A stretch of 54,712 bases of DNA from Rhodospirillales bacterium (GTDB lineage Bacteria > Pseudomonadota > Alphaproteobacteria > Acetobacterales > Acetobacteraceae), in the NCBI GenBank assembly GCA_025352565.1, contig JANXTF010000017.1, forward strand, positions 1-54,712. The letters run 5' to 3'. The notes under the pieces are model-generated. The model saw only the letters and a list, made by a program, of their open reading frames with translations. It was not told the origin of the DNA and did not search any database. Made by a program: the position numbers and the translations under genes. Shown here piece after piece: positions 1 to 54,712 of the stretch (positions are counted from its first letter, which is position 1; every line of letters starts with the position of its first letter).

Positions 1-629
1 CCAGATAGCCCGTGCGCAGGCGCATCTATGCGGCTCTCCTGGCACTCGATGGCCAGGCAGGAGGCGCCGGCCATCACCGCCGCCAGGGGCTGGGCGCCGC
101 CCATGCCCCCCAGGCCCGCGGTGAGCAGCCAGCGGCCGGACAGGTCGCCGGCATAGTGCTGGCGGCCCATTTCCACGAAGGTCTCATAGGTGCCCTGCAC
201 GATTCCCTGGGCGCCGATATAGATCCAGGAGCCGGCGGTCATCTGGCCGTACATCATGAGGCCGAGGCGGTCGAGTTCGTTGAAATGCTCCCAGGTCGCC
301 CAGCGTGGCACCAGGTTGGAGTTGGCGATCAGCACCCGCGGCGCGTCGGCATGGGTGCGAAACACGCCCACGGGCTTGCCGGACTGCACCAGCAGCGTCT
401 CATCCCCCTCCAGCCGCCGCAGGGCATGACAGATACGGTCGAAGCTCTCCCAGTCCCGCGCCGCGCGGCCGATGCCGCCATAAACCACGAGCTCGCCGGG
501 CCGCTCGGCCACGTCGGGATCAAGGTTGTTCATCAGCATCCGCAGCGGCGCCTCGGTCAGCCAGGACTTCGCCGAAAGCTGCGAACCGCGCGCGGCGCGG
601 ATGGTGCGCATGTTGTCCAGGCGGCTCAT
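1..629 (-). CDS. hutU: Urocanate hydratase, N-terminal part (cut by window edge)
   Basis: This is the urocanase of histidine degradation, which hydrates urocanate to 4-imidazolone-5-propionate in the cytoplasm using tightly bound NAD. About 209 residues from the ATG at 629 are visible; the family has about 550, so the C-terminal part lies beyond the left edge. Typical urocanase stretches can be read: a segment with M-N-N-L-D-P-D-V-A near residue 33, G-K-P-V-G-V-F near residue 84, N-S-N-L-V-P near residue 102, G-S-W-I-Y-I-G-Q-type sequence near residue 133, and the glycine-rich [10 protein letters not shown] motif near residue 175. A purine-rich run just upstream of 629 serves as ribosome binding site. 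No other hut gene is visible; partners would lie to the left. No frameshift is seen in the visible part. Confidence 0.93.
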
Positions 630-641
630 CGCGTCCCCCTT

Positions 642-812
642 TCAGCCGGTCAGGATTGCGAGGTCGGCGTCGAGGGTCATCTTCACCCCGGCCCGGATCA
701 GCGCCGCGAACGCCGCGTCGGGCATCAGGGTGGCGAGGCAATGGAGCCTGCACGCGCCGGCCGCGATGCGGAAGCAAGGGGAGTCGGACGGAGATCGGGC
801 GACGGGCTGCAT
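642..812 (-). CDS. Doubtful small ORF upstream of hutU
   Basis: This is a 56-codon ORF ending 12 bases before the hutU start, with an ATG at 812. The product is not recognised. Its second half (ending A-L-I-R-A-G-V-K-M-T-L-D-A-D-L-A-I-L-T-G) has a protein-like composition, while its first half does not. It starts five bases downstream of the stop of the lipoprotein-like ORF at 817-987, in another frame. The two could therefore be halves of one frameshifted gene, or both could be chance reading in GC-rich DNA. There is no recognisable domain and no good ribosome binding site. Confidence 0.2.
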   Translation of the reverse strand: MQPVARSPSDSPCFRIAAGACRLHCLATLMPDAAFAALIRAGVKMTLDADLAILTG

Positions 813-816
813 GACT

Positions 817-987
817 TTACGCCGGGCCTGGAAGACGCGTTGCCAAAGCGGGAAGCGGCGCCTGGGTGCCGAGCGGCGTGGGCATGCTCGCCTCGACCGG
901 CGGGGCCAGCAAGACGGCAGGCGTGGCGCAGCCTTGCATGGCGAGGCCGAGGAGGGTAACGCCCGCAACTAGGTTCCGCCGCGCCAC
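817..987 (-). CDS. Putative small lipoprotein or remnant
   Basis: This is a 56-residue ORF read from a GTG at 987, preceded about six bases upstream by a strong GGGAGGG ribosome binding site. The N-terminus is signal-like: two arginines, a hydrophobic stretch V-A-G-V-T-L-L-G-L-A, then M-Q-G-C with Cys20 as a possible lipidation site. The residue at -3 is Met rather than the usual Leu, so the lipobox is imperfect. The rest is proline- and alanine-rich, and the ORF stops shortly after. It is divergent from the TolC-type gene. The product is too short for a known lipoprotein family; it may be a true small envelope protein or the start of a gene broken before 812. Confidence 0.35.
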   Translation of the reverse strand: MARRNLVAGVTLLGLAMQGCATPAVLLAPPVEASMPTPLGTQAPLPALATRLPGPA

Positions 988-1097
988 GATATGCCCTCCC
1001 GCCTCGGCCACCCGACGGATAAGCCTATGGTCTATCCAGGCCCCGGATGATAGCAGTATCGGTGAAGGCCGAGAACACGAATGGCGGTGGGGCCGGA

Positions 1098-2549
1098 ATG
1101 GCAAATCGACAAGGGTGGATGGTCCTCCCGATACTTGCGCTTCTTGCCACTCCGCTTGGCGCGGCCACGCCCCCCAGCGCGACAGCCGCAGCGCCGATCG
1201 CGATCACGCTGCCGGAGGCTGTGTTCATCGGGCTGCGTGACAACCGCACGATCAAGAGCGACTATTTGCAACGCATCGCCGACAAATTCGCGCTGCGAGT
1301 GGCGGAGGACAGGTTCACGCCCCGGGTCTATCTTGGCGGCACCGTGGGCGTGTCCCGGCTGTCCGGCCTGCGGTCGAACCAGGCCTCGCTCAACCCAACC
1401 GTGACGCTGGCGACGCCGACGGGCGCCAGCTTCACCTTCGGCTGGCTCAACCAGCAGACCAATCCGCACGGGTCGTTAGGGACCGGCAGTTCGGGGCTGA
1501 CGATGCAGTTCGTCCAGCCGCTGCTGGCCGGCGGCGGGATCGATTACGCAACCGCACCGGTGCGGTTGGCACGGATTTCGGAGACCAGCAACCAGCTCCG
1601 GCTGAAGCAGACGGTGATCGACACCATTACGCAGATCGTGCTGGCGTATCGCGCGTCGATCCAGGCGCACCAGCAATTGCGCATTGTCCGCGATGGTTTG
1701 AAGCGTGCGCGCGATTTGCTGGAGGTGAACCGGGCGCTGCTCGCGGCCGGGCGCATCGCCCAGGTGGAACTGGTGCAGTCCGACGTGAACATCGCCCAGC
1801 AGGAACTGCAGGTGTCGAGCGCCGAGAACGCCGACGACGCGGCACGGCTGGCGTTGCTGGTGCTGCTGGCGCTCGACCCGCGATCGAAGGTCATCGCCAT
1901 CGACACGCTGAGTTCCACGCCGGTCAAGGTCGATCAGGAGCAGGCGCTGCGGGTCGCCTACAATACCCAACCCGCCTATCTAAGCCGGCGTCTGGCCATC
2001 GAGAGCGGGCAGATCAACCTCACGGTTGCGCGCAATCAGCGGCTCTGGGACGTGTCGGCGGTGGGCAGCGCCGGCCAGCAGGCCAACGGGCGAGATGTAT
2101 TCCAGACGATCCCGGCGCTGCGCAGCGCCAAGACGAATTATAGCCTCGGGCTGCAACTCAACATCCCGATCTATGACCCCACCCGCGAGCAGGGCGAGGT
2201 GAACGCGACGGTCTCCTTGCGCCAAACCGAGCTTGCCGCGGCACAGGCGACCGATCAGGTGCGCCAGCAGGTGACGGACGCTGTGCGCAACATCGAGTCG
2301 CAGCGCCGGCAGCTTGAACTCGCCAAGCGGGCCCGCGAACTCGCGGCGAACCAGGCGCAGATCGAACTGCTGAAGCTACAGGTGGGCCGTTCGAGCAACT
2401 TCCAGGTTGTGTCGTTCCAGAACGAGCTGCAGCAGGCCGAAAACACGGAACTGGTCGGGATTATCGCTTATCAGAACGCGCTCACGGCGATGGACCAGGT
2501 TCTGGGCACCACGCTCGACACGTGGCGCATCGGCCTCAACGACCAATGA
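1098..2549 (+). CDS. TolC-family outer-membrane efflux protein
   Basis: This is a 483-residue outer-membrane channel of the TolC/OEP family, the exit duct of a tripartite exporter. The ATG at 1098 was preferred to the upstream start at 1047 because it gives a clean Sec signal peptide (about residues 1-23, ending near P-L-G-A-A). The mature part starts with I-T-L-P-E-A-V-F-I-G-L and is followed by the long, Gln/Ala/Leu-rich alpha-helical repeats typical of OEP proteins. There are two such halves; the second contains A-N-Q-A-Q-I-E-L-L-K-L-Q-V-G-R-S-S-N-F-Q near the C-terminus. The stop overlaps the ATG of the next gene (ATGA), so the channel is translationally coupled to the GAF-PAS-adaptor fusion. 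Which substrate it exports is not visible. Confidence 0.9.
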   Translation: MANRQGWMVLPILALLATPLGAATPPSATAAAPIAITLPEAVFIGLRDNRTIKSDYLQRIADKFALRVAEDRFTPRVYLGGTVGVSRLSGLRSNQASLNPTVTLATPTGASFTFGWLNQQTNPHGSLGTGSSGLTMQFVQPLLAGGGIDYATAPVRLARISETSNQLRLKQTVIDTITQIVLAYRASIQAHQQLRIVRDGLKRARDLLEVNRALLAAGRIAQVELVQSDVNIAQQELQVSSAENADDAARLALLVLLALDPRSKVIAIDTLSSTPVKVDQEQALRVAYNTQPAYLSRRLAIESGQINLTVARNQRLWDVSAVGSAGQQANGRDVFQTIPALRSAKTNYSLGLQLNIPIYDPTREQGEVNATVSLRQTELAAAQATDQVRQQVTDAVRNIESQRRQLELAKRARELAANQAQIELLKLQVGRSSNFQVVSFQNELQQAENTELVGIIAYQNALTAMDQVLGTTLDTWRIGLNDQ

Positions 2550-4831
2550 ACGATCTGTCGTTTTCCACGAACGAGGAAGGCCGCCTTTCGGCGCTCGCGC
2601 GCTACTCCATTCTCGACACCGCGCCGGAACGGGCCTTCGATGACCTGACCGACCTCGCGGCGCGCGTATGTGGCTGCACGATGGCCTATGTCAGCTTCAT
2701 CGATGCCGGTCGGCAATGGCTGAAATCCGCCTATGGCTTTGCCGCCGAGGGGATGAACTGCGACCGCGAAGCCGCCTTCTGCTCCGACGCGATCCGCGAA
2801 ACCGATTTGCTGATCGTTCCGGATTTGGCCAAACACCCGCGCTACGCGAGCTACGCGACGGTGACTGGCCCGCCATTCCTGCGGTTCTATGCAGGTGCGC
2901 CGCTGCTCACGGCCGACGGCTTCGCGCTCGGCACGCTGTGCGTGGTGGACACGGTGCCGCGCGACATCGACGAGTCCAAGCGCACCTCGCTGCGGCAAAT
3001 CGCGCGGCAGGTGGTGACGGAACTGGAATTGCGGAGACGGCTGATCGAGCTGGATGAAACGCTGGGACAACTGACCAACTCGGAAGCCGAGTTGCGCGCG
3101 GCGCATGAGCGGCTCGGCCTGGATTATCGCGGCGTGCTCGACAACATGGCTGACGGCGTGCTCTCGGTTGACGACGATGGCCGCATCGAGATGGCGAACC
3201 CGATGGCGGCGGTCATCCTGGGCGTCCCGCGCGAGGCGTTGGTTGGATCGCGGCTGGGCGAGGCCTTGCCTGGCGGCAGCGATTTCACTGCCGCCATCCT
3301 CGCGCCATTAAGCCATCAAGGTATCGAGGCTCCGCGCGTGGTGGCGTTCCACCGTGGCGACGACACGCGCCATATTTCGGTCGCCAGCACCGCGTATTGC
3401 ATCCAGTTCGGCTTGGAGCGTGGCCATACCGCGATCATCGCCGCGTTCAGCGACGTAACAGAGATGGAACGGCTGCGTGCCACCGAGATCGACCAGAACG
3501 CCAGGCTCCGGCGCGCTTATACCGACATGGAGCAATCCACCGCCAAGGCGGCGGTGTTCACCAAACGGGTACAGGTGGCGCGCACTGCGGCGACCGGGTT
3601 CGTCTTGCTCGCCTTCATCGCGGTGGCCGCCTATCTTTGGTTTCCCGCGAGCGCGTTGAAGGCCACGGCATCGGCGCGGACGCCGACCGACGCGAGCCGC
3701 GTGACCGTGGTGACGCAAGCGGTGTCGTCGCGCATCTCGGTCGTCGGATCGATCGACGCGGGGTCGATCGTGACGGTGGTCGGGCCGTTCGACGGATCGG
3801 TGAGCGAGAAGCTGTTCCGCTACGGCGGCAACGTGACGCGGGACGAGTCGATCCTGGTGCTGGACAGCGCCGAGCTTCTGGTGCGGCTCCGCGACGCGCG
3901 CGGGGCATTGATCCGCGCGAAGCAGAAAACCGCGGAATTGCGGAGCTGGACGACCGGCATCGAGGTGTCCCGCGCGCGGCGCAGCGTGAATGCGGCGGAA
4001 CTGGATCTCGGTGATTTGCGGAGCAAGGCGCGCCAGACCAAGACCCTGCTTGATCGCGGGATCGTGGCCGCCGAGGAATATCGTGGGCAGTTGCAACAAA
4101 TCCGCAGCCTGGAACTGCAACTGGAGACGGCGAAACAGGACCTGACCACGACGATCGCGCGGGGTTCGGTGGAGAACGTGGCGCTTGGGAGCTACGAACT
4201 CGCCAACGCCGACGCCAAGGTGAGCGAGTTGGAGCGGGACCTTTCGCATACCGTGGTGCGGGCCCCGGTGTCAGGTGTGGTGTTGCAGCCACCGGAGGCT
4301 CTCGGGGGCAAACGTGCCGAGACCATCGAGGTGGGGTCGCGCGTCAGCCGGGGACAGACCGTGGTGGCGATCGGCGATCTGGAGACGTTCTCGGTGAAGG
4401 CGAACGTGGACGAGATCGACGTGAGCAAGATCCGCGTCGGCCAATCCGTGAAGGTTACCGGCGACGCGTTCGATGGGATGGTCCTCGATGCCGAGGTGAC
4501 CAGCGTGGCGGGCCAGGCCAGCACGGACCCGTCGCAGCGCACCGGCCTGCCGGCGTTTCCGATCACGGTGCGCATCCGCGCGATCACGCCGGAGCAGCGA
4601 TCCCACATCTATGTCGGCATGTCGGCAAGCCTGTCGATCATTGCTTACGAGAACGCCGAAGCCATCGTGATCCCGGTGGCCGCGCTGCATGACGACGACG
4701 GCGTGCGGACGGTGCGGGTGGACGGGCCGGCGGGCGCGACCAGTGTGCCGGTGACCGTCGGCATGAGCACCCCCGACGGCATCGAGATTCGGCGTGGGCT
4801 GCGGGCGGGAGACGTCGTGCTGGTGCGGTAA
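2546..4831 (+). CDS. GAF-PAS-TM-MacA/HlyD-type periplasmic adaptor fusion
   Basis: This is a 761-residue protein with an unusual domain order. Residues about 10-165 form a GAF domain (L-D-T-A-P-E-R-A-F-D-D-L early, then G-A-P-L-L-T-A-D-G-F-A-L-G-T-L-C-V-V-D, the classic GAF core). Residues 165-190 are a linker helix. Residues about 188-310 form a PAS domain (L-D-N-M-A-D-G-V-L-S-V-D-D-D-G-R-I, then A-N). Residues 311-345 are a charged helix, and 347-367 a single hydrophobic membrane helix. From about 395 to the end it is a membrane-fusion protein: first lipoyl half near 411-445, coiled-coil hairpin near 445-570, second lipoyl half V-V-R-A-P-V-S-G-V-V-L near 570, and beta-barrel domains after 610. 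Topology fits: sensors in the cytoplasm, adaptor in the periplasm. It is coupled to the upstream TolC-type gene (ATGA) and its stop faces the permease stop at 4837. No kinase, cyclase or EAL domain is present. The function as a sensory adaptor is inferred. Confidence 0.88.
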   Translation: MNDLSFSTNEEGRLSALARYSILDTAPERAFDDLTDLAARVCGCTMAYVSFIDAGRQWLKSAYGFAAEGMNCDREAAFCSDAIRETDLLIVPDLAKHPRYASYATVTGPPFLRFYAGAPLLTADGFALGTLCVVDTVPRDIDESKRTSLRQIARQVVTELELRRRLIELDETLGQLTNSEAELRAAHERLGLDYRGVLDNMADGVLSVDDDGRIEMANPMAAVILGVPREALVGSRLGEALPGGSDFTAAILAPLSHQGIEAPRVVAFHRGDDTRHISVASTAYCIQFGLERGHTAIIAAFSDVTEMERLRATEIDQNARLRRAYTDMEQSTAKAAVFTKRVQVARTAATGFVLLAFIAVAAYLWFPASALKATASARTPTDASRVTVVTQAVSSRISVVGSIDAGSIVTVVGPFDGSVSEKLFRYGGNVTRDESILVLDSAELLVRLRDARGALIRAKQKTAELRSWTTGIEVSRARRSVNAAELDLGDLRSKARQTKTLLDRGIVAAEEYRGQLQQIRSLELQLETAKQDLTTTIARGSVENVALGSYELANADAKVSELERDLSHTVVRAPVSGVVLQPPEALGGKRAETIEVGSRVSRGQTVVAIGDLETFSVKANVDEIDVSKIRVGQSVKVTGDAFDGMVLDAEVTSVAGQASTDPSQRTGLPAFPITVRIRAITPEQRSHIYVGMSASLSIIAYENAEAIVIPVAALHDDDGVRTVRVDGPAGATSVPVTVGMSTPDGIEIRRGLRAGDVVLVR

Positions 4832-4836
4832 GGCGG

Positions 4837-6009
4837 CTACTCCGCCCGCAACGCCGCGATCGGGTTCAGGCGCGATGCCATCACGGCCGGGTAGAAGCCG
4901 AAGAACACGCATACCGCGAACGAGACGCCCGCCCCCAACGGAGCAGCGGTGGCCGAAAGGATGAAGTGCCAATCGGAGAACCGCGCGAACACGTAGGACG
5001 CGGCGATGCCCAGCACGATGCCGATGACGCTGCCGATGGCCGCCAGGATCACGGCCTCGCAAAGGAACAATATCTGGATGTCGCGGCGGCGCGCCCCGAT
5101 GGCCAGCCGCAGACCGATTTCGCGGTGGCGTTCGGCGACCGACACCAGCATGATGTTCATGACGCCCACGCCCCCAAGCACAAGCGAGATGGCACCGATT
5201 GCACCGAGCAGCAGGGCGAACAGCTCCATCTGATTGGCCATGCTGGCGATCAACTGCTGGGCGCTTTGGGCCTGCAGCGTGGCATCCTTGAGCTTCGGCC
5301 GGAAATACACGCCCGCCGCCGCGATCGCGGCATCGGGGTCCGCGCCTGGGGCGAGGCGTGCGATGACGTTCGCGATCGTGCCATTGGTCAGGATGCGGCG
5401 TGCGTTGGATAGCGACACGAACATGGTGCTGTTGAGGTCGATCGGCATCATCGGGCTCTGCAGCGTCGGTTCGAGGATGCCGATGACGGTGAAGATGTAG
5501 CGGCCCACACGCAACGGCGAGCCCACGCGAACATTGCCAAACGGGCCGGAAAGCTGGCTCGCCAAACCGGCGCCTAGGACGCAGAACAGCTCGAACTTAT
5601 CGACCTCGCTGATGAAGCGGCCGCCGCGCATACCGACCCGCGCAACCTGGGCGAAACTGCCGGTCACACCGACCTGCGGGGCGCTTTCCGCGTCGCCCTG
5701 GAAGCTCACGCTGCCGCCGCCCTGCACGAAGGGCGCGACCTCGGCGATGGCCGGCACCGCGCGCGGCAACTCCAAGATGTCGGCGAGCTGCATCCCGGCC
5801 ATGCCGGTCGGGCTGTTCACGCGCAGGGTGAGGATGTCGGTGCCCATCTGCTCGAACTGCTTGACCGTCTCGTTGCGGGCGATGGCACCGACATTGAGCA
5901 TGGCGATGACGGCGGCGGCACCGATCACGATGCCGATCAGGGCAAGGCCGGAGCGCTGGCGCGACGTGAGAAGATTGCCCGCGGCCTCGATGAGAATTTG
6001 GCGCAGCAT
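4837..6009 (-). CDS. MacB-type ABC transporter permease
   Basis: This is a 390-residue inner-membrane permease of the MacB/FtsX class. A first membrane helix lies at about residues 20-42. It is followed by a periplasmic MacB_PCD-type domain (about 45-250), then three C-terminal helices within residues 260-388. The region N-I-M-L-V-S-V-A-E-R-H-R-E-I-G-L-R-L-A-I-G-A-R-R-R-D-type sequence after residue 285 is the hallmark of MacB permeases. Unlike E. coli MacB, the ATPase is a separate protein encoded immediately upstream, three bases away. Its tail-to-tail neighbour on the plus strand is the adaptor fusion (5-base gap), which supports one tripartite machine of ATPase, permease, adaptor and TolC-type channel. 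The substrate is unknown. Confidence 0.9.
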   Translation of the reverse strand: MLRQILIEAAGNLLTSRQRSGLALIGIVIGAAAVIAMLNVGAIARNETVKQFEQMGTDILTLRVNSPTGMAGMQLADILELPRAVPAIAEVAPFVQGGGSVSFQGDAESAPQVGVTGSFAQVARVGMRGGRFISEVDKFELFCVLGAGLASQLSGPFGNVRVGSPLRVGRYIFTVIGILEPTLQSPMMPIDLNSTMFVSLSNARRILTNGTIANVIARLAPGADPDAAIAAAGVYFRPKLKDATLQAQSAQQLIASMANQMELFALLLGAIGAISLVLGGVGVMNIMLVSVAERHREIGLRLAIGARRRDIQILFLCEAVILAAIGSVIGIVLGIAASYVFARFSDWHFILSATAAPLGAGVSFAVCVFFGFYPAVMASRLNPIAALRAE

Positions 6010-6012
6010 GGC

Positions 6013-6708
6013 TCAGTGCGCCAGTTCGAGCATTGGCTCCACGCTTTCGAAGATGCGGCCATGGCGGAGCACCACGCGGCGCGGACATTGCGCCGCGACC
6101 TTCGGATCATGCGTGATGATAAGGACCAGCACGCCAAGTTCGCGGTTCATCTCGGTGAACAGGTCCATGATGCCTTGCGCCACCGCCGGGTCAAGCGCCC
6201 CGGTGGGCTCGTCGGCCAGCACGACGGCAGGGGCGCCCACCAGGGCACGCGCGATGGCCACGCGCTGACGCTGGCCGCCGGAAAGTTCGCTGGGTTTGTG
6301 GTCGCAGCGATCGCCGAGCCCCACGCGTTCGAGGATCGCAAGCGCCCTTCGCCGCGCCTCGCCATCGGACGTTCCGCGATACAACAATGGAAGTGCCACG
6401 TTGCGCCACGCGGACAGCCGGGGCAGCAGGAAGTAGGATTGAAAGACGAAGCCGACCAACTGGTTGCGCAGCGCGCTCAGCCGATCCGCTGTCGCGGACA
6501 ACACGTCCTGGCCATTGATGCGATATTCGCCGCTGGTCGGCTTGTCGAGCAGGCCCACGATGTTCATGAATGTGGTCTTGCCCGACCCGGAACCGCCCAT
6601 GATCGAGACCACCTCGCCAGCCGAAAAGGTAATGGAGAGATCGCTCAATATCGCCGTCTCGATCGGGCCGATCCGGTAGGTCTTGGAGATATGCCGCAGT
6701 TCCAGCAT
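6013..6708 (-). CDS. ABC transporter ATP-binding protein, MacB/LolD class
   Basis: This is a 231-residue cytoplasmic ATPase that would energise the adjacent MacB-type permease. Walker A G-G-S-G-S-G-K-T lies at residues 38-45, the signature L-S-G-G-Q at 142-146, and Walker B V-V-L-A-D-E at 162-167, followed by the P-T-G-A-L-D D-loop. The H-loop histidine is in I-I-T-H-D-P. The ATG at 6708 was chosen because M-L-E-L-R-H-I-S-K-T-Y is the standard start of this class; the reading frame extends further upstream without protein-like sequence. It is encoded 26 bases after the secreted-protein gene and three bases before the permease gene, giving one transcription unit. Confidence 0.92.
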   Translation of the reverse strand: MLELRHISKTYRIGPIETAILSDLSITFSAGEVVSIMGGSGSGKTTFMNIVGLLDKPTSGEYRINGQDVLSATADRLSALRNQLVGFVFQSYFLLPRLSAWRNVALPLLYRGTSDGEARRRALAILERVGLGDRCDHKPSELSGGQRQRVAIARALVGAPAVVLADEPTGALDPAVAQGIMDLFTEMNRELGVLVLIITHDPKVAAQCPRRVVLRHGRIFESVEPMLELAH

Positions 6709-6734
6709 GGCGCTACGGCATCGTCTCCACGTCG

Positions 6735-7178
6735 CTACTTGCTGAACGGACACTCCCGAACCAGCAGATCGACCACGTTCCAGGCCTCGACCGGAGTGAC
6801 GTTGCTCTTGCCCGGAACTTCCAGCTTGGCGATGATGACGTCCACCGGCTGGTAGCTGGTCAAGCGAATGGTCTGCCTGTCGCTGAACCAGCGGCCGCCG
6901 TTGGTGTTGGAGAGGTTGGCGGTGTTCACGCGCAGGATGACGGTGCCGCTGGACTGGTTCTGCAGCTGGGCGTGGTACGAGAACACGGTGTTGGTCTGGC
7001 CGACCATCGGGACGGCATAGGCCTGATAGACGACGAGCTTGCTCTGGGTTGCCGGGGGCACCGGCGGGAAAGGCAGCCGCGTGACGCAGAACTCGCGTTG
7101 CTGGGCGGCGGCGGGCGCGGCGGTAATGGAAGCCACCGCCGCGAGCGCCGCGACGGCCAAAATCATGTTGCGGATCAT
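6735..7178 (-). CDS. Secreted protein of unknown function, first gene of the ABC operon
   Basis: This is a 147-residue protein with a clear Sec signal peptide: M-I-R-N-M, a hydrophobic Ala/Val stretch, and a likely cut after A-P-A-A-A near residue 25. The mature part is about 120 residues, rich in Val, Thr, Asn and Gln, and looks like an all-beta domain. It has two cysteines, Cys31 and Cys143, at opposite ends, suggesting a disulfide that closes the domain. The ATG at 7178 has a GGGAGAG ribosome binding site. I do not recognise the family. Being first in the operon of an exporter, it may be a periplasmic partner, a substrate or a substrate-binding accessory. That is inference from position only. 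Confidence 0.75.
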   Translation of the reverse strand: MIRNMILAVAALAAVASITAAPAAAQQREFCVTRLPFPPVPPATQSKLVVYQAYAVPMVGQTNTVFSYHAQLQNQSSGTVILRVNTANLSNTNGGRWFSDRQTIRLTSYQPVDVIIAKLEVPGKSNVTPVEAWNVVDLLVRECPFSK

Positions 7179-7225
7179 CTGGTGTCTCTCCCGGGGCCGA
7201 TCGGCTGCCCCGACCAACATGGAAA

Positions 7226-7255
7226 AGTATAATCACTCGGGCGTAAAAATTACAA
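7226..7255 (-). promoter_or_regulatory. Candidate promoter of the secreted protein-ATPase-permease operon
   Basis: On the minus strand TTGTAA (7255-7250) and TATACT (7231-7226) are separated by 18 bases. This is a good match to a housekeeping sigma promoter, in an AT-rich patch that stands out from the surrounding GC-rich DNA. It lies about 48 bases before the ATG at 7178. No operator was identified. Confidence 0.5.
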
Positions 7256-7371
7256 TGACGGCATTAACCGCCGTTCCAGGAGCCACACGCCGGATGAGGC
7301 TGGCGAGTGCCGTCGGTTTCACCACCGTAACCTGCGGCGGGAACAACCACCCGTGACGGAGCGGAAAAGCG

Positions 7372-8286
7372 TCACGCCGACAGCGCGGCACCCGGTTGTG
7401 CGCGGCGGGATTCCAGGCGGAAGGTTTCGGCGATGTGGCTGGCCAGAATGTCGGTAAGCGGCTGGCGCGGCTGGCGCGCTTTCAGCAACTGGATGCCTGC
7501 TTCGGGCAAGGCGGGCAGGCCTTCGTCGGCGCGCAATATCCGCAGGCCGTCGGGCAGCCAGGTGACCGGGGAGACGGTGACGGCGAGCCCCGCGAGAACG
7601 GGCGCATAGGTGCCGGCCAACGAGGCCGAGTTGTATTTGACGTGGTAGGACCGATGGGCCTTCTCCAGCGCCTTCAACGTGACGGCGCGCCAGGTGCAGT
7701 CGTTGCTCTCCATCGCCAGCGCCAGGGGCAGCGGATCGAGCCGGTGGGGTGCGTGGCGTTCCGAGGTGATCCACAGCAACGGGCCGCGCCATAAATCGGT
7801 CGCCGGCCAGCGTTTCGGGCCGTGACCTTCCGAACAGAGCGTGAGGTCGAGGTCACCGGCCTTCAGGCGCTCGACCACCTCGTTCGAAGGCGCCACCACC
7901 ACCTCGACCTCGATCGCCGGCTGCGCGTCGGCGAAGCGGCGCAGGACATGGGGCAGATAGCGCAGCGCGTAGTCGTCGGGCGTGCCGAGACGCACGATGC
8001 CGTGGGCGGTGGGGGCGTGGAACGCGGTCCATATCTCGTCGTTCAGCGCCAGCAGCTCCCGCGAGCGTTCCAGCAGGTAGCTGCCATGGGGCGTGAGATG
8101 CACAGCACCGCCCTTGCCGCGCTGGAGGATTTTCTGGCCGAGGATGGCCTCGAGTCGCTGAACCTGCATGGAGACGGCCGATTGCGTGCGGCCGACGCGC
8201 TCGGCAGCGCGGGTAAAGCTGCCATCCTCCGCGATATAGGAGAAGGCCCGGAGCAGATCGGGGTCGATTCCAGCCGGAATTTTCAT
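7372..8286 (-). CDS. LysR-family transcriptional regulator
   Basis: This is a 304-residue LysR-type regulator. The winged helix-turn-helix is at about residues 8-66 (L-L-R-A-F-S-Y-I-A-E-D-G-S-F-T-R-A-A-E-R-V-G-type sequence, then S-A-V-S-M-Q-V-Q-R-L-E). A LysR_substrate effector domain follows from about residue 90. The gene is divergent from the DUF1127 gene at 8388, with 101 bases between the starts, the usual arrangement for autoregulation and control of the neighbour. It is separated from the export operon by 193 bases and points towards it, so it could also be read through into that operon. The effector cannot be told from sequence. Confidence 0.92.
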   Translation of the reverse strand: MKIPAGIDPDLLRAFSYIAEDGSFTRAAERVGRTQSAVSMQVQRLEAILGQKILQRGKGGAVHLTPHGSYLLERSRELLALNDEIWTAFHAPTAHGIVRLGTPDDYALRYLPHVLRRFADAQPAIEVEVVVAPSNEVVERLKAGDLDLTLCSEGHGPKRWPATDLWRGPLLWITSERHAPHRLDPLPLALAMESNDCTWRAVTLKALEKAHRSYHVKYNSASLAGTYAPVLAGLAVTVSPVTWLPDGLRILRADEGLPALPEAGIQLLKARQPRQPLTDILASHIAETFRLESRRAQPGAALSA

Positions 8287-8387
8287 GGGCGATCAATATT
8301 GCTTATTCCAGTCATCATTGCAATTCGTTTCCGTGATGCGTGTACGAGGCATATCTTCCGGGTTATCGACAATCAGAGGAGATTCAG
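8287..8387. promoter_or_regulatory. Divergent LysR/DUF1127 control region with AT-rich palindromes
   Basis: Two short AT-rich palindromes, CAATATTG at 8294-8301 and ATTGCAAT at 8317-8324, lie in the 101-base space between the two divergent starts. Their size and spacing suit a LysR-type binding site, but no unique T-N11-A box can be assigned. Confidence 0.3.
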
Positions 8388-8615
8388 ATGTCGGGTTTCA
8401 CGGGCTACCTGCCGCTCGCCCGGTCACGCAAGAACATCGGCGTGTTGAGCGCCGCCGCGTTCGCCATGATCGTCCGCGTGGTGCGGGTCGCCACGTCGCG
8501 CCGCTATCTGGCAGAGATGGACAACCATATGCTGCAAGATCTGGGCATTTCGCGGGCGCAGGCGAATTTCGAGGCTTCGCGGGCACCTTGGCATATCGCG
8601 CCGACGCGTCGGTAA
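8388..8615 (+). CDS. DUF1127 (YjiS-like) small protein
   Basis: This is a 75-residue protein carrying the DUF1127 signature in its second half: R-R-Y-L-A-E-M-D-N-H-M-L-Q-D-L-G-I-S-R, followed by a short arginine-ending tail. The ATG at 8388 has a strong AGAGGAGA ribosome binding site and is preferred to the upstream in-frame start at 8340. DUF1127 proteins are small, arginine-rich and common in alphaproteobacteria; some are linked to RNA turnover and phosphate or carbon metabolism. The role here is unknown. The stop faces the dnaE stop, 25 bases apart. Confidence 0.82.
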   Translation: MSGFTGYLPLARSRKNIGVLSAAAFAMIVRVVRVATSRRYLAEMDNHMLQDLGISRAQANFEASRAPWHIAPTRR

Positions 8616-8640
8616 CAGGGGCGGCCTCCGCGGTTTTCGC

Positions 8641-11600
8641 TCAGAAATCCTCCACCTTTTCGACTCCTGGCAAAACCCGCATCGCCTGCGCCAGACGCGG
8701 CGTGACGTTGAACCGCCCCGGCAGCGTGATCTCCACCTCCTGCTCGGAATCCAGATGCGGCATCAGCACCACCTCGCCGCGCCCCTTGCCTTCTCGCGTC
8801 AGCAGCGCACGGATGTGGGGCAACGCCTCGGTGCGCTCCAACCAGACGCGCATCCCGGCCCCCGCCTGCATCGCCGCCTCGTCGAGCGGCACCACGTCGC
8901 TCGCGGTCACCCGTAGCGCCTCGCCCTCCATGCGGATATCGGCGGTCACCAGCACCGCGTTGCCCACCGCCAGCGCCGCGCGCGCGCGCGACAGCACCTC
9001 GCTGAAGATCGTCACCTCGTAGCTGCCGCCGGCATCGGACAGCCGCACCCAGGCCATGCGGCTGCCCTTCTGCGTCAGGCGCTCCTTGGACGCGATCACC
9101 GATCCCGCCAGCTTCACGCGTGACGCGCCGGCCTGTGCCGTCGCCTCCATGCGCGTGCTCGAAACCACCCCGAGCCGCCGCAGCACCTGCGCGTAGGCAT
9201 CGAGCGGATGCGCGGTCAGATGGAACCCGATCGCCTCGGCCTCGAAGCCCAAGCGGTCCAGCTCCATCCAGTCCGGCACGTTCGGCAGCCGCAACTCCTC
9301 GCGGCGACCGGGTGCGCCGAACAGCCCGATCTGTCCGCTGCCCTTTTCCTCGGCCGAAGCCTGCGCCCGGCGCAGCACCGTTTCCGCGCCGGCAAACACC
9401 TTTGCGCGGTTACGGTCCAGCGTGTCGAAGGCACCGGCGCGCGCAAGGTTCTCGATCTGCATCTTGTTGATCTGCCGCGGATCGACGCGGGCCGCGATAT
9501 CGGAGATATCGATGAACGGCGTGTCGCCCCGCGCCGCCTCCAGCGCCAGCATCGCCGCGCGCCCGACCTTCTTCACCGCCGCGAGCGCGTAGCGGATCGC
9601 GAGTTTTCCCTCGTGCGGTTCCAGCGTGAAATCGGCGCCAGACCGATTGATGTCGGGCGGCAGCATCACGATCCCCATGCGCCCGGCCTCCTGCCGCAGC
9701 GAGGCCAGACGATCGGTGTTGTTCATCGCCAGACTCATGCAGGCCGCCACGAACGCAACCGGATGGTTCGCCTTCATCCACGCGGTTTGATACGCGACCA
9801 GGGCGTAGGCGGCGGCATGGGATTTGTTGAAGCCGTAATCCGCGAACTTGGCCATGAGGTCGAACACCTCCTCGGCCTTGGCCGCCGGGATGCCGCGCGC
9901 CGTCGCGCCGTCCACGAAGGTTTTCCGCTGCGCGTCCATCTCGGCACGGATCTTCTTGCCCATCGCCCGGCGCAAAAGATCGGCGCTGCCCAGGCTGTAC
10001 CCGCCCATCTTCTGGGCGATCTGCATGACCTGCTCCTGATAGACCATGACCCCGTAGGTCTCGCCCAGGATCTCCATCAGTTCGGGATGCGGCGGCTCCC
10101 ATTTCTCGCCGTGCTTGCGCTGGCAATAGGCGGGGATGTTGGCCATCGGGCCGGGACGGTACAGCGCGACACCCGCGATCAGGTCCTCGAAGCGGTTGGG
10201 ACGCATCTGCCGCAGCACGTCGCGCATGCCCTGGCCTTCGAACTGGAACACGCCGCCCGCGTCTCCTTTCGCCAGCATCTCGTAGGTGGCCGCGTCGTCC
10301 AGCTTCAGAGTGTCGAGATCTACGCCGATTTCCTGCGTCTTCAGATACCGCACCGCACGCTGCAAGATCGTGAGCGTGGTCAGCCCCAGGAAATCGAACT
10401 TCACCAAGCCGGCCTGCTCGACATATTTCATCGAGTACTGCGTGACGAGGAAGTCCGATTTCGGATCGCGGTAGATCGGCACCAGCTCCGTCAGCGTCCG
10501 GTCGCCGATCACCACGCCGGCGGCATGCGTGCTGGCGTGGCGGTACAGCCCTTCCAGCTGCAACGCGATCTCCATCAGCCGACGCAGGCCCTCGTCGTCC
10601 GTGCGCATCTGCTGCAACTTCGGCTCACCGTCGATCGCCTCCTTCAGCGTCACGGGCTTGGCCGGATTGTTCGGGATCAGTTCGGCAACGCGGTTGACCT
10701 GGCCATAAGGCAAACCCAGCACGCGCCCCACGTCGCGCACGGCGGCGCGGGCCTGGAGCTTGCCGAATGTAATGATCTGCGCCACCCGGTCGCTGCCGTA
10801 CTCGCGGCGCACATAGGCGATCACCTCGTCGCGGCGGTCCTGGCAGAAATCGATGTCGAAATCGGGCATCGACACGCGCTCGGGGTTCAGGAACCGCTCG
10901 AACAGCAGCCCGAAGCGGATCGGATCGAGGTCGGTGATGGTCAGCGCCCATGCGGCCACCGATCCGGCACCCGAGCCGCGCCCCGGCCCGACCGGAATGC
11001 TCTGCGCCTTCGCCCACTGGATGAAATCGGCCACGATCAGGAAGTAGCCCGGAAAACCCATCTTCCCGATCACCGACAATTCGAACGCCAGCCGCTCGCC
11101 GTATTGCGCGCGGGTGGCGGTATCCGCGCCGATGGTGTCCATGCGCCGCGCGAGGCCCTCGGCCGCCAAGGCGCCGAGCGTCTCCTCCTCGGTGGTGCCC
11201 GGCCGCACCTTCGGACACATCGGCAGCAGCGGCTTGCGGGTTTCGGCCATCACCGCGCAGCGTTGCGCGATCGCAATGGTATTGTCGCAGGCTTCCGGCA
11301 GGTCCGCGAACAGCGCGCGCATGACGGCGGCAGGCTTGAACCAGTGCTCGGGCGTCACGCGGCGCCGCTCGGCTTCGGCCATGGTGCGGCCTTCGGCGAT
11401 GCAGAGCAGCGCGTCATGCGCCTCGTGCATCTCGCGCCTGGAGAAGAAGCACTCATTGGTCGCCACCAGCGGCGCCCGCGCGGCATCGGCCAGCAGGATC
11501 AGGCCGGGCTCGATCGTTTGTTCAATGGCGACGCCGTGCCGGTGCAATTCCACCATGACGCGATCAGGGAACGCTTCGGCGATGCGCGCCAGCAACGCCT

Positions 11601-12057
11601 CGGCGGCGGCTTTCTGCCCTTCCGCCAACAGCCGCCCGAGTGGCCCCAGCGTGCCGCCCGTCAGCAGTATCAGCCCCTCCGCATGCGCAAACAGCTTGTC
11701 GGGCAGCATCTGGGGCTTGGTGCCGGGATCGCTTTCCATGAACCCCAGCGACGACAGCCGTTGGAGATTGGCGAACCCGGCCGAATTTTGCGCCAACAAT
11801 ACCACCGGGTCGGGCGGGAGCATGGGGTTGTCTGCCCGCGTCAGCGCGATCTGGCACCCGATGATCGGCTGCACGCCCTTCGCGGCGCAGGCCTGGCTGA
11901 ACTCTAGGGCGCCGAACATGTTGGCCGTATCCGCGATCGCCACCGCCGGCATTCCGGCATCGCGTGCGAGGGAGGCGATCTTGTCGGCCTTGATAGCGCC
12001 TTCGCTCAGCGAATAGCTGGAATGGACGCGCAGATGCACGAAGTCGGCATGGGGCAT
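8641..12057 (-). CDS. dnaE: DNA polymerase III alpha subunit
   Basis: This is the replicative polymerase catalytic subunit, 1138 residues, the normal length for DnaE1. The PHP domain opens with L-R-V-H-S-S-Y-S-L-S-E-G. The polymerase core contains P-D-F-D-I-D-F at about residue 398 with the catalytic aspartates. G-P-G-R-G-S-G-A-G lies just before it, and a helix-hairpin-helix and an OB-fold (A-G-S-V-I-A-S-K-E-R) occur in the C-terminal third. The Uma2 gene ends 3 bases upstream, so the two may be cotranscribed. No inactivating change is seen. Confidence 0.97.
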   Translation of the reverse strand: MPHADFVHLRVHSSYSLSEGAIKADKIASLARDAGMPAVAIADTANMFGALEFSQACAAKGVQPIIGCQIALTRADNPMLPPDPVVLLAQNSAGFANLQRLSSLGFMESDPGTKPQMLPDKLFAHAEGLILLTGGTLGPLGRLLAEGQKAAAEALLARIAEAFPDRVMVELHRHGVAIEQTIEPGLILLADAARAPLVATNECFFSRREMHEAHDALLCIAEGRTMAEAERRRVTPEHWFKPAAVMRALFADLPEACDNTIAIAQRCAVMAETRKPLLPMCPKVRPGTTEEETLGALAAEGLARRMDTIGADTATRAQYGERLAFELSVIGKMGFPGYFLIVADFIQWAKAQSIPVGPGRGSGAGSVAAWALTITDLDPIRFGLLFERFLNPERVSMPDFDIDFCQDRRDEVIAYVRREYGSDRVAQIITFGKLQARAAVRDVGRVLGLPYGQVNRVAELIPNNPAKPVTLKEAIDGEPKLQQMRTDDEGLRRLMEIALQLEGLYRHASTHAAGVVIGDRTLTELVPIYRDPKSDFLVTQYSMKYVEQAGLVKFDFLGLTTLTILQRAVRYLKTQEIGVDLDTLKLDDAATYEMLAKGDAGGVFQFEGQGMRDVLRQMRPNRFEDLIAGVALYRPGPMANIPAYCQRKHGEKWEPPHPELMEILGETYGVMVYQEQVMQIAQKMGGYSLGSADLLRRAMGKKIRAEMDAQRKTFVDGATARGIPAAKAEEVFDLMAKFADYGFNKSHAAAYALVAYQTAWMKANHPVAFVAACMSLAMNNTDRLASLRQEAGRMGIVMLPPDINRSGADFTLEPHEGKLAIRYALAAVKKVGRAAMLALEAARGDTPFIDISDIAARVDPRQINKMQIENLARAGAFDTLDRNRAKVFAGAETVLRRAQASAEEKGSGQIGLFGAPGRREELRLPNVPDWMELDRLGFEAEAIGFHLTAHPLDAYAQVLRRLGVVSSTRMEATAQAGASRVKLAGSVIASKERLTQKGSRMAWVRLSDAGGSYEVTIFSEVLSRARAALAVGNAVLVTADIRMEGEALRVTASDVVPLDEAAMQAGAGMRVWLERTEALPHIRALLTREGKGRGEVVLMPHLDSEQEVEITLPGRFNVTPRLAQAMRVLPGVEKVEDF

Positions 12058-12060
12058 GAA

Positions 12061-12657
12061 TCAGGTGACCAGGCGTGGGGGGAACGCAAGGCCCTCGTAG
12101 ATGTCGGCCAGCGTGAGCCGGATTGCAGGATGGTCCACTTCGATAACGCTCTCCAACCCGATCGCCGGAAGGCTAGACCAGGTTTCGGTCGCGCGCGTCC
12201 AAACGATCACCTGCGGCTCATCGGGGTCGATCAGCACTATGGTCCGCATCGTTGCGACGCGCTTGTACTCCTCGAGTCTCAGGATGATGTCGGTCGATTG
12301 CGTTGAGGGCGACAGGACCTCGACGACCAAAACGGTGTTCGGCGCGGCGGTCATCTTGTCCGTGAAGGGCGGACAGCGCACACCCACGTCGGGTCGGCGC
12401 ACGGCGCCGTTCGCGGTGACGACCGCGATGTCAGCCGTGAACCGACGGCATTTGTGTCCGCGCAACTGGTTCCACAAATGGGCGAACTCATTGCCCACGA
12501 TATCGTCGTGCCGCATGGCGGCGCCGGTCATGCCGAACGCCTCCCGGTGTCGCGGCACAGGGAATCCATCGACCAGTTCGTGCCGGCCCTCCGGCTGCAG
12601 CAGATCCCATTCGAGAAACTCGTCGGCGGTCATGGGGCGCTTCAGGGTCTGGCTCAT
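12061..12657 (-). CDS. Uma2 (DUF820) family PD-(D/E)XK nuclease-fold protein
   Basis: This is a 198-residue protein of the Uma2 family. The N-terminal M-T-A-D-E-F-L-E-W helix is followed by G-R-H-E-L-V-D-G. The central R-R-P-D-V-G-V and L-V-V-E-V-L-S-P-S-T segments supply the Asp and Glu of a restriction-endonuclease-like site. The family is abundant in cyanobacteria and patchy in proteobacteria; its biological role is largely unknown, and transposon-linked copies exist. Here it sits between the otherwise conserved neighbours dnaE and lolD, with 3 bases to dnaE and 34 to lolD, on the same strand. No mobile-element end was found next to it. Confidence 0.88.
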   Translation of the reverse strand: MSQTLKRPMTADEFLEWDLLQPEGRHELVDGFPVPRHREAFGMTGAAMRHDDIVGNEFAHLWNQLRGHKCRRFTADIAVVTANGAVRRPDVGVRCPPFTDKMTAAPNTVLVVEVLSPSTQSTDIILRLEEYKRVATMRTIVLIDPDEPQVIVWTRATETWSSLPAIGLESVIEVDHPAIRLTLADIYEGLAFPPRLVT

Positions 12658-12691
12658 GGCCCAGTCTAACGCGGCCGGGCCGGCCGTTCCA

Positions 12692-13375
12692 TCACAACCC
12701 GACCACCCGCCCCTCGCGCAGCGTCACCGTCCGGTCCATGCGGGACGCCAGTTCCGTGTTGTGCGTCGCGATCAGGGCGGCCACGCCGTGCTGGCGGACG
12801 GTGGCCAGCAACTCGTCGAACACGGTGGCCGCCGTGGCGGCATCGAGGTTGCCGGTGGGCTCATCGGCCAGCAGCAGCTTGGGCGCGTTGGCCAGAGCCC
12901 GCGCGATCGCCACGCGCTGCTGTTCGCCGCCCGAGAGCTTGCCGGGCAGATGCTTCACCCGCGACGCCAGCCCGAACGAGGTCAGCAACGCCGTGGCCCG
13001 CGCCTCGGCCGCGCGGCGCGCGGTGCCGCCGATCAGTTGCGGCAGCACCACGTTCTCCAGCGCCGAGAACTCGCCCAGCAGATGGTGGAACTGGTAGACG
13101 AAGCCGATGCTGTCGCGCCGGATCGCGGTGCGCTCGGCATCCGACAGCGCGCCCGCATCCTGCCCGCCGACGAACACCTGCCCCCCATCGGGTTTTTCCA
13201 GCAGCCCCGCGAGATGCAGAAACGTCGATTTCCCGGTGCCCGACGGCGCCACCAGCGCCACGATCTCGCCGGCGTGAAGCTCGAAATCGGCACCGCGCAG
13301 AATAGGCAGCGCACCGCCGCCGCTGCGATAGGTGCGCTTCACGTCGCGCATGCGGAGTGCCGGCGCATCAGTCAT
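12692..13375 (-). CDS. lolD: Lipoprotein-releasing ABC transporter ATPase
   Basis: This 227-residue ATPase powers extraction of outer-membrane lipoproteins from the inner membrane. Walker A reads A-P-S-G-T-G-K-S at residues 43-50 (Ala in the first position, a variant I associate with LolD proteins). The signature is L-S-G-G-E-Q, and Walker [13 protein letters not shown]. It is encoded 6 bases after the lolE-type permease gene. Assignment to LolD rather than to a MacB-like exporter rests on this neighbour and on the conserved alphaproteobacterial order lolE-lolD-dnaE. Confidence 0.92.
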
Positions 13376-13381
13376 GGCGCC

Positions 13382-14632
13382 TCACTCATGGCGCAGCGCC
13401 TCCACCGGATCGGTCCGCGCGGCACGCCAACTCGGATAGACGGTGGCGAGCAGCGACAACACCAGCGCCATGGCGATCACCTGCGCCACCTCCATCCAGT
13501 CCAGCTTCGCCGGCAGGCGGCTGAGGAAGTAGACTTCCGGATTGAACAAATTAGTGCCGGTCAGACCTTCGAGCACGTGGCGGATACGCTCGATGTTGAC
13601 GCAGAAAAGAATGCCCAGCAGCGCCCCCGCCGTGGTGCCCGCCACGCCCACGAACGCGCCGCACATCAGGAAAATCCGCAGTACCGCCCCCGATCCGGCG
13701 CCGATGGTGCGCAGCACGGCGATGTCGCGAGTCTTGTCCTTCACCATCATGATGAGCGACGAAATCACGTTGAATGCCGCCACCAGGATGATCAGGGTAA
13801 GGATCAGGAACATCACGTTCCGCTCCACCTCGACGGCGGCGAAGAAGCTGTTATTGGCCTGCGTCCAGTCCACGACACGCACTTCCCGCCCCGCCAGCAC
13901 GCCGCGGATGGCGCGGTTGACGCTGCTCACGTCGTCATGCCGCGCGGTCATCACCTCGATCTGCGTCGCGGCATCCCGCACCTGGAAATACACCTGAGCG
14001 GCGGCCAGCGGCAGATACACGAAGCTGGTGTCCGCCTCTTGGAATCCCACCTGGAACAGCGCCACAACCGTATAGGCCTTGGCGCGCGGCACCGTGCCGA
14101 ACGCGGTCGCCGCGCCCTGCGGCGAGACCAGCGTGATCTTGCCGCCGACGTTCACGCCGAGGCGTTGCGCGAGGCCCACGCCGATCGCCACCGCGTCGTT
14201 GCCCTGGAACGCATCGAGGGAGCCCGCGCGGATGTTGTCGGCCACGACATGGAGTTTCCGCATATCCTCCTGGCGCACACCGCGCACCAGGCCGCCGAAC
14301 GCGCCGCCGCCTTCGTTGGTCAGGAGCGCCTGCCCCTCGACCACCGGCATCGCCGACACCACGCCCGGCACTTTGGCGATGCGGCCGACGATGTCGTCGA
14401 AATCGGTCAGCTTCGGCCCCGTGGCGTAGATCGCGAGGTCGCCGTTCACGCCCAGAATGCGCGAGAGCAGTTCCTCGCGGAATCCGTTCATCACGCTCAT
14501 GACGATGATGAGCGTGGCGACGCCGAGCGCGATGCCGACCAGCGAAAATATCGCGATGACCGAGACGAACCGCTCGCCCTTGCGCGCACGCAGATAGCGC
14601 GCCGCCACCATCCGTTCGAACGCGTTGAACAT
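13382..14632 (-). CDS. lolE: Lipoprotein-releasing ABC transporter permease (LolC/LolE type)
   Basis: This is a 416-residue inner-membrane permease, the partner of LolD. The ATG at 14632 gives the standard start M-F-N-A-F-E-R-M-V-A-A-R-Y-L-R; the frame runs further upstream without family sequence. The first membrane helix is at about residues 24-48 (V-S-V-I-A-I-F-S-L-V-G-I-A-L-G-V-A), followed by a large periplasmic domain and three C-terminal helices. Only one Lol permease gene is present, so the complex probably uses it as a homodimer, as in many alphaproteobacteria. The gene ends 6 bases before lolD and starts 4 bases after the proS stop. Confidence 0.93.
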   Translation of the reverse strand: MFNAFERMVAARYLRARKGERFVSVIAIFSLVGIALGVATLIIVMSVMNGFREELLSRILGVNGDLAIYATGPKLTDFDDIVGRIAKVPGVVSAMPVVEGQALLTNEGGGAFGGLVRGVRQEDMRKLHVVADNIRAGSLDAFQGNDAVAIGVGLAQRLGVNVGGKITLVSPQGAATAFGTVPRAKAYTVVALFQVGFQEADTSFVYLPLAAAQVYFQVRDAATQIEVMTARHDDVSSVNRAIRGVLAGREVRVVDWTQANNSFFAAVEVERNVMFLILTLIILVAAFNVISSLIMMVKDKTRDIAVLRTIGAGSGAVLRIFLMCGAFVGVAGTTAGALLGILFCVNIERIRHVLEGLTGTNLFNPEVYFLSRLPAKLDWMEVAQVIAMALVLSLLATVYPSWRAARTDPVEALRHE

Positions 14633-14636
14633 GCCG

Positions 14637-15944
14637 CTAGCCGCGCACCTTGGCCATCGCGTCATCCACGGAACATTCGACCTTCTCGCCAGTCGCACGG
14701 CGCTTCAGCTCCACCTTGCCGGCGGCCGCCCCGCGCGGCCCGACCACGATCTGCCAGGGATGGCCCATCAGATCGGCATCGGCGAACTTGGCCCCTGCCC
14801 GCTCGCCGCGATCATCGTACAGCGCATCGCCATTGAAGCGGGCGTACAGATCCTCGCACATCGCGTCGCACGCCGCGTCGCCGACCTTGAGGTTGAGGAT
14901 GACGGCAGGGAACGGGGCGACGCTGTCGGGCCAGATGATGCCCGCTTCGTCGTGGTGCGCCTCGATCAGCGCGCCCACCAGACGGCTGACACCGACGCCG
15001 TAGCTGCCCATCTCGGGCGCCACGGATACACCGTCGCGGCCAGCGACCGCGAGGCCCATGGCCTTGCTGTATTTGGTGCCGAAATAGAAGATGTGGCCGA
15101 CTTCGATGCCGCGACCCTCACGTTTCTCGGCGACGTGCTGCCACGCCTCCGCGTCATGCTTGTCGTCGGTCGCGGCGTAGTGCGTGGTCATCTGCGTCCA
15201 GAACCGCTCGAGATCGGGTTCCGACATGATGGAAAAGTTATCGCTCGAATAGTCGATCGTCTCGAACGCCGCGTCGTAATAAACTTGGCTCTCGCCGGTC
15301 GGTGCCAGGATGATGAATTCGTGGCTGAGATCCCCGCCGATCGGGCCGGTATCGGCCACCATCGGGATGGCCTGCACGCCGAGGCGCTGGAACGTGCGCA
15401 TGTAGGCCAGCATCATCTTGCGGTAGCTGACGACGGCCCCGGCGCGATCGAGATCGAAACTGTAGGCATCCTTCATCAGAAATTCGCGCCCGCGCATCAC
15501 GCCAAAACGGGGGCGCACCTCGTCGCGGAACTTCCACTGGATGTGATACAGAATTTGGGGCAACTCGCGGTAGGACTTCACCGATTGCCGCATGAGGTCG
15601 GTGATCATCTCCTCGTTGGTCGGGCCGTACAGCAGGTCGCGCTCATGGCGGTCCTTCAGCCGCAGCATCTCCGGCCCATACGCGTCGTAGCGCCCGCTCT
15701 GCCGCCAGAGGTCGGCCGATTGGATGGTCGGCATCAACACTTCCTGGGCGCCAGCCGCATCCTGCTCCTCACGCACGATGGCCTCGATCCGGCGCAGCAC
15801 CCGCAGGCCCGCTGGCAGCCATGCGTAAATCCCGGCAGCCGTCTGCCGCACCAGCCCAGCACGCAGCATCAGCCGGTGCGAGGCAATCTGCGCCTCGGCT
15901 GGCGTTTCCTTCAGGGTCGGCAGCAGGGAGTGCGAGAGGCGCAT
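14637..15944 (-). CDS. proS: Prolyl-tRNA synthetase, short alphaproteobacterial form
   Basis: This 435-residue class II synthetase charges tRNA-Pro. The N-terminus [15 protein letters not shown] is typical. Motif 2 is around [17 protein letters not shown] and motif 3 around [10 protein letters not shown]. The bacterial-type insertion (editing) domain found in E. coli ProS (572 residues) is absent, which explains the shorter length and fits alphaproteobacteria. It heads a compact run proS-lolE-lolD, and its own control region lies in the 400-base gap upstream. Confidence 0.96.
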
Positions 15945-16025
15945 CGGGCTATTCCATGTGATGGGGCGAGCGGATTCGGGCGGAATCTACAACCCAGGGT
16001 CAAGCTCGACCATAGCCAGGTTGGC

Positions 16026-16047
16026 GTTATATTTGTGCGCCGCACAA
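16026..16047 (-). promoter_or_regulatory. Candidate proS promoter with overlapping palindrome
   Basis: A perfect 15-base palindrome, TTGTGCG-C-CGCACAA at 16033-16047, directly abuts a -10-like TATAAC (minus strand, 16031-16026). It lies about 80 bases before the proS ATG. A dimeric repressor bound here would block the promoter. No clear -35 is seen, and the identity of the protein is unknown. Confidence 0.3.
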
Positions 16048-16126
16048 TCGACTGGCGCAAGAAAACACAAGAAACGAGCACGTTCGTGTTGATTTTAGCG
16101 TGACTCGGTTCGTTCCCGGCGCTAGA

Positions 16127-16163
16127 CAAAAAGAAGGCCCGCGCGCCAGCGGCGCAGCGGGCC
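16127..16163 (-). terminator. Rho-independent terminator of the candidate small RNA / DUF1467 transcript
   Basis: A GC-rich stem with 7-base perfect outer arms GGCCCGC/GCGGGCC plus four inner pairs (16136-16163) is followed on the minus strand by TTCTTTTTG. It isolates upstream transcription from proS. Confidence 0.8.
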
Positions 16164-16263
16164 AAGTTTAGGGAGGAAACGCCAGTCACACGGCAGGAGG
16201 AGGGAAATCCTCGTCCTGCCGTGAAGATTGCGGTTAAGCGCGGCTGATGTCCACGATAATCGG
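16127..16263 (-). ncRNA. Candidate trans-acting small RNA with anti-Shine-Dalgarno motifs
   Basis: An independent small transcript of about 137 nt is proposed. A -10 element TATAGT (16275-16270) is preceded by TGC, making an extended -10. The RNA then carries a hairpin with 10-base perfect arms (16223-16214 with 16198-16189), whose loop holds a UUUCCCUCC run. A single-stranded linker with UUUCCUCCC (about 16181-16172) follows, and then a canonical terminator hairpin. C/U-rich anti-Shine-Dalgarno loops of this type are known from the alphaproteobacterial CcsR/cuckoo RNA group, so membership there is possible. No protein-like reading is seen on either strand. The alternative is a 3' UTR-derived RNA of the DUF1467 transcript. 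Confidence 0.5.
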
Positions 16264-16345
16264 CCTTGAACTATAGCAAAATTAGCTACCTGAGACCATT
16301 TTTGCATCGTTTTTAATCTGCGCGACAGATCAATTTGGCAAATGC

Positions 16346-16609
16346 CTAATTGTCTTGCATGTAAAGCCAACCGCTCCGGAAGCTGAAATAATCGCTGGCG
16401 ATGACCGCCATGGCGACGCCCCAGACAAGCGTCGCGATCAGCGTGGTCACCAGAGCCTTGCGAAGCAGATGAGGTTCCTCAGGCGCGCCCCGCCATCCGC
16501 CCGTTGAACGCGCCGGGTCAGAGACCGGGCGGGTCCAGAACGGGAGCACCGCGAACAGTGTGGTCCACCAGATCATCACGAACAGCACAAACGCCGTGAA
16601 CCAGTTCAT
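16346..16609 (-). CDS. DUF1467 family small membrane protein
   Basis: This 87-residue protein has two membrane helices. One is near residues 3-24 (A-F-V-L-F-V-M-I-W-W-T-T-L-F-A-V-L-P), and a second near 52-70 (A-L-V-T-T-L-I-A-T-L-V-W-G-V-A). A short soluble loop with P-E-E-P-H-L-L-R-K lies between them. This is the pattern of DUF1467, a small alphaproteobacterial family often encoded between RNase J and proS. Its function is unknown. It starts 12 bases after the RNase J stop and is likely cotranscribed with it. Confidence 0.85.
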   Translation of the reverse strand: MNWFTAFVLFVMIWWTTLFAVLPFWTRPVSDPARSTGGWRGAPEEPHLLRKALVTTLIATLVWGVAMAVIASDYFSFRSGWLYMQDN

Positions 16610-16621
16610 CGCGCGGACGGC

Positions 16622-18268
16622 CTACACCCGCAGCAGGTGCAATTCGACCAGAGGACGCTTCTGCAGCCGTTTGCCGAGTGCCCGGCGCATCGCCGCCCGT
16701 GCCGCATCGGCCAAAGCAGCGTCGTCACGCCGCAGCGCCATGGGAAGATCGCTGATTGCCTGGGCCATTTCGCGGCCGATCACCGCGGGCTCCGGGTCGT
16801 CCACATCGAACAGGCCGGGTGCGCTCACCTTCGGCTCCCCGCGCACCGTCCCGGCCGCATCGACCGCGATGCTGCCGACGACGACGCCGTTGAACAGCAT
16901 CCTGCGCCGTGCGCCCATCACGTTGCCCTGCAAGGGCACCAACCGGTTGCCGTCCACCACCAGTTTGCCGACCGGGGCGCTGTCCACCACTTCCGGCGTG
17001 CCGGGAGCAAGGCTCAGTATGTCGCCGTCCTCCAGCAGGATCGGCTTCACGCCGGCGTCCTGCGCAAGCGCGGCGTGGGCCGCCAAGTGGCGCCATTCGC
17101 CGTGCACCGGAACCGAGTAGCGCGGCCGCACCAGCGCATAAAGCTTGCGCAACTCGTCGCGCGCCGGGTGGCCCGAGACGTGGATCATGTGATCGTTGTC
17201 GGTCATCAGCCTTACGCCGCGCCGGACCAGATTGTCCTGCACCGTGCCGATCGCCCGCTCGTTGCCCGGGATCACCCGGCTGCTGAACACCACCGTGTCG
17301 CCCTCGCCCAACTCGATGCGGGGATGATTGTCGGCCGCGATCCGGGCCAGCGCGCTGCGCGGCTCGCCCTGGCTGCCGGTGACCAGAATCAGCAGGTTGT
17401 CGTCCGGCACATCGTTGGCCGCATCCTCGCTCATGAAGGGGCGGATGCCCTTGAGGTAGCCGGTCTCGCGCGCTGCGGTGTCGAGGTTGCGGAGCGACCG
17501 GCCGACCAATGCCACGCTGCGCCCGGCGTCCTGGGCGGCAAGCGCCACCGATTCCACGCGCGCCACGTTGCTGGCGAAGCAGGTCACGGCCACCCGCCCG
17601 CGCAGGCTGCCGATCAGGGTGGAGAGGCTGCGGCGCACGTCGCCCTCGGTGCCGGAATGGCCCTCGACCATGGCGTTGGTGCTGTCGCACACCATTGCCA
17701 GCACGCCTTCGTCGCCGAGCGCCTTCAGCGCTTCGAGGTCGGTGGGCGGCCCCACCATGGGCGTCGCGTCCAGCTTCCAGTCGCCGGTGTGCAGCACGAT
17801 GCCCATCGGCGTGCGGATCACCAGCGCCTGCGCCTCCGGAATCGAGTGCGCGACGCGGAGGAACTGCAGGTCGAACGGCCCGACATCGAACTTGCCGCCC
17901 GGCGCGATCACATGGATGGTCACCTCGCGCAGTAGCCCGGCCTCGCTCAGTTTGCGCCGCAGCACGGCGGCTGCGAACGGGGTGGCATAGACGGGGCAGC
18001 GCAGGCTGCGCCACAGATGCGCGACCCCGCCGATATGGTCCTCGTGCGCGTGGGTGATGACCAAGCCTACCAGCCGGTCCCGCCGCTCGGCGATGAACAC
18101 CGGGTCGGGCACCATCACCTCGACCTCGGGGTGCTCGGCGCCGCCGAAACCGATGCCGCAATCCACCGCCAACCACTTGCCGGCCATGCGATACAAATTC
18201 AAATTCATGCCGATCTCGCCGGTCCCGCCCAGGGGCAGGAAGGCAAGGTCGCTCGTTACCGCGTCCAT
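16622..18268 (-). CDS. rnj: Ribonuclease J
   Basis: This 548-residue metallo-beta-lactamase/beta-CASP nuclease acts in mRNA decay and rRNA 5' maturation, as an endonuclease and a 5'-3' exonuclease. The metal-binding T-H-A-H-E-D-H motif is at about residues 70-76. The start reads D-L-A-F-L-P-L-G-G-T-G-E-I-G-M-N, and the beta-CASP motifs D-S-T-N-A and H-V-S-G-H-P appear later. The ATG at 18268 is preferred over a TTG five codons upstream. The length matches alphaproteobacterial RNase J. It lies 43 bases downstream of coaX. Confidence 0.94.
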   Translation of the reverse strand: MDAVTSDLAFLPLGGTGEIGMNLNLYRMAGKWLAVDCGIGFGGAEHPEVEVMVPDPVFIAERRDRLVGLVITHAHEDHIGGVAHLWRSLRCPVYATPFAAAVLRRKLSEAGLLREVTIHVIAPGGKFDVGPFDLQFLRVAHSIPEAQALVIRTPMGIVLHTGDWKLDATPMVGPPTDLEALKALGDEGVLAMVCDSTNAMVEGHSGTEGDVRRSLSTLIGSLRGRVAVTCFASNVARVESVALAAQDAGRSVALVGRSLRNLDTAARETGYLKGIRPFMSEDAANDVPDDNLLILVTGSQGEPRSALARIAADNHPRIELGEGDTVVFSSRVIPGNERAIGTVQDNLVRRGVRLMTDNDHMIHVSGHPARDELRKLYALVRPRYSVPVHGEWRHLAAHAALAQDAGVKPILLEDGDILSLAPGTPEVVDSAPVGKLVVDGNRLVPLQGNVMGARRRMLFNGVVVGSIAVDAAGTVRGEPKVSAPGLFDVDDPEPAVIGREMAQAISDLPMALRRDDAALADAARAAMRRALGKRLQKRPLVELHLLRV

Positions 18269-18311
18269 TAGACTCGCTTTCAAGTTTGGGCCGCGAAACT
18301 GGCCGGACCGT

Positions 18312-19121
18312 TCAGTCGGTCTCGATCAGTCGCATCCGATCTCGGGGTAATGTGGGGACCGGGTTGCGTTCCGCCAACATCCTTAGTCCATCCAGGGTCA
18401 GATCGGGGTCGATATGCTCGATCACCATCGTCCCTTCCGCCAACAGCGGGGCCAGCCCGCCGGTCGCGATCACCTTCAGCTTGCATCCCTGCTCGGCCTG
18501 GATGCGGGCAACCAGACCCTCGATCATCCCCACATAGCCCCAGTAGATGCCGGACTGCATGGCCGGCACCGTCGAGCGGCCGATCACCGCCTGCGGCCGG
18601 CCGATGCCGATGCGCGGCAGGCGGGCAGCCGCCTTGTGCAGCGCCTCGAGCGAGAGGTTGATGCCGGGCGCGATCACGCCCCCCAGATAGGCGCCATCAT
18701 CGCCTACCACGTCGAACGTGGTCGCGGTGCCGAAATCGATCACCACCAGCGGCCCGCCAAAGCGGCGATGCGCCGCCAGCGCGTTCAGCAGGCGGTCGGC
18801 GCCCACCTCGTCGGGGTTGTCGATGCGGATCTCGAAGCCCCAATCGAGGTTCGCGCGCGCCACCAACGGCTCCACATCGAACCAGTCGCGGCACAGCCGT
18901 CGCAGATGATACAGCGCGGCGGGCACCACGGTGCCGATCACGGCGGCACTCACCTGCTCGCGCTTCAGATTGGAATGCGACAGCAGGGTCAGCAGCCAGA
19001 CGGCATATTCGTCGCTGGTGCGCTGCGGCTCGGTGGCGATGCGCCAGTTGCCGACCCAGCCCGCCCCGTCGTGAATCGCGAACACCACGTTCGTGTTTCC
19101 GGCATCGACCACCAGCAGCAT
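18312..19121 (-). CDS. coaX: Type III pantothenate kinase
   Basis: This 269-residue kinase carries out the first step of coenzyme A synthesis, phosphorylation of pantothenate, in the cytoplasm. The ASKHA-fold phosphate-binding start reads [23 protein letters not shown] and [10 protein letters not shown] follow, the latter containing catalytic acidic residues, and then a glycine-rich P-G-I-N region. It starts 1 base beyond the birA stop, so the two are coupled. No pantothenate kinase of another type is seen in the window. Confidence 0.95.
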
Positions 19122-19122
19122 C

Positions 19123-19884
19123 TCAGCCCTCCCCGTCCAGCAGCGGCCCGCCCAGCTTCGGCTCGGCCAGCTTCGGCTCGGCCAGCAGAACTTCGCCTGT
19201 CGCGAACGCGCGCACCCGGCCGCCCGATTGCAGCATCAGACTGCCATCCTCGCCCAGCCCGGCGAACTGGCCGCCGACCCTCTCGCCCCCCACCCGCAGC
19301 GAGATCGTCTCGCCGATGGAATGCGCCCGCGAAAGCCAAGCGGCACGGACGGGGCCGAACCCCTCCAGCAGCCGCACCCGCCGCCACGCGTCGATCCGCT
19401 CCAGCACGCGCGCCGCCACCGCCTCCGGCGCTTCGGCGCTGCGGAGCGTGCCAGCGCTGCCATCGTAGCCCTCAGGCACGTGCGAAAGGTTAACGCCGAT
19501 GCCGATCACCAGCCACGCGAGGCTGCCCTGCCCGTCATCGGCGCTGTCGAGCAGGATGCCCGCGACCTTACGCCCGTCGAGCAGCAGGTCGTTCGGCCAC
19601 TTCACCCGCGGATCGGCGGGCGCCAGCGCCTCTGCCAGCGCCACCGCCGCGAGCAGGGACCACTGGCCGGCGGAGGCGGCGCGCTCGCGCGGACGCAGCA
19701 GCACCGAGAGGTTGAGGTTGCCGATCGGCGCGATCCATTCGCGCCCCCGGCTGCCCCGTCCCGCGGTCTGGCGGCGTGCGAGTGCGGCAAACCCCTCAGG
19801 TTCGCCAGCTTCGGCAAGTTCGCGGCATAGATCCGAGGTGGACGGCAGGGACTCGTGGGTCTTCAGCCGCCACGCCGTCGCCAT
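19123..19884 (-). CDS. birA: Biotin-[acetyl-CoA carboxylase] ligase, no DNA-binding domain
   Basis: This 253-residue ligase activates biotin as biotinyl-AMP and attaches it to carrier proteins. Motifs: S-T-S-D near residue 16, G-R-G-S-R-G-R-E-W near 42-50 (biotinyl-AMP loop), and [17 protein letters not shown] near residue 95. It lacks the N-terminal helix-turn-helix of E. coli BirA, so it is an enzyme and not a repressor. The ATG at 19884 overlaps the nuoN stop. The C-terminus carries a small duplicated run (L-A-E-P-K repeated) encoded by a 15-base tandem repeat at about 19159-19189. Confidence 0.94.
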
Positions 19885-21323
19885 CAGCCGAACAGCACGC
19901 GGGCCGCCGCCTCGGCGGCACCCACCAAGGGTGCCGGGAACAGGAAGAACACGGTGGTGAAAATCGCGCTCACGCCGCCCACGAAGGTGAGCGAGCCGGG
20001 GCGCGGGTCGAACGCCTCGTGCGCCTCGTCGAAATACATCACCTTGATGATGCGGAGATAATAGTAGGCGCCGATCACGCTGGTCAGCACGCCGATCACC
20101 GCCAGCGTCCACAACCCGCTCTGCACGGCGGCCGTGAAGATGAAGTACTTGCCCCAGAAGCCCGTGAACGGCGGGATGCCCGCCATGCTGAACATGAAGA
20201 TCATCAGGGCCGCTGCCAGCCCCGGATCGGTCTTGGCCAGCCCGCTCAGGTCGGAAACCTTCTCCAGCATCCGCCCGCGCCGGCGCATCGCGATGATGCA
20301 GGCGAAGGTGCCGGCGTTCATGAACACGTAGGTAACAAGGTAGATCAGCACGCCGCGAATGCCGACGGCGGTGCCGGCGGCCAGCCCGATCAGCGTGTAA
20401 CCCATGTGGCCGATGGAGGAATACGCCATCAGCCGCTTGATGTTGGTCTGGCCAATCGCGGCCAGCGAGCCAAGCAGCATCGACGCGATCGACACCAGCA
20501 CGATCAGTTGCTGCCATTGCGGCAGCAAATGCCCGAACGGCGTCGCCATCGCGCGCACCAGCAGCGCCATGGCGGCCACCTTCGGCGCCGTTCCCATGAA
20601 CGACGTAACGGGCGTGGGCGCCCCCTCGTACACGTCGGGCGTCCACATGTGGAACGGCACCGCCGATATCTTGAAGGCGAGGCCGGCGATGACGAACACG
20701 ATGCCGACGATCAGGCCGGGCGAGGCCTTGGTGGGGTCGCTCAACGCGGTCGCGAGCCGGTCGAACGCCATGCTGCCGGAGAAGCCGTAGATCAGCGAGA
20801 TGCCATACAGCAGCAGGCCCGAGGCCAGCGCGCCCAGCACGAAATACTTCAGCCCCGCCTCGGAGGAACGCAACTGGTCGCGCGCGAAGGCCGCGAGCAC
20901 ATAGATCGCGAGCGACTGCAGTTCGAGGCCGAGATACAGCGTCATCAGATTGGAAGCCGACGCCATGATCATCATGCCGACGGTGCAGAGCATGATGAGC
21001 ACGGGAAATTCAAAGCGGCGCAAATTCTCATGCTCGGCGTAGTCGAGCGAGACGATGATGCCGAGCGCGGACGAGACCAGCACCAGAAGCTTAATGAAGC
21101 CCGAGAAACTGTCATTCGTGAACAGGCCGCGATAGCCGATGCCGCTGGAATTGGACACCACCAGCATGGCGGTGACCAGCAGCGCGCCCACCGCCATCAT
21201 GCTGCACATGCGGAAGCTCTCGCGCTTCCACAGCGCGCCGAACACCAGGATGGCCATCGCGAAGCACGACAGCACGATTTCCGGGATCGCCAATGTCCAG
21301 TTCATCGTGGTCCAGTTCGTCAC
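19884..21323 (-). CDS. nuoN: NADH-quinone oxidoreductase subunit N
   Basis: This membrane subunit of complex I is an antiporter-like, proton-pumping subunit of 479 residues with about 14 hydrophobic helices. Family sequence includes [11 protein letters not shown] near the middle and the [11 protein letters not shown] segment. The GTG at 21323 is preferred to the ATG at 21305 because GGAGGT lies about seven bases upstream and because it overlaps the nuoM stop by 4 bases, as elsewhere in this operon. It is the last nuo gene; birA follows with an ATGA-type overlap. Confidence 0.96.
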
Positions 21324-22840
21324 CGCAGTACCTCCGCCAGCCTGGTGGCACTCGCCATCGCCGCTTGTTGATGCTCGACCATGGCGCGCACCGAGGCATC
21401 CCAGAAGCTGGTGAAGCTGGACGGGTAGATGCCCATCCAGAGCGTGACGACCACCAAAGGCGCGAAAATCGCGAGCTCGCGCGGCGACAAGTCGAGGATA
21501 TGCTTCAGGTCGTCGCGGGTGATGCGGCCGAACACGACGCGGCTATACAGGTATAGCATGTAAGCGGCGCCGAGGATCATGCCGAGACTGCCCAGCAGCG
21601 CCAGCCAGAAATTGACCTCATAGGCACCGATCAGGACCAGGAACTCGCCCACGAACCCGGCAGTGCCGGGCAGGCCGATGCTGGCCATGGTGAACAGCAG
21701 GAAGGTCAGCGCGTAGACCGGCATCCGGTCCGCGAGCCCGCCGTAACGCGCGATCTCGCGGGTGTGGACGCGGTCGTACACCACGCCCACGCACAGGAAC
21801 AACGCGGCCGACACAATGCCGTGCGACAGCATCTGGAACAGCGCGCCCGATACGCCCTGCGCGTTGATGGTGAAGATGCCGATGGTGACCACGCCCATAT
21901 GCGCGACCGACGAATAGGCGATCAGCTTCTTCATGTCGGTCTGTGCCAGTGCCACCAGCGAGGTGTAGATGACGGCGACCACGGACAGCCCGAAGATGTA
22001 GGGCGCGAAATGTGCCGAGGCGATCGGCAACATCGGTACCGAGAAGCGCAGGAAGCCGTACGCCCCCATCTTGAGCAGCACGCCGGCCAGGATGACGGAG
22101 CCCGCCGTCGGCGCCTCGACATGCGCGTCGGGCAGCCAAGTATGCACCGGCCACATCGGCACCTTGACCGCGAAGGAGGCGAAGAAGGCCAGGAACATCC
22201 AGGTCTGCATCGCGGGCGCGAACTGGGTGTGCATCAATGTCGGGATGTCGGTGGTGCCGGCGACGTACCACATCGCCAGCAGCGCCAGCAGCATCAGCAC
22301 CGAGCCCGCCAGCGTGTAGAGAAAGAACTTGAACGCGGCATACACGCGGCGCGGGCCGCCCCAGATGCCGATGATGAGGTACATCGGGATCAGCACGCCC
22401 TCGAAGAACATGTAGAACACGACGAAATCCATCGCCGAGAACATGCCGACCATCATGGTCTCGAGCACGAGGAACGCGATCATGTATTCCCGCACGCGCA
22501 TACGGATCGTCTCCCAGCTCGCCAGGATGCAGATCGGCGTAAGCAGAGTCGCCAGCAGCACGAACAGCACGCTGATGCCGTCCACACCCATCTTGTAGGC
22601 GATGCCCCATTGCGGCAGCCACACGCTGTTCTCGATGAACTGGAAGCCGGCTTCGGCGCGGTCGAAGCGCGCCCACAGCACAACCGAGATGGCGAGCACC
22701 ACGAGGCTGGTCCAGAGCGCCGTCCAGCGGGCGTTGGAGGCCACCACCTCCTCGTCGCCGCGCACGAACATGATGATGGCGCAGCCCAACAGGGGCAGCC
22801 AGGTGACGAGCGAGAGGATCGGGAAGCCAGCGGCATTCAT
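21320..22840 (-). CDS. nuoM: NADH-quinone oxidoreductase subunit M
   Basis: This is a proton-pumping antiporter-like subunit of complex I, 506 residues, strongly hydrophobic throughout. Recognisable stretches are [12 protein letters not shown] after residue 90, the helix with [11 protein letters not shown], and A-Y-S-S-V-A-H-M-G. The start used is the ATG at 22840; an in-frame GTG at 22849, overlapping the nuoL stop, is an alternative. The GC-rich neighbouring frame yields a long false ORF through the upstream half. Confidence 0.96.
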
Positions 22841-22845
22841 CACGG

Positions 22846-24780
22846 TCACCGGAACAGCAGGAAGATGCCGACGAGCAGCACGAGGCCGATCAGCATGGCG
22901 AAGGCGTAGGTGGCGATGGAGCCGGTCTGGATCTTCACGATCTGGGCGGAGCCGTCGGCCGTCATCGCCGCCACCCCGTTGGGGATGCCGTCGATGATCC
23001 GGCTGTCGCCGACATGCCACAGGCCGCGCGCCAGCGCGAAGGCCGGGCGCACGAAGAGGAAGTTGTAAAGCTCGTCGAAATACCACTTGTTCAGCAGGAA
23101 GCGGTACACGCCGCCGAACGTCGCGGCGAGCCGCACCGGCAGCGCCGGCATGAACATGTAGAACAGATAGGCGAGCGCGATGCCCGCAAGCCCGACCACG
23201 CTGGGCAGGGCGCTCACCCAGCCGGGCACGTGCTCCATGTCTGTGAGCACGTGGTTGTTGGCCGCGACCACGATCGAGTCGCCCCAGAATTCCCGCCAGT
23301 CCTCGCCGACAAGCTGGTCGCGGAACCACCAGCCGGCGAACACCGCGCCCACCGCCAGCAGGATCAGCGGCACGGTCATCGCGGCCGGGCTCTCATGCAC
23401 GTGCTCCATCGTGCGATGGTCGGCGCGAGGCTTGCCGTGGAAGGTCATGATGATGAGGCGCCAGGAGTAGAACGCGGTCAGAAAGGCCGCGATGATGGTG
23501 CACCAGAAGCCGTAATGGCCGATCAGCGTGTGCGACGCCCAGGCCGCCTCGATGATCGCGTCCTTCGAGAAATAGCCGGCGAACGGGAACACGCCGCCCA
23601 GAGAGAGGCTGCCGATCCAGAACATCGCGTAGGTCAGCGGGATCATCTTCCACAGCCCGCCCATACGCCGCATGTCCTGCTCGTCGGACATCGCGTGGAT
23701 GACCGAACCGGCCCCCAGGAACAACAGCGCCTTGAAGAAGGCATGCGTCAGAAGATGGAACACCGAGGCCTGATAGGCGCCCACGCCCGCTGCGACGAAC
23801 ATGTAACCGAGCTGGGAACAGGTGGAGTAGGCGATGACGCGCTTGATGTCGTTCTGCACGCAACCGACAGTGGCGGCGAAGAACGCCGTGGTGGCGCCGA
23901 TGAAGGTGACGAAGGCCAGCGCGTCGGGCGCCTGCTCCACGATAGGCGACATGCGCGCCATCATAAACACGCCCGCCGTCACCATGGTGGCGGCATGGAT
24001 CAACGCCGATACCGGCGTCGGGCCTTCCATCGCGTCGGGCAGCCAGACATGCAGGCCGATCTGGGCCGATTTTCCCATGGCGCCGATGAACAGCAGGATG
24101 CCGATCACCTCCAGGCTGCGGTACTCGGCCCCAAGCAGGTGATAGGTGTCGTTCACATGCTGGCCGACGCTGCCGAAGATCACCGGGAACTCGACCGAGC
24201 CGAACGTGACGTAGATCAGCGCGATGCCGAGCGCGAAGCCCAGGTCGCCGATGCGGTTGACCACGAAGGCCTTGATCGCGGCGGCGCAGGCGCTGGGGCG
24301 GTCGTACCAGTAGCCGATCAGGAGATAGCTCGCGAGACCCACGCCCTCCCAGCCGAAGAACAGCTGCACGAGGTTGTCGGCCGTCACCAGCATCAGCATC
24401 GCGAAGGTGAACAGGCTCAGATAGCTGAAGAACCGCCATGTGGTGTTGCGCGGCTCATGGCCCATGTAGCCGACACTGTAGATGTGGATGAGCGTCGCCA
24501 CCGACGTGACCATCGCGACCATGACGGCGGCCAGCGTGTCGTAGCGCAGCGCCCAATCGACGTGGAAGCTGCCGGCCTCGATCCAGGTGCCGAGCGAGAC
24601 CACGCCGGGTTCCGCGTCGCCGTACACGAGTTGCACGAACGCGGTCACGCCGCAGGCGGCGGCCAGCAACATGCACAGGATCGTCACCGCCTGGGCGGCA
24701 CGCTCCCCGATGGCGCGGCCCAGCAGCCCGGCAATGACCGAGCCCGCCAGCGGCGCGAAGATGGCGACCGAGTACAGCAT
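22846..24780 (-). CDS. nuoL: NADH-quinone oxidoreductase subunit L
   Basis: This is the distal proton-pumping subunit of complex I, 644 residues. It includes the long C-terminal extension with the lateral helix and the last membrane helix ([17 protein letters not shown]). Family stretches: [35 protein letters not shown], and Y-S-T-C-S-Q-L-G-Y. It starts 4 bases after the nuoK stop. Confidence 0.97.
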
Positions 24781-24784
24781 CCGA

Positions 24785-25096
24785 TCAGCCCTTCATCAAG
24801 TTCACGTCCTCGACCTGGATCGAGCCGCGATTACGGAAATACGTGACCAGGATGGCGAGCCCGATCGCCGCCTCGGCGGCGGCCACGGTCAGCACGAACA
24901 TGGCGAAGACCTGGCCCGCGAGATCGTTCAGCGCCGCCGAAAAGGCCACGAGGTTGAGGTTGACCGCGAGCAGGATCAGCTCGACCGACATCAGGATGAC
25001 GATGACGTTCTTGCGGTTCAGGAAGATGCCGAACACGCCCAGCACCAGCAGGATGGCGCTCACCGTCAGATAGTGGCCGAGGCCCACGACCAGCAT
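24785..25096 (-). CDS. nuoK: NADH-quinone oxidoreductase subunit K
   Basis: This small membrane subunit of complex I has 103 residues and three helices. It contains the conserved [13 protein letters not shown] segment, with a glutamate in the second helix that belongs to the proton path, and [10 protein letters not shown] in the third. The ATG overlaps the nuoJ stop (ATGA). Confidence 0.97.
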
Positions 25097-25815
25097 CAGT
25101 GGTGTCCCCCCCGTGCCACATCCTGGGCGGCGTGTTCATGGTGGTCCTGCTCCGGCATGTCGCCGGCCTCCTCAGGTTCGGTTTCGGTCGGCCGCAGATA
25201 GCCGAGATCTTTCGTGCCTACATGCGAGGCGAGGTTCATCATTACCATCGTGTGGTTCGGGTCGCGCGCGATTTGCCGCGCGATCACCTGGCGGCGGCTG
25301 TCGCCCTTGTCGCGGAGCGTCAGCACGATGGCGCCGATCATGGCCACCAGCAGCACGAGGCCCGCGGATTGGAACAGGAACACGTAGTCCGTGTAGATCA
25401 GCCGTCCGAGTTGGGCGGTATTGCTGACGTTGGAGACGCCCGGCGCGAAGCGGATGGAGGCGGCTTCGGGCAGGAACTTCCACCCCGACAGCACGAGGCC
25501 AAGCTCGATCAGCAGCACCAGCCCGACCATGAGCCCGACCGGCAGATAACGCTGGAACCCGCCGCGCAACGCCGCGAAATCCACGTCGAGCATCATGACG
25601 ACGAACAGGAACAGAACCGCGACCGCCCCGACATAGACGATGACCAGGATCATCGCGAGGAACTCGGCGCCGGCCAGCAGGAACAAGGCGGCGGCGTTGA
25701 AGAAGGCAAGGATCAGGAACAGCACGGAATGCACGGGGTTGCGGGCACTCACCACCATGGCGGCGGAGCCGATCAGGATGGCCGCGAAGACGTAGAAGGC
25801 GAGGGCCGCGATCAT
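25096..25815 (-). CDS. nuoJ: NADH-quinone oxidoreductase subunit J
   Basis: This membrane subunit of complex I has 239 residues. The first 170 residues hold five hydrophobic helices, including [12 protein letters not shown] and the conserved [18 protein letters not shown]. The ATG at 25815 was chosen; the frame runs upstream without family sequence. The last 30 residues are acidic and histidine-rich (E-Q-D-H-H-E-H-A and G-G-H-H at the end), which could bind metal but is more likely just a variable tail. It starts 7 bases after the nuoI stop. Confidence 0.96.
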
Positions 25816-25822
25816 GACATGC

Positions 25823-26311
25823 TCACCGATACGGCGCGTCGAGTTCGAGACGGCGTGCCAATGCCGGCTCCCACTGGTCGCCGTTGGCGAGTAGTTTGGC
25901 CTTGTCGTACAGCAACTCCTCGCGCGTCTCGGTCGCGAACTCGAAATTGGGGCCTTCGACGATGGCGTCCACCGGACAGGCTTCCTCGCACAGGCCACAA
26001 TAGATGCACTTGGTCATGTCGATGTCGTAGCGCGTGGTGCGGCGCGAGCCGTCCTCGCGGGGTTCGGCCTCGATGGTGATGGCCTGCGCGGGACAGACGG
26101 CCTCGCACAATTTGCAGGCGATACAGCGTTCCTCGCCGTTCGGGTAACGGCGCAGCGCATGCTCGCCGCGGAAGCGGGGGCTGAGCGGGTTCTTCTCGTA
26201 CGGGTAGTTGAGCGTGACCTTGCGCTTGAAGAAGTAGCGCAGGGTCAGCGCCATGCCGCCGAAAATCTCGCCCAGCAGAAGGCCGCGCGCGGTGCGATCC
26301 AGGAATGCCAT
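25823..26311 (-). CDS. nuoI: NADH-quinone oxidoreductase subunit I
   Basis: This 162-residue peripheral-arm subunit of complex I carries two [4Fe-4S] clusters (N6a, N6b). Both motifs are intact: [12 protein letters not shown] and [12 protein letters not shown]. The N-terminal amphipathic stretch docks it to the membrane arm. A 46-base gap separates it from nuoH, the widest in this operon; no terminator or promoter is evident in it. Confidence 0.97.
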
Positions 26312-26357
26312 TCAGTAAGGTCCTTCAGCATCGACATGGCGGAGATCGAAGGCTGCA

Positions 26358-27374
26358 TCACACCACATGCGGCAGCCATCCCATGAACACCAGCACGCCG
26401 GCGGTCAGCACCAGCCAGATCAGCGAGAACGGCAGGAACACCTTCCAGCCAAGGCGCATCAACTGATCGTAGCGGAAACGGGGGAACGTGCCGCGCACCC
26501 AGATGAACACGAACAGGCAGAACATGATCTTGGCGACGAACCAGAGCGGCCCGGGTATCCAATTGAACGGGGCGATATCGAACGGCGGCAGCCAGCCTCC
26601 CAGGAACAGGATGGTCGTCATCGCGCTCATCAGGATCATGTTCGTGTATTCGCCGAGGAAGAACAGGGCGAAGGTCATGGCGCTGTATTCCACCATGAAG
26701 CCGGCCACGATCTCGCTCTCGCCTTCCGCGAGGTCGAACGGCGAGCGGTTGGTTTCCGCCAGGCCCGAGATGAAGAAGATGATGAACATCGGGAACAGCG
26801 GCACACAGAACCACACGGTCCGCTGCGCCAGCACGACGTCGTTCAAATTCAGGCTGCCGACGCAGATCAGCACGGTCACCATCACGAAGCCGATGGAAAC
26901 CTCGTAGCTGACCATCTGCGCGGCGGACCGCAGCGCCCCGAAGAAGGCGTATTTCGAGTTGCTCGCCCAACCCGCGATGATGATGCCGTAGACGCCGAGC
27001 GACGAGATCGCGAACAGATACAGGATGCCCACATTGATGTCGGCGATGCCCCAGCCGTCGTTCACCGGGATCACCGCCCAGGCGATCACCGCCAGCCCGA
27101 AGGTCAGCATCGGCGCCAGCAGGAACAGCACCCGGTTGGCGCCCGACGGGATGATGGTTTCCTTCATCAGCATCTTGATGGCGTCGGCGAAGGGCTGGAA
27201 CAGGCCGAAGGGGCCTACCATGTTCGGCCCCTTCCGCAGCTGGATCGCGGCCAGAACCTTACGCTCGGCCAGCGTCAGATAGGCCATGCCCAGCAGCACC
27301 GGCACGATGATGGCGAGCGCCTGCAGCACGGTCAGGATCAGGATGCCGAACGAGGTGTGAAAAAACGCGGCCAT
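26358..27374 (-). CDS. nuoH: NADH-quinone oxidoreductase subunit H
   Basis: This 338-residue membrane subunit forms much of the quinone-binding chamber. Typical stretches are [16 protein letters not shown] near residue 38, [32 protein letters not shown] (the conserved loop at the quinone site), and [12 protein letters not shown]. The ATG at 27374 is 4 bases from the nuoG stop; the open frame further upstream is not coding. Confidence 0.97.
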
Positions 27375-27378
27375 CTCG

Positions 27379-29436
27379 CTATTCCGCCGCGGCCGCGAGG
27401 CTGGGCTGATAGAGCGCCGCACACTTGGCCATGGTGGCGCTGGCACGGCTGATCGGGTCGGTCTGGTAGTAGTTCGGCACACACGACACGAACGCCGCCT
27501 CGCCGAGTGCCGCCGGGTCGCCGGCGGGGCCGCTGTGATCCGAGCAGCCGAAGCGGGGCAGCTGGTTGATGCGGGCGAACACCGGGTTCGCTCCCTCCAG
27601 CCGGGCGCGCAATGCCTCCAGCGTGTCGTAGGGGAGCGGCTTGCCGAGCACGGCGCTGGCGGCGCGCAATATCTTCCAATCCTCACGCGCGTCACCGGGC
27701 GGGAACGTGGCGAAGGAACCGCGCTGCACCCGGCCCTCGGTGTTCACGTAGGTGCCGTGCTTCTCGGGATAGGCGGCGCCGGGAAGAATGACGTCGGCGC
27801 GGGCGGCACCGGCGTCGCCGTGATGGCCCTGGTAGACCACGAAGGTGTCGTCCCCGATGCGCGACATGTCGAACTCGTCGGCGGCCAGCAGCCACAGCAA
27901 ATCCACGCCGCCGCCCATCATGGCGTCAAGATTCTTGCCGTTCGGTCCCGGCAGGAAACCGAGATCGAGCGCGCCGACGCGGCCGCCGGCCGTGTGCAGC
28001 ACGTTGAAGCCATGCCACTCGGGCGCCAGCATCCCGGTCTGTGCCGCGAGCTTCCAGCATGCGGCGAGGATCGCGGCGCCGTCGGGGCGGGCGATGGCAC
28101 CTTGGCCCACGATGACCATGGGGCGCTTGGCGTCACGCAGAACGCTGGCGAAATCCTGGCTGCCGTCGAGCAGGCCGGTCAGCGCGCTGGGGCCGTCGCC
28201 GATCCAGGTCGCGTCATAGGTGAGGTCGGCCGCGGCCCCGATCGCGGCCACCGGGAAGCGCCCGGCGACCTGGCGCTTGCGGATGCGCGCGTTCAGCAGC
28301 GGCGCCTCGCGCCTGGGATTGCTGCCGACGATGAGCAGCGCGTCGGCTTCCTCGATCCCGGCGATCGAGGTGTTGAAGGTGTAGAAATCCCGCCGCGCCG
28401 CGTCGATGCGGGCACCGTCCTGGCGGCAATCGAGATTGATGGAACCGAGCAGTCCCATCAAATCCTTCAGCGCCATCGTGCTCTCGGCATCAACCATGTC
28501 GCCCGCGATGGCGCCGATGCGCTCGCCCGTCAGGCCACGCAGCCTGGCGGCGATGGCGGCGAAGGCCTCGGGCCAGGTCGCTTTGCGCATCTGGCCGTCA
28601 CGCCGCACCCACGGGCTGTCGAGCCGGCGGCGTTTGAGGCCGTCGATGGCGAAGCGGGACTTGTCGGCCAGCCACTCCTCGTTCACGTCCTCGTTGATAC
28701 GCGGCAACACGCGCAGCACCTCGCCCCCGCGTGTGTCGATGCGGATAGCCGCACCCACGGCGTCCATCACGTCGATGCTGTCGGTCTTCGTCAGCTCCCA
28801 CGGGCGGGTGACGAAGGCGTAGGGCTTCGAGGTGAGCGCGCCGACCGGGCAGATGTCGATGAGATTACCGGACAGCTCGGAGGTGAGCGCGTGCTCGACA
28901 TAGGTGCCGACCTCCATGTTCTCGCCGCGCGCGGTCGCGCCCAGTTCCGGCACGCCGGCGATCTCGGTCGCGAAGCGGATGCAGCGCGTGCATTGGATGC
29001 AGCGCGTCATCACGGTTTTCACCAGCGGGCCGAGGTTCTTGTCCTTCACGGCGCGCTTGTTCTCGGCGTAGCGCGAATGGTCGCGGCCGTAGCCGACCGC
29101 CTGGTCCTGCAGGTCGCATTCGCCGCCCTGGTCGCAGATCGGGCAGTCGAGCGGGTGGTTGATGAGCAGAAATTCCATGACGCCGCGCCGCGCCTGGCGC
29201 GTCATCGGGCTGTCGGTGAACACCACCATGTTGTCGGCGACCGGAAACGCGCAGGACGCGACCGGCTTCGGCGCCTTCTCGACCTCGACCAGACACATGC
29301 GGCAATTGCCGGCGATGGAAAGGCGCTCGTGATAGCAGAAGCGGGGGATTTCGCGGCCCGCGAGTTCGGCCGCCTGCAACACCGTGCTGCCGGCGGGGAC
29401 TTCGACGGTGATGCCGTCAACCGTGACCTTGGGCAT
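27379..29436 (-). CDS. nuoG: NADH-quinone oxidoreductase subunit G
   Basis: This 685-residue peripheral-arm subunit of complex I carries several iron-sulfur clusters. The N-terminal ferredoxin part has [15 protein letters not shown], and the His/Cys cluster has [11 protein letters not shown] [4Fe-4S] motif [10 protein letters not shown] is paired with C-P-V-G. A molybdopterin-oxidoreductase-like C-terminal domain follows without cofactor function. Length is normal for alphaproteobacteria. Confidence 0.97.
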
Positions 29437-29439
29437 GAT

Positions 29440-30783
29440 CTATTCCGCCGCCAAGGCCAAAGACTCGCCGGCCAACGGTTCGTTGACGGGGAAGGTGCGC
29501 GCCGGCGCGCCCCGCACGCGCTTGTACTCGGCGATGCGCTCCTCCATCAGCGGGCGGAAATGGCGGATGAGGCCCTGCACCGGCCATGCCGCCGCGTCGC
29601 CGAGCGCGCAGATGGTGTGGCCCTCGATCTGCCGGCTGACCTGTTCCAGCGTGTCGATCTCGTCCAGTTCGGCGCGCCCCTGCACCATGCGGTACATGAC
29701 GCGCATCATCCACCCGGCCCCCTCGCGGCACGGCGTACACTGGCCGCAGCTTTCGTGCTTGTAGAACTGGCTCAGGCGGGCGATGGCGCGGATCACGTCG
29801 GTGGATTTATCCATCACGATCACCGCCGCCGTACCGAGGCCGCTTTTCACGTCGCGCAGGCTGTCGAAATCCATCAGCACGGTGTCGCAGATGCTTTTCG
29901 GCAGCAGCGGCACGCTGGAGCCGCCGGGGATGACAGCCAGCAGATTATCCCATCCGCCGCGCACGCCGCCGCAATAGGTGTCGATCAACTCGCGCAACGG
30001 AATGCCAAGTTCCTCCTCGACGTTGCACGGCTTGTTCACGTGGCCCGAGATGCAAAAAATCTTGGTGCCCGCGTTCTTGGGGCGGCCGAGGGCGGAGAAC
30101 CAGCCGGCGCCGCGCCGCAGGATGGCGGGGGCGACCGCGATGGTCTCAACGTTGTTCACGGTGGTGGGGCAGCCGTACAGGCCCACCGCCGCCGGGAAGG
30201 GCGGCTTCATGCGTGGCATGCCCTTTTTGCCCTCGAGACTTTCGAGCAGCGCGGTTTCCTCGCCGCAGATATAGGCGCCCGCGCCACGGTGCAGGTACAG
30301 CTCGAAATCCCAGCCGGAGCCGGCCGCGTTCGCGCCGATCAATCCGGCCTCATAGGCCTCGTCGATCGCGATCTGCAGGTTTACCGCCTCGTTGTAGTAT
30401 TCGCCACGGATGTAGATGTAGGCGGCATGCGCGCCCATCGCGAACGACGCGATCAGGCAGCCCTCGATCAGCTTGTGCGGATCGTGGCGCATGATGTCCC
30501 GGTCTTTGCAGGTGCCGGGCTCGCTCTCGTCGGCGTTGACCACGAGATAGGCCGGGCGCCCGTCGGACACCTTGGGCATGAACGACCATTTCATGCCGGT
30601 GGGGAAACCCGCGCCGCCGCGCCCGCGCAGCCCGGAGGCCTTCATCTCGTCGATGATCGCCTCGCGGCCGCGGGCGATGATGGCGGCCGTGCCGTCCCAG
30701 TCGCCCCGCGCGCGGGCACCCGCCAGGCGGAAATCATGCTGGCCGTAGAGGTTGGTGAAGATGCGGTCTTGATCACTGAGCAT
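29440..30783 (-). CDS. nuoF: NADH-quinone oxidoreductase subunit F
   Basis: This is the 447-residue NADH-dehydrogenase subunit that binds NADH, FMN and cluster N3. The FMN/NADH glycine-rich loop reads [13 protein letters not shown] near residue 54. The cluster motif is [11 protein letters not shown] near residue 355, with the fourth cysteine in T-I-C-A-L-G-D. Spacing is 3 bases on each side to nuoE and nuoG. Confidence 0.97.
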
Positions 30784-30786
30784 CGT

Positions 30787-31440
30787 CTATTCCGCGGTCT
30801 GGAAGTGCAGCGTGGTCAGCGTGTTGGGGCCACCCTCGGGAGCGGAGGTCATGCGGCCGATCATGGAGCCCGGCTTCGGCGCCTCGCCACGTTTCAGCGC
30901 GTCCAGGAGTTCCCCGGTGCGGGCGGCATCCATGTCCTCATAGAAATCGTCGTTCACCTGCAGGATCGGCGCGTTCACGCAGGCGCCGAGACATTCCACC
31001 TCGGTCATGGTGAACAGGCCGTCGGCGCTGGTTTCGTGCCAGCCCTTGATGCCGGTGAATTTGCGGCAGGCGGCGACCACGTCGTCCGAGCCGCGCAGCC
31101 AGCAGGGCGTGGTGGTGCAGAGCTGCAAATGGTAGCGGCCGATGGGGGTGGTGTTGAACATCAGATAGAACGTCGCGACCTCGTACACGCGGATGGGCGG
31201 CATCCCCAGGCGATGCGCCACTGCGTCCATCGCCACGCGCGGCACCCAGGCACTGCCGGTCTGGCGGCCCATCTGGCGCTGGGCCACGTACAGCAGCGGC
31301 AGCGAGCCGCTGGCCTGCTTGCCCGCCGGGTATTTCGCCAGGATCTTCTCGATCTCGGCATTACTTTCGTCGTCGAATGCGAAATGGGCCGGCTGGGCGA
31401 TGTTCTCGCCGGTCGAGCCGTCCCCGATGTTCTCGGCCAT
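30787..31440 (-). CDS. nuoE: NADH-quinone oxidoreductase subunit E
   Basis: This 217-residue thioredoxin-like subunit carries the [2Fe-2S] cluster N1a. Cluster cysteines are in C-T-T-T-P-C and C-L-G-A-C. The ATG at 31440 (M-A-E-N-I-G-D) was chosen over the long upstream open frame, which is the shadow of nuoD. The last 30 residues, after G-E-A-P-K-P-G-S, are a variable tail. Confidence 0.95.
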   Translation of the reverse strand: MAENIGDGSTGENIAQPAHFAFDDESNAEIEKILAKYPAGKQASGSLPLLYVAQRQMGRQTGSAWVPRVAMDAVAHRLGMPPIRVYEVATFYLMFNTTPIGRYHLQLCTTTPCWLRGSDDVVAACRKFTGIKGWHETSADGLFTMTEVECLGACVNAPILQVNDDFYEDMDAARTGELLDALKRGEAPKPGSMIGRMTSAPEGGPNTLTTLHFQTAE

Positions 31441-31444
31441 CAAA

Positions 31445-32674
31445 CTACCTGTCGATCTCGCCGAACACGACGTCGAGCGATCCGATGATCGCCACCGCAT
31501 CGGCCAGCATGTGCCGCTTGGAAAGCTTTTCAATCGCCTGGAGGAAGGCGAAACCCGTGGGGCGTATCTTGCACCGATACGGCCGGTTGGTACCGTCAGC
31601 CACCAGATAGACGCCGAACTCGCCCTTGGGGCTCTCGACCGTCGTGTAGGTGGCGCCGGCGGGCACGTGGTAACCCTCGGTGAACAGCTTGAAGTGATGG
31701 ATCAGCGCCTCCATCGACTTCTTCATCTCGCCGCGCGTGGGGGGGGAAAACTTGCGGTCCTGCACCTTGATCGGGCCGGGCTTCATGCGCGCGAGGCACT
31801 GGCGGATGATCTTCACGCTCTCGCGCATCTCGCCCATGCGCATCAAATAGCGGTCGTAGCAATCGCCGTTGCGGCCGACCGGGATGTCGAACTCAAGCTG
31901 TTCGTACATTTCGTAGGGCTGCGAGCGCCGCAGATCCCATGGCACGCCGCTGGCGCGCAGCGGCGGGCCGGAAAAGCCCCAGGCCAGCGCGTCCTCGGCG
32001 GAAATGATGCCGATATCGACGGTGCGCTGCTTCCAGATGCGGTTATTGGTGAGCAGGCCTTCCAGGTCGTCGATGAACCTGGGAAAGGTCTCGGCCCACT
32101 CGGCGATGCGTTCCTCGAGACCGGCGGGCAGGTCTTTCGCCACGCCGCCAGGGCGGAAATAGTTGGAGTGCAGGCGCGCGCCGGAGGCCTGATCATAGAA
32201 CTCCATCAGCTTCTCGCGTTCCTCGAAGCCCCACAGCGCCGGCGTGATGGCACCGACGTCCAGCGCGTAAGTGGTCACGTTCAGCAGGTGGTTCAGGACG
32301 CGGGTGATCTCGGAGAACAGCGTGCGTATCCACTTGGCCCGCTCCGGCACCTCGATGCCGAGCAGCTTCTCGGTGGCGAGCGCGAAGGGGTGCTCCATGC
32401 ACATCGGGCTGACGTAATCGAGCCGGTCGAAATACGGGACCGCCTGCATGTAGGTCTTGTATTCGATCAGCTTCTCGGTGCCGCGATGCAGCAGGCCGAT
32501 ATGCGGGTCGGCGCGCTCGACGACCTCGCCATCCATTTCCAGGATTAGCCGCAGCACGCCATGGGCCGCCGGATGCTGGGGGCCGAAATTGATCGCATGG
32601 CTGTCGATCGCGACCGACCTGGTGGAAGGCAGCAGATCGCGGCCGGGAAGTGCTTCGCCCATGCTGCTGCTCAC
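31445..32674 (-). CDS. nuoD: NADH-quinone oxidoreductase subunit D
   Basis: This 409-residue (from GTG) 49-kDa-type subunit lines the quinone site with NuoB. Typical stretches are [15 protein letters not shown] near residue 30, the H-R-G-T-E-K-L region near residue 64, and the C-terminal F-G-E-I-D-R. The GTG at 32674 overlaps the nuoC stop by 4 bases. An ATG at 32662 is an in-frame alternative without a better ribosome binding site. Confidence 0.96.
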
Positions 32675-33276
32675 GGCTTCATGCCCCGGCTGCCCTCATG
32701 CGCCTTCTCGTCGCCGGGAAGCGAGGTCATCGCCTCCCAGGGCGAGAGGAAGTCGAAGTTGCGAAAATCCTGGGTGAGCTTGACCGGCTCATACACCACC
32801 TGCTTGCGCTCCTCGTCGTAGCGCACCTCGACATAGCCAGTGAGCGGGAAGTCCTTGCGGAGCGGATGCCCCTCGAAGCCGTAATCGGTGAGGATGCGGC
32901 GCAGATCGGGCTGGTCGGAGAACACGATGCCGTAGAGATCCCACGCCTCGCGCTCCCACCAGGTGGCGACCGGCCAGATGCGGTGGATGGAGGGCACCGG
33001 GATGGCAGCGTCGGTGGCGACGTGGAGGCGGATGCGGTGGTTCAGCGAGACGCTGAGGAGGTTGTACACCACCTCGAAGCGGGGCGACCGATCGGGCCAG
33101 TCCACGCCGCAGAGATCCATCATCTGCTCGAAACTGAAACGCGGATCGTCGCGCAGCGTGGTCATCAGGTCGAGCAGCAATCCGGACGCCACATGGACGA
33201 CAAGCTCGCCCTTTTCGCGGGCGGCGGAGATCACGCCTGGAAGGGCCGCAACGGCCTCGTGCAGATCGTCAGCCAC
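32671..33276 (-). CDS. nuoC: NADH-quinone oxidoreductase subunit C
   Basis: This is the 201-residue 30-kDa-type subunit. The conserved [12 protein letters not shown] and [16 protein letters not shown] motifs are present. The most plausible start is the GTG at 33276, inside the nuoB end (8-base overlap); it gives V-A-D-D-L-H-E-A-V, whereas the longer frame upstream is nuoB shadow. It is a separate protein, not the NuoCD fusion of enterobacteria. Confidence 0.94.
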
Positions 33277-33820
33277 GGAGGATGGTCCCGGTGCGGCGGA
33301 TTTTCTTCTGCAACTGCATGATTCCGTAAACCAGCGCCTCCGCCGTGGGCGGGCAGCCCGGCACGTAGATGTCCACCGGGACGACACGGTCGCAGCCGCG
33401 CACCACCGAGTAGGAGTAGTGGTAGTAGCCGCCGCCGTTGGCGCAACTGCCCATGCTGATGACCCAGCGGGGTTCGGGCATCTGGTCGTAGACCTTGCGC
33501 AGGGCGGGGGCCATTTTGTTGGTGAGTGTGCCGGCGACGATCATCACGTCGCTCTGGCGCGGGCTCGCGCGCGGGATGACGCCCATGCGGTCGAGGTCGT
33601 AGCGCGGCATGTAGGCGTGGATCATCTCCACCGCACAGCACGCCAGCCCGAACGTCATCGGCCAAAGGCTACCGGTGCGCGCCCAGTTGACGAGCTTGTC
33701 GACGTTGGCGACGACGAAGCCCTTGTCGGAGATTTCGCCGGTGATGCCCTTGATGACCGCGTCCTGCGCGGGGCCGGGGGGAATCGGGGCGCCAAGGTAG
33801 TCCGTCGTGGTCGTGCTCAT
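33269..33820 (-). CDS. nuoB: NADH-quinone oxidoreductase subunit B
   Basis: This 183-residue subunit carries cluster N2, the last electron carrier before quinone. The adjacent cysteines are seen in G-L-A-C-C-A-V-E-M, with the other ligands in G-S-C-A-N-G-G-G and V-P-G-C-P-P. The start is the ATG at 33820 ([12 protein letters not shown]); the longer frame upstream is nuoA shadow. Confidence 0.97.
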
Positions 33821-33825
33821 GCCAC

Positions 33826-34191
33826 CTACTCCCAATCCAGCGCGCCCTTGTTCCACTCGTAGATGAAGCCGACCGTCAGCACCGCAAGGAAGCCGAGCAT
33901 GGAGAGGAAGCCGAACATGCCGATATCGGCCAGGCTGACCGCCCAGGGGAACAGGAAGGCCACTTCCAGGTCGAAGATGATGAACAGGATGGCCACGAGG
34001 TAGAACCGCACGTCGAACCGGCGGCGGGCGTCGTCGAACGCCTCGAAGCCGCATTCATAGGCCGACAGTTTCTCAGGGTAGGGTTTCTGCTTGGCGGCCA
34101 GCAGCGAACCGCCGATCATGGCGGAGGCGATGACGCCCGCGAGCGCGATGAACACCAGGATCGGGAAGTAGTTCGCGAGAAGCGGTTCCAT
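33826..34191 (-). CDS. nuoA: NADH-quinone oxidoreductase subunit A
   Basis: This is the first gene of the complex I operon. It encodes a 121-residue membrane subunit with three helices and the conserved Y-E-C-G-F-E loop. [20 protein letters not shown]-type sequence follows. The ATG at 34191 ([10 protein letters not shown]) was preferred to one eight codons upstream. No clear promoter was identified in the 114 bases between it and tRNA-Asp. Confidence 0.96.
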
Positions 34192-34305
34192 GTCAGCGTC
34201 CCTGTTGCGCGCCAATGCCGCAGTGCAGCGTGGCCGACCTATAGCCCCAACGGGAGCGTTCTGCCAGGGCCGCGGGAAACCGATTCCGACGGCCGCCGAC
34301 GCTGC

Positions 34306-34382
<77 letters not shown>

Positions 34383-34462
34383 AGCGGCAGGGCGCAGCGT
34401 TTAGGACGGCCACGGGAATGCGTCAATGGCGTGAGCCGACGAATATGGCGAACAGGGCGGAA

Positions 34463-34534
34463 TGGGCGGTGACGGGATCGAACCGCCGGCCAACTCGGTG
34501 TAAACGAGCCGCTCTACCGCTGAGCTAACCGCCC
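34463..34534 (-). tRNA. tRNA-Val (TAC)
   Basis: This is a 72-base cloverleaf starting GGGCGGU and closing ACCGCCC with discriminator A. The anticodon UAC is at 34502-34500. The CCA end is not encoded, unlike the neighbouring tRNA-Asp and the tRNA-Leu at 41252, so it is added after transcription. Confidence 0.95.
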
Positions 34535-34588
34535 ACTGGCCTGGAGATACCGCGCCGGGCGGCGAAAGCAAACCATGCGGGCGGTGGC

Positions 34589-34882
34589 TCAGCGCGTTGC
34601 GTCGGTCTTCTGGCTCACGGCGTCCTTGAGGCCCTTGCCGGGCTTGAAACGAACGGAGACCGAGGCGGGGATCGAGAGCCTGGCGCCGGTGCGCGGGTCG
34701 CGGCCGATGGTCGGCTTGCGCGCGGCGAGGCCGAATGACCCGAAGCCGACGAGGCGCACGTCCTCATTGTTGCGAAGCGCACCCGTGATCGCGCCCAGCA
34801 CCGCCTCGACGGCGTCGGCAGCTTTGGCGCGCGGCAAATCCGCGCGGTCGGCGACCGCGGATATCAGGTCAAATTTGTTCAT
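34589..34882 (-). CDS. hupB: HU-type DNA-binding protein
   Basis: This is a 97-residue histone-like nucleoid protein. It starts M-N-K-F-D-L-I-S-A-V-A. The conserved G-F-G-S-F core lies near residue 47, and the DNA-grasping arm A-R-K-P-T-I-G-R-D-P-R-T-G follows. The tail after K-P-G-K is slightly longer than in E. coli HU (90 residues). It lies downstream of lon on the same strand, the common clpX-lon-hup order. Confidence 0.95.
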   Translation of the reverse strand: MNKFDLISAVADRADLPRAKAADAVEAVLGAITGALRNNEDVRLVGFGSFGLAARKPTIGRDPRTGARLSIPASVSVRFKPGKGLKDAVSQKTDATR

Positions 34883-34957
34883 CCGCACCCCGTGTCGGCC
34901 GATGACCCGGCCGTTGACGCGAGCAATTTGGATAAGCGTGGGGGAAAGCCGGCGCAA

Positions 34958-34985
34958 GACGATCCGGCGCGCTGGCCGGATCGTC
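34958..34985 (-). other. Perfect GC-rich hairpin between lon and hupB
   Basis: Ten-base perfect arms GACGATCCGG/CCGGATCGTC enclose an 8-base loop, 16 bases downstream of the lon stop. There is no real U-run after it, so it is more likely an mRNA 3'-end stabiliser or a partial terminator than a full terminator. Confidence 0.55.
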
Positions 34986-35000
34986 CGCACGAAAGCCCCG

Positions 35001-37505
<2,505 letters not shown>

Positions 37506-37617
37506 GGTTTGACCTCCTGAAGGACAGTCTCAGCATCTCGCCCCAGTTTGGGCACGAGTCGCCGTGTTGCACCGATATCGGCATCCTCCCCGGAGCCTGC
37601 AAGGATACTTATTCTCG

Positions 37618-37644
37618 CCCCTCCCCCTTGCGAGAGGGGGGAAG
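37618..37644 (-). other. Imperfect GC-rich hairpin between clpX and lon
   Basis: A C-run and a G-run about 10-12 bases long can pair imperfectly around GCGA, starting 9 bases after the clpX stop. No U-run follows. It resembles the short C-run/G-run palindromes scattered through many GC-rich proteobacterial genomes. Confidence 0.35.
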
Positions 37645-37652
37645 GACACGGG

Positions 37653-38906
37653 TTAAGCCGAGGTCTCCTTGCGCTCCTGGCCGTACAGGAACAGCGGATT
37701 GGCACGGCTTTCGGCCACCTCGCGGTTGATCACGATTTCCTCGACGCCATCGAGGCCGGGGAGGTCGAACATGGTGGTCAGCAGGATATTCTCCATGATG
37801 GAGCGCAGGCCGCGCGCGCCGGTTTTGCGGCCGATGGCGCGCTTGGCGACCGATGCCAACGCATCTTCGGTGAAGGACAGCTTGACGCCCTCCATCTCGA
37901 ACAGCCGGCCATACTGTTTGACCAAGGCGTTTTTCGGCTTGGTCAGGATTTCGATCAGCGCCGGCTCGTCGAGATCCTCCAGCGTGGCAACCACCGGCAG
38001 GCGGCCGATGAACTCGGGGATCAGGCCGAAACGCAGCAGATCCTCGGGCTCGACCTCGCGCAGGACGGCGCCGGTGCGGCGCTCGTCCGGGTTACGGACT
38101 TCGGCGCCGTAGCCGATGCTCGAGCCCTTGCCGCGTGCGGAGATGATCTTCTCCAGACCAGCGAAGGCGCCACCCACGATGAACAGGATGTTGGTGGTAT
38201 CGACCTGGAGGAATTCCTGCTGCGGGTGCTTGCGCCCACCCTGCGGCGGCACCGAGGCAACGGTGCCTTCCATGATCTTGAGGAGAGCCTGCTGCACGCC
38301 CTCGCCGCTCACATCCCGCGTGATCGACGGGTTGTCCGACTTGCGGCTGATCTTGTCGACCTCGTCGATATAGACGATGCCGCGCTGCGCCCGCTCCACA
38401 TTGTAGTCGGCCGCTTGCAGCAGCTTGAGGATGATGTTTTCCACGTCCTCACCGACATAGCCGGCCTCGGTCAGCGTGGTGGCGTCGGCCATGGTGAACG
38501 GCACGTCGAGGATGCGGGCGAGCGTCTGGGCGAGCAACGTCTTGCCCGAGCCCGTGGGGCCCAGGAGCATGATGTTGGACTTGGCGATCTCGACGTCGTT
38601 GTTCTTGGCGCCATGGGCGAGGCGCTTGTAATGATTGTGAACCGCGACGCTCAGCACCTTCTTCGCATGGAACTGGCCAATGACGTAATCGTCCAGGACC
38701 TTGCAGATCTCCTTGGGCGTGGGCACCCCGTCGCGAGACTTCACGAGGTGCGTCTTGTGCTCCTCGCGGATGATGTCCATGCACAACTCGACGCATTCAT
38801 CGCAGATGAAGACGGTCGGGCCCGCGATCAGCTTGCGAACCTCGTGCTGCGACTTGCCGCAGAACGAGCAATAAAGCGTATTCTTCGAGTCGCTAGGCTT
38901 GCTCAT
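37653..38906 (-). CDS. clpX: ATP-dependent Clp protease ATP-binding subunit ClpX
   Basis: This 417-residue AAA+ unfoldase feeds substrates to ClpP. The N-terminal zinc-binding domain has C-S-F-C-G-K-S-Q and C-D-E-C-V-E-L-C. Walker A is G-P-T-G-S-G-K-T and Walker B V-Y-I-D-E-V-D. The ClpP-binding I-G-F-type loop is replaced by the usual I-G-Y-type reading in S-S-I-G-Y-G-A-E. The ATG at 38906 ([12 protein letters not shown]) was chosen over one 11 codons upstream. Confidence 0.97.
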
Positions 38907-39009
38907 GCCAACTCCTGCCCCGAACCCAGGGGACTTCATACTGAAACACTAAACCTCGAAACCGACGCCGGACAAGGGACCGGGCGGGCGCGAGGGAAGA
39001 AGGCGTGGA

Positions 39010-39029
39010 TGGCCGGCCTACGCCGGCCA
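39010..39029 (-). other. Perfect GC-rich hairpin between clpP and clpX
   Basis: Eight-base perfect arms TGGCCGGC/GCCGGCCA with a 4-base loop, 25 bases after the clpP stop and about 100 bases before the clpX start. No U-run follows. Confidence 0.5.
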
Positions 39030-39053
39030 AACGGGGACTTCTTTGAGGGAAAC

Positions 39054-39695
39054 CTATATCGCGCCATCCTCGGACGGCACCGGGCGGTTCTCGACCACCT
39101 CATCCAGCAGGCCGAAATCGCGGGCCTCGGTGGCCGACATGTAGCTGTCGCGCTCCAACTTGCCCTCAATGGCGGCCAAGGTCTGGCCGGTGTGGCGAAC
39201 GTATATCTCGTTCAGTTGATGACGCAGCGTGAGGATTTCGCGGGCCTGGATAGCGATGTCGACAGCCTGCCCCTGGGCGCCACCCGAGGGCTGATGGACC
39301 ATCAGCCGCGCATTCGGCAGCGCATATCGCTTGCCGGGGGCGCCCGAACACATCAGCAGGCTGCCCATCGAGGCTGCCTGGCCGATGCAGACCGTGCTGA
39401 CGGGGCTGCGGATGTACTGCATCGTATCGTAGATCGCGAGGCCGGCCGACACCACGCCGCCGGGGCTGTTGATGTAGAACGCGATATCCTTGGCCGGATT
39501 TTCGCTCTCCAGGAAGAGCAACTGGGCGCAGATCAAAGCGCTGACATGGTCGTACACCGGCCCAGTCAGGAAAATAATCCGCTCCTTCAGGAGGCGCGAA
39601 TAGATGTCGAAGGCCCGCTCGCCACGGGCGGTCTGTTCGACCACCATCGGGACCAGGGCGTTGTCGTAGATCTCGACGGGATCGCGGTCCCTCAT
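39054..39695 (-). CDS. clpP: ATP-dependent Clp protease proteolytic subunit
   Basis: This 213-residue serine peptidase forms the tetradecameric chamber. The catalytic Ser is in G-Q-A-A-S-M-G-S, His in M-V-H-Q-P-S-G-G, and Asp in E-R-D-S-Y-M-S. The start is the ATG at 39695, with GAGAGG seven bases upstream; a GTG directly before it (39698) is an alternative. It is encoded 109 bases after tig. Confidence 0.97.
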
Positions 39696-39728
39696 CACTC
39701 AACCTCTCAAAATAGACGCCATTCCGGG

Positions 39729-39755
39729 GCCGTGCGGGAAACGGTCCCGCACGGC
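39729..39755 (-). other. Perfect GC-rich hairpin between tig and clpP
   Basis: Eleven-base perfect arms GCCGTGCGGGA/TCCCGCACGGC with a 5-base loop lie 50 bases after the tig stop and 34 bases before clpP. There is no U-run. It may protect the tig 3' end or attenuate read-through into clpP. Confidence 0.55.
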
Positions 39756-39804
39756 ATCCTAAGGCAGCTTTGTTAAATAGGTCTCTCCAGACCGGCTTCC
39801 AGCG

Positions 39805-41223
39805 TCAGGCGGCGTCCCCGGACGTTTGCCCGGCGGAGTTTTGCCCCTCACCGCTTTGCCCCTCACCGCTTTGCCCGGCAGAGCTTTGCCCGGCAGTGCC
39901 GTCCTCGTCGGGCTCGCGGCCCAATTCGTCCGGCGTGACCTCGGTCTCGGTCACCTTCGCCAGCTCCAGCACGAAATCAACCACCTTGTCCTCGAAGATC
40001 GGGCCGCGAAGACCCTCGGCGCCCTGCGGGTTCTTGCGGAAGAACTCCATCACCTGCGCCTCTTGCCCCGGATAGCGGGCGGCCTCGGTGCGCATGGCGC
40101 GGGTCAACTCGTCGGGTGTCACGTTGATCGCGTTGGCGCGGCCGATCTCGGCCAGGAGCAGGCCCAGGCGCACGCGGCGCTCGGCGATGCCGCGATATTC
40201 GGCCTTCAGCGTGTCGTCGTCCTTGCCGGCATCCTCGGCATCCGTCTGGCCCTGCTTGCGGTCGGCCTCGATGCGCTGCCAGATTTGGTCGAACTCGGCC
40301 CCCACCATGCCCGGCGGCACCTCGAACGTCGCCACCTTGGCCAGCGCGTCGAGCAGTTGGCGCTTCACGCGCATGCGCGAGATTTGGTCGTATTCGCGCT
40401 GCACCTGCTGGGTCAGCAGGCCGCGCAACTGGTCGAGGCTCTCGAGGCCGAGCTTCTGGCCCAGATCGTCGTCGATCGCGGGGAGCACGGATTTCTTGAG
40501 CTTCTTGACCGTGATGTCGAAGGTCGCGGCCTTGCCGGCCAGTTCCTTGGCGCCGTATTCCTTGGGGAAGGTCACGTCGATCGTGCGCGCGTCGCCGGGC
40601 GACATGCCGGCCATCTGCTCGGTAAAGCCGGGGATGAACCCGGTGCCGCCGATTTCCACGTCCATGTCGGTGCCGGCACCGCCCGCGAACGGCTCGCCAT
40701 CGACCTTGCCGAGGAAGTCGATGCTCAGGAAATCGCCGGTCACGGCCGGGCGCGGCTCGGTCTCCTCCACCAGTTCACGCTGGCGGGTGGCGATGTCGGT
40801 CAGCGCCTTGTCGATGGTCTCGGGGAGCGGCACGGCCTTCATGCGCGTGACTTCGATGGCGCCGAAATCGGGCATCGGCACGTCGGGCAGCAGTTCGACC
40901 TCGACCTTGAATTCCAGGTCCTTGGAATCTTCCAGGCTGACAACGTCGACCTTGGGCTGCATCGCGGCGCGCAAGCCACGATCGCTCAGCACCTGCTGAG
41001 TGGCTTCGTTGACGCTGTCTTCCAGCACCTCGGCGGAGACCGCAGTGCCGTAGCGCTGCTTGACCAGCGGCAGCGGCACCTTGCCGGGGCGGAAACCCGG
41101 CAGGCGGAGCGACTTGCCAAGCTCGGCGAGCCGCTTGCCCCGCCGCGTCTCGATGTCGGCGGCGGGCACGATCACGGTGTACGCGCGCTTGAGCCCTTCG
41201 GAGAGCGTCTCGGTAACCTGCAT
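39805..41223 (-). CDS. tig: Trigger factor
   Basis: This ribosome-bound chaperone with FKBP-type prolyl isomerase activity has 472 residues. The N-terminal ribosome-binding domain holds the G-F-R-P-G-K-V-P signature loop near residue 43. The PPIase domain starts near G-D-F-L-S-I-D-F-L-G-K near residue 160, and the C-terminal helical arms follow. The last 30 residues are a low-complexity Gly/Gln/Ser tail in which A-G-Q-S/E-G-Q-S units repeat, encoded by tandem repeats at about 39826-39900. This tail is not part of the fold. The tRNA-Leu gene lies 28 bases upstream on the same strand. Confidence 0.96.
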   Translation of the reverse strand: MQVTETLSEGLKRAYTVIVPAADIETRRGKRLAELGKSLRLPGFRPGKVPLPLVKQRYGTAVSAEVLEDSVNEATQQVLSDRGLRAAMQPKVDVVSLEDSKDLEFKVEVELLPDVPMPDFGAIEVTRMKAVPLPETIDKALTDIATRQRELVEETEPRPAVTGDFLSIDFLGKVDGEPFAGGAGTDMDVEIGGTGFIPGFTEQMAGMSPGDARTIDVTFPKEYGAKELAGKAATFDITVKKLKKSVLPAIDDDLGQKLGLESLDQLRGLLTQQVQREYDQISRMRVKRQLLDALAKVATFEVPPGMVGAEFDQIWQRIEADRKQGQTDAEDAGKDDDTLKAEYRGIAERRVRLGLLLAEIGRANAINVTPDELTRAMRTEAARYPGQEAQVMEFFRKNPQGAEGLRGPIFEDKVVDFVLELAKVTETEVTPDELGREPDEDGTAGQSSAGQSGEGQSGEGQNSAGQTSGDAA

Positions 41224-41251
41224 CTGTCGGAAATCCTCGGAGTCGGCCGAG

Positions 41252-41335
41252 TGGTGCGGGCGAAGGGACTTGAACCCCCACGGCTTGCGCCACCAGAACC
41301 TAAATCTGGCGTGTCTACCATTTCACCACGCCCGC
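41252..41335 (-). tRNA. tRNA-Leu (TAG)
   Basis: This is an 84-base class II tRNA including an encoded CCA. The acceptor stem GCGGGCG pairs with CGCCCGC. It has a long variable arm (G-G-U-G-G-C-G-C-A-A-G-C-C-type stem-loop) and anticodon UAG at 41302-41300 in loop U-U-U-A-G-G-U. It is followed by tig on the same strand, a frequent alphaproteobacterial pair, and is divergent from dadA. Confidence 0.96.
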
Positions 41336-41414
41336 GGCGCGGTCGTGAAGCCGGGGGAGGTAGCGCACCCGCACCGACCTTGCAAGGAAGCGGGCGAGCC
41401 TGTTTTGTGGAAAC

Positions 41415-42677
41415 ATGCATGTCCTCGTCCTCGGCGCCGGCGTCATCGGGCTTTGCGCGGCCTACGCCCTGGCGCGGGACGGCCATGCGGTGACTGTGGT
41501 GGACCGCGCGAGCGAGGCGGCGCGGGAGGCGAGCTTCGCCAATGGCGGCCAGCTCAGCTACGGCTACGTAGCGCCGTTAGCCGGGCCGGGTGTGCTGGCG
41601 CATCTGCCGGGCTGGCTTTTGCGGGCCGATAGTCCGACGCGGTTCCGCCCCCGGCTCGACCCGCACCAATGGAGATGGGGCGTGCAATTCCTGCGGGCCT
41701 GCACGACGCGGCAGAGCGATCTCACGACCGCACGGCTGCTGCGGCTTTCCGCGTTGAGCCGCACGCTGATGCACCGGCTGGTGGCTGAAGAGACAATCGA
41801 GTTCCACTTCGAGCGTCAGGGCAAATTGGTCGCGCATTCCGAGCCGGATGCCTGGGACAAGGCGCGGCGGCAGATGGCGGTGCAGCGCGCAACCGGGCTG
41901 GGGGCCGAGCAGATGGCGCTGGACCCCGCGGAGTGCCTGGCGCTGGAGCCGGCACTGGCGGCCATGCGCGATCGGCTGATGGGAGGCATCCACACGCCGG
42001 GCGAGGACGCCGGGGATTGCCGGCTGTTCTGCCTGGGGCTGGTGCGGCTGCTGGCGGCCTCCAACAACCCGGTGCGGTTCGCCTTCGACACCGGCGTGCG
42101 GCAAATGCTTCGGGTGAACGGGAGGGTCATCGGGGTGGCCACCGACAAGGAGACGATCGAGGCGGACGCCACCGTGCTCTGCATGGGGATCGGCAGCCGG
42201 CTTCTCGCGCGGCCGCTCGGGATCGACCTGCCGCTGTATCCGCTCAAAGGCTACAGCCTCTCGCTGCCGATCACCGACGGGACGCGGGCGCCGCGCGTGA
42301 GCGTGACCGACCATGCGCGAAAGATCGTCTATGCCCGGCTGGGCCGCGACCTTCGCGTGGCGGGGATGGCGGATATGGTGGGGCAGGATACGAGCTTCGA
42401 CCTGGAACGACTCTCACTGCTGGCGCGCGAGGCTGGGGCGGCGTTTCCGGGCGGGTTCGCGGATGCCCCCTTGCGGCCATGGTGCGGCTTGCGGCCGGCA
42501 ACGCCCACTGGGGCGCCGCTGCTGGGGCGGGTGGCGGGGGCCGAGGGGTTGTTCCTGAGCGTGGGCCAGGGGGCGCTGGGGTTCACACTGGCGATGGGGT
42601 CGGGGCAGGTGGTCAGCGATCTGGTGAGCGGGCGGGCGGCTTCGATCGATCTCGAGGGGTTTGAGTTGCAGGGGTGA
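41415..42677 (+). CDS. dadA: D-amino acid dehydrogenase (DadA family)
   Basis: This 420-residue FAD-dependent enzyme oxidatively deaminates D-amino acids to 2-oxo acids and passes electrons to the respiratory chain at the inner membrane. The FAD-binding start reads V-L-G-A-G-V-I-G-L-C-A-A-Y-A-L. F-A-N-G-G-Q-L-S-Y-G-Y follows near residue 41, and the C-terminal C-G-L-R-P-A-T-P-T-G-A-P-L-L-G motif is typical of DadA. It opens a plus-strand cluster of amino-acid enzymes. No alanine racemase of the DadX type is adjacent. Confidence 0.92.
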   Translation: MHVLVLGAGVIGLCAAYALARDGHAVTVVDRASEAAREASFANGGQLSYGYVAPLAGPGVLAHLPGWLLRADSPTRFRPRLDPHQWRWGVQFLRACTTRQSDLTTARLLRLSALSRTLMHRLVAEETIEFHFERQGKLVAHSEPDAWDKARRQMAVQRATGLGAEQMALDPAECLALEPALAAMRDRLMGGIHTPGEDAGDCRLFCLGLVRLLAASNNPVRFAFDTGVRQMLRVNGRVIGVATDKETIEADATVLCMGIGSRLLARPLGIDLPLYPLKGYSLSLPITDGTRAPRVSVTDHARKIVYARLGRDLRVAGMADMVGQDTSFDLERLSLLAREAGAAFPGGFADAPLRPWCGLRPATPTGAPLLGRVAGAEGLFLSVGQGALGFTLAMGSGQVVSDLVSGRAASIDLEGFELQG

Positions 42678-42852
42678 GAGGCCGCGACAAGCCATTGCCG
42701 GACACCAAAGACACACCGCGTGCCGGTTAACATGCAACAATCTCGTTTTCTGGAAAGAACTATTGCTTTCCCGACGTGGGCGAGGCTTACCTCGGAGTCT
42801 ATATCAAACACGCCGCTGAGGCTTGCGGCGGTCCTGGCCGCTGGAGGCTGAC

Positions 42853-42976
42853 ATGCGCACCGGGTTTTCCTCGCTCGTCATCATTGGCCTGTTCGCGGGC
42901 GGTGACGCCCACCGCTCAGGCTCAGGCGAGAAGGTCGCAGGGCACGGATTGTAAAGCGTCCGAGGTGGGGTCTTAA
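42853..42976 (+). pseudogene. Possible frameshifted small secreted protein
   Basis: This lies in the otherwise empty 342-base stretch between dadA and the threonine-synthase-like gene. An ATG at 42853 opens a signal-peptide-like run (M-R-T-G-F-S-S-L-V-I-I-G-L-F-A-G). In the next frame the natural continuation is V-T-P-T-A-Q-A-Q-A, a good signal-peptidase site, followed by a short cysteine-containing tail that stops at 42976. A one-base frameshift near 42902 would join the halves. It is either a decayed gene or a chance signal-like ORF; nothing else is seen in the gap. Confidence 0.25.
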
Positions 42977-43019
42977 CTTCGTGCCGTGCCATGATCGCGT
43001 TTTTGGAACCACTCACGGG

Positions 43020-44153
43020 ATGCCTGTTGCCTATCTTGATCCACGCGAAAGCGGAACATTTTCGCTCGATGAGCCACGGTGGTGCGCCCCGAATGGCGCG
43101 CCGCTGCTGCTCACGCCGATGCCCGGCATCGGGCGCCAGGACATCGATCGCGGCGTGCGCAGCCTGTGGCGCTACAGCGCGGCGCTGCCGTGGCGCGTGG
43201 CCGAACCGATTACGATGGGCGAAGGCTGCACGCCGCTCATCGCGCGCCGGCTGCATGGCGCCCAGGCGTTGCTGAAATGCGAGTGGTTCATGCCCACCGG
43301 CAGCTTCAAGGACCGCGGCGCCAGCGTGATGCTATCGCTGCTACGCGACCAGGGCATCCGCGCCGTGCTGGAGGACAGCTCCGGCAATGGCGGCGCCGCC
43401 ATTGCTGCCTACGCCGCAGCCGGGGGGATGCACGCCACCATCATGGCGCCCGCCAGCACCTCGCCCGCCAAGACCGTCCAGATGCGGGCGCATGGCGCCA
43501 CGGTCGAACTGGTCCCCGGCACGCGGCAGGACACCGCCGACGCGGCAGTGGCACGATCGGACAAGGTGTTCTACGCCAGCCACAATTGGCACCCGTTTTT
43601 TCTTCACGGCACCAAGACGCTGGCTTACGAATTGTGGGAGGATCTGGATTTTCGCGCACCCGACAACGTCATCGTGCCGTGCGGCGCTGGGTCCAACGTG
43701 CTTGGGTGCGAGATCGGCTTTTCAGAATTGCTGCGGGCGGGCGCGATCGACACGATGCCCCGCATCTTCGCGGCCCAGCCGCAAAACTGCGCCCCGATCG
43801 CACGCGCGTTCCTGTCCGGGGACCCGAACATGGCCCAGCCCGAGGCGCTGCCCACCATCGCTGAGGGCACCGCCATCGCGCGGCCGATTCGCATGAACGA
43901 GGTGCTGGGGGCGCTGCGGCTGAGCGGCGGCGGCGCGGTGATGTTAAGCGAGAACGAGATCGGCGATGCCACGCTCGATCTCGCGCGGACCGGGGTGTAT
44001 GTGGAACCAACCTGCGCCCAGGCCGTTGCGGCACACGGACGATTGCTGGATTCGGGCGCGATCAATGCGGAGCAGGTGACGGTGATCGTGTTGACCGGAA
44101 CCGGGCTGAAGGCGACGCCGCGCATCGCGGAATTGCTCGGCATGGCCGCATGA
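43020..44153 (+). CDS. PLP-dependent threonine synthase/dehydratase-like enzyme
   Basis: This 377-residue fold-type II pyridoxal-phosphate enzyme has the PLP lysine in P-T-G-S-F-K-D-R-G-A at residue 97. The substrate loop is S-S-G-N-G-G, and the phosphate-binding loop P-C-G-A-G-S-N-V-L-G. The sequence is closest in style to threonine-synthase-like proteins, but there is no sign of the rest of the threonine pathway. In this context it may be a dehydratase or lyase of a hydroxyamino acid. The ATG at 43020 gives the natural start; a GTG at 42981 is in frame. The stop overlaps the next start (ATGA). Confidence 0.85.
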   Translation: MPVAYLDPRESGTFSLDEPRWCAPNGAPLLLTPMPGIGRQDIDRGVRSLWRYSAALPWRVAEPITMGEGCTPLIARRLHGAQALLKCEWFMPTGSFKDRGASVMLSLLRDQGIRAVLEDSSGNGGAAIAAYAAAGGMHATIMAPASTSPAKTVQMRAHGATVELVPGTRQDTADAAVARSDKVFYASHNWHPFFLHGTKTLAYELWEDLDFRAPDNVIVPCGAGSNVLGCEIGFSELLRAGAIDTMPRIFAAQPQNCAPIARAFLSGDPNMAQPEALPTIAEGTAIARPIRMNEVLGALRLSGGGAVMLSENEIGDATLDLARTGVYVEPTCAQAVAAHGRLLDSGAINAEQVTVIVLTGTGLKATPRIAELLGMAA

Positions 44154-45283
44154 AACTCGTCGACCTGCCCACGCCCTGTCTGGTGCTCGACCGCCGCATC
44201 CTGCAACGCAACCTCGATGCGATGGCCCGCGCGGTGGCCCGCCATGGCACCGTCACGCTGCGGCCGCACATGAAGACCGCAAAATCGATTGACGTGGCGC
44301 GGCTGGCACTGGCCCGGCCAGACGCCAAGCCCGCGAGCGACCCAGGCGGGATCACGGTCTCGACGCTGATCGAGGCGGAGTATTTCGTGAGCCACGGGAT
44401 CACCGATATCCTCTATGCCGTCGGCATCACGCCGCGGAAGCTGGAACAGGTCGCCAAGTTGAACGCGACCGGGGCGACCGTGATGGTGGTGACCGACGAC
44501 CTCGACACGGCGGGGATCATCGCCGGGCATGCCACGCCGCCGCGCGCGCTGATCGAGATCGATACCGGCGAGCATCGTGGCGGGGTGTGTCCGGACGACC
44601 CCGCGCTGATCCAGATCGCGGGTCGGCTCGGCAACTCGCTGGCTGGCGTAATGACCCATGCGGGCAACAGCTATGGCGGCCGGTCTCCGGGCGACATGCG
44701 GCGGATCGCCGAGGCGGAGCGGTGCGGGGTGGTGCATGCGGCGGAGCGCCTGCGCGCGGGGGGCCACACGGCCTCGATCGTGTCGATGGGCAGTTCGCCC
44801 ACGGCGCTGCATGCCGGCAGCCTGGCCGGCGTTTCAGAGGTGCGCGCGGGCGTGTACATGTTCGGCGACCTGTTCCAGGCCGAGATCGGCACGCATGGGC
44901 CGGACGATATCGCGGTCACGGTGCTGGCGAGCGTGATCGGACGGCAGCCGAAGCACAATCGGATGCTGATCGACGCGGGCGCGCTCGCCCTCTCGAAGGA
45001 CCGGAGCACCGAGGCGACGCCGCATGATTTCGGTTACGGGCTGGTGCTCGACATCGGCGGCCGGCGCAGCTACGGCAATGCGCTGGTGCAGCGGGCCTAT
45101 CAGGAGCATGGCGTGGTGGAGCTCGACCCGAGCCACCCCGCACCCAACCTGCCGATCGGCGCCAAGGTGCGCGTGGCGCCGAACCATGCCTGCCTGACGG
45201 CAGCGGCGCATGACCGCTATTTCGTGGTCGATGACGGCAACGACACCGTGGTGGCCGTATGGCCCCGGGTCAACGGCTGGTAG
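44150..45283 (+). CDS. D-threonine aldolase / DSD1-family PLP enzyme
   Basis: This 377-residue fold-type III (alanine-racemase-like) enzyme has the Schiff-base lysine in R-P-H-M-K-T-A-K-S at about residue 42. The C-terminal metal pair is His346 and Cys348 in N-H-A-C-L-T-A, the signature of D-threonine aldolases and eukaryotic-type D-serine dehydratases. It would cleave D-threonine or a D-3-hydroxyamino acid to glycine plus aldehyde, or dehydrate D-serine. The substrate cannot be settled from sequence. It is translationally coupled to the PLP enzyme upstream (4-base overlap). Confidence 0.88.
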
Positions 45284-45357
45284 GCCTCCGCGATCGCTCT
45301 TCTCGATCGACGTCAGCGCGCATAAGGTTCGCGCGCTTTGTTCACAAGGACATTTTC

Positions 45358-46044
45358 ATGGTCGATTACGTCATCGCTCCGCCGCCGGTCGCTTCGGTTC
45401 CCGTGCATGGCGGCGGCCGGTTCCCCGTGCGCCGCATCTTCTGCGTGGGGCGCAACTACGCCGAGCATGCGCGCGAGATGGGGGCCGACCCCGACCGCGA
45501 ACTGCCGTTCTTCTTCATGAAGCCATCCGACTCGCTGGTAACCGCGAACGCGGACATGCCTTATCCGACCGAGACCAAAAGCCTGCATCACGAGATGGAG
45601 CTGGTGGTGGCGATCGGCACCGGCGGGGCGGACATTGCCGAAGCGGACGCGCTGAAGCATGTGTGGGGCTATGCGGCGGGCCTGGATATGACGCGGCGCG
45701 ACCTGCAGAACGAGGCCAAGAAGGCCGGGCGCCCGTGGGACATGGGCAAGGGCTTCGACCACTCCGCACCGATCGGCATGATCGTGCCGGCTTCGCATTT
45801 CCCCGACCCCACCCGCGGCAAGCTGGAATTGCGGGTGAATGGCGCGGTTCGCCAAGTGTCGGATTTGTCCAAGCTGATCTGGAGCGTGGCCGAGACGATC
45901 GCCTATCTGTCCAAGCTGGTGCGGCTGGCGCCGGGCGATCTGATTTTCACGGGCACGCCCGAGGGTGTGGCCGCCGTGGTGCGCGGCGATGTGCTGGAAG
46001 GCGTGGTCGAGGGCGTGGGGACGGTAAAGACAGTGATCGTCTAG
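45358..46044 (+). CDS. Fumarylacetoacetate hydrolase family protein
   Basis: This is a 228-residue enzyme of the FAH family. Family motifs: V-G-R-N-Y-A-E-H-A near residue 30, F-F-F-M-K-P-S-D near 51, [11 protein letters not shown] near 76 with metal-binding glutamates, and G-F-D-H-S-A-P-I-G. The form is that of bacterial fumarylpyruvate or acylpyruvate hydrolases, not the long eukaryotic-type FAH. The start at 45358 follows AAGGA about seven bases upstream. It is separated by 74 bases from the aldolase-like gene and may share its transcript. The substrate is unknown; the neighbouring amino-acid enzymes suggest a 2-oxo acid. Confidence 0.9.
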
Positions 46045-46086
46045 CGGGGAGGCGGCGCCAGGGCGGTCACGTAACGTATCGCCCGT

Positions 46087-46793
46087 TCAACCGCCCAGAT
46101 ACGCGGCCACCACCTTCGGGTCTTCGGCGATGGCGGCGGCGGGGCCTTGCAGAACGATCTTGCCGGTTTCGAGCACATAGGCGTCATCGGCCACTTCCAG
46201 TGCCGCCGAGGCGTTCTGTTCGACCAGCAGGATGGTGGTGCCCTCGCGCTTGAGGCCGGCGATGATGCCGAAGATCTCCTCCACGAACAGCGGGGCCAGT
46301 CCCATGCTGGGCTCGTCCAGCAGCAGCAGCTTCGGCGCCCCCATCAGCGCGCGGCCGAGGGCGAGCATCTGCTGTTCGCCGCCGGACATGGAGCCGGCCA
46401 ATTGGCGCAGACGTTCGCGCAGGCGAGGGAAACGGGCCAGCACGGCTTCGCGCCGGCGGGCGATCTCCGCGCGGTCCTGGGTGAGCCAGGCGCCGATTGC
46501 CAGGTTCTCGTCCACGGTCAGCTCGGCGAATATCTGGCGGCCTTCGGGCACCTGGAGCAGGCCGCGCGCCGCCACGCGGTGGGCGCGCATTCCGGCGATG
46601 TCGGTGCCGTCGAGTATGATGGTTCCGGCACGCGGGCGCAGCAGGCCGGAGATGGCGCGCATGATCGTGGTCTTGCCGGCGCCGTTGGCGCCGATCAGGC
46701 ACACCACATGGCCCTCGGGCACGTCGAGATCGATGCCTTTAACAGCCGTGGTGCGGCCATAGGCCACGACCAGGCCTTTCACCACGAGGCTGC

Positions 46794-46797
<4 letters not shown>
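46087..46797 (-). CDS. livF: Branched-chain amino acid-type ABC transporter ATPase LivF
   Basis: This is a 236-residue cytoplasmic ATPase. Walker A G-A-N-G-A-G-K-T is at residues 36-43; the Q-loop region V-P-E-G-R-Q-I-F is typical of LivF. The signature is M-S-G-G-E-Q, Walker B L-L-L-L-D-E-P-S-M-G-L, and the H-loop is replaced by V-E-Q-N as usual for LivF. The ATG overlaps the livG stop. It is the last gene of the livKHMGF run and ends facing the FAH gene. Confidence 0.94.
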
Positions 46798-47611
<814 letters not shown>

Positions 47612-47615
<4 letters not shown>

Positions 47616-48463
47616 GCCGCGCGCCTGCGCATGCGCCACGCGAACACGCCGTTCGGCAGGAACAGCACCGCCAGCACGATGATGACGCCGTTGAACACCA
47701 GCCGCAGGTCCGAGAAGCCGCGCAGGGCCTCCGGCAGCAGGGTGAGCACGGCGGCCCCCAGCACGGGTGCCAGGGGTGTGCCGATGCCGCCGAGCAGCGC
47801 GAAGGACAGGATGGTGACGGCTGGCTGGAAGCCGTATTCGTTGGGGCCGATAAAGCTCGACACATGGGCGCCGAGCGCACCCGCGATCCCGGCCAGCAAG
47901 GCGGAGGCCAGCAGCGCGCCCATCCGGTAGCGGCGGATGTCGACGCCCATCACCTGGGCCGCCGTCTCGTCCTCTCGCATCGCCTCCATGGCGCGGCCGA
48001 TGCGGCTGCGGCCGATCAGCCAGAGCACGATGACGGCCGCGGCAAGCAGGCCGTAGATCATCCAGGTCTCGGCTCGCGCCGGAATGCCGGACAGGCCGAG
48101 GGCGCCGCCGAACAGGTCGATGTTGAGATAGACCGCGCGCAGCACCTCGCCGAGGCCGATCGTGGCGATGGCGAGATACACGCCCGACAGCCGCAAGGTC
48201 GGCACGCCGACCGCGAGCGCGAACATCGCGGGCGCCACGCAGGAAGCGGGCAGCACCACCCAGAACGGCCAGTGCAGCTTCAGCGTGAGCAGCGCCGAGC
48301 CGTAGGCGCCAAGACCCATGAAGGCGGCTTGGCCAAGCGAGAGTTGGCCCACGGCGAGCACGACATACATCGACAGCGCGAGCAGGCCATTGATGCCGAG
48401 CGAGTGGATCAGGTTCTGGTAGGTCCAGAGCAGGTCGTCGAGCCACGGGGGGACGGCCATCAT
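47612..48463 (-). CDS. livM: Branched-chain amino acid-type ABC transporter permease LivM
   Basis: This is a 283-residue inner-membrane permease with about eight to nine helices. Typical stretches: S-L-G-Q-A-A-F-M-G-L-G-A-Y, R-L-S-G-V-Y-L-A-I-A-T-I-G-L-G-E near residue 90, and the cytoplasmic R-I-G-R-A-M-E-A-M-R-E-D-E loop that contacts the ATPases. It starts with two successive ATGs at 48463/48460, the second overlapping the livH end. Confidence 0.95.
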
Positions 48464-49341
48464 GCCCGCCGGATGACGGCGCGGCCGAACAGGCCGGAGG
48501 GGCGAGTCCAGAGCACCGCGACCAGGATGGCGAAGGCGACCGCATCCTTGAGGCTGGAAACGAAATAGCCGGCGGTGGCGACCTCGACCAGGCCGAGCAG
48601 CACGCCCGCGATCAGCGCGCCGCGAATGTCGCCCAGGCCGCCCACGATGATCACGACGAAGCCGCGCAGCATCATCTCCTCGCCCATGTATGGCTGGATC
48701 GCGTTGAAGTTGAGCCCGATCAGCACGCCGCCCGCCCCGGCCAGGACACCGGACAGAAACGAGACGATGGCGGCGACGCGGGTGGTGTCGATGCCCATGA
48801 GCCCGGCGGCGTCGGGGCGTTCGGCCAGCGCCCGAATGGCGAGGCCAAGGCGTGTGCCGCGCATCAGCGCCACCAGGCCGCCGACCAGCACCGAGGTCGC
48901 GAGCAGGATCAGAATCTGGGCGGCGGTGATGCGCACGCCCGCGAACTCGTAGGCAGCTTCGGGGATGATGCCAATCGGGAAGCGGCGGATGTCGGCGCCA
49001 ACGAAGGTGGTGGCGAGCGAATACAGCGCCAGCACGGCCCCCAGCGTCACCATCAGCGAGGCCAGTTCCGAGGCGCGGACGCGGCGCAGGCGGGTGAGCA
49101 GCAGGGCGTCGATCACCACGGCGATCAGGCCGCTGCCGATCGACGCGAGGGGCAGCGCCGCCCAGATCGGCAATCCCGCGTCACGCGTGGCGAACAAGGC
49201 GAGATAGGCGCCGGCCGAGAAGTAGAAGCCGTAGGTGAGATTGATCACCCGCATCACGCCGAACATCAGCGTGAAGCCGAGGGCGAACAGGGCATAGGTG
49301 GCGCCGAGCAGGACGCCGTTGACGAACTGCTGGGCGAGCAT
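48460..49341 (-). CDS. livH: Branched-chain amino acid-type ABC transporter permease LivH
   Basis: This is a 293-residue inner-membrane permease. Typical stretches: N-G-V-L-L-G-A-T-Y-A-L-F-A-L-G-F-T-L-M-F-G near the start, and R-G-T-R-L-G-L-A-I-R-A-L-A-E-R-P with A-A-G-L-M-G-I-D, the ATPase-contact loop. It is encoded 60 bases after livK; a hairpin occupies that gap. Confidence 0.95.
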   Translation of the reverse strand: MLAQQFVNGVLLGATYALFALGFTLMFGVMRVINLTYGFYFSAGAYLALFATRDAGLPIWAALPLASIGSGLIAVVIDALLLTRLRRVRASELASLMVTLGAVLALYSLATTFVGADIRRFPIGIIPEAAYEFAGVRITAAQILILLATSVLVGGLVALMRGTRLGLAIRALAERPDAAGLMGIDTTRVAAIVSFLSGVLAGAGGVLIGLNFNAIQPYMGEEMMLRGFVVIIVGGLGDIRGALIAGVLLGLVEVATAGYFVSSLKDAVAFAILVAVLWTRPSGLFGRAVIRRA

Positions 49342-49362
49342 CGCGGGCCAATCCGGAAAATG

Positions 49363-49389
49363 CCGCCGCCGGGTGGGCCCCAGCGGCGG
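49363..49389 (-). terminator. Intercistronic hairpin between livK and livH (partial terminator)
   Basis: Seven-base arms CCGCCGC/GCGGCGG with an inner GGG/CCC pairing lie 13 bases after the livK stop and are followed on the minus strand by CATTTTCC. Such hairpins commonly let the binding-protein gene be expressed above the rest of the operon; that role is inferred. Confidence 0.5.
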
Positions 49390-49401
49390 GAGGCGAAGGG
49401 G

Positions 49402-50526
49402 CTACGGGGCGATGACGAACTTGCCACCCTGCATCACAAGAACGACCACGCCCTCGACCGAGGCCGGGTCGCGGCCCGAGGTGAACGAGAACGGACCCAT
49501 CACGCCGGAATAGCGGGTTTTGCCGAGGGCCGCCGCGACCTTCTCGGTGTCCGCGGCACCGGCCGCGTCGATGGCGGCGGCCATGATGAACATGGCGTCA
49601 TAGGCCTGGGCCGCGAACTGGTCGGGGTCCCTGCCGTATTTCGCGTTGAAGGCCGCGACGAATTTCTGGTTGGTGGCGTCCGGCTTGCCGATGAACCACG
49701 GGCTGCCGACCAGCAGGCCATCGGCGGCGGCCCCGGCAATCTCGCCGAGCTTGGGCGAGTTGGAGCCATTGCCGCCGACGAACAGGGTCTTGCGATCCAT
49801 GCCGAGGCTGCGGGCGGCAAGCAGCACGCCCGAGACCGGCTCGACCAGCGCGGAAATGCCGATCGCGTCCGGCGCCAGGCTTTTAATTTTGGTGATTTGC
49901 GCCGAGAAATCGGTGTCCTTGCTGCCGAAGGTCTCCTCGGCGACGATCTTGAGCCCGGCCTTCTGGGCCGCCGCCTTCATCACGTCGTAGCCCGACTTCG
50001 AGAACGCGTCGTCGTTGGCGTACATCAGCGCGATGGTCTTGACGCCGCGCGAGATGGCCTTGTTCAGCGTGACCGGGATCACGTCGCTTTCCGGCAGTGC
50101 GTTGCGGAACACGTAGGGGCCGATCTCGGTGATGCCGCTTGCGGTAGTCGAGGTCCCCAGGATCGGCACCTTGCGCTCGTTGGCGACCGGGCCCACGGCG
50201 AACATCTCGTTGGACAGCGTCGGGCCGATGATGGCGATGACCTTGTCGCGCCCGATCAGCTTGCGGGCGGCGTTGATCGCCTGGTCCTTGTTGCCGGCGC
50301 TGTCCTCGACGGTGAGCGCGATCTTGCGGCCGCCGAGCACGCCCCTCTGGTTGATGTCGTCGAGCGCCAGTTCGAGGCCGGCCTTGATGGCGATGCCGTA
50401 GGCTGCCGCGGGCCCGCTCAGAATCTCGATGGCGCCGACCGGCACGGGTTGGGCCTGCGCGCGGACCGCGAGCGGACTTGCGGCGAATGCGGCCACGAAT
50501 GCCAGTGCGAAGGTTCTACGAACCAT
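49402..50526 (-). CDS. livK: Branched-chain amino acid-type ABC transporter substrate-binding protein
   Basis: This 374-residue periplasmic binding protein (Leu/Ile/Val or amide type) has a signal peptide of about 23 residues ending in A-V-R-A-Q-A. The mature domain opens with V-P-V-G-A-I-E-I-L-S-G-P-A-A-A-Y-G. The D-S-A-G-N-K-D-Q-A region and the I-G-P-T-L-S-N ligand loop follow. The ATG at 50526 has GGGAGAG upstream. The ligand is not certain; LivK-type proteins also take up amides, aromatic acids and other amino acids. Its place beside D-amino-acid enzymes makes an amino-acid ligand plausible. Confidence 0.92.
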   Translation of the reverse strand: MVRRTFALAFVAAFAASPLAVRAQAQPVPVGAIEILSGPAAAYGIAIKAGLELALDDINQRGVLGGRKIALTVEDSAGNKDQAINAARKLIGRDKVIAIIGPTLSNEMFAVGPVANERKVPILGTSTTASGITEIGPYVFRNALPESDVIPVTLNKAISRGVKTIALMYANDDAFSKSGYDVMKAAAQKAGLKIVAEETFGSKDTDFSAQITKIKSLAPDAIGISALVEPVSGVLLAARSLGMDRKTLFVGGNGSNSPKLGEIAGAAADGLLVGSPWFIGKPDATNQKFVAAFNAKYGRDPDQFAAQAYDAMFIMAAAIDAAGAADTEKVAAALGKTRYSGVMGPFSFTSGRDPASVEGVVVLVMQGGKFVIAP

Positions 50527-50611
50527 GGACGTCTCTCCCAACACGACTTTCCGCGAAACTACCACGGCAATGTGAAACACGGTCAACCGGTAACCAGAGA
50601 AGCCGCCGCGA

Positions 50612-52387
50612 TCAGACCCGCGCGGCAACTCTGGCCGCGTCCCGCCTGACCTTCGTGGTGGCATTGCGGGCCGCCTCGGTCACGTTGAACATTTCCAGCA
50701 TGTCCATGTCGTCGTCCTGCACCGGCGTCAGGGCGGCGTCCATATACAAGCGCGCGTTGGGATCGCGCTTCAATCCGCGCCGCACCCGGCCGATGCGCCA
50801 GATCACCCCGGCCAGGCGAACATGTTTGACCACGGTGTCCCACGCGTATCGAGGATAGAACACCAACGGGTTTTCCACGGGGAAGCCAGGCCGGCGGTCG
50901 GTGCGGACCTTGAGGCGCAGGTAACCGCCTTGCAACGGATGGACGTGCTCCAGCGTCACGCAGCCCCAGAACCAGATCAGCAGAAACATCATCTTCCCCG
51001 GGCTGATCCCGGTCGCCATCGCACGGCGCATGATCGTCTCCATGTGCTCGGGCGTATAATAAGTCTGCCACGCGAGCCGATAAGCGCGCTCCCATTCGTC
51101 CTTGGACATCGTGGGGTGAGCGGTGCAGGCGTGTTCCAGGTCGTATTTGTTCATGTCCGGGTCCATGGCGATCCCGGCCGTCCATAGCTTCTTGTGGTCT
51201 TCCGAGCCCGGCAGCGGGGTCAGGAAAAAGAACTCCAGCAGATCGAGCGGCAATTCGCGCTGAATGATGCGGATGTCGCGCAGGATGCTGTCGAGCGTGT
51301 CGTTGGGGAAGCCCAGAATATAACCGGCATAGGTGAAGCACCCCACGGCCTTCCAGGCCAGCAGCATCTCGCGGTATTCCGAGATGCGGTTCTGCTTCTT
51401 TTTGGCTGCCAGAAGATTATCCGGATTGATGTTCTCGAGCCCGATGAAAACGCGGGTGACACCGGCGCGCGCCGATTTCTGGATGAAATTCGGGATCTTG
51501 TGGCAGAGCGTGTCCACCTGGATAATGAAGCGGAAGAACAACCCTTCCTGTTCGCGCATGGCGATCAGGCGGTCGAACATCATTTCCCAATTGCGGTTGC
51601 GGGCAAAATTGTCGTCGGTAATGAAGAAATGGTCGATCCCTTGTGCGAGATTGCGCCGGATCAGCGCCTCCACGTCATCGGCGGAGCGGTAGCGGGACTT
51701 GCGGCCCTGTACGTTGATGATGGTGCAGAACGAGCACTGAAACGGACAGCCGCGCCCCGCATCGAAACTGCTCAGGCGGCTGCCGGTGCGGGCGATGCGC
51801 TCGGCCGGAAGCATGGGCGACGGCTGGCCCTCCAGTCCGGGCAAATCATCCATGTAATTGTAGATCGGCTTGAGCGTGCCCGACATGGCGGCTTGCAGCA
51901 CCTCGTCCAGGCGGCCTTCGGCCTCGCCCGCATACAGGGTGATGCCAAGGTCGAGTGCCGCTTGCATATCCGGCTGGATGCCAGGGAGCATGGCCACACA
52001 ACCGGAGACGTGAAAGCCGCCGATCGCGACCTGGATGCCGGCGGCCCGCAACTTCCGCGCGATGTCCATGGCGCGGGGGAATTGGTTGGACTGCACCCCC
52101 ACCAGCGCCACCAGACCAAGCCCGCCGGCCACCTTGATCGACCGGGCGATCCGCTCCGGCCGGATGCGGGTGTTCGTCTCATCCGCCTCGAAAATGTCGA
52201 TCTGGGTGTCAGGGCCGAGAACCTTGCGATCCTGGCAATCGATCGCCAAGCCGTAGAGCGCGGCCAAAGTGTTCGACGGAATGGCCGAGCGCAACCATTG
52301 GATGACATAGCCTTCGTCATCGTAATGCGAGGGTTTCAGCAGATAAAGCTGAAATCGTTTCGGCTGCGTGAGCACCGCGCGGTTCAT
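50612..52387 (-). CDS. B12-binding-type radical SAM protein of unknown function
   Basis: This is a 591-residue protein. Residues about 30-170 form a cobalamin-binding-like Rossmann domain (V-A-L-V-G-V-Q-S-N-Q-F-P near residue 93, A-I-G-G-F-H-V-S-G near 121). No clear D-x-H-x-x-G cobalamin ligand motif is seen, so cofactor binding is uncertain. The radical SAM core carries Cys214, Cys218 and Cys221 in C-P-F-Q-C-S-F-C. A C-terminal region of about 200 residues includes a hydrophobic I-S-P-G-K-M-M-F-L-L-I-W-F-W-G segment, which may touch the membrane. The start used is the ATG at 52387, with GGAG upstream; the frame is open for 44 more codons, which look non-coding. It lies alone, so the substrate cannot be inferred. 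Confidence 0.87.
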   Translation of the reverse strand: MNRAVLTQPKRFQLYLLKPSHYDDEGYVIQWLRSAIPSNTLAALYGLAIDCQDRKVLGPDTQIDIFEADETNTRIRPERIARSIKVAGGLGLVALVGVQSNQFPRAMDIARKLRAAGIQVAIGGFHVSGCVAMLPGIQPDMQAALDLGITLYAGEAEGRLDEVLQAAMSGTLKPIYNYMDDLPGLEGQPSPMLPAERIARTGSRLSSFDAGRGCPFQCSFCTIINVQGRKSRYRSADDVEALIRRNLAQGIDHFFITDDNFARNRNWEMMFDRLIAMREQEGLFFRFIIQVDTLCHKIPNFIQKSARAGVTRVFIGLENINPDNLLAAKKKQNRISEYREMLLAWKAVGCFTYAGYILGFPNDTLDSILRDIRIIQRELPLDLLEFFFLTPLPGSEDHKKLWTAGIAMDPDMNKYDLEHACTAHPTMSKDEWERAYRLAWQTYYTPEHMETIMRRAMATGISPGKMMFLLIWFWGCVTLEHVHPLQGGYLRLKVRTDRRPGFPVENPLVFYPRYAWDTVVKHVRLAGVIWRIGRVRRGLKRDPNARLYMDAALTPVQDDDMDMLEMFNVTEAARNATTKVRRDAARVAARV

Positions 52388-52539
52388 AGGTCTGCTCCAA
52401 CCGCACACCCAGGCGTATGCGCTGCTCGACAGTCTAAAGGCAAAGACCAGACGCCACCAATCCGCGATGCGGCCAATGGCAGCCGCCATCGCCCGCCGCC
52501 CGTCGCCGGACGGCGGCATGGTCGGTCATCGGGAAGGCA

Positions 52540-52743
52540 TCAGGCGAGCTTGAGGTTGGTGGCGGCGGCCTTGCCGCGCTCCATGGCGACGTCGTAGCTG
52601 ACCTTCTGGCCGTCATTCAGGCCCTTCAGGCCGGCGGCCTGCACGGCGGTGATGTGAACGAACACATCCTTGCCGCCGTCCTGCGGCATGATGAAGCCGA
52701 AGCCCTTGGTGGCATTGAACCATTTGACGGTGCCGATAGCCAT
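52540..52743 (-). CDS. cspA: Cold-shock protein (CspA family), copy 1
   Basis: This 67-residue single OB-fold protein binds RNA and single-stranded DNA and acts as an RNA chaperone. RNP1 K-G-F-G-F-I and RNP2 V-F-V-H-I are intact. It ends [11 protein letters not shown]. It differs from the second copy at 52872-53075 at only about ten positions, so the pair arose by tandem duplication. The start at 52743 has GAGGAG about nine bases upstream, and its leader contains a GCCCG/CGGGC hairpin near 52768-52781. Confidence 0.95.
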
Positions 52744-52796
52744 GGATCGTAACTCCTCGCTCAGTCCCGCCCGCATTCGGGCGTGGGGTGGAAACG

Positions 52797-52853
52797 CAGA
52801 AAAGCCGCAGCCTCGACGATCCCCGGATGGCGGGAGGTCATGAGGATGCGGCT
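52797..52853 (-). terminator. Rho-independent terminator of cold-shock copy 2
   Basis: The stem AGCCGCA/TGCGGCT (52853-52847 with 52809-52803), extended by CCTC/GAGG after a mismatch, is followed on the minus strand by TTTTCTGC. It lies 19 bases after the stop of the upstream copy, so the two copies are probably separate transcripts. Confidence 0.7.
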
Positions 52854-52871
52854 GATCGGAAGAGGTGAACT

Positions 52872-53075
52872 TCAGGCGGTCTTGAGGTTCGTCGCGGCAG
52901 CCTTGCCACGCTCCATCACCACGTCATAGCTAACCTTCTGGCCTTCATTGAGGCCGCGCAGGCCAGCGCCCTGAACGGCTGTGATGTGAACGAACACATC
53001 CTTGCCGCCGTCCTCTGGCATGATGAAGCCGAAGCCCTTGGTCGTGTTGAACCACTTAACAGTGCCGGTAGCCAT
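52872..53075 (-). CDS. cspA: Cold-shock protein (CspA family), copy 2
   Basis: This 67-residue OB-fold protein has RNP1 K-G-F-G-F-I and RNP2 V-F-V-H-I, and is nearly identical to copy 1. The ATG at 53075 matches the start of copy 1. The open frame continues upstream as non-coding leader, and the GGAG upstream is about 12 bases away, a rather long spacing. It is followed by its own terminator. Confidence 0.95.
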
Positions 53076-53382
53076 AACTGCGTCATTCTCCGTGGTGGTC
53101 ACCCCGCGCGACATCGCGCGGGCGAGACAATCGGGTCGTGGTACGTCTTGAGAGCACCCGAGCACGGAAGCGCAGCAAGCCAAGCCAAACACGATCGCGC
53201 GGGAAGGTGCGCAGAAAGCCTGGCGAGAGTCAATTGCAATGACTTTGGCAAGATCGCTTATCGGTAGGCGGTTTGTTACAGGAGTGGGCTGCGGCGCGCA
53301 AGCCATTGGCGGATCGGGATTGGTGCGGTGCGGTACGCGCTTCCCTCCCGCTCCCCCTCGCCACTCCCTTGCGGACGCAAAG
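53076..53382 (-). promoter_or_regulatory. Leader/promoter region of cold-shock copy 2
   Basis: This is a gene-free stretch of about 300 bases. It contains a perfect CCCGCGCG/CGCGCGGG hairpin (53103-53122) about 28 bases upstream of the start codon, as expected of structured cold-shock leaders. An AT-richer patch around 53225-53245 (minus-strand T-T-G-C-A-A-T-T-G-A-C) could supply a -35, but no convincing -10 follows. No other gene is seen. Confidence 0.35.
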
Positions 53383-53410
53383 AAAAAGGCGGGCCCGAAG
53401 ACCCGCCTTT
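53383..53410 (-). terminator. Rho-independent terminator of groL
   Basis: Nine-base perfect arms AAAGGCGGG/CCCGCCTTT close an 8-base loop, followed on the minus strand by more T's (CCTTTTTCTTT). It lies about 26 bases after the groL stop. Confidence 0.88.
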
Positions 53411-53436
53411 CCCAATTGTCACGGCTCGTGGATGGA

Positions 53437-54712
<1,276 letters not shown>

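Follow-up and report, generated by a model that had tools for sequence, protein, structure and literature searches.

Control of export pumps is usually sought in transcription and in substrate binding. The available text of PMC13328181 treats MacA adaptation as mainly transcriptional reprogramming, and control of MacB-type pumps by a cytoplasmic part of the adaptor has already been reported in PMC5985334. Passages of the latter state that the cytoplasmic region and N-terminal helix of MacA matter for ATPase stimulation, that pumps are impaired when MacA lacks its cytoplasmic region or membrane helix, or when DevB lacks its N-terminus, and that the structural basis of MacA's ATPase stimulation is unclear owing to the unresolved membrane helix. 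A cytoplasmic domain of MacA is absent according to PMC13328181, and a cytoplasmic region is mentioned in PMC5985334. No report of sensor domains fused to the adaptors of such pumps was found in the literature searched.

The window analysed here, a stretch of 54,712 nucleotides from a Rhodospirillales bacterium, contains a gene in which the initial annotation had read a GAF domain, a PAS domain, a linker helix, one membrane helix and a MacA/HlyD adaptor in a single intact frame, a reading borne out by Pfam searches and hydropathy. The predicted joining of sensor domains, through the membrane, to the adaptor of an export pump was hence confirmed at the sequence level, with the following features.

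1098-2549 (start uncertain, 1047-1119), forward strand: TolC-family outer membrane channel (Pfam OEP, E 4.6e-35 on 1047-2549)
2546-4831, forward strand: GAF-PAS-coiled coil-TM-periplasmic adaptor fusion, 761 aa (open reading frame, Pfam, NCBIfam and relatives)
2624-3022, forward strand: GAF domain, residues 27-159 (Pfam GAF, E 5.8e-14)
2759-2782, forward strand: C72 and C79 of GAF, candidate thiol pair (distribution of C72 among GAF relatives)
3122-3463, forward strand: PAS domain, residues 193-306, with a DVTE motif at its end (Pfam PAS, PAS_4 and PAS_9)
3452-3568, forward strand: coiled-coil linker of 38 residues, from D303 of DVTE to R341 ahead of the membrane (linker lengths and periodicity)
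3587-3643, forward strand: membrane helix, residues 348-366 (hydropathy and charge count)
3701-4828, forward strand: MacA/HlyD-type periplasmic adaptor, residues about 386-761 (Pfam HlyD_D23 and HlyD_3; family profile)
4837-6009, reverse strand: MacB-like permease (MacB_PCD and FtsX) lacking an ATPase of its own (Pfam)
6013-6708, reverse strand: separate ABC ATPase, MacB/LolD-like (Pfam and NCBIfam)
6735-7178, reverse strand: small protein for which a signal peptide is predicted and whose mature part has two Cys, candidate cargo or accessory protein (crude signal-peptide rule)

The fusion frame runs from an ATG at 2546 to a stop at 4831 with no internal stops, and its start overlaps the stop of the TolC-family gene by four bases (2546-2549). 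All Pfam matches of the window adaptor (GAF, PAS, HlyD_D23 and HlyD_3) exceed their gathering cut-offs; the PAS model covers residues 193-251 (E 5.7e-9), with PAS_4 and PAS_9 extending to 306, and HlyD_D23 and HlyD_3 cover residues 561-666 (E 5.8e-10) and 570-688 (E 5.7e-12). In a PDB comparison, the solved chain closest to the GAF region was 4zmu, a diguanylate cyclase (residues 10-163, E 7.1e-27), and the top matches of the adaptor-family profile were MacA chains (9qgy, 5nik and 3fpp; best E 2e-26). The fusion protein scored 95.3 bits against the NCBIfam periplasmic adaptor model TIGR01730 (cut-off 94.9) and 31.7 bits, below the cut-off of 342, against the MacA equivalog NF008606. Residues 348-366 are its most hydrophobic stretch, with four Lys/Arg in the preceding 15 residues and two after, and we infer an N-in topology that would place GAF and PAS in the cytoplasm. 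The roughly 345 residues ahead of the membrane helix that had been described as cytoplasmic are thus upheld by Pfam and hydropathy, their side of the membrane following from this presumed topology. The available text of PMC13328181 describes MacA-type adaptors as having no large cytoplasmic domain, and the GAF and PAS domains preceding the membrane helix depart from that description. Structure prediction had been proposed alongside domain searches; whereas Pfam backs the domain order, the two AlphaFold models were both poor (pLDDT 41 and 48), and sequence profiles are the basis for the folds and for the limits of the hairpin.

The genes beside the fusion had likewise been read correctly, with Pfam identifying OEP/TolC, MacB_PCD plus FtsX, and ABC ATPase domains. 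Both Pfam models that mark MacB superfamily permeases, MacB_PCD and FtsX, are above cut-off in 4837-6009. Permease and ATPase are nevertheless separate genes (4837-6009 and 6013-6708) instead of the single chain of MacB, scoring 136.5 and 242 bits against the NCBIfam MacB model NF007826, versus 966; MacB homologues with separate ATPases are described in passages of PMC5985334. The TolC-family gene adjoins the adaptor in relatives as well, and inspection of neighbourhoods, as had been suggested, revealed adaptors of this family flanked by TolC, MacB-type permease and ATPase genes in 32 of 35 loci, forming a complete four-gene pump, with the remaining three running into contig ends. The fusion protein is accordingly best described as the putative adaptor of a MacAB-TolC-like tripartite exporter composed of TolC, adaptor, MacB-like permease and separate ATPase.

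The searches for relatives spanned 1397 genomes, with repeats, from one phylum, with only some candidates per genome scored in the large samples, and the resulting 35-locus set leaves out adaptor matches G791, G860 and G890 and most plasmid matches. Two further candidates, L049 and L050 (G107 and G011), matched to residues 418 and 391, had no adaptor open reading frame at E 1e-5 and were dropped. The 35 adaptors comprise 22 with PAS (the model being above cut-off in all 22), two of GAF type without PAS, ten sensor-less ones (neither GAF nor PAS at E 0.001) and one, L107, cut by its contig and excluded from sensor counts. A GAF region is present in seven of the 22 PAS-bearing adaptors, and the GAF-PAS-adaptor order recurs in six further genomes. 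Both domains pass Pfam in L044, L045, L088 and L089, the first two being 54% and 46% identical to the window adaptor over the alignment; in L085 and L086 PAS passes, the GAF being degenerate (no call; 20.5 bits, cut-off 22.4), and in the near relative L084 GAF is absent. The initial annotation would have been overturned by related genomes in which sensor and adaptor are always separate genes; relatives instead keep the fusion, and an assembly join or frameshift between PAS and adaptor is ruled out by the same relatives. An essential role for GAF does not hold, since the PAS-only form is the most frequent among the 35, ten are sensor-less, and the presence of GAF varies.

In a first tree of 37 rows the outgroups were too distant and L094 and L095 formed long branches; these four rows were removed to give a second tree of 33 rows, the placement of the GAF-adaptor L094 being unsure. 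In the 33-row tree, a clade with support 97/95 unites the 22 PAS-bearing adaptors, L047, the sensor-less L048 and the contig-truncated L107. Because the ten sensor-less adaptors share the same cassette and L048 lies inside the sensor clade, the sensor would seem dispensable for transport. Matches to the adaptor part were found in six of 200 same-family genomes and in one of two genomes of the genus, the second yielding none at E 1e-50; none of 46 candidate stretches in viral contigs was a relative, and among 2674 matched plasmid records none had a single place spanning 80% of the query. Between the window and L044, identity reaches 67% in GAF, 57% in the adaptor and 40% in PAS, the PAS domain being less conserved than the adaptor in this pair. 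The greater conservation of GAF than of the adaptor suggests that the sensor is under constraint. Overall, the sensor-adaptor fusion is a genuine, repeatedly remodelled design.

Measured from the D of the D[VI][TS][EK] motif at the PAS exit to the basic residue before the membrane helix, the linker is 45 residues long in 15 of the 22 PAS-bearing adaptors and 38 in the other seven, with no third length. Its hydrophobic period is 3.5 residues (shuffle p 0.0012 for long and 0.013 for short linkers), and the exit motif keeps D in 22, T in 20 and E in 21 of the 22 rows. Both hallmarks of PAS-coupled signalling coiled coils, a D-[VI]-[TS] exit and a heptad linker of fixed phase, are hence present. 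The S-helix is defined by an ERT signature in its central heptad (available text of PMC1592074), and this signature was found in none of the 22 linkers. The tree requires two changes of linker class, and a single clade of short-linker rows, a group named once the lengths had been seen, was rejected (AU test, p 0.0026). The one-heptad change apparently arose twice, and the heptad evidence amounts to these two events. In the LOV histidine kinase YF1, output depends on linker length with a seven-residue dependence (available text of PMC6798134).

The fusion suggests a pump switched directly by an intracellular signal. Gating of this kind, put forward in the initial annotation, is still something that we infer from sequence and analogy; the length and 3.5-residue periodicity of the linker lend it support, as do the deletion effects described for MacA and DevB in passages of PMC5985334. 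It is reasonably probable that the N-terminus of a MacAB-TolC-like exporter adaptor has become a cytoplasmic sensor, with the signal passing via the coiled coil to the pump. Six adaptors would ring the permease, as MacA does, placing the sensors as dimers close to the ATPase. A signal in the cytoplasm could then alter the GAF/PAS dimer; this change would travel along the coiled coil to the membrane helix as a rotation or a shift of register, whereupon the adaptor might promote or block assembly and ATPase stimulation. The cargo could be small Cys-containing proteins reaching the periplasm through Sec and then expelled, the product of 6735-7178 being the candidate in the window. If true, sensor and pump on one chain would provide direct pump control, and the occurrence of the same cassette with, without and with swapped sensors offers natural pairs for probing ATPase stimulation by the adaptor.

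As to what could be sensed, C72 is present in all five Pfam-passing pump-fused GAF domains versus none of 24 other GAF relatives, the latter being those GAF matches whose loci were extracted. Two of these 24, L016 and L029, have a Cys close to position 70. In three of 35 loci (L035, L044 and L046) the fused adaptor has an OxyR-type gene directly beside it, and the initial description of a pump acting without a separate regulator was therefore too strong. Of the NCBIfam families, OxyR (NF008361) matches these neighbours best, with scores of 245.8-270.1 bits that stay below its cut-off of 329; they carry C204 and C213 in L044 and L046 and C204 alone in L035, the spacing of the OxyR redox pair being C-X8-C. 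The GAF Cys pair and the OxyR-type neighbours give a hint of redox sensing. It is a speculative and quite unlikely extension that C72/C79 oxidation acts as a built-in thiol switch, which, via PAS and the register-locked coiled coil, would open or assemble the adaptor and so let out small disulfide proteins stored in the periplasm, with no transcription step involved.

No Cys or His column is common to more than six of the 22 PAS domains, and hence no PAS cofactor is suggested. The lack of a shared site would also fit a sensor region that senses no signal and merely dimerises, localises or docks the adaptor on the ATPase. PAS and GAF domains often dimerise, and the conserved coiled coil would suit pure dimerisation equally well. 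This reading is nonetheless unlikely given the 67% GAF identity with L044, the variation in sensor type (PAS, GAF-PAS or GAF) and the kept PAS exit motif, which fits a signalling exit better than a mere clamp.

A gap of 26 bases separates the gene at 6735-7178 from the ATPase gene, upstream of which it lies, and its product shows a weak DUF3551 match, under cut-off. Across 33 of the 35 loci (L089 and L107 excluded), 27 small secreted Cys-containing proteins were found near cassettes and two far from them, versus none in 31 control loci, which were counted whole and came partly from other bacteria; length and Cys limits were set after examples had been seen, and unfiltered counts in 24 loci were 32 near versus seven far. 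Both the signal-peptide rule and the gene caller, trained on pump genes, are crude. By eye, some of the 27 resemble lipoproteins (L046) or an enzyme (L111). Ten of 23 sensor loci have no small secreted protein passing the rule nearby, and four of ten sensor-less loci do have such neighbours. Peptide substrates of MacB homologues are commonly small, disulfide bonded and taken up from the periplasm, according to passages of PMC5985334 and PMC8277102. The clustered proteins are predicted, testable cargo candidates.

Their presence at sensor-less loci also weighs against a cytoplasmic part that binds substrate or precursor and licenses assembly, like the small N-terminal domain of HlyD (passages of PMC13328181 and PMC8277102). 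Despite that precedent, this is very unlikely: MacB pumps are described as loading substrates from the periplasm (available text of PMC8277102 and PMC5985334), and the fused domains are sensory folds, not a cargo-specific tail. Less credible again is inward reporting by the adaptor, of the state of the pump or of cargo in the periplasm, with PAS/GAF passing the report to a cytoplasmic partner. Neighbours at a few loci would suit it (a SpoIIE-type response regulator and a hybrid kinase at L035, a hybrid kinase near L108 and a diguanylate cyclase with GAF domains near L094), but Pfam detected no output domain in the fused proteins of the window and its relatives, and no signalling gene common to most loci was seen among the 20 proteins, several being adaptors, that were run against Pfam from some of the loci. 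An accidental, functionless fusion or assembly artefact, which the patchy distribution in the family and genus might suggest, is scarcely credible against a single linker rule across 22 adaptors and their well-supported clade.

Compared with known systems, the predicted signal-gated exporter shares with plasmid cassettes of Pantoea agglomerans and Deefgea piscis the consecutive ATPase, permease, TolC and adaptor genes, but their adaptors (429 and 415 aa) are sensor-less. The AatP/CexP exporters of dispersin-like small proteins are likewise tripartite and of MacB type, and their cargo is a small secreted protein; no sensor fusion is mentioned for them in the available text of PMC5985334, and they are set apart here by description, not by sequence. 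According to the same text, DevBCA-TolC is another MacB-type pump, in which control of activity is proposed to lie with the N-terminus of the adaptor, but its cargo is a glycolipid and GAF/PAS are not mentioned for DevB, whose NCBIfam model matches the window adaptor weakly (40.1 bits versus 129). HlyD of type 1 secretion also has an N-terminal membrane helix and a cytoplasmic part active in transport (passages of PMC13328181 and PMC4446572), although that part is described as small and substrate-binding, neither GAF nor PAS. GAF, PAS, the DVTE exit and a heptad linker are shared with PAS/GAF sensor kinases and diguanylate cyclases, the source of the closest solved GAF, 4zmu, whereas the output here is a transmembrane pump adaptor and no enzyme. 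Finally, the adaptor part is closest to MacA chains and adjoins TolC and a MacB-type permease as in MacAB-TolC, from which the window differs in its separate ATPase protein and in the approximately 345 GAF/PAS residues that precede the membrane helix.

The reading frame at 2546-4831 is intact and encodes a 761-residue product in which Pfam models identify GAF, PAS and HlyD domains, bearing out the claim of the initial annotation that sensor modules and a pump adaptor are joined in one uninterrupted frame. The adaptor start codon overlaps the TolC stop codon, and the remaining pump genes converge on the adaptor:

Residues 27-159: GAF domain (Pfam)
Residues 193-306: PAS domain (Pfam)
Residues 348-366: membrane helix, the strongest in the adaptor, preceded by basic residues
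Final third of the adaptor: HlyD_D23 and HlyD_3 domains (Pfam)
Neighbouring gene, + strand: TolC channel
Convergent gene, - strand: MacB_PCD/FtsX permease
Convergent gene, - strand: ATPase, separate from the permease
6735-7178, - strand: small gene with predicted signal peptide, 26 bases upstream of the ATPase gene

Searches in the same family (E <= 1e-20, with up to five candidates scored per genome) matched the adaptor part in 6 of 200 genomes (the window genome, G005, G174, G072, G155 and G020). In 84 further matching genomes, the match among these candidates fell on the GAF/PAS part, outside the adaptor, and in two of them it continued into the first part of the adaptor region. Adaptor-only searches returned matches in 6/385 class, 10/398 phylum and 12/250 order genomes, and in 2/22, 2/36, 4/43, 2/11 and 1/48 genomes of smaller groups. 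The samples overlap, and the genome of the window or the centre genome is among the matches counted.

Comparison of 35 loci, the window among them, revealed a PAS and a GAF region in seven adaptors (window, L044, L045, L085, L086, L088, L089), PAS only in 15 (L035, L046, L058-L062, L084, L087, L108-L113) and a GAF-type region without PAS in two (L094, L047). All 22 adaptors counted as PAS-bearing pass a Pfam PAS model, and five of the seven GAF-region adaptors pass a GAF model, with no call for L085 and a score below cut-off for L086. In the N-terminal part of these two adaptors the GAF looks degenerate, and PAS and linker are retained. L094 passes the Pfam GAF model and lacks PAS; L047 weakly resembles the window GAF (30% match) and has no Pfam GAF. 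Neither domain was found at E 0.001 in ten adaptors (L048, L095, L114, L090-L093, L115-L117), and the L107 adaptor is cut by a contig end. The adaptor is accompanied by TolC, permease and ATPase genes in the window and in 11/11, 11/12, 7/9 and 2/2 annotated plasmid loci of the successive sets, 32 of 35 in all, and the incomplete cassettes (L089, L107, L113) all lie at contig ends.

The coiled-coil linker spans 45 residues, from the PAS exit motif to a basic residue before the membrane, in 15 of the 22 PAS-bearing adaptors, and 38 in seven. Its hydrophobicity has a period of 3.5 residues (p 0.0012 for the long and 0.013 for the short linkers, by shuffling), and the S-helix signature ERT was found in 0 of 22 linkers. 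A single clade of the seven short linkers, a group defined after the lengths were known, was rejected (AU p 0.0026), and the exact seven-residue change hence probably occurred twice, which amounts to only two events. In the LOV histidine kinase YF1, a seven-residue dependence signals coiled-coil transfer (PMC6798134, available text).

On a 33-row adaptor tree, the GAF-PAS state requires three changes and the PAS state two. We interpret the latter two as a single gain (clade support 97/95) and a loss on the branch of L047/L048, a direction that is inferred because the tree is rooted by midpoint only. The L094 adaptor, from another class of the phylum, is distant (27% identity) and its GAF may represent a separate fusion. 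At that locus, the GAF-adaptor gene (6011-7921) is followed by one for a GAF-GGDEF protein (9978-11855).

The window GAF carries two cysteines, C72 and C79. Across 24 further GAF relatives in the same family of bacteria, C79 is present in all and C72 in none, with two having a cysteine about two residues before the C72 position. Both C72 and C79 occur in all five pump-fused GAFs passing Pfam, which count as one event because of their shared ancestry. The L086 GAF has neither, and in L085, which falls below the cut-off of the cysteine comparison, the motif is absent by eye. Furthermore, OxyR-type LysR genes directly adjoin the fused adaptor, on either side, at three loci:

L035 (Pseudolabrys MAG, an alphaproteobacterium), 6958-7968
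L044, 8364-9326
L046, 7820-8779

No such neighbour was found at E 1e-15 in the other 32 of 35 loci, window included. C-X8-C is kept in two of the three proteins. The window genome encodes an OxyR-like protein elsewhere (G000:C72), 47% identical to its L044 counterpart, and the LysR gene near the window cassette resembles LrhA, below cut-off. Salmonella MacAB has been linked to oxidative stress (PMC7403778). A redox signal is a lead, not a result. Six bases past the L035 adaptor lies a gene (9762-11339) for a response regulator that combines SpoIIE phosphatase and kinase-like ATPase domains.

By a crude signal-peptide rule, 27 small secreted proteins (80-210 residues, at least two cysteines) are encoded no more than 3 kb from the 33 cassettes, in 165 kb of DNA outside the cassettes themselves, against 2 in 133 kb farther out (two-sided binomial p 1.5e-5) and 0 in 157 kb of control DNA (31 loci). 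Of the 23 loci with a sensor, 13 have such a protein nearby, as do 4 of the remaining 10. Examples with a predicted signal peptide and several cysteines include:

Window: 6735-7178, - strand
L044: 1257-1661, 3987-4394
L058: 3180-3554, 3834-4310, 4348-4722
L110: 5986-6441
L112: 8200-8616

Most lack detected kinship from locus to locus, and ten searched with Pfam (nine of the 27, plus L058 3834-4310) reached no cut-off. The L110 and L112 adaptors are 76% identical, whereas their small proteins share 27%. Such proteins could also have accessory roles. Known substrates provide a parallel for export: the available text of PMC5985334 and PMC8277102 describes a Sec-translocated, disulfide-bonded peptide exported by MacAB-TolC, and substrates of MacB homologues that are commonly small disulfide-bonded peptides, up to the 10 kDa dispersin. 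These fast-changing proteins beside the pump look like candidate cargo. Short lipoprotein-like proteins, their likeness judged by eye and covering part of the family, also occur among or near pump genes (L085 10240-10518, L086 9995-10285, L046 4235-4531, L087 3510-3710). After the permease, on the same strand, L061 (8261-9844) and L109 (7848-9368) encode HTTM and vitamin K-dependent gamma-carboxylase-like lumenal domains, and this product might modify exported proteins.

We take the whole system to be a signal-gated exporter, in which the GAF/PAS state would act via the coiled coil and membrane helix on adaptor conformation, which in turn would set ATPase stimulation and channel coupling. The comparison demonstrates the domain architecture, the cassette and the linker rule; the signal, the direction, the gating and the cargo are proposals. 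Against gating stand the sensor-less relatives, the moderate PAS conservation, the decayed GAFs and the lack of a usable structure model. No GAF/PAS-adaptor fusion was found in the available text of open-licence papers (PMC8277102, PMC13328181, PMC4971617, PMC2887384, PMC9120033; likewise PMC5069766, PMC6372562, PMC5985334, PMC4446572), and annotations of this fusion type in databases may exist. A cytoplasmic part is in itself no novelty, since the available text of PMC8277102 attributes "sizable cytoplasmic domains" to the adaptors of ABC and MFS pumps and describes them as little understood. The last steps of the proposed mechanism have precedent in deletions described in the accessible portions of two papers: MacA without its cytoplasmic region or helix is compromised in MacB stimulation, DevB without its N-terminus ceases to support export (PMC5985334), and TolC is not recruited when HlyD lacks its cytoplasmic helix (PMC4446572).
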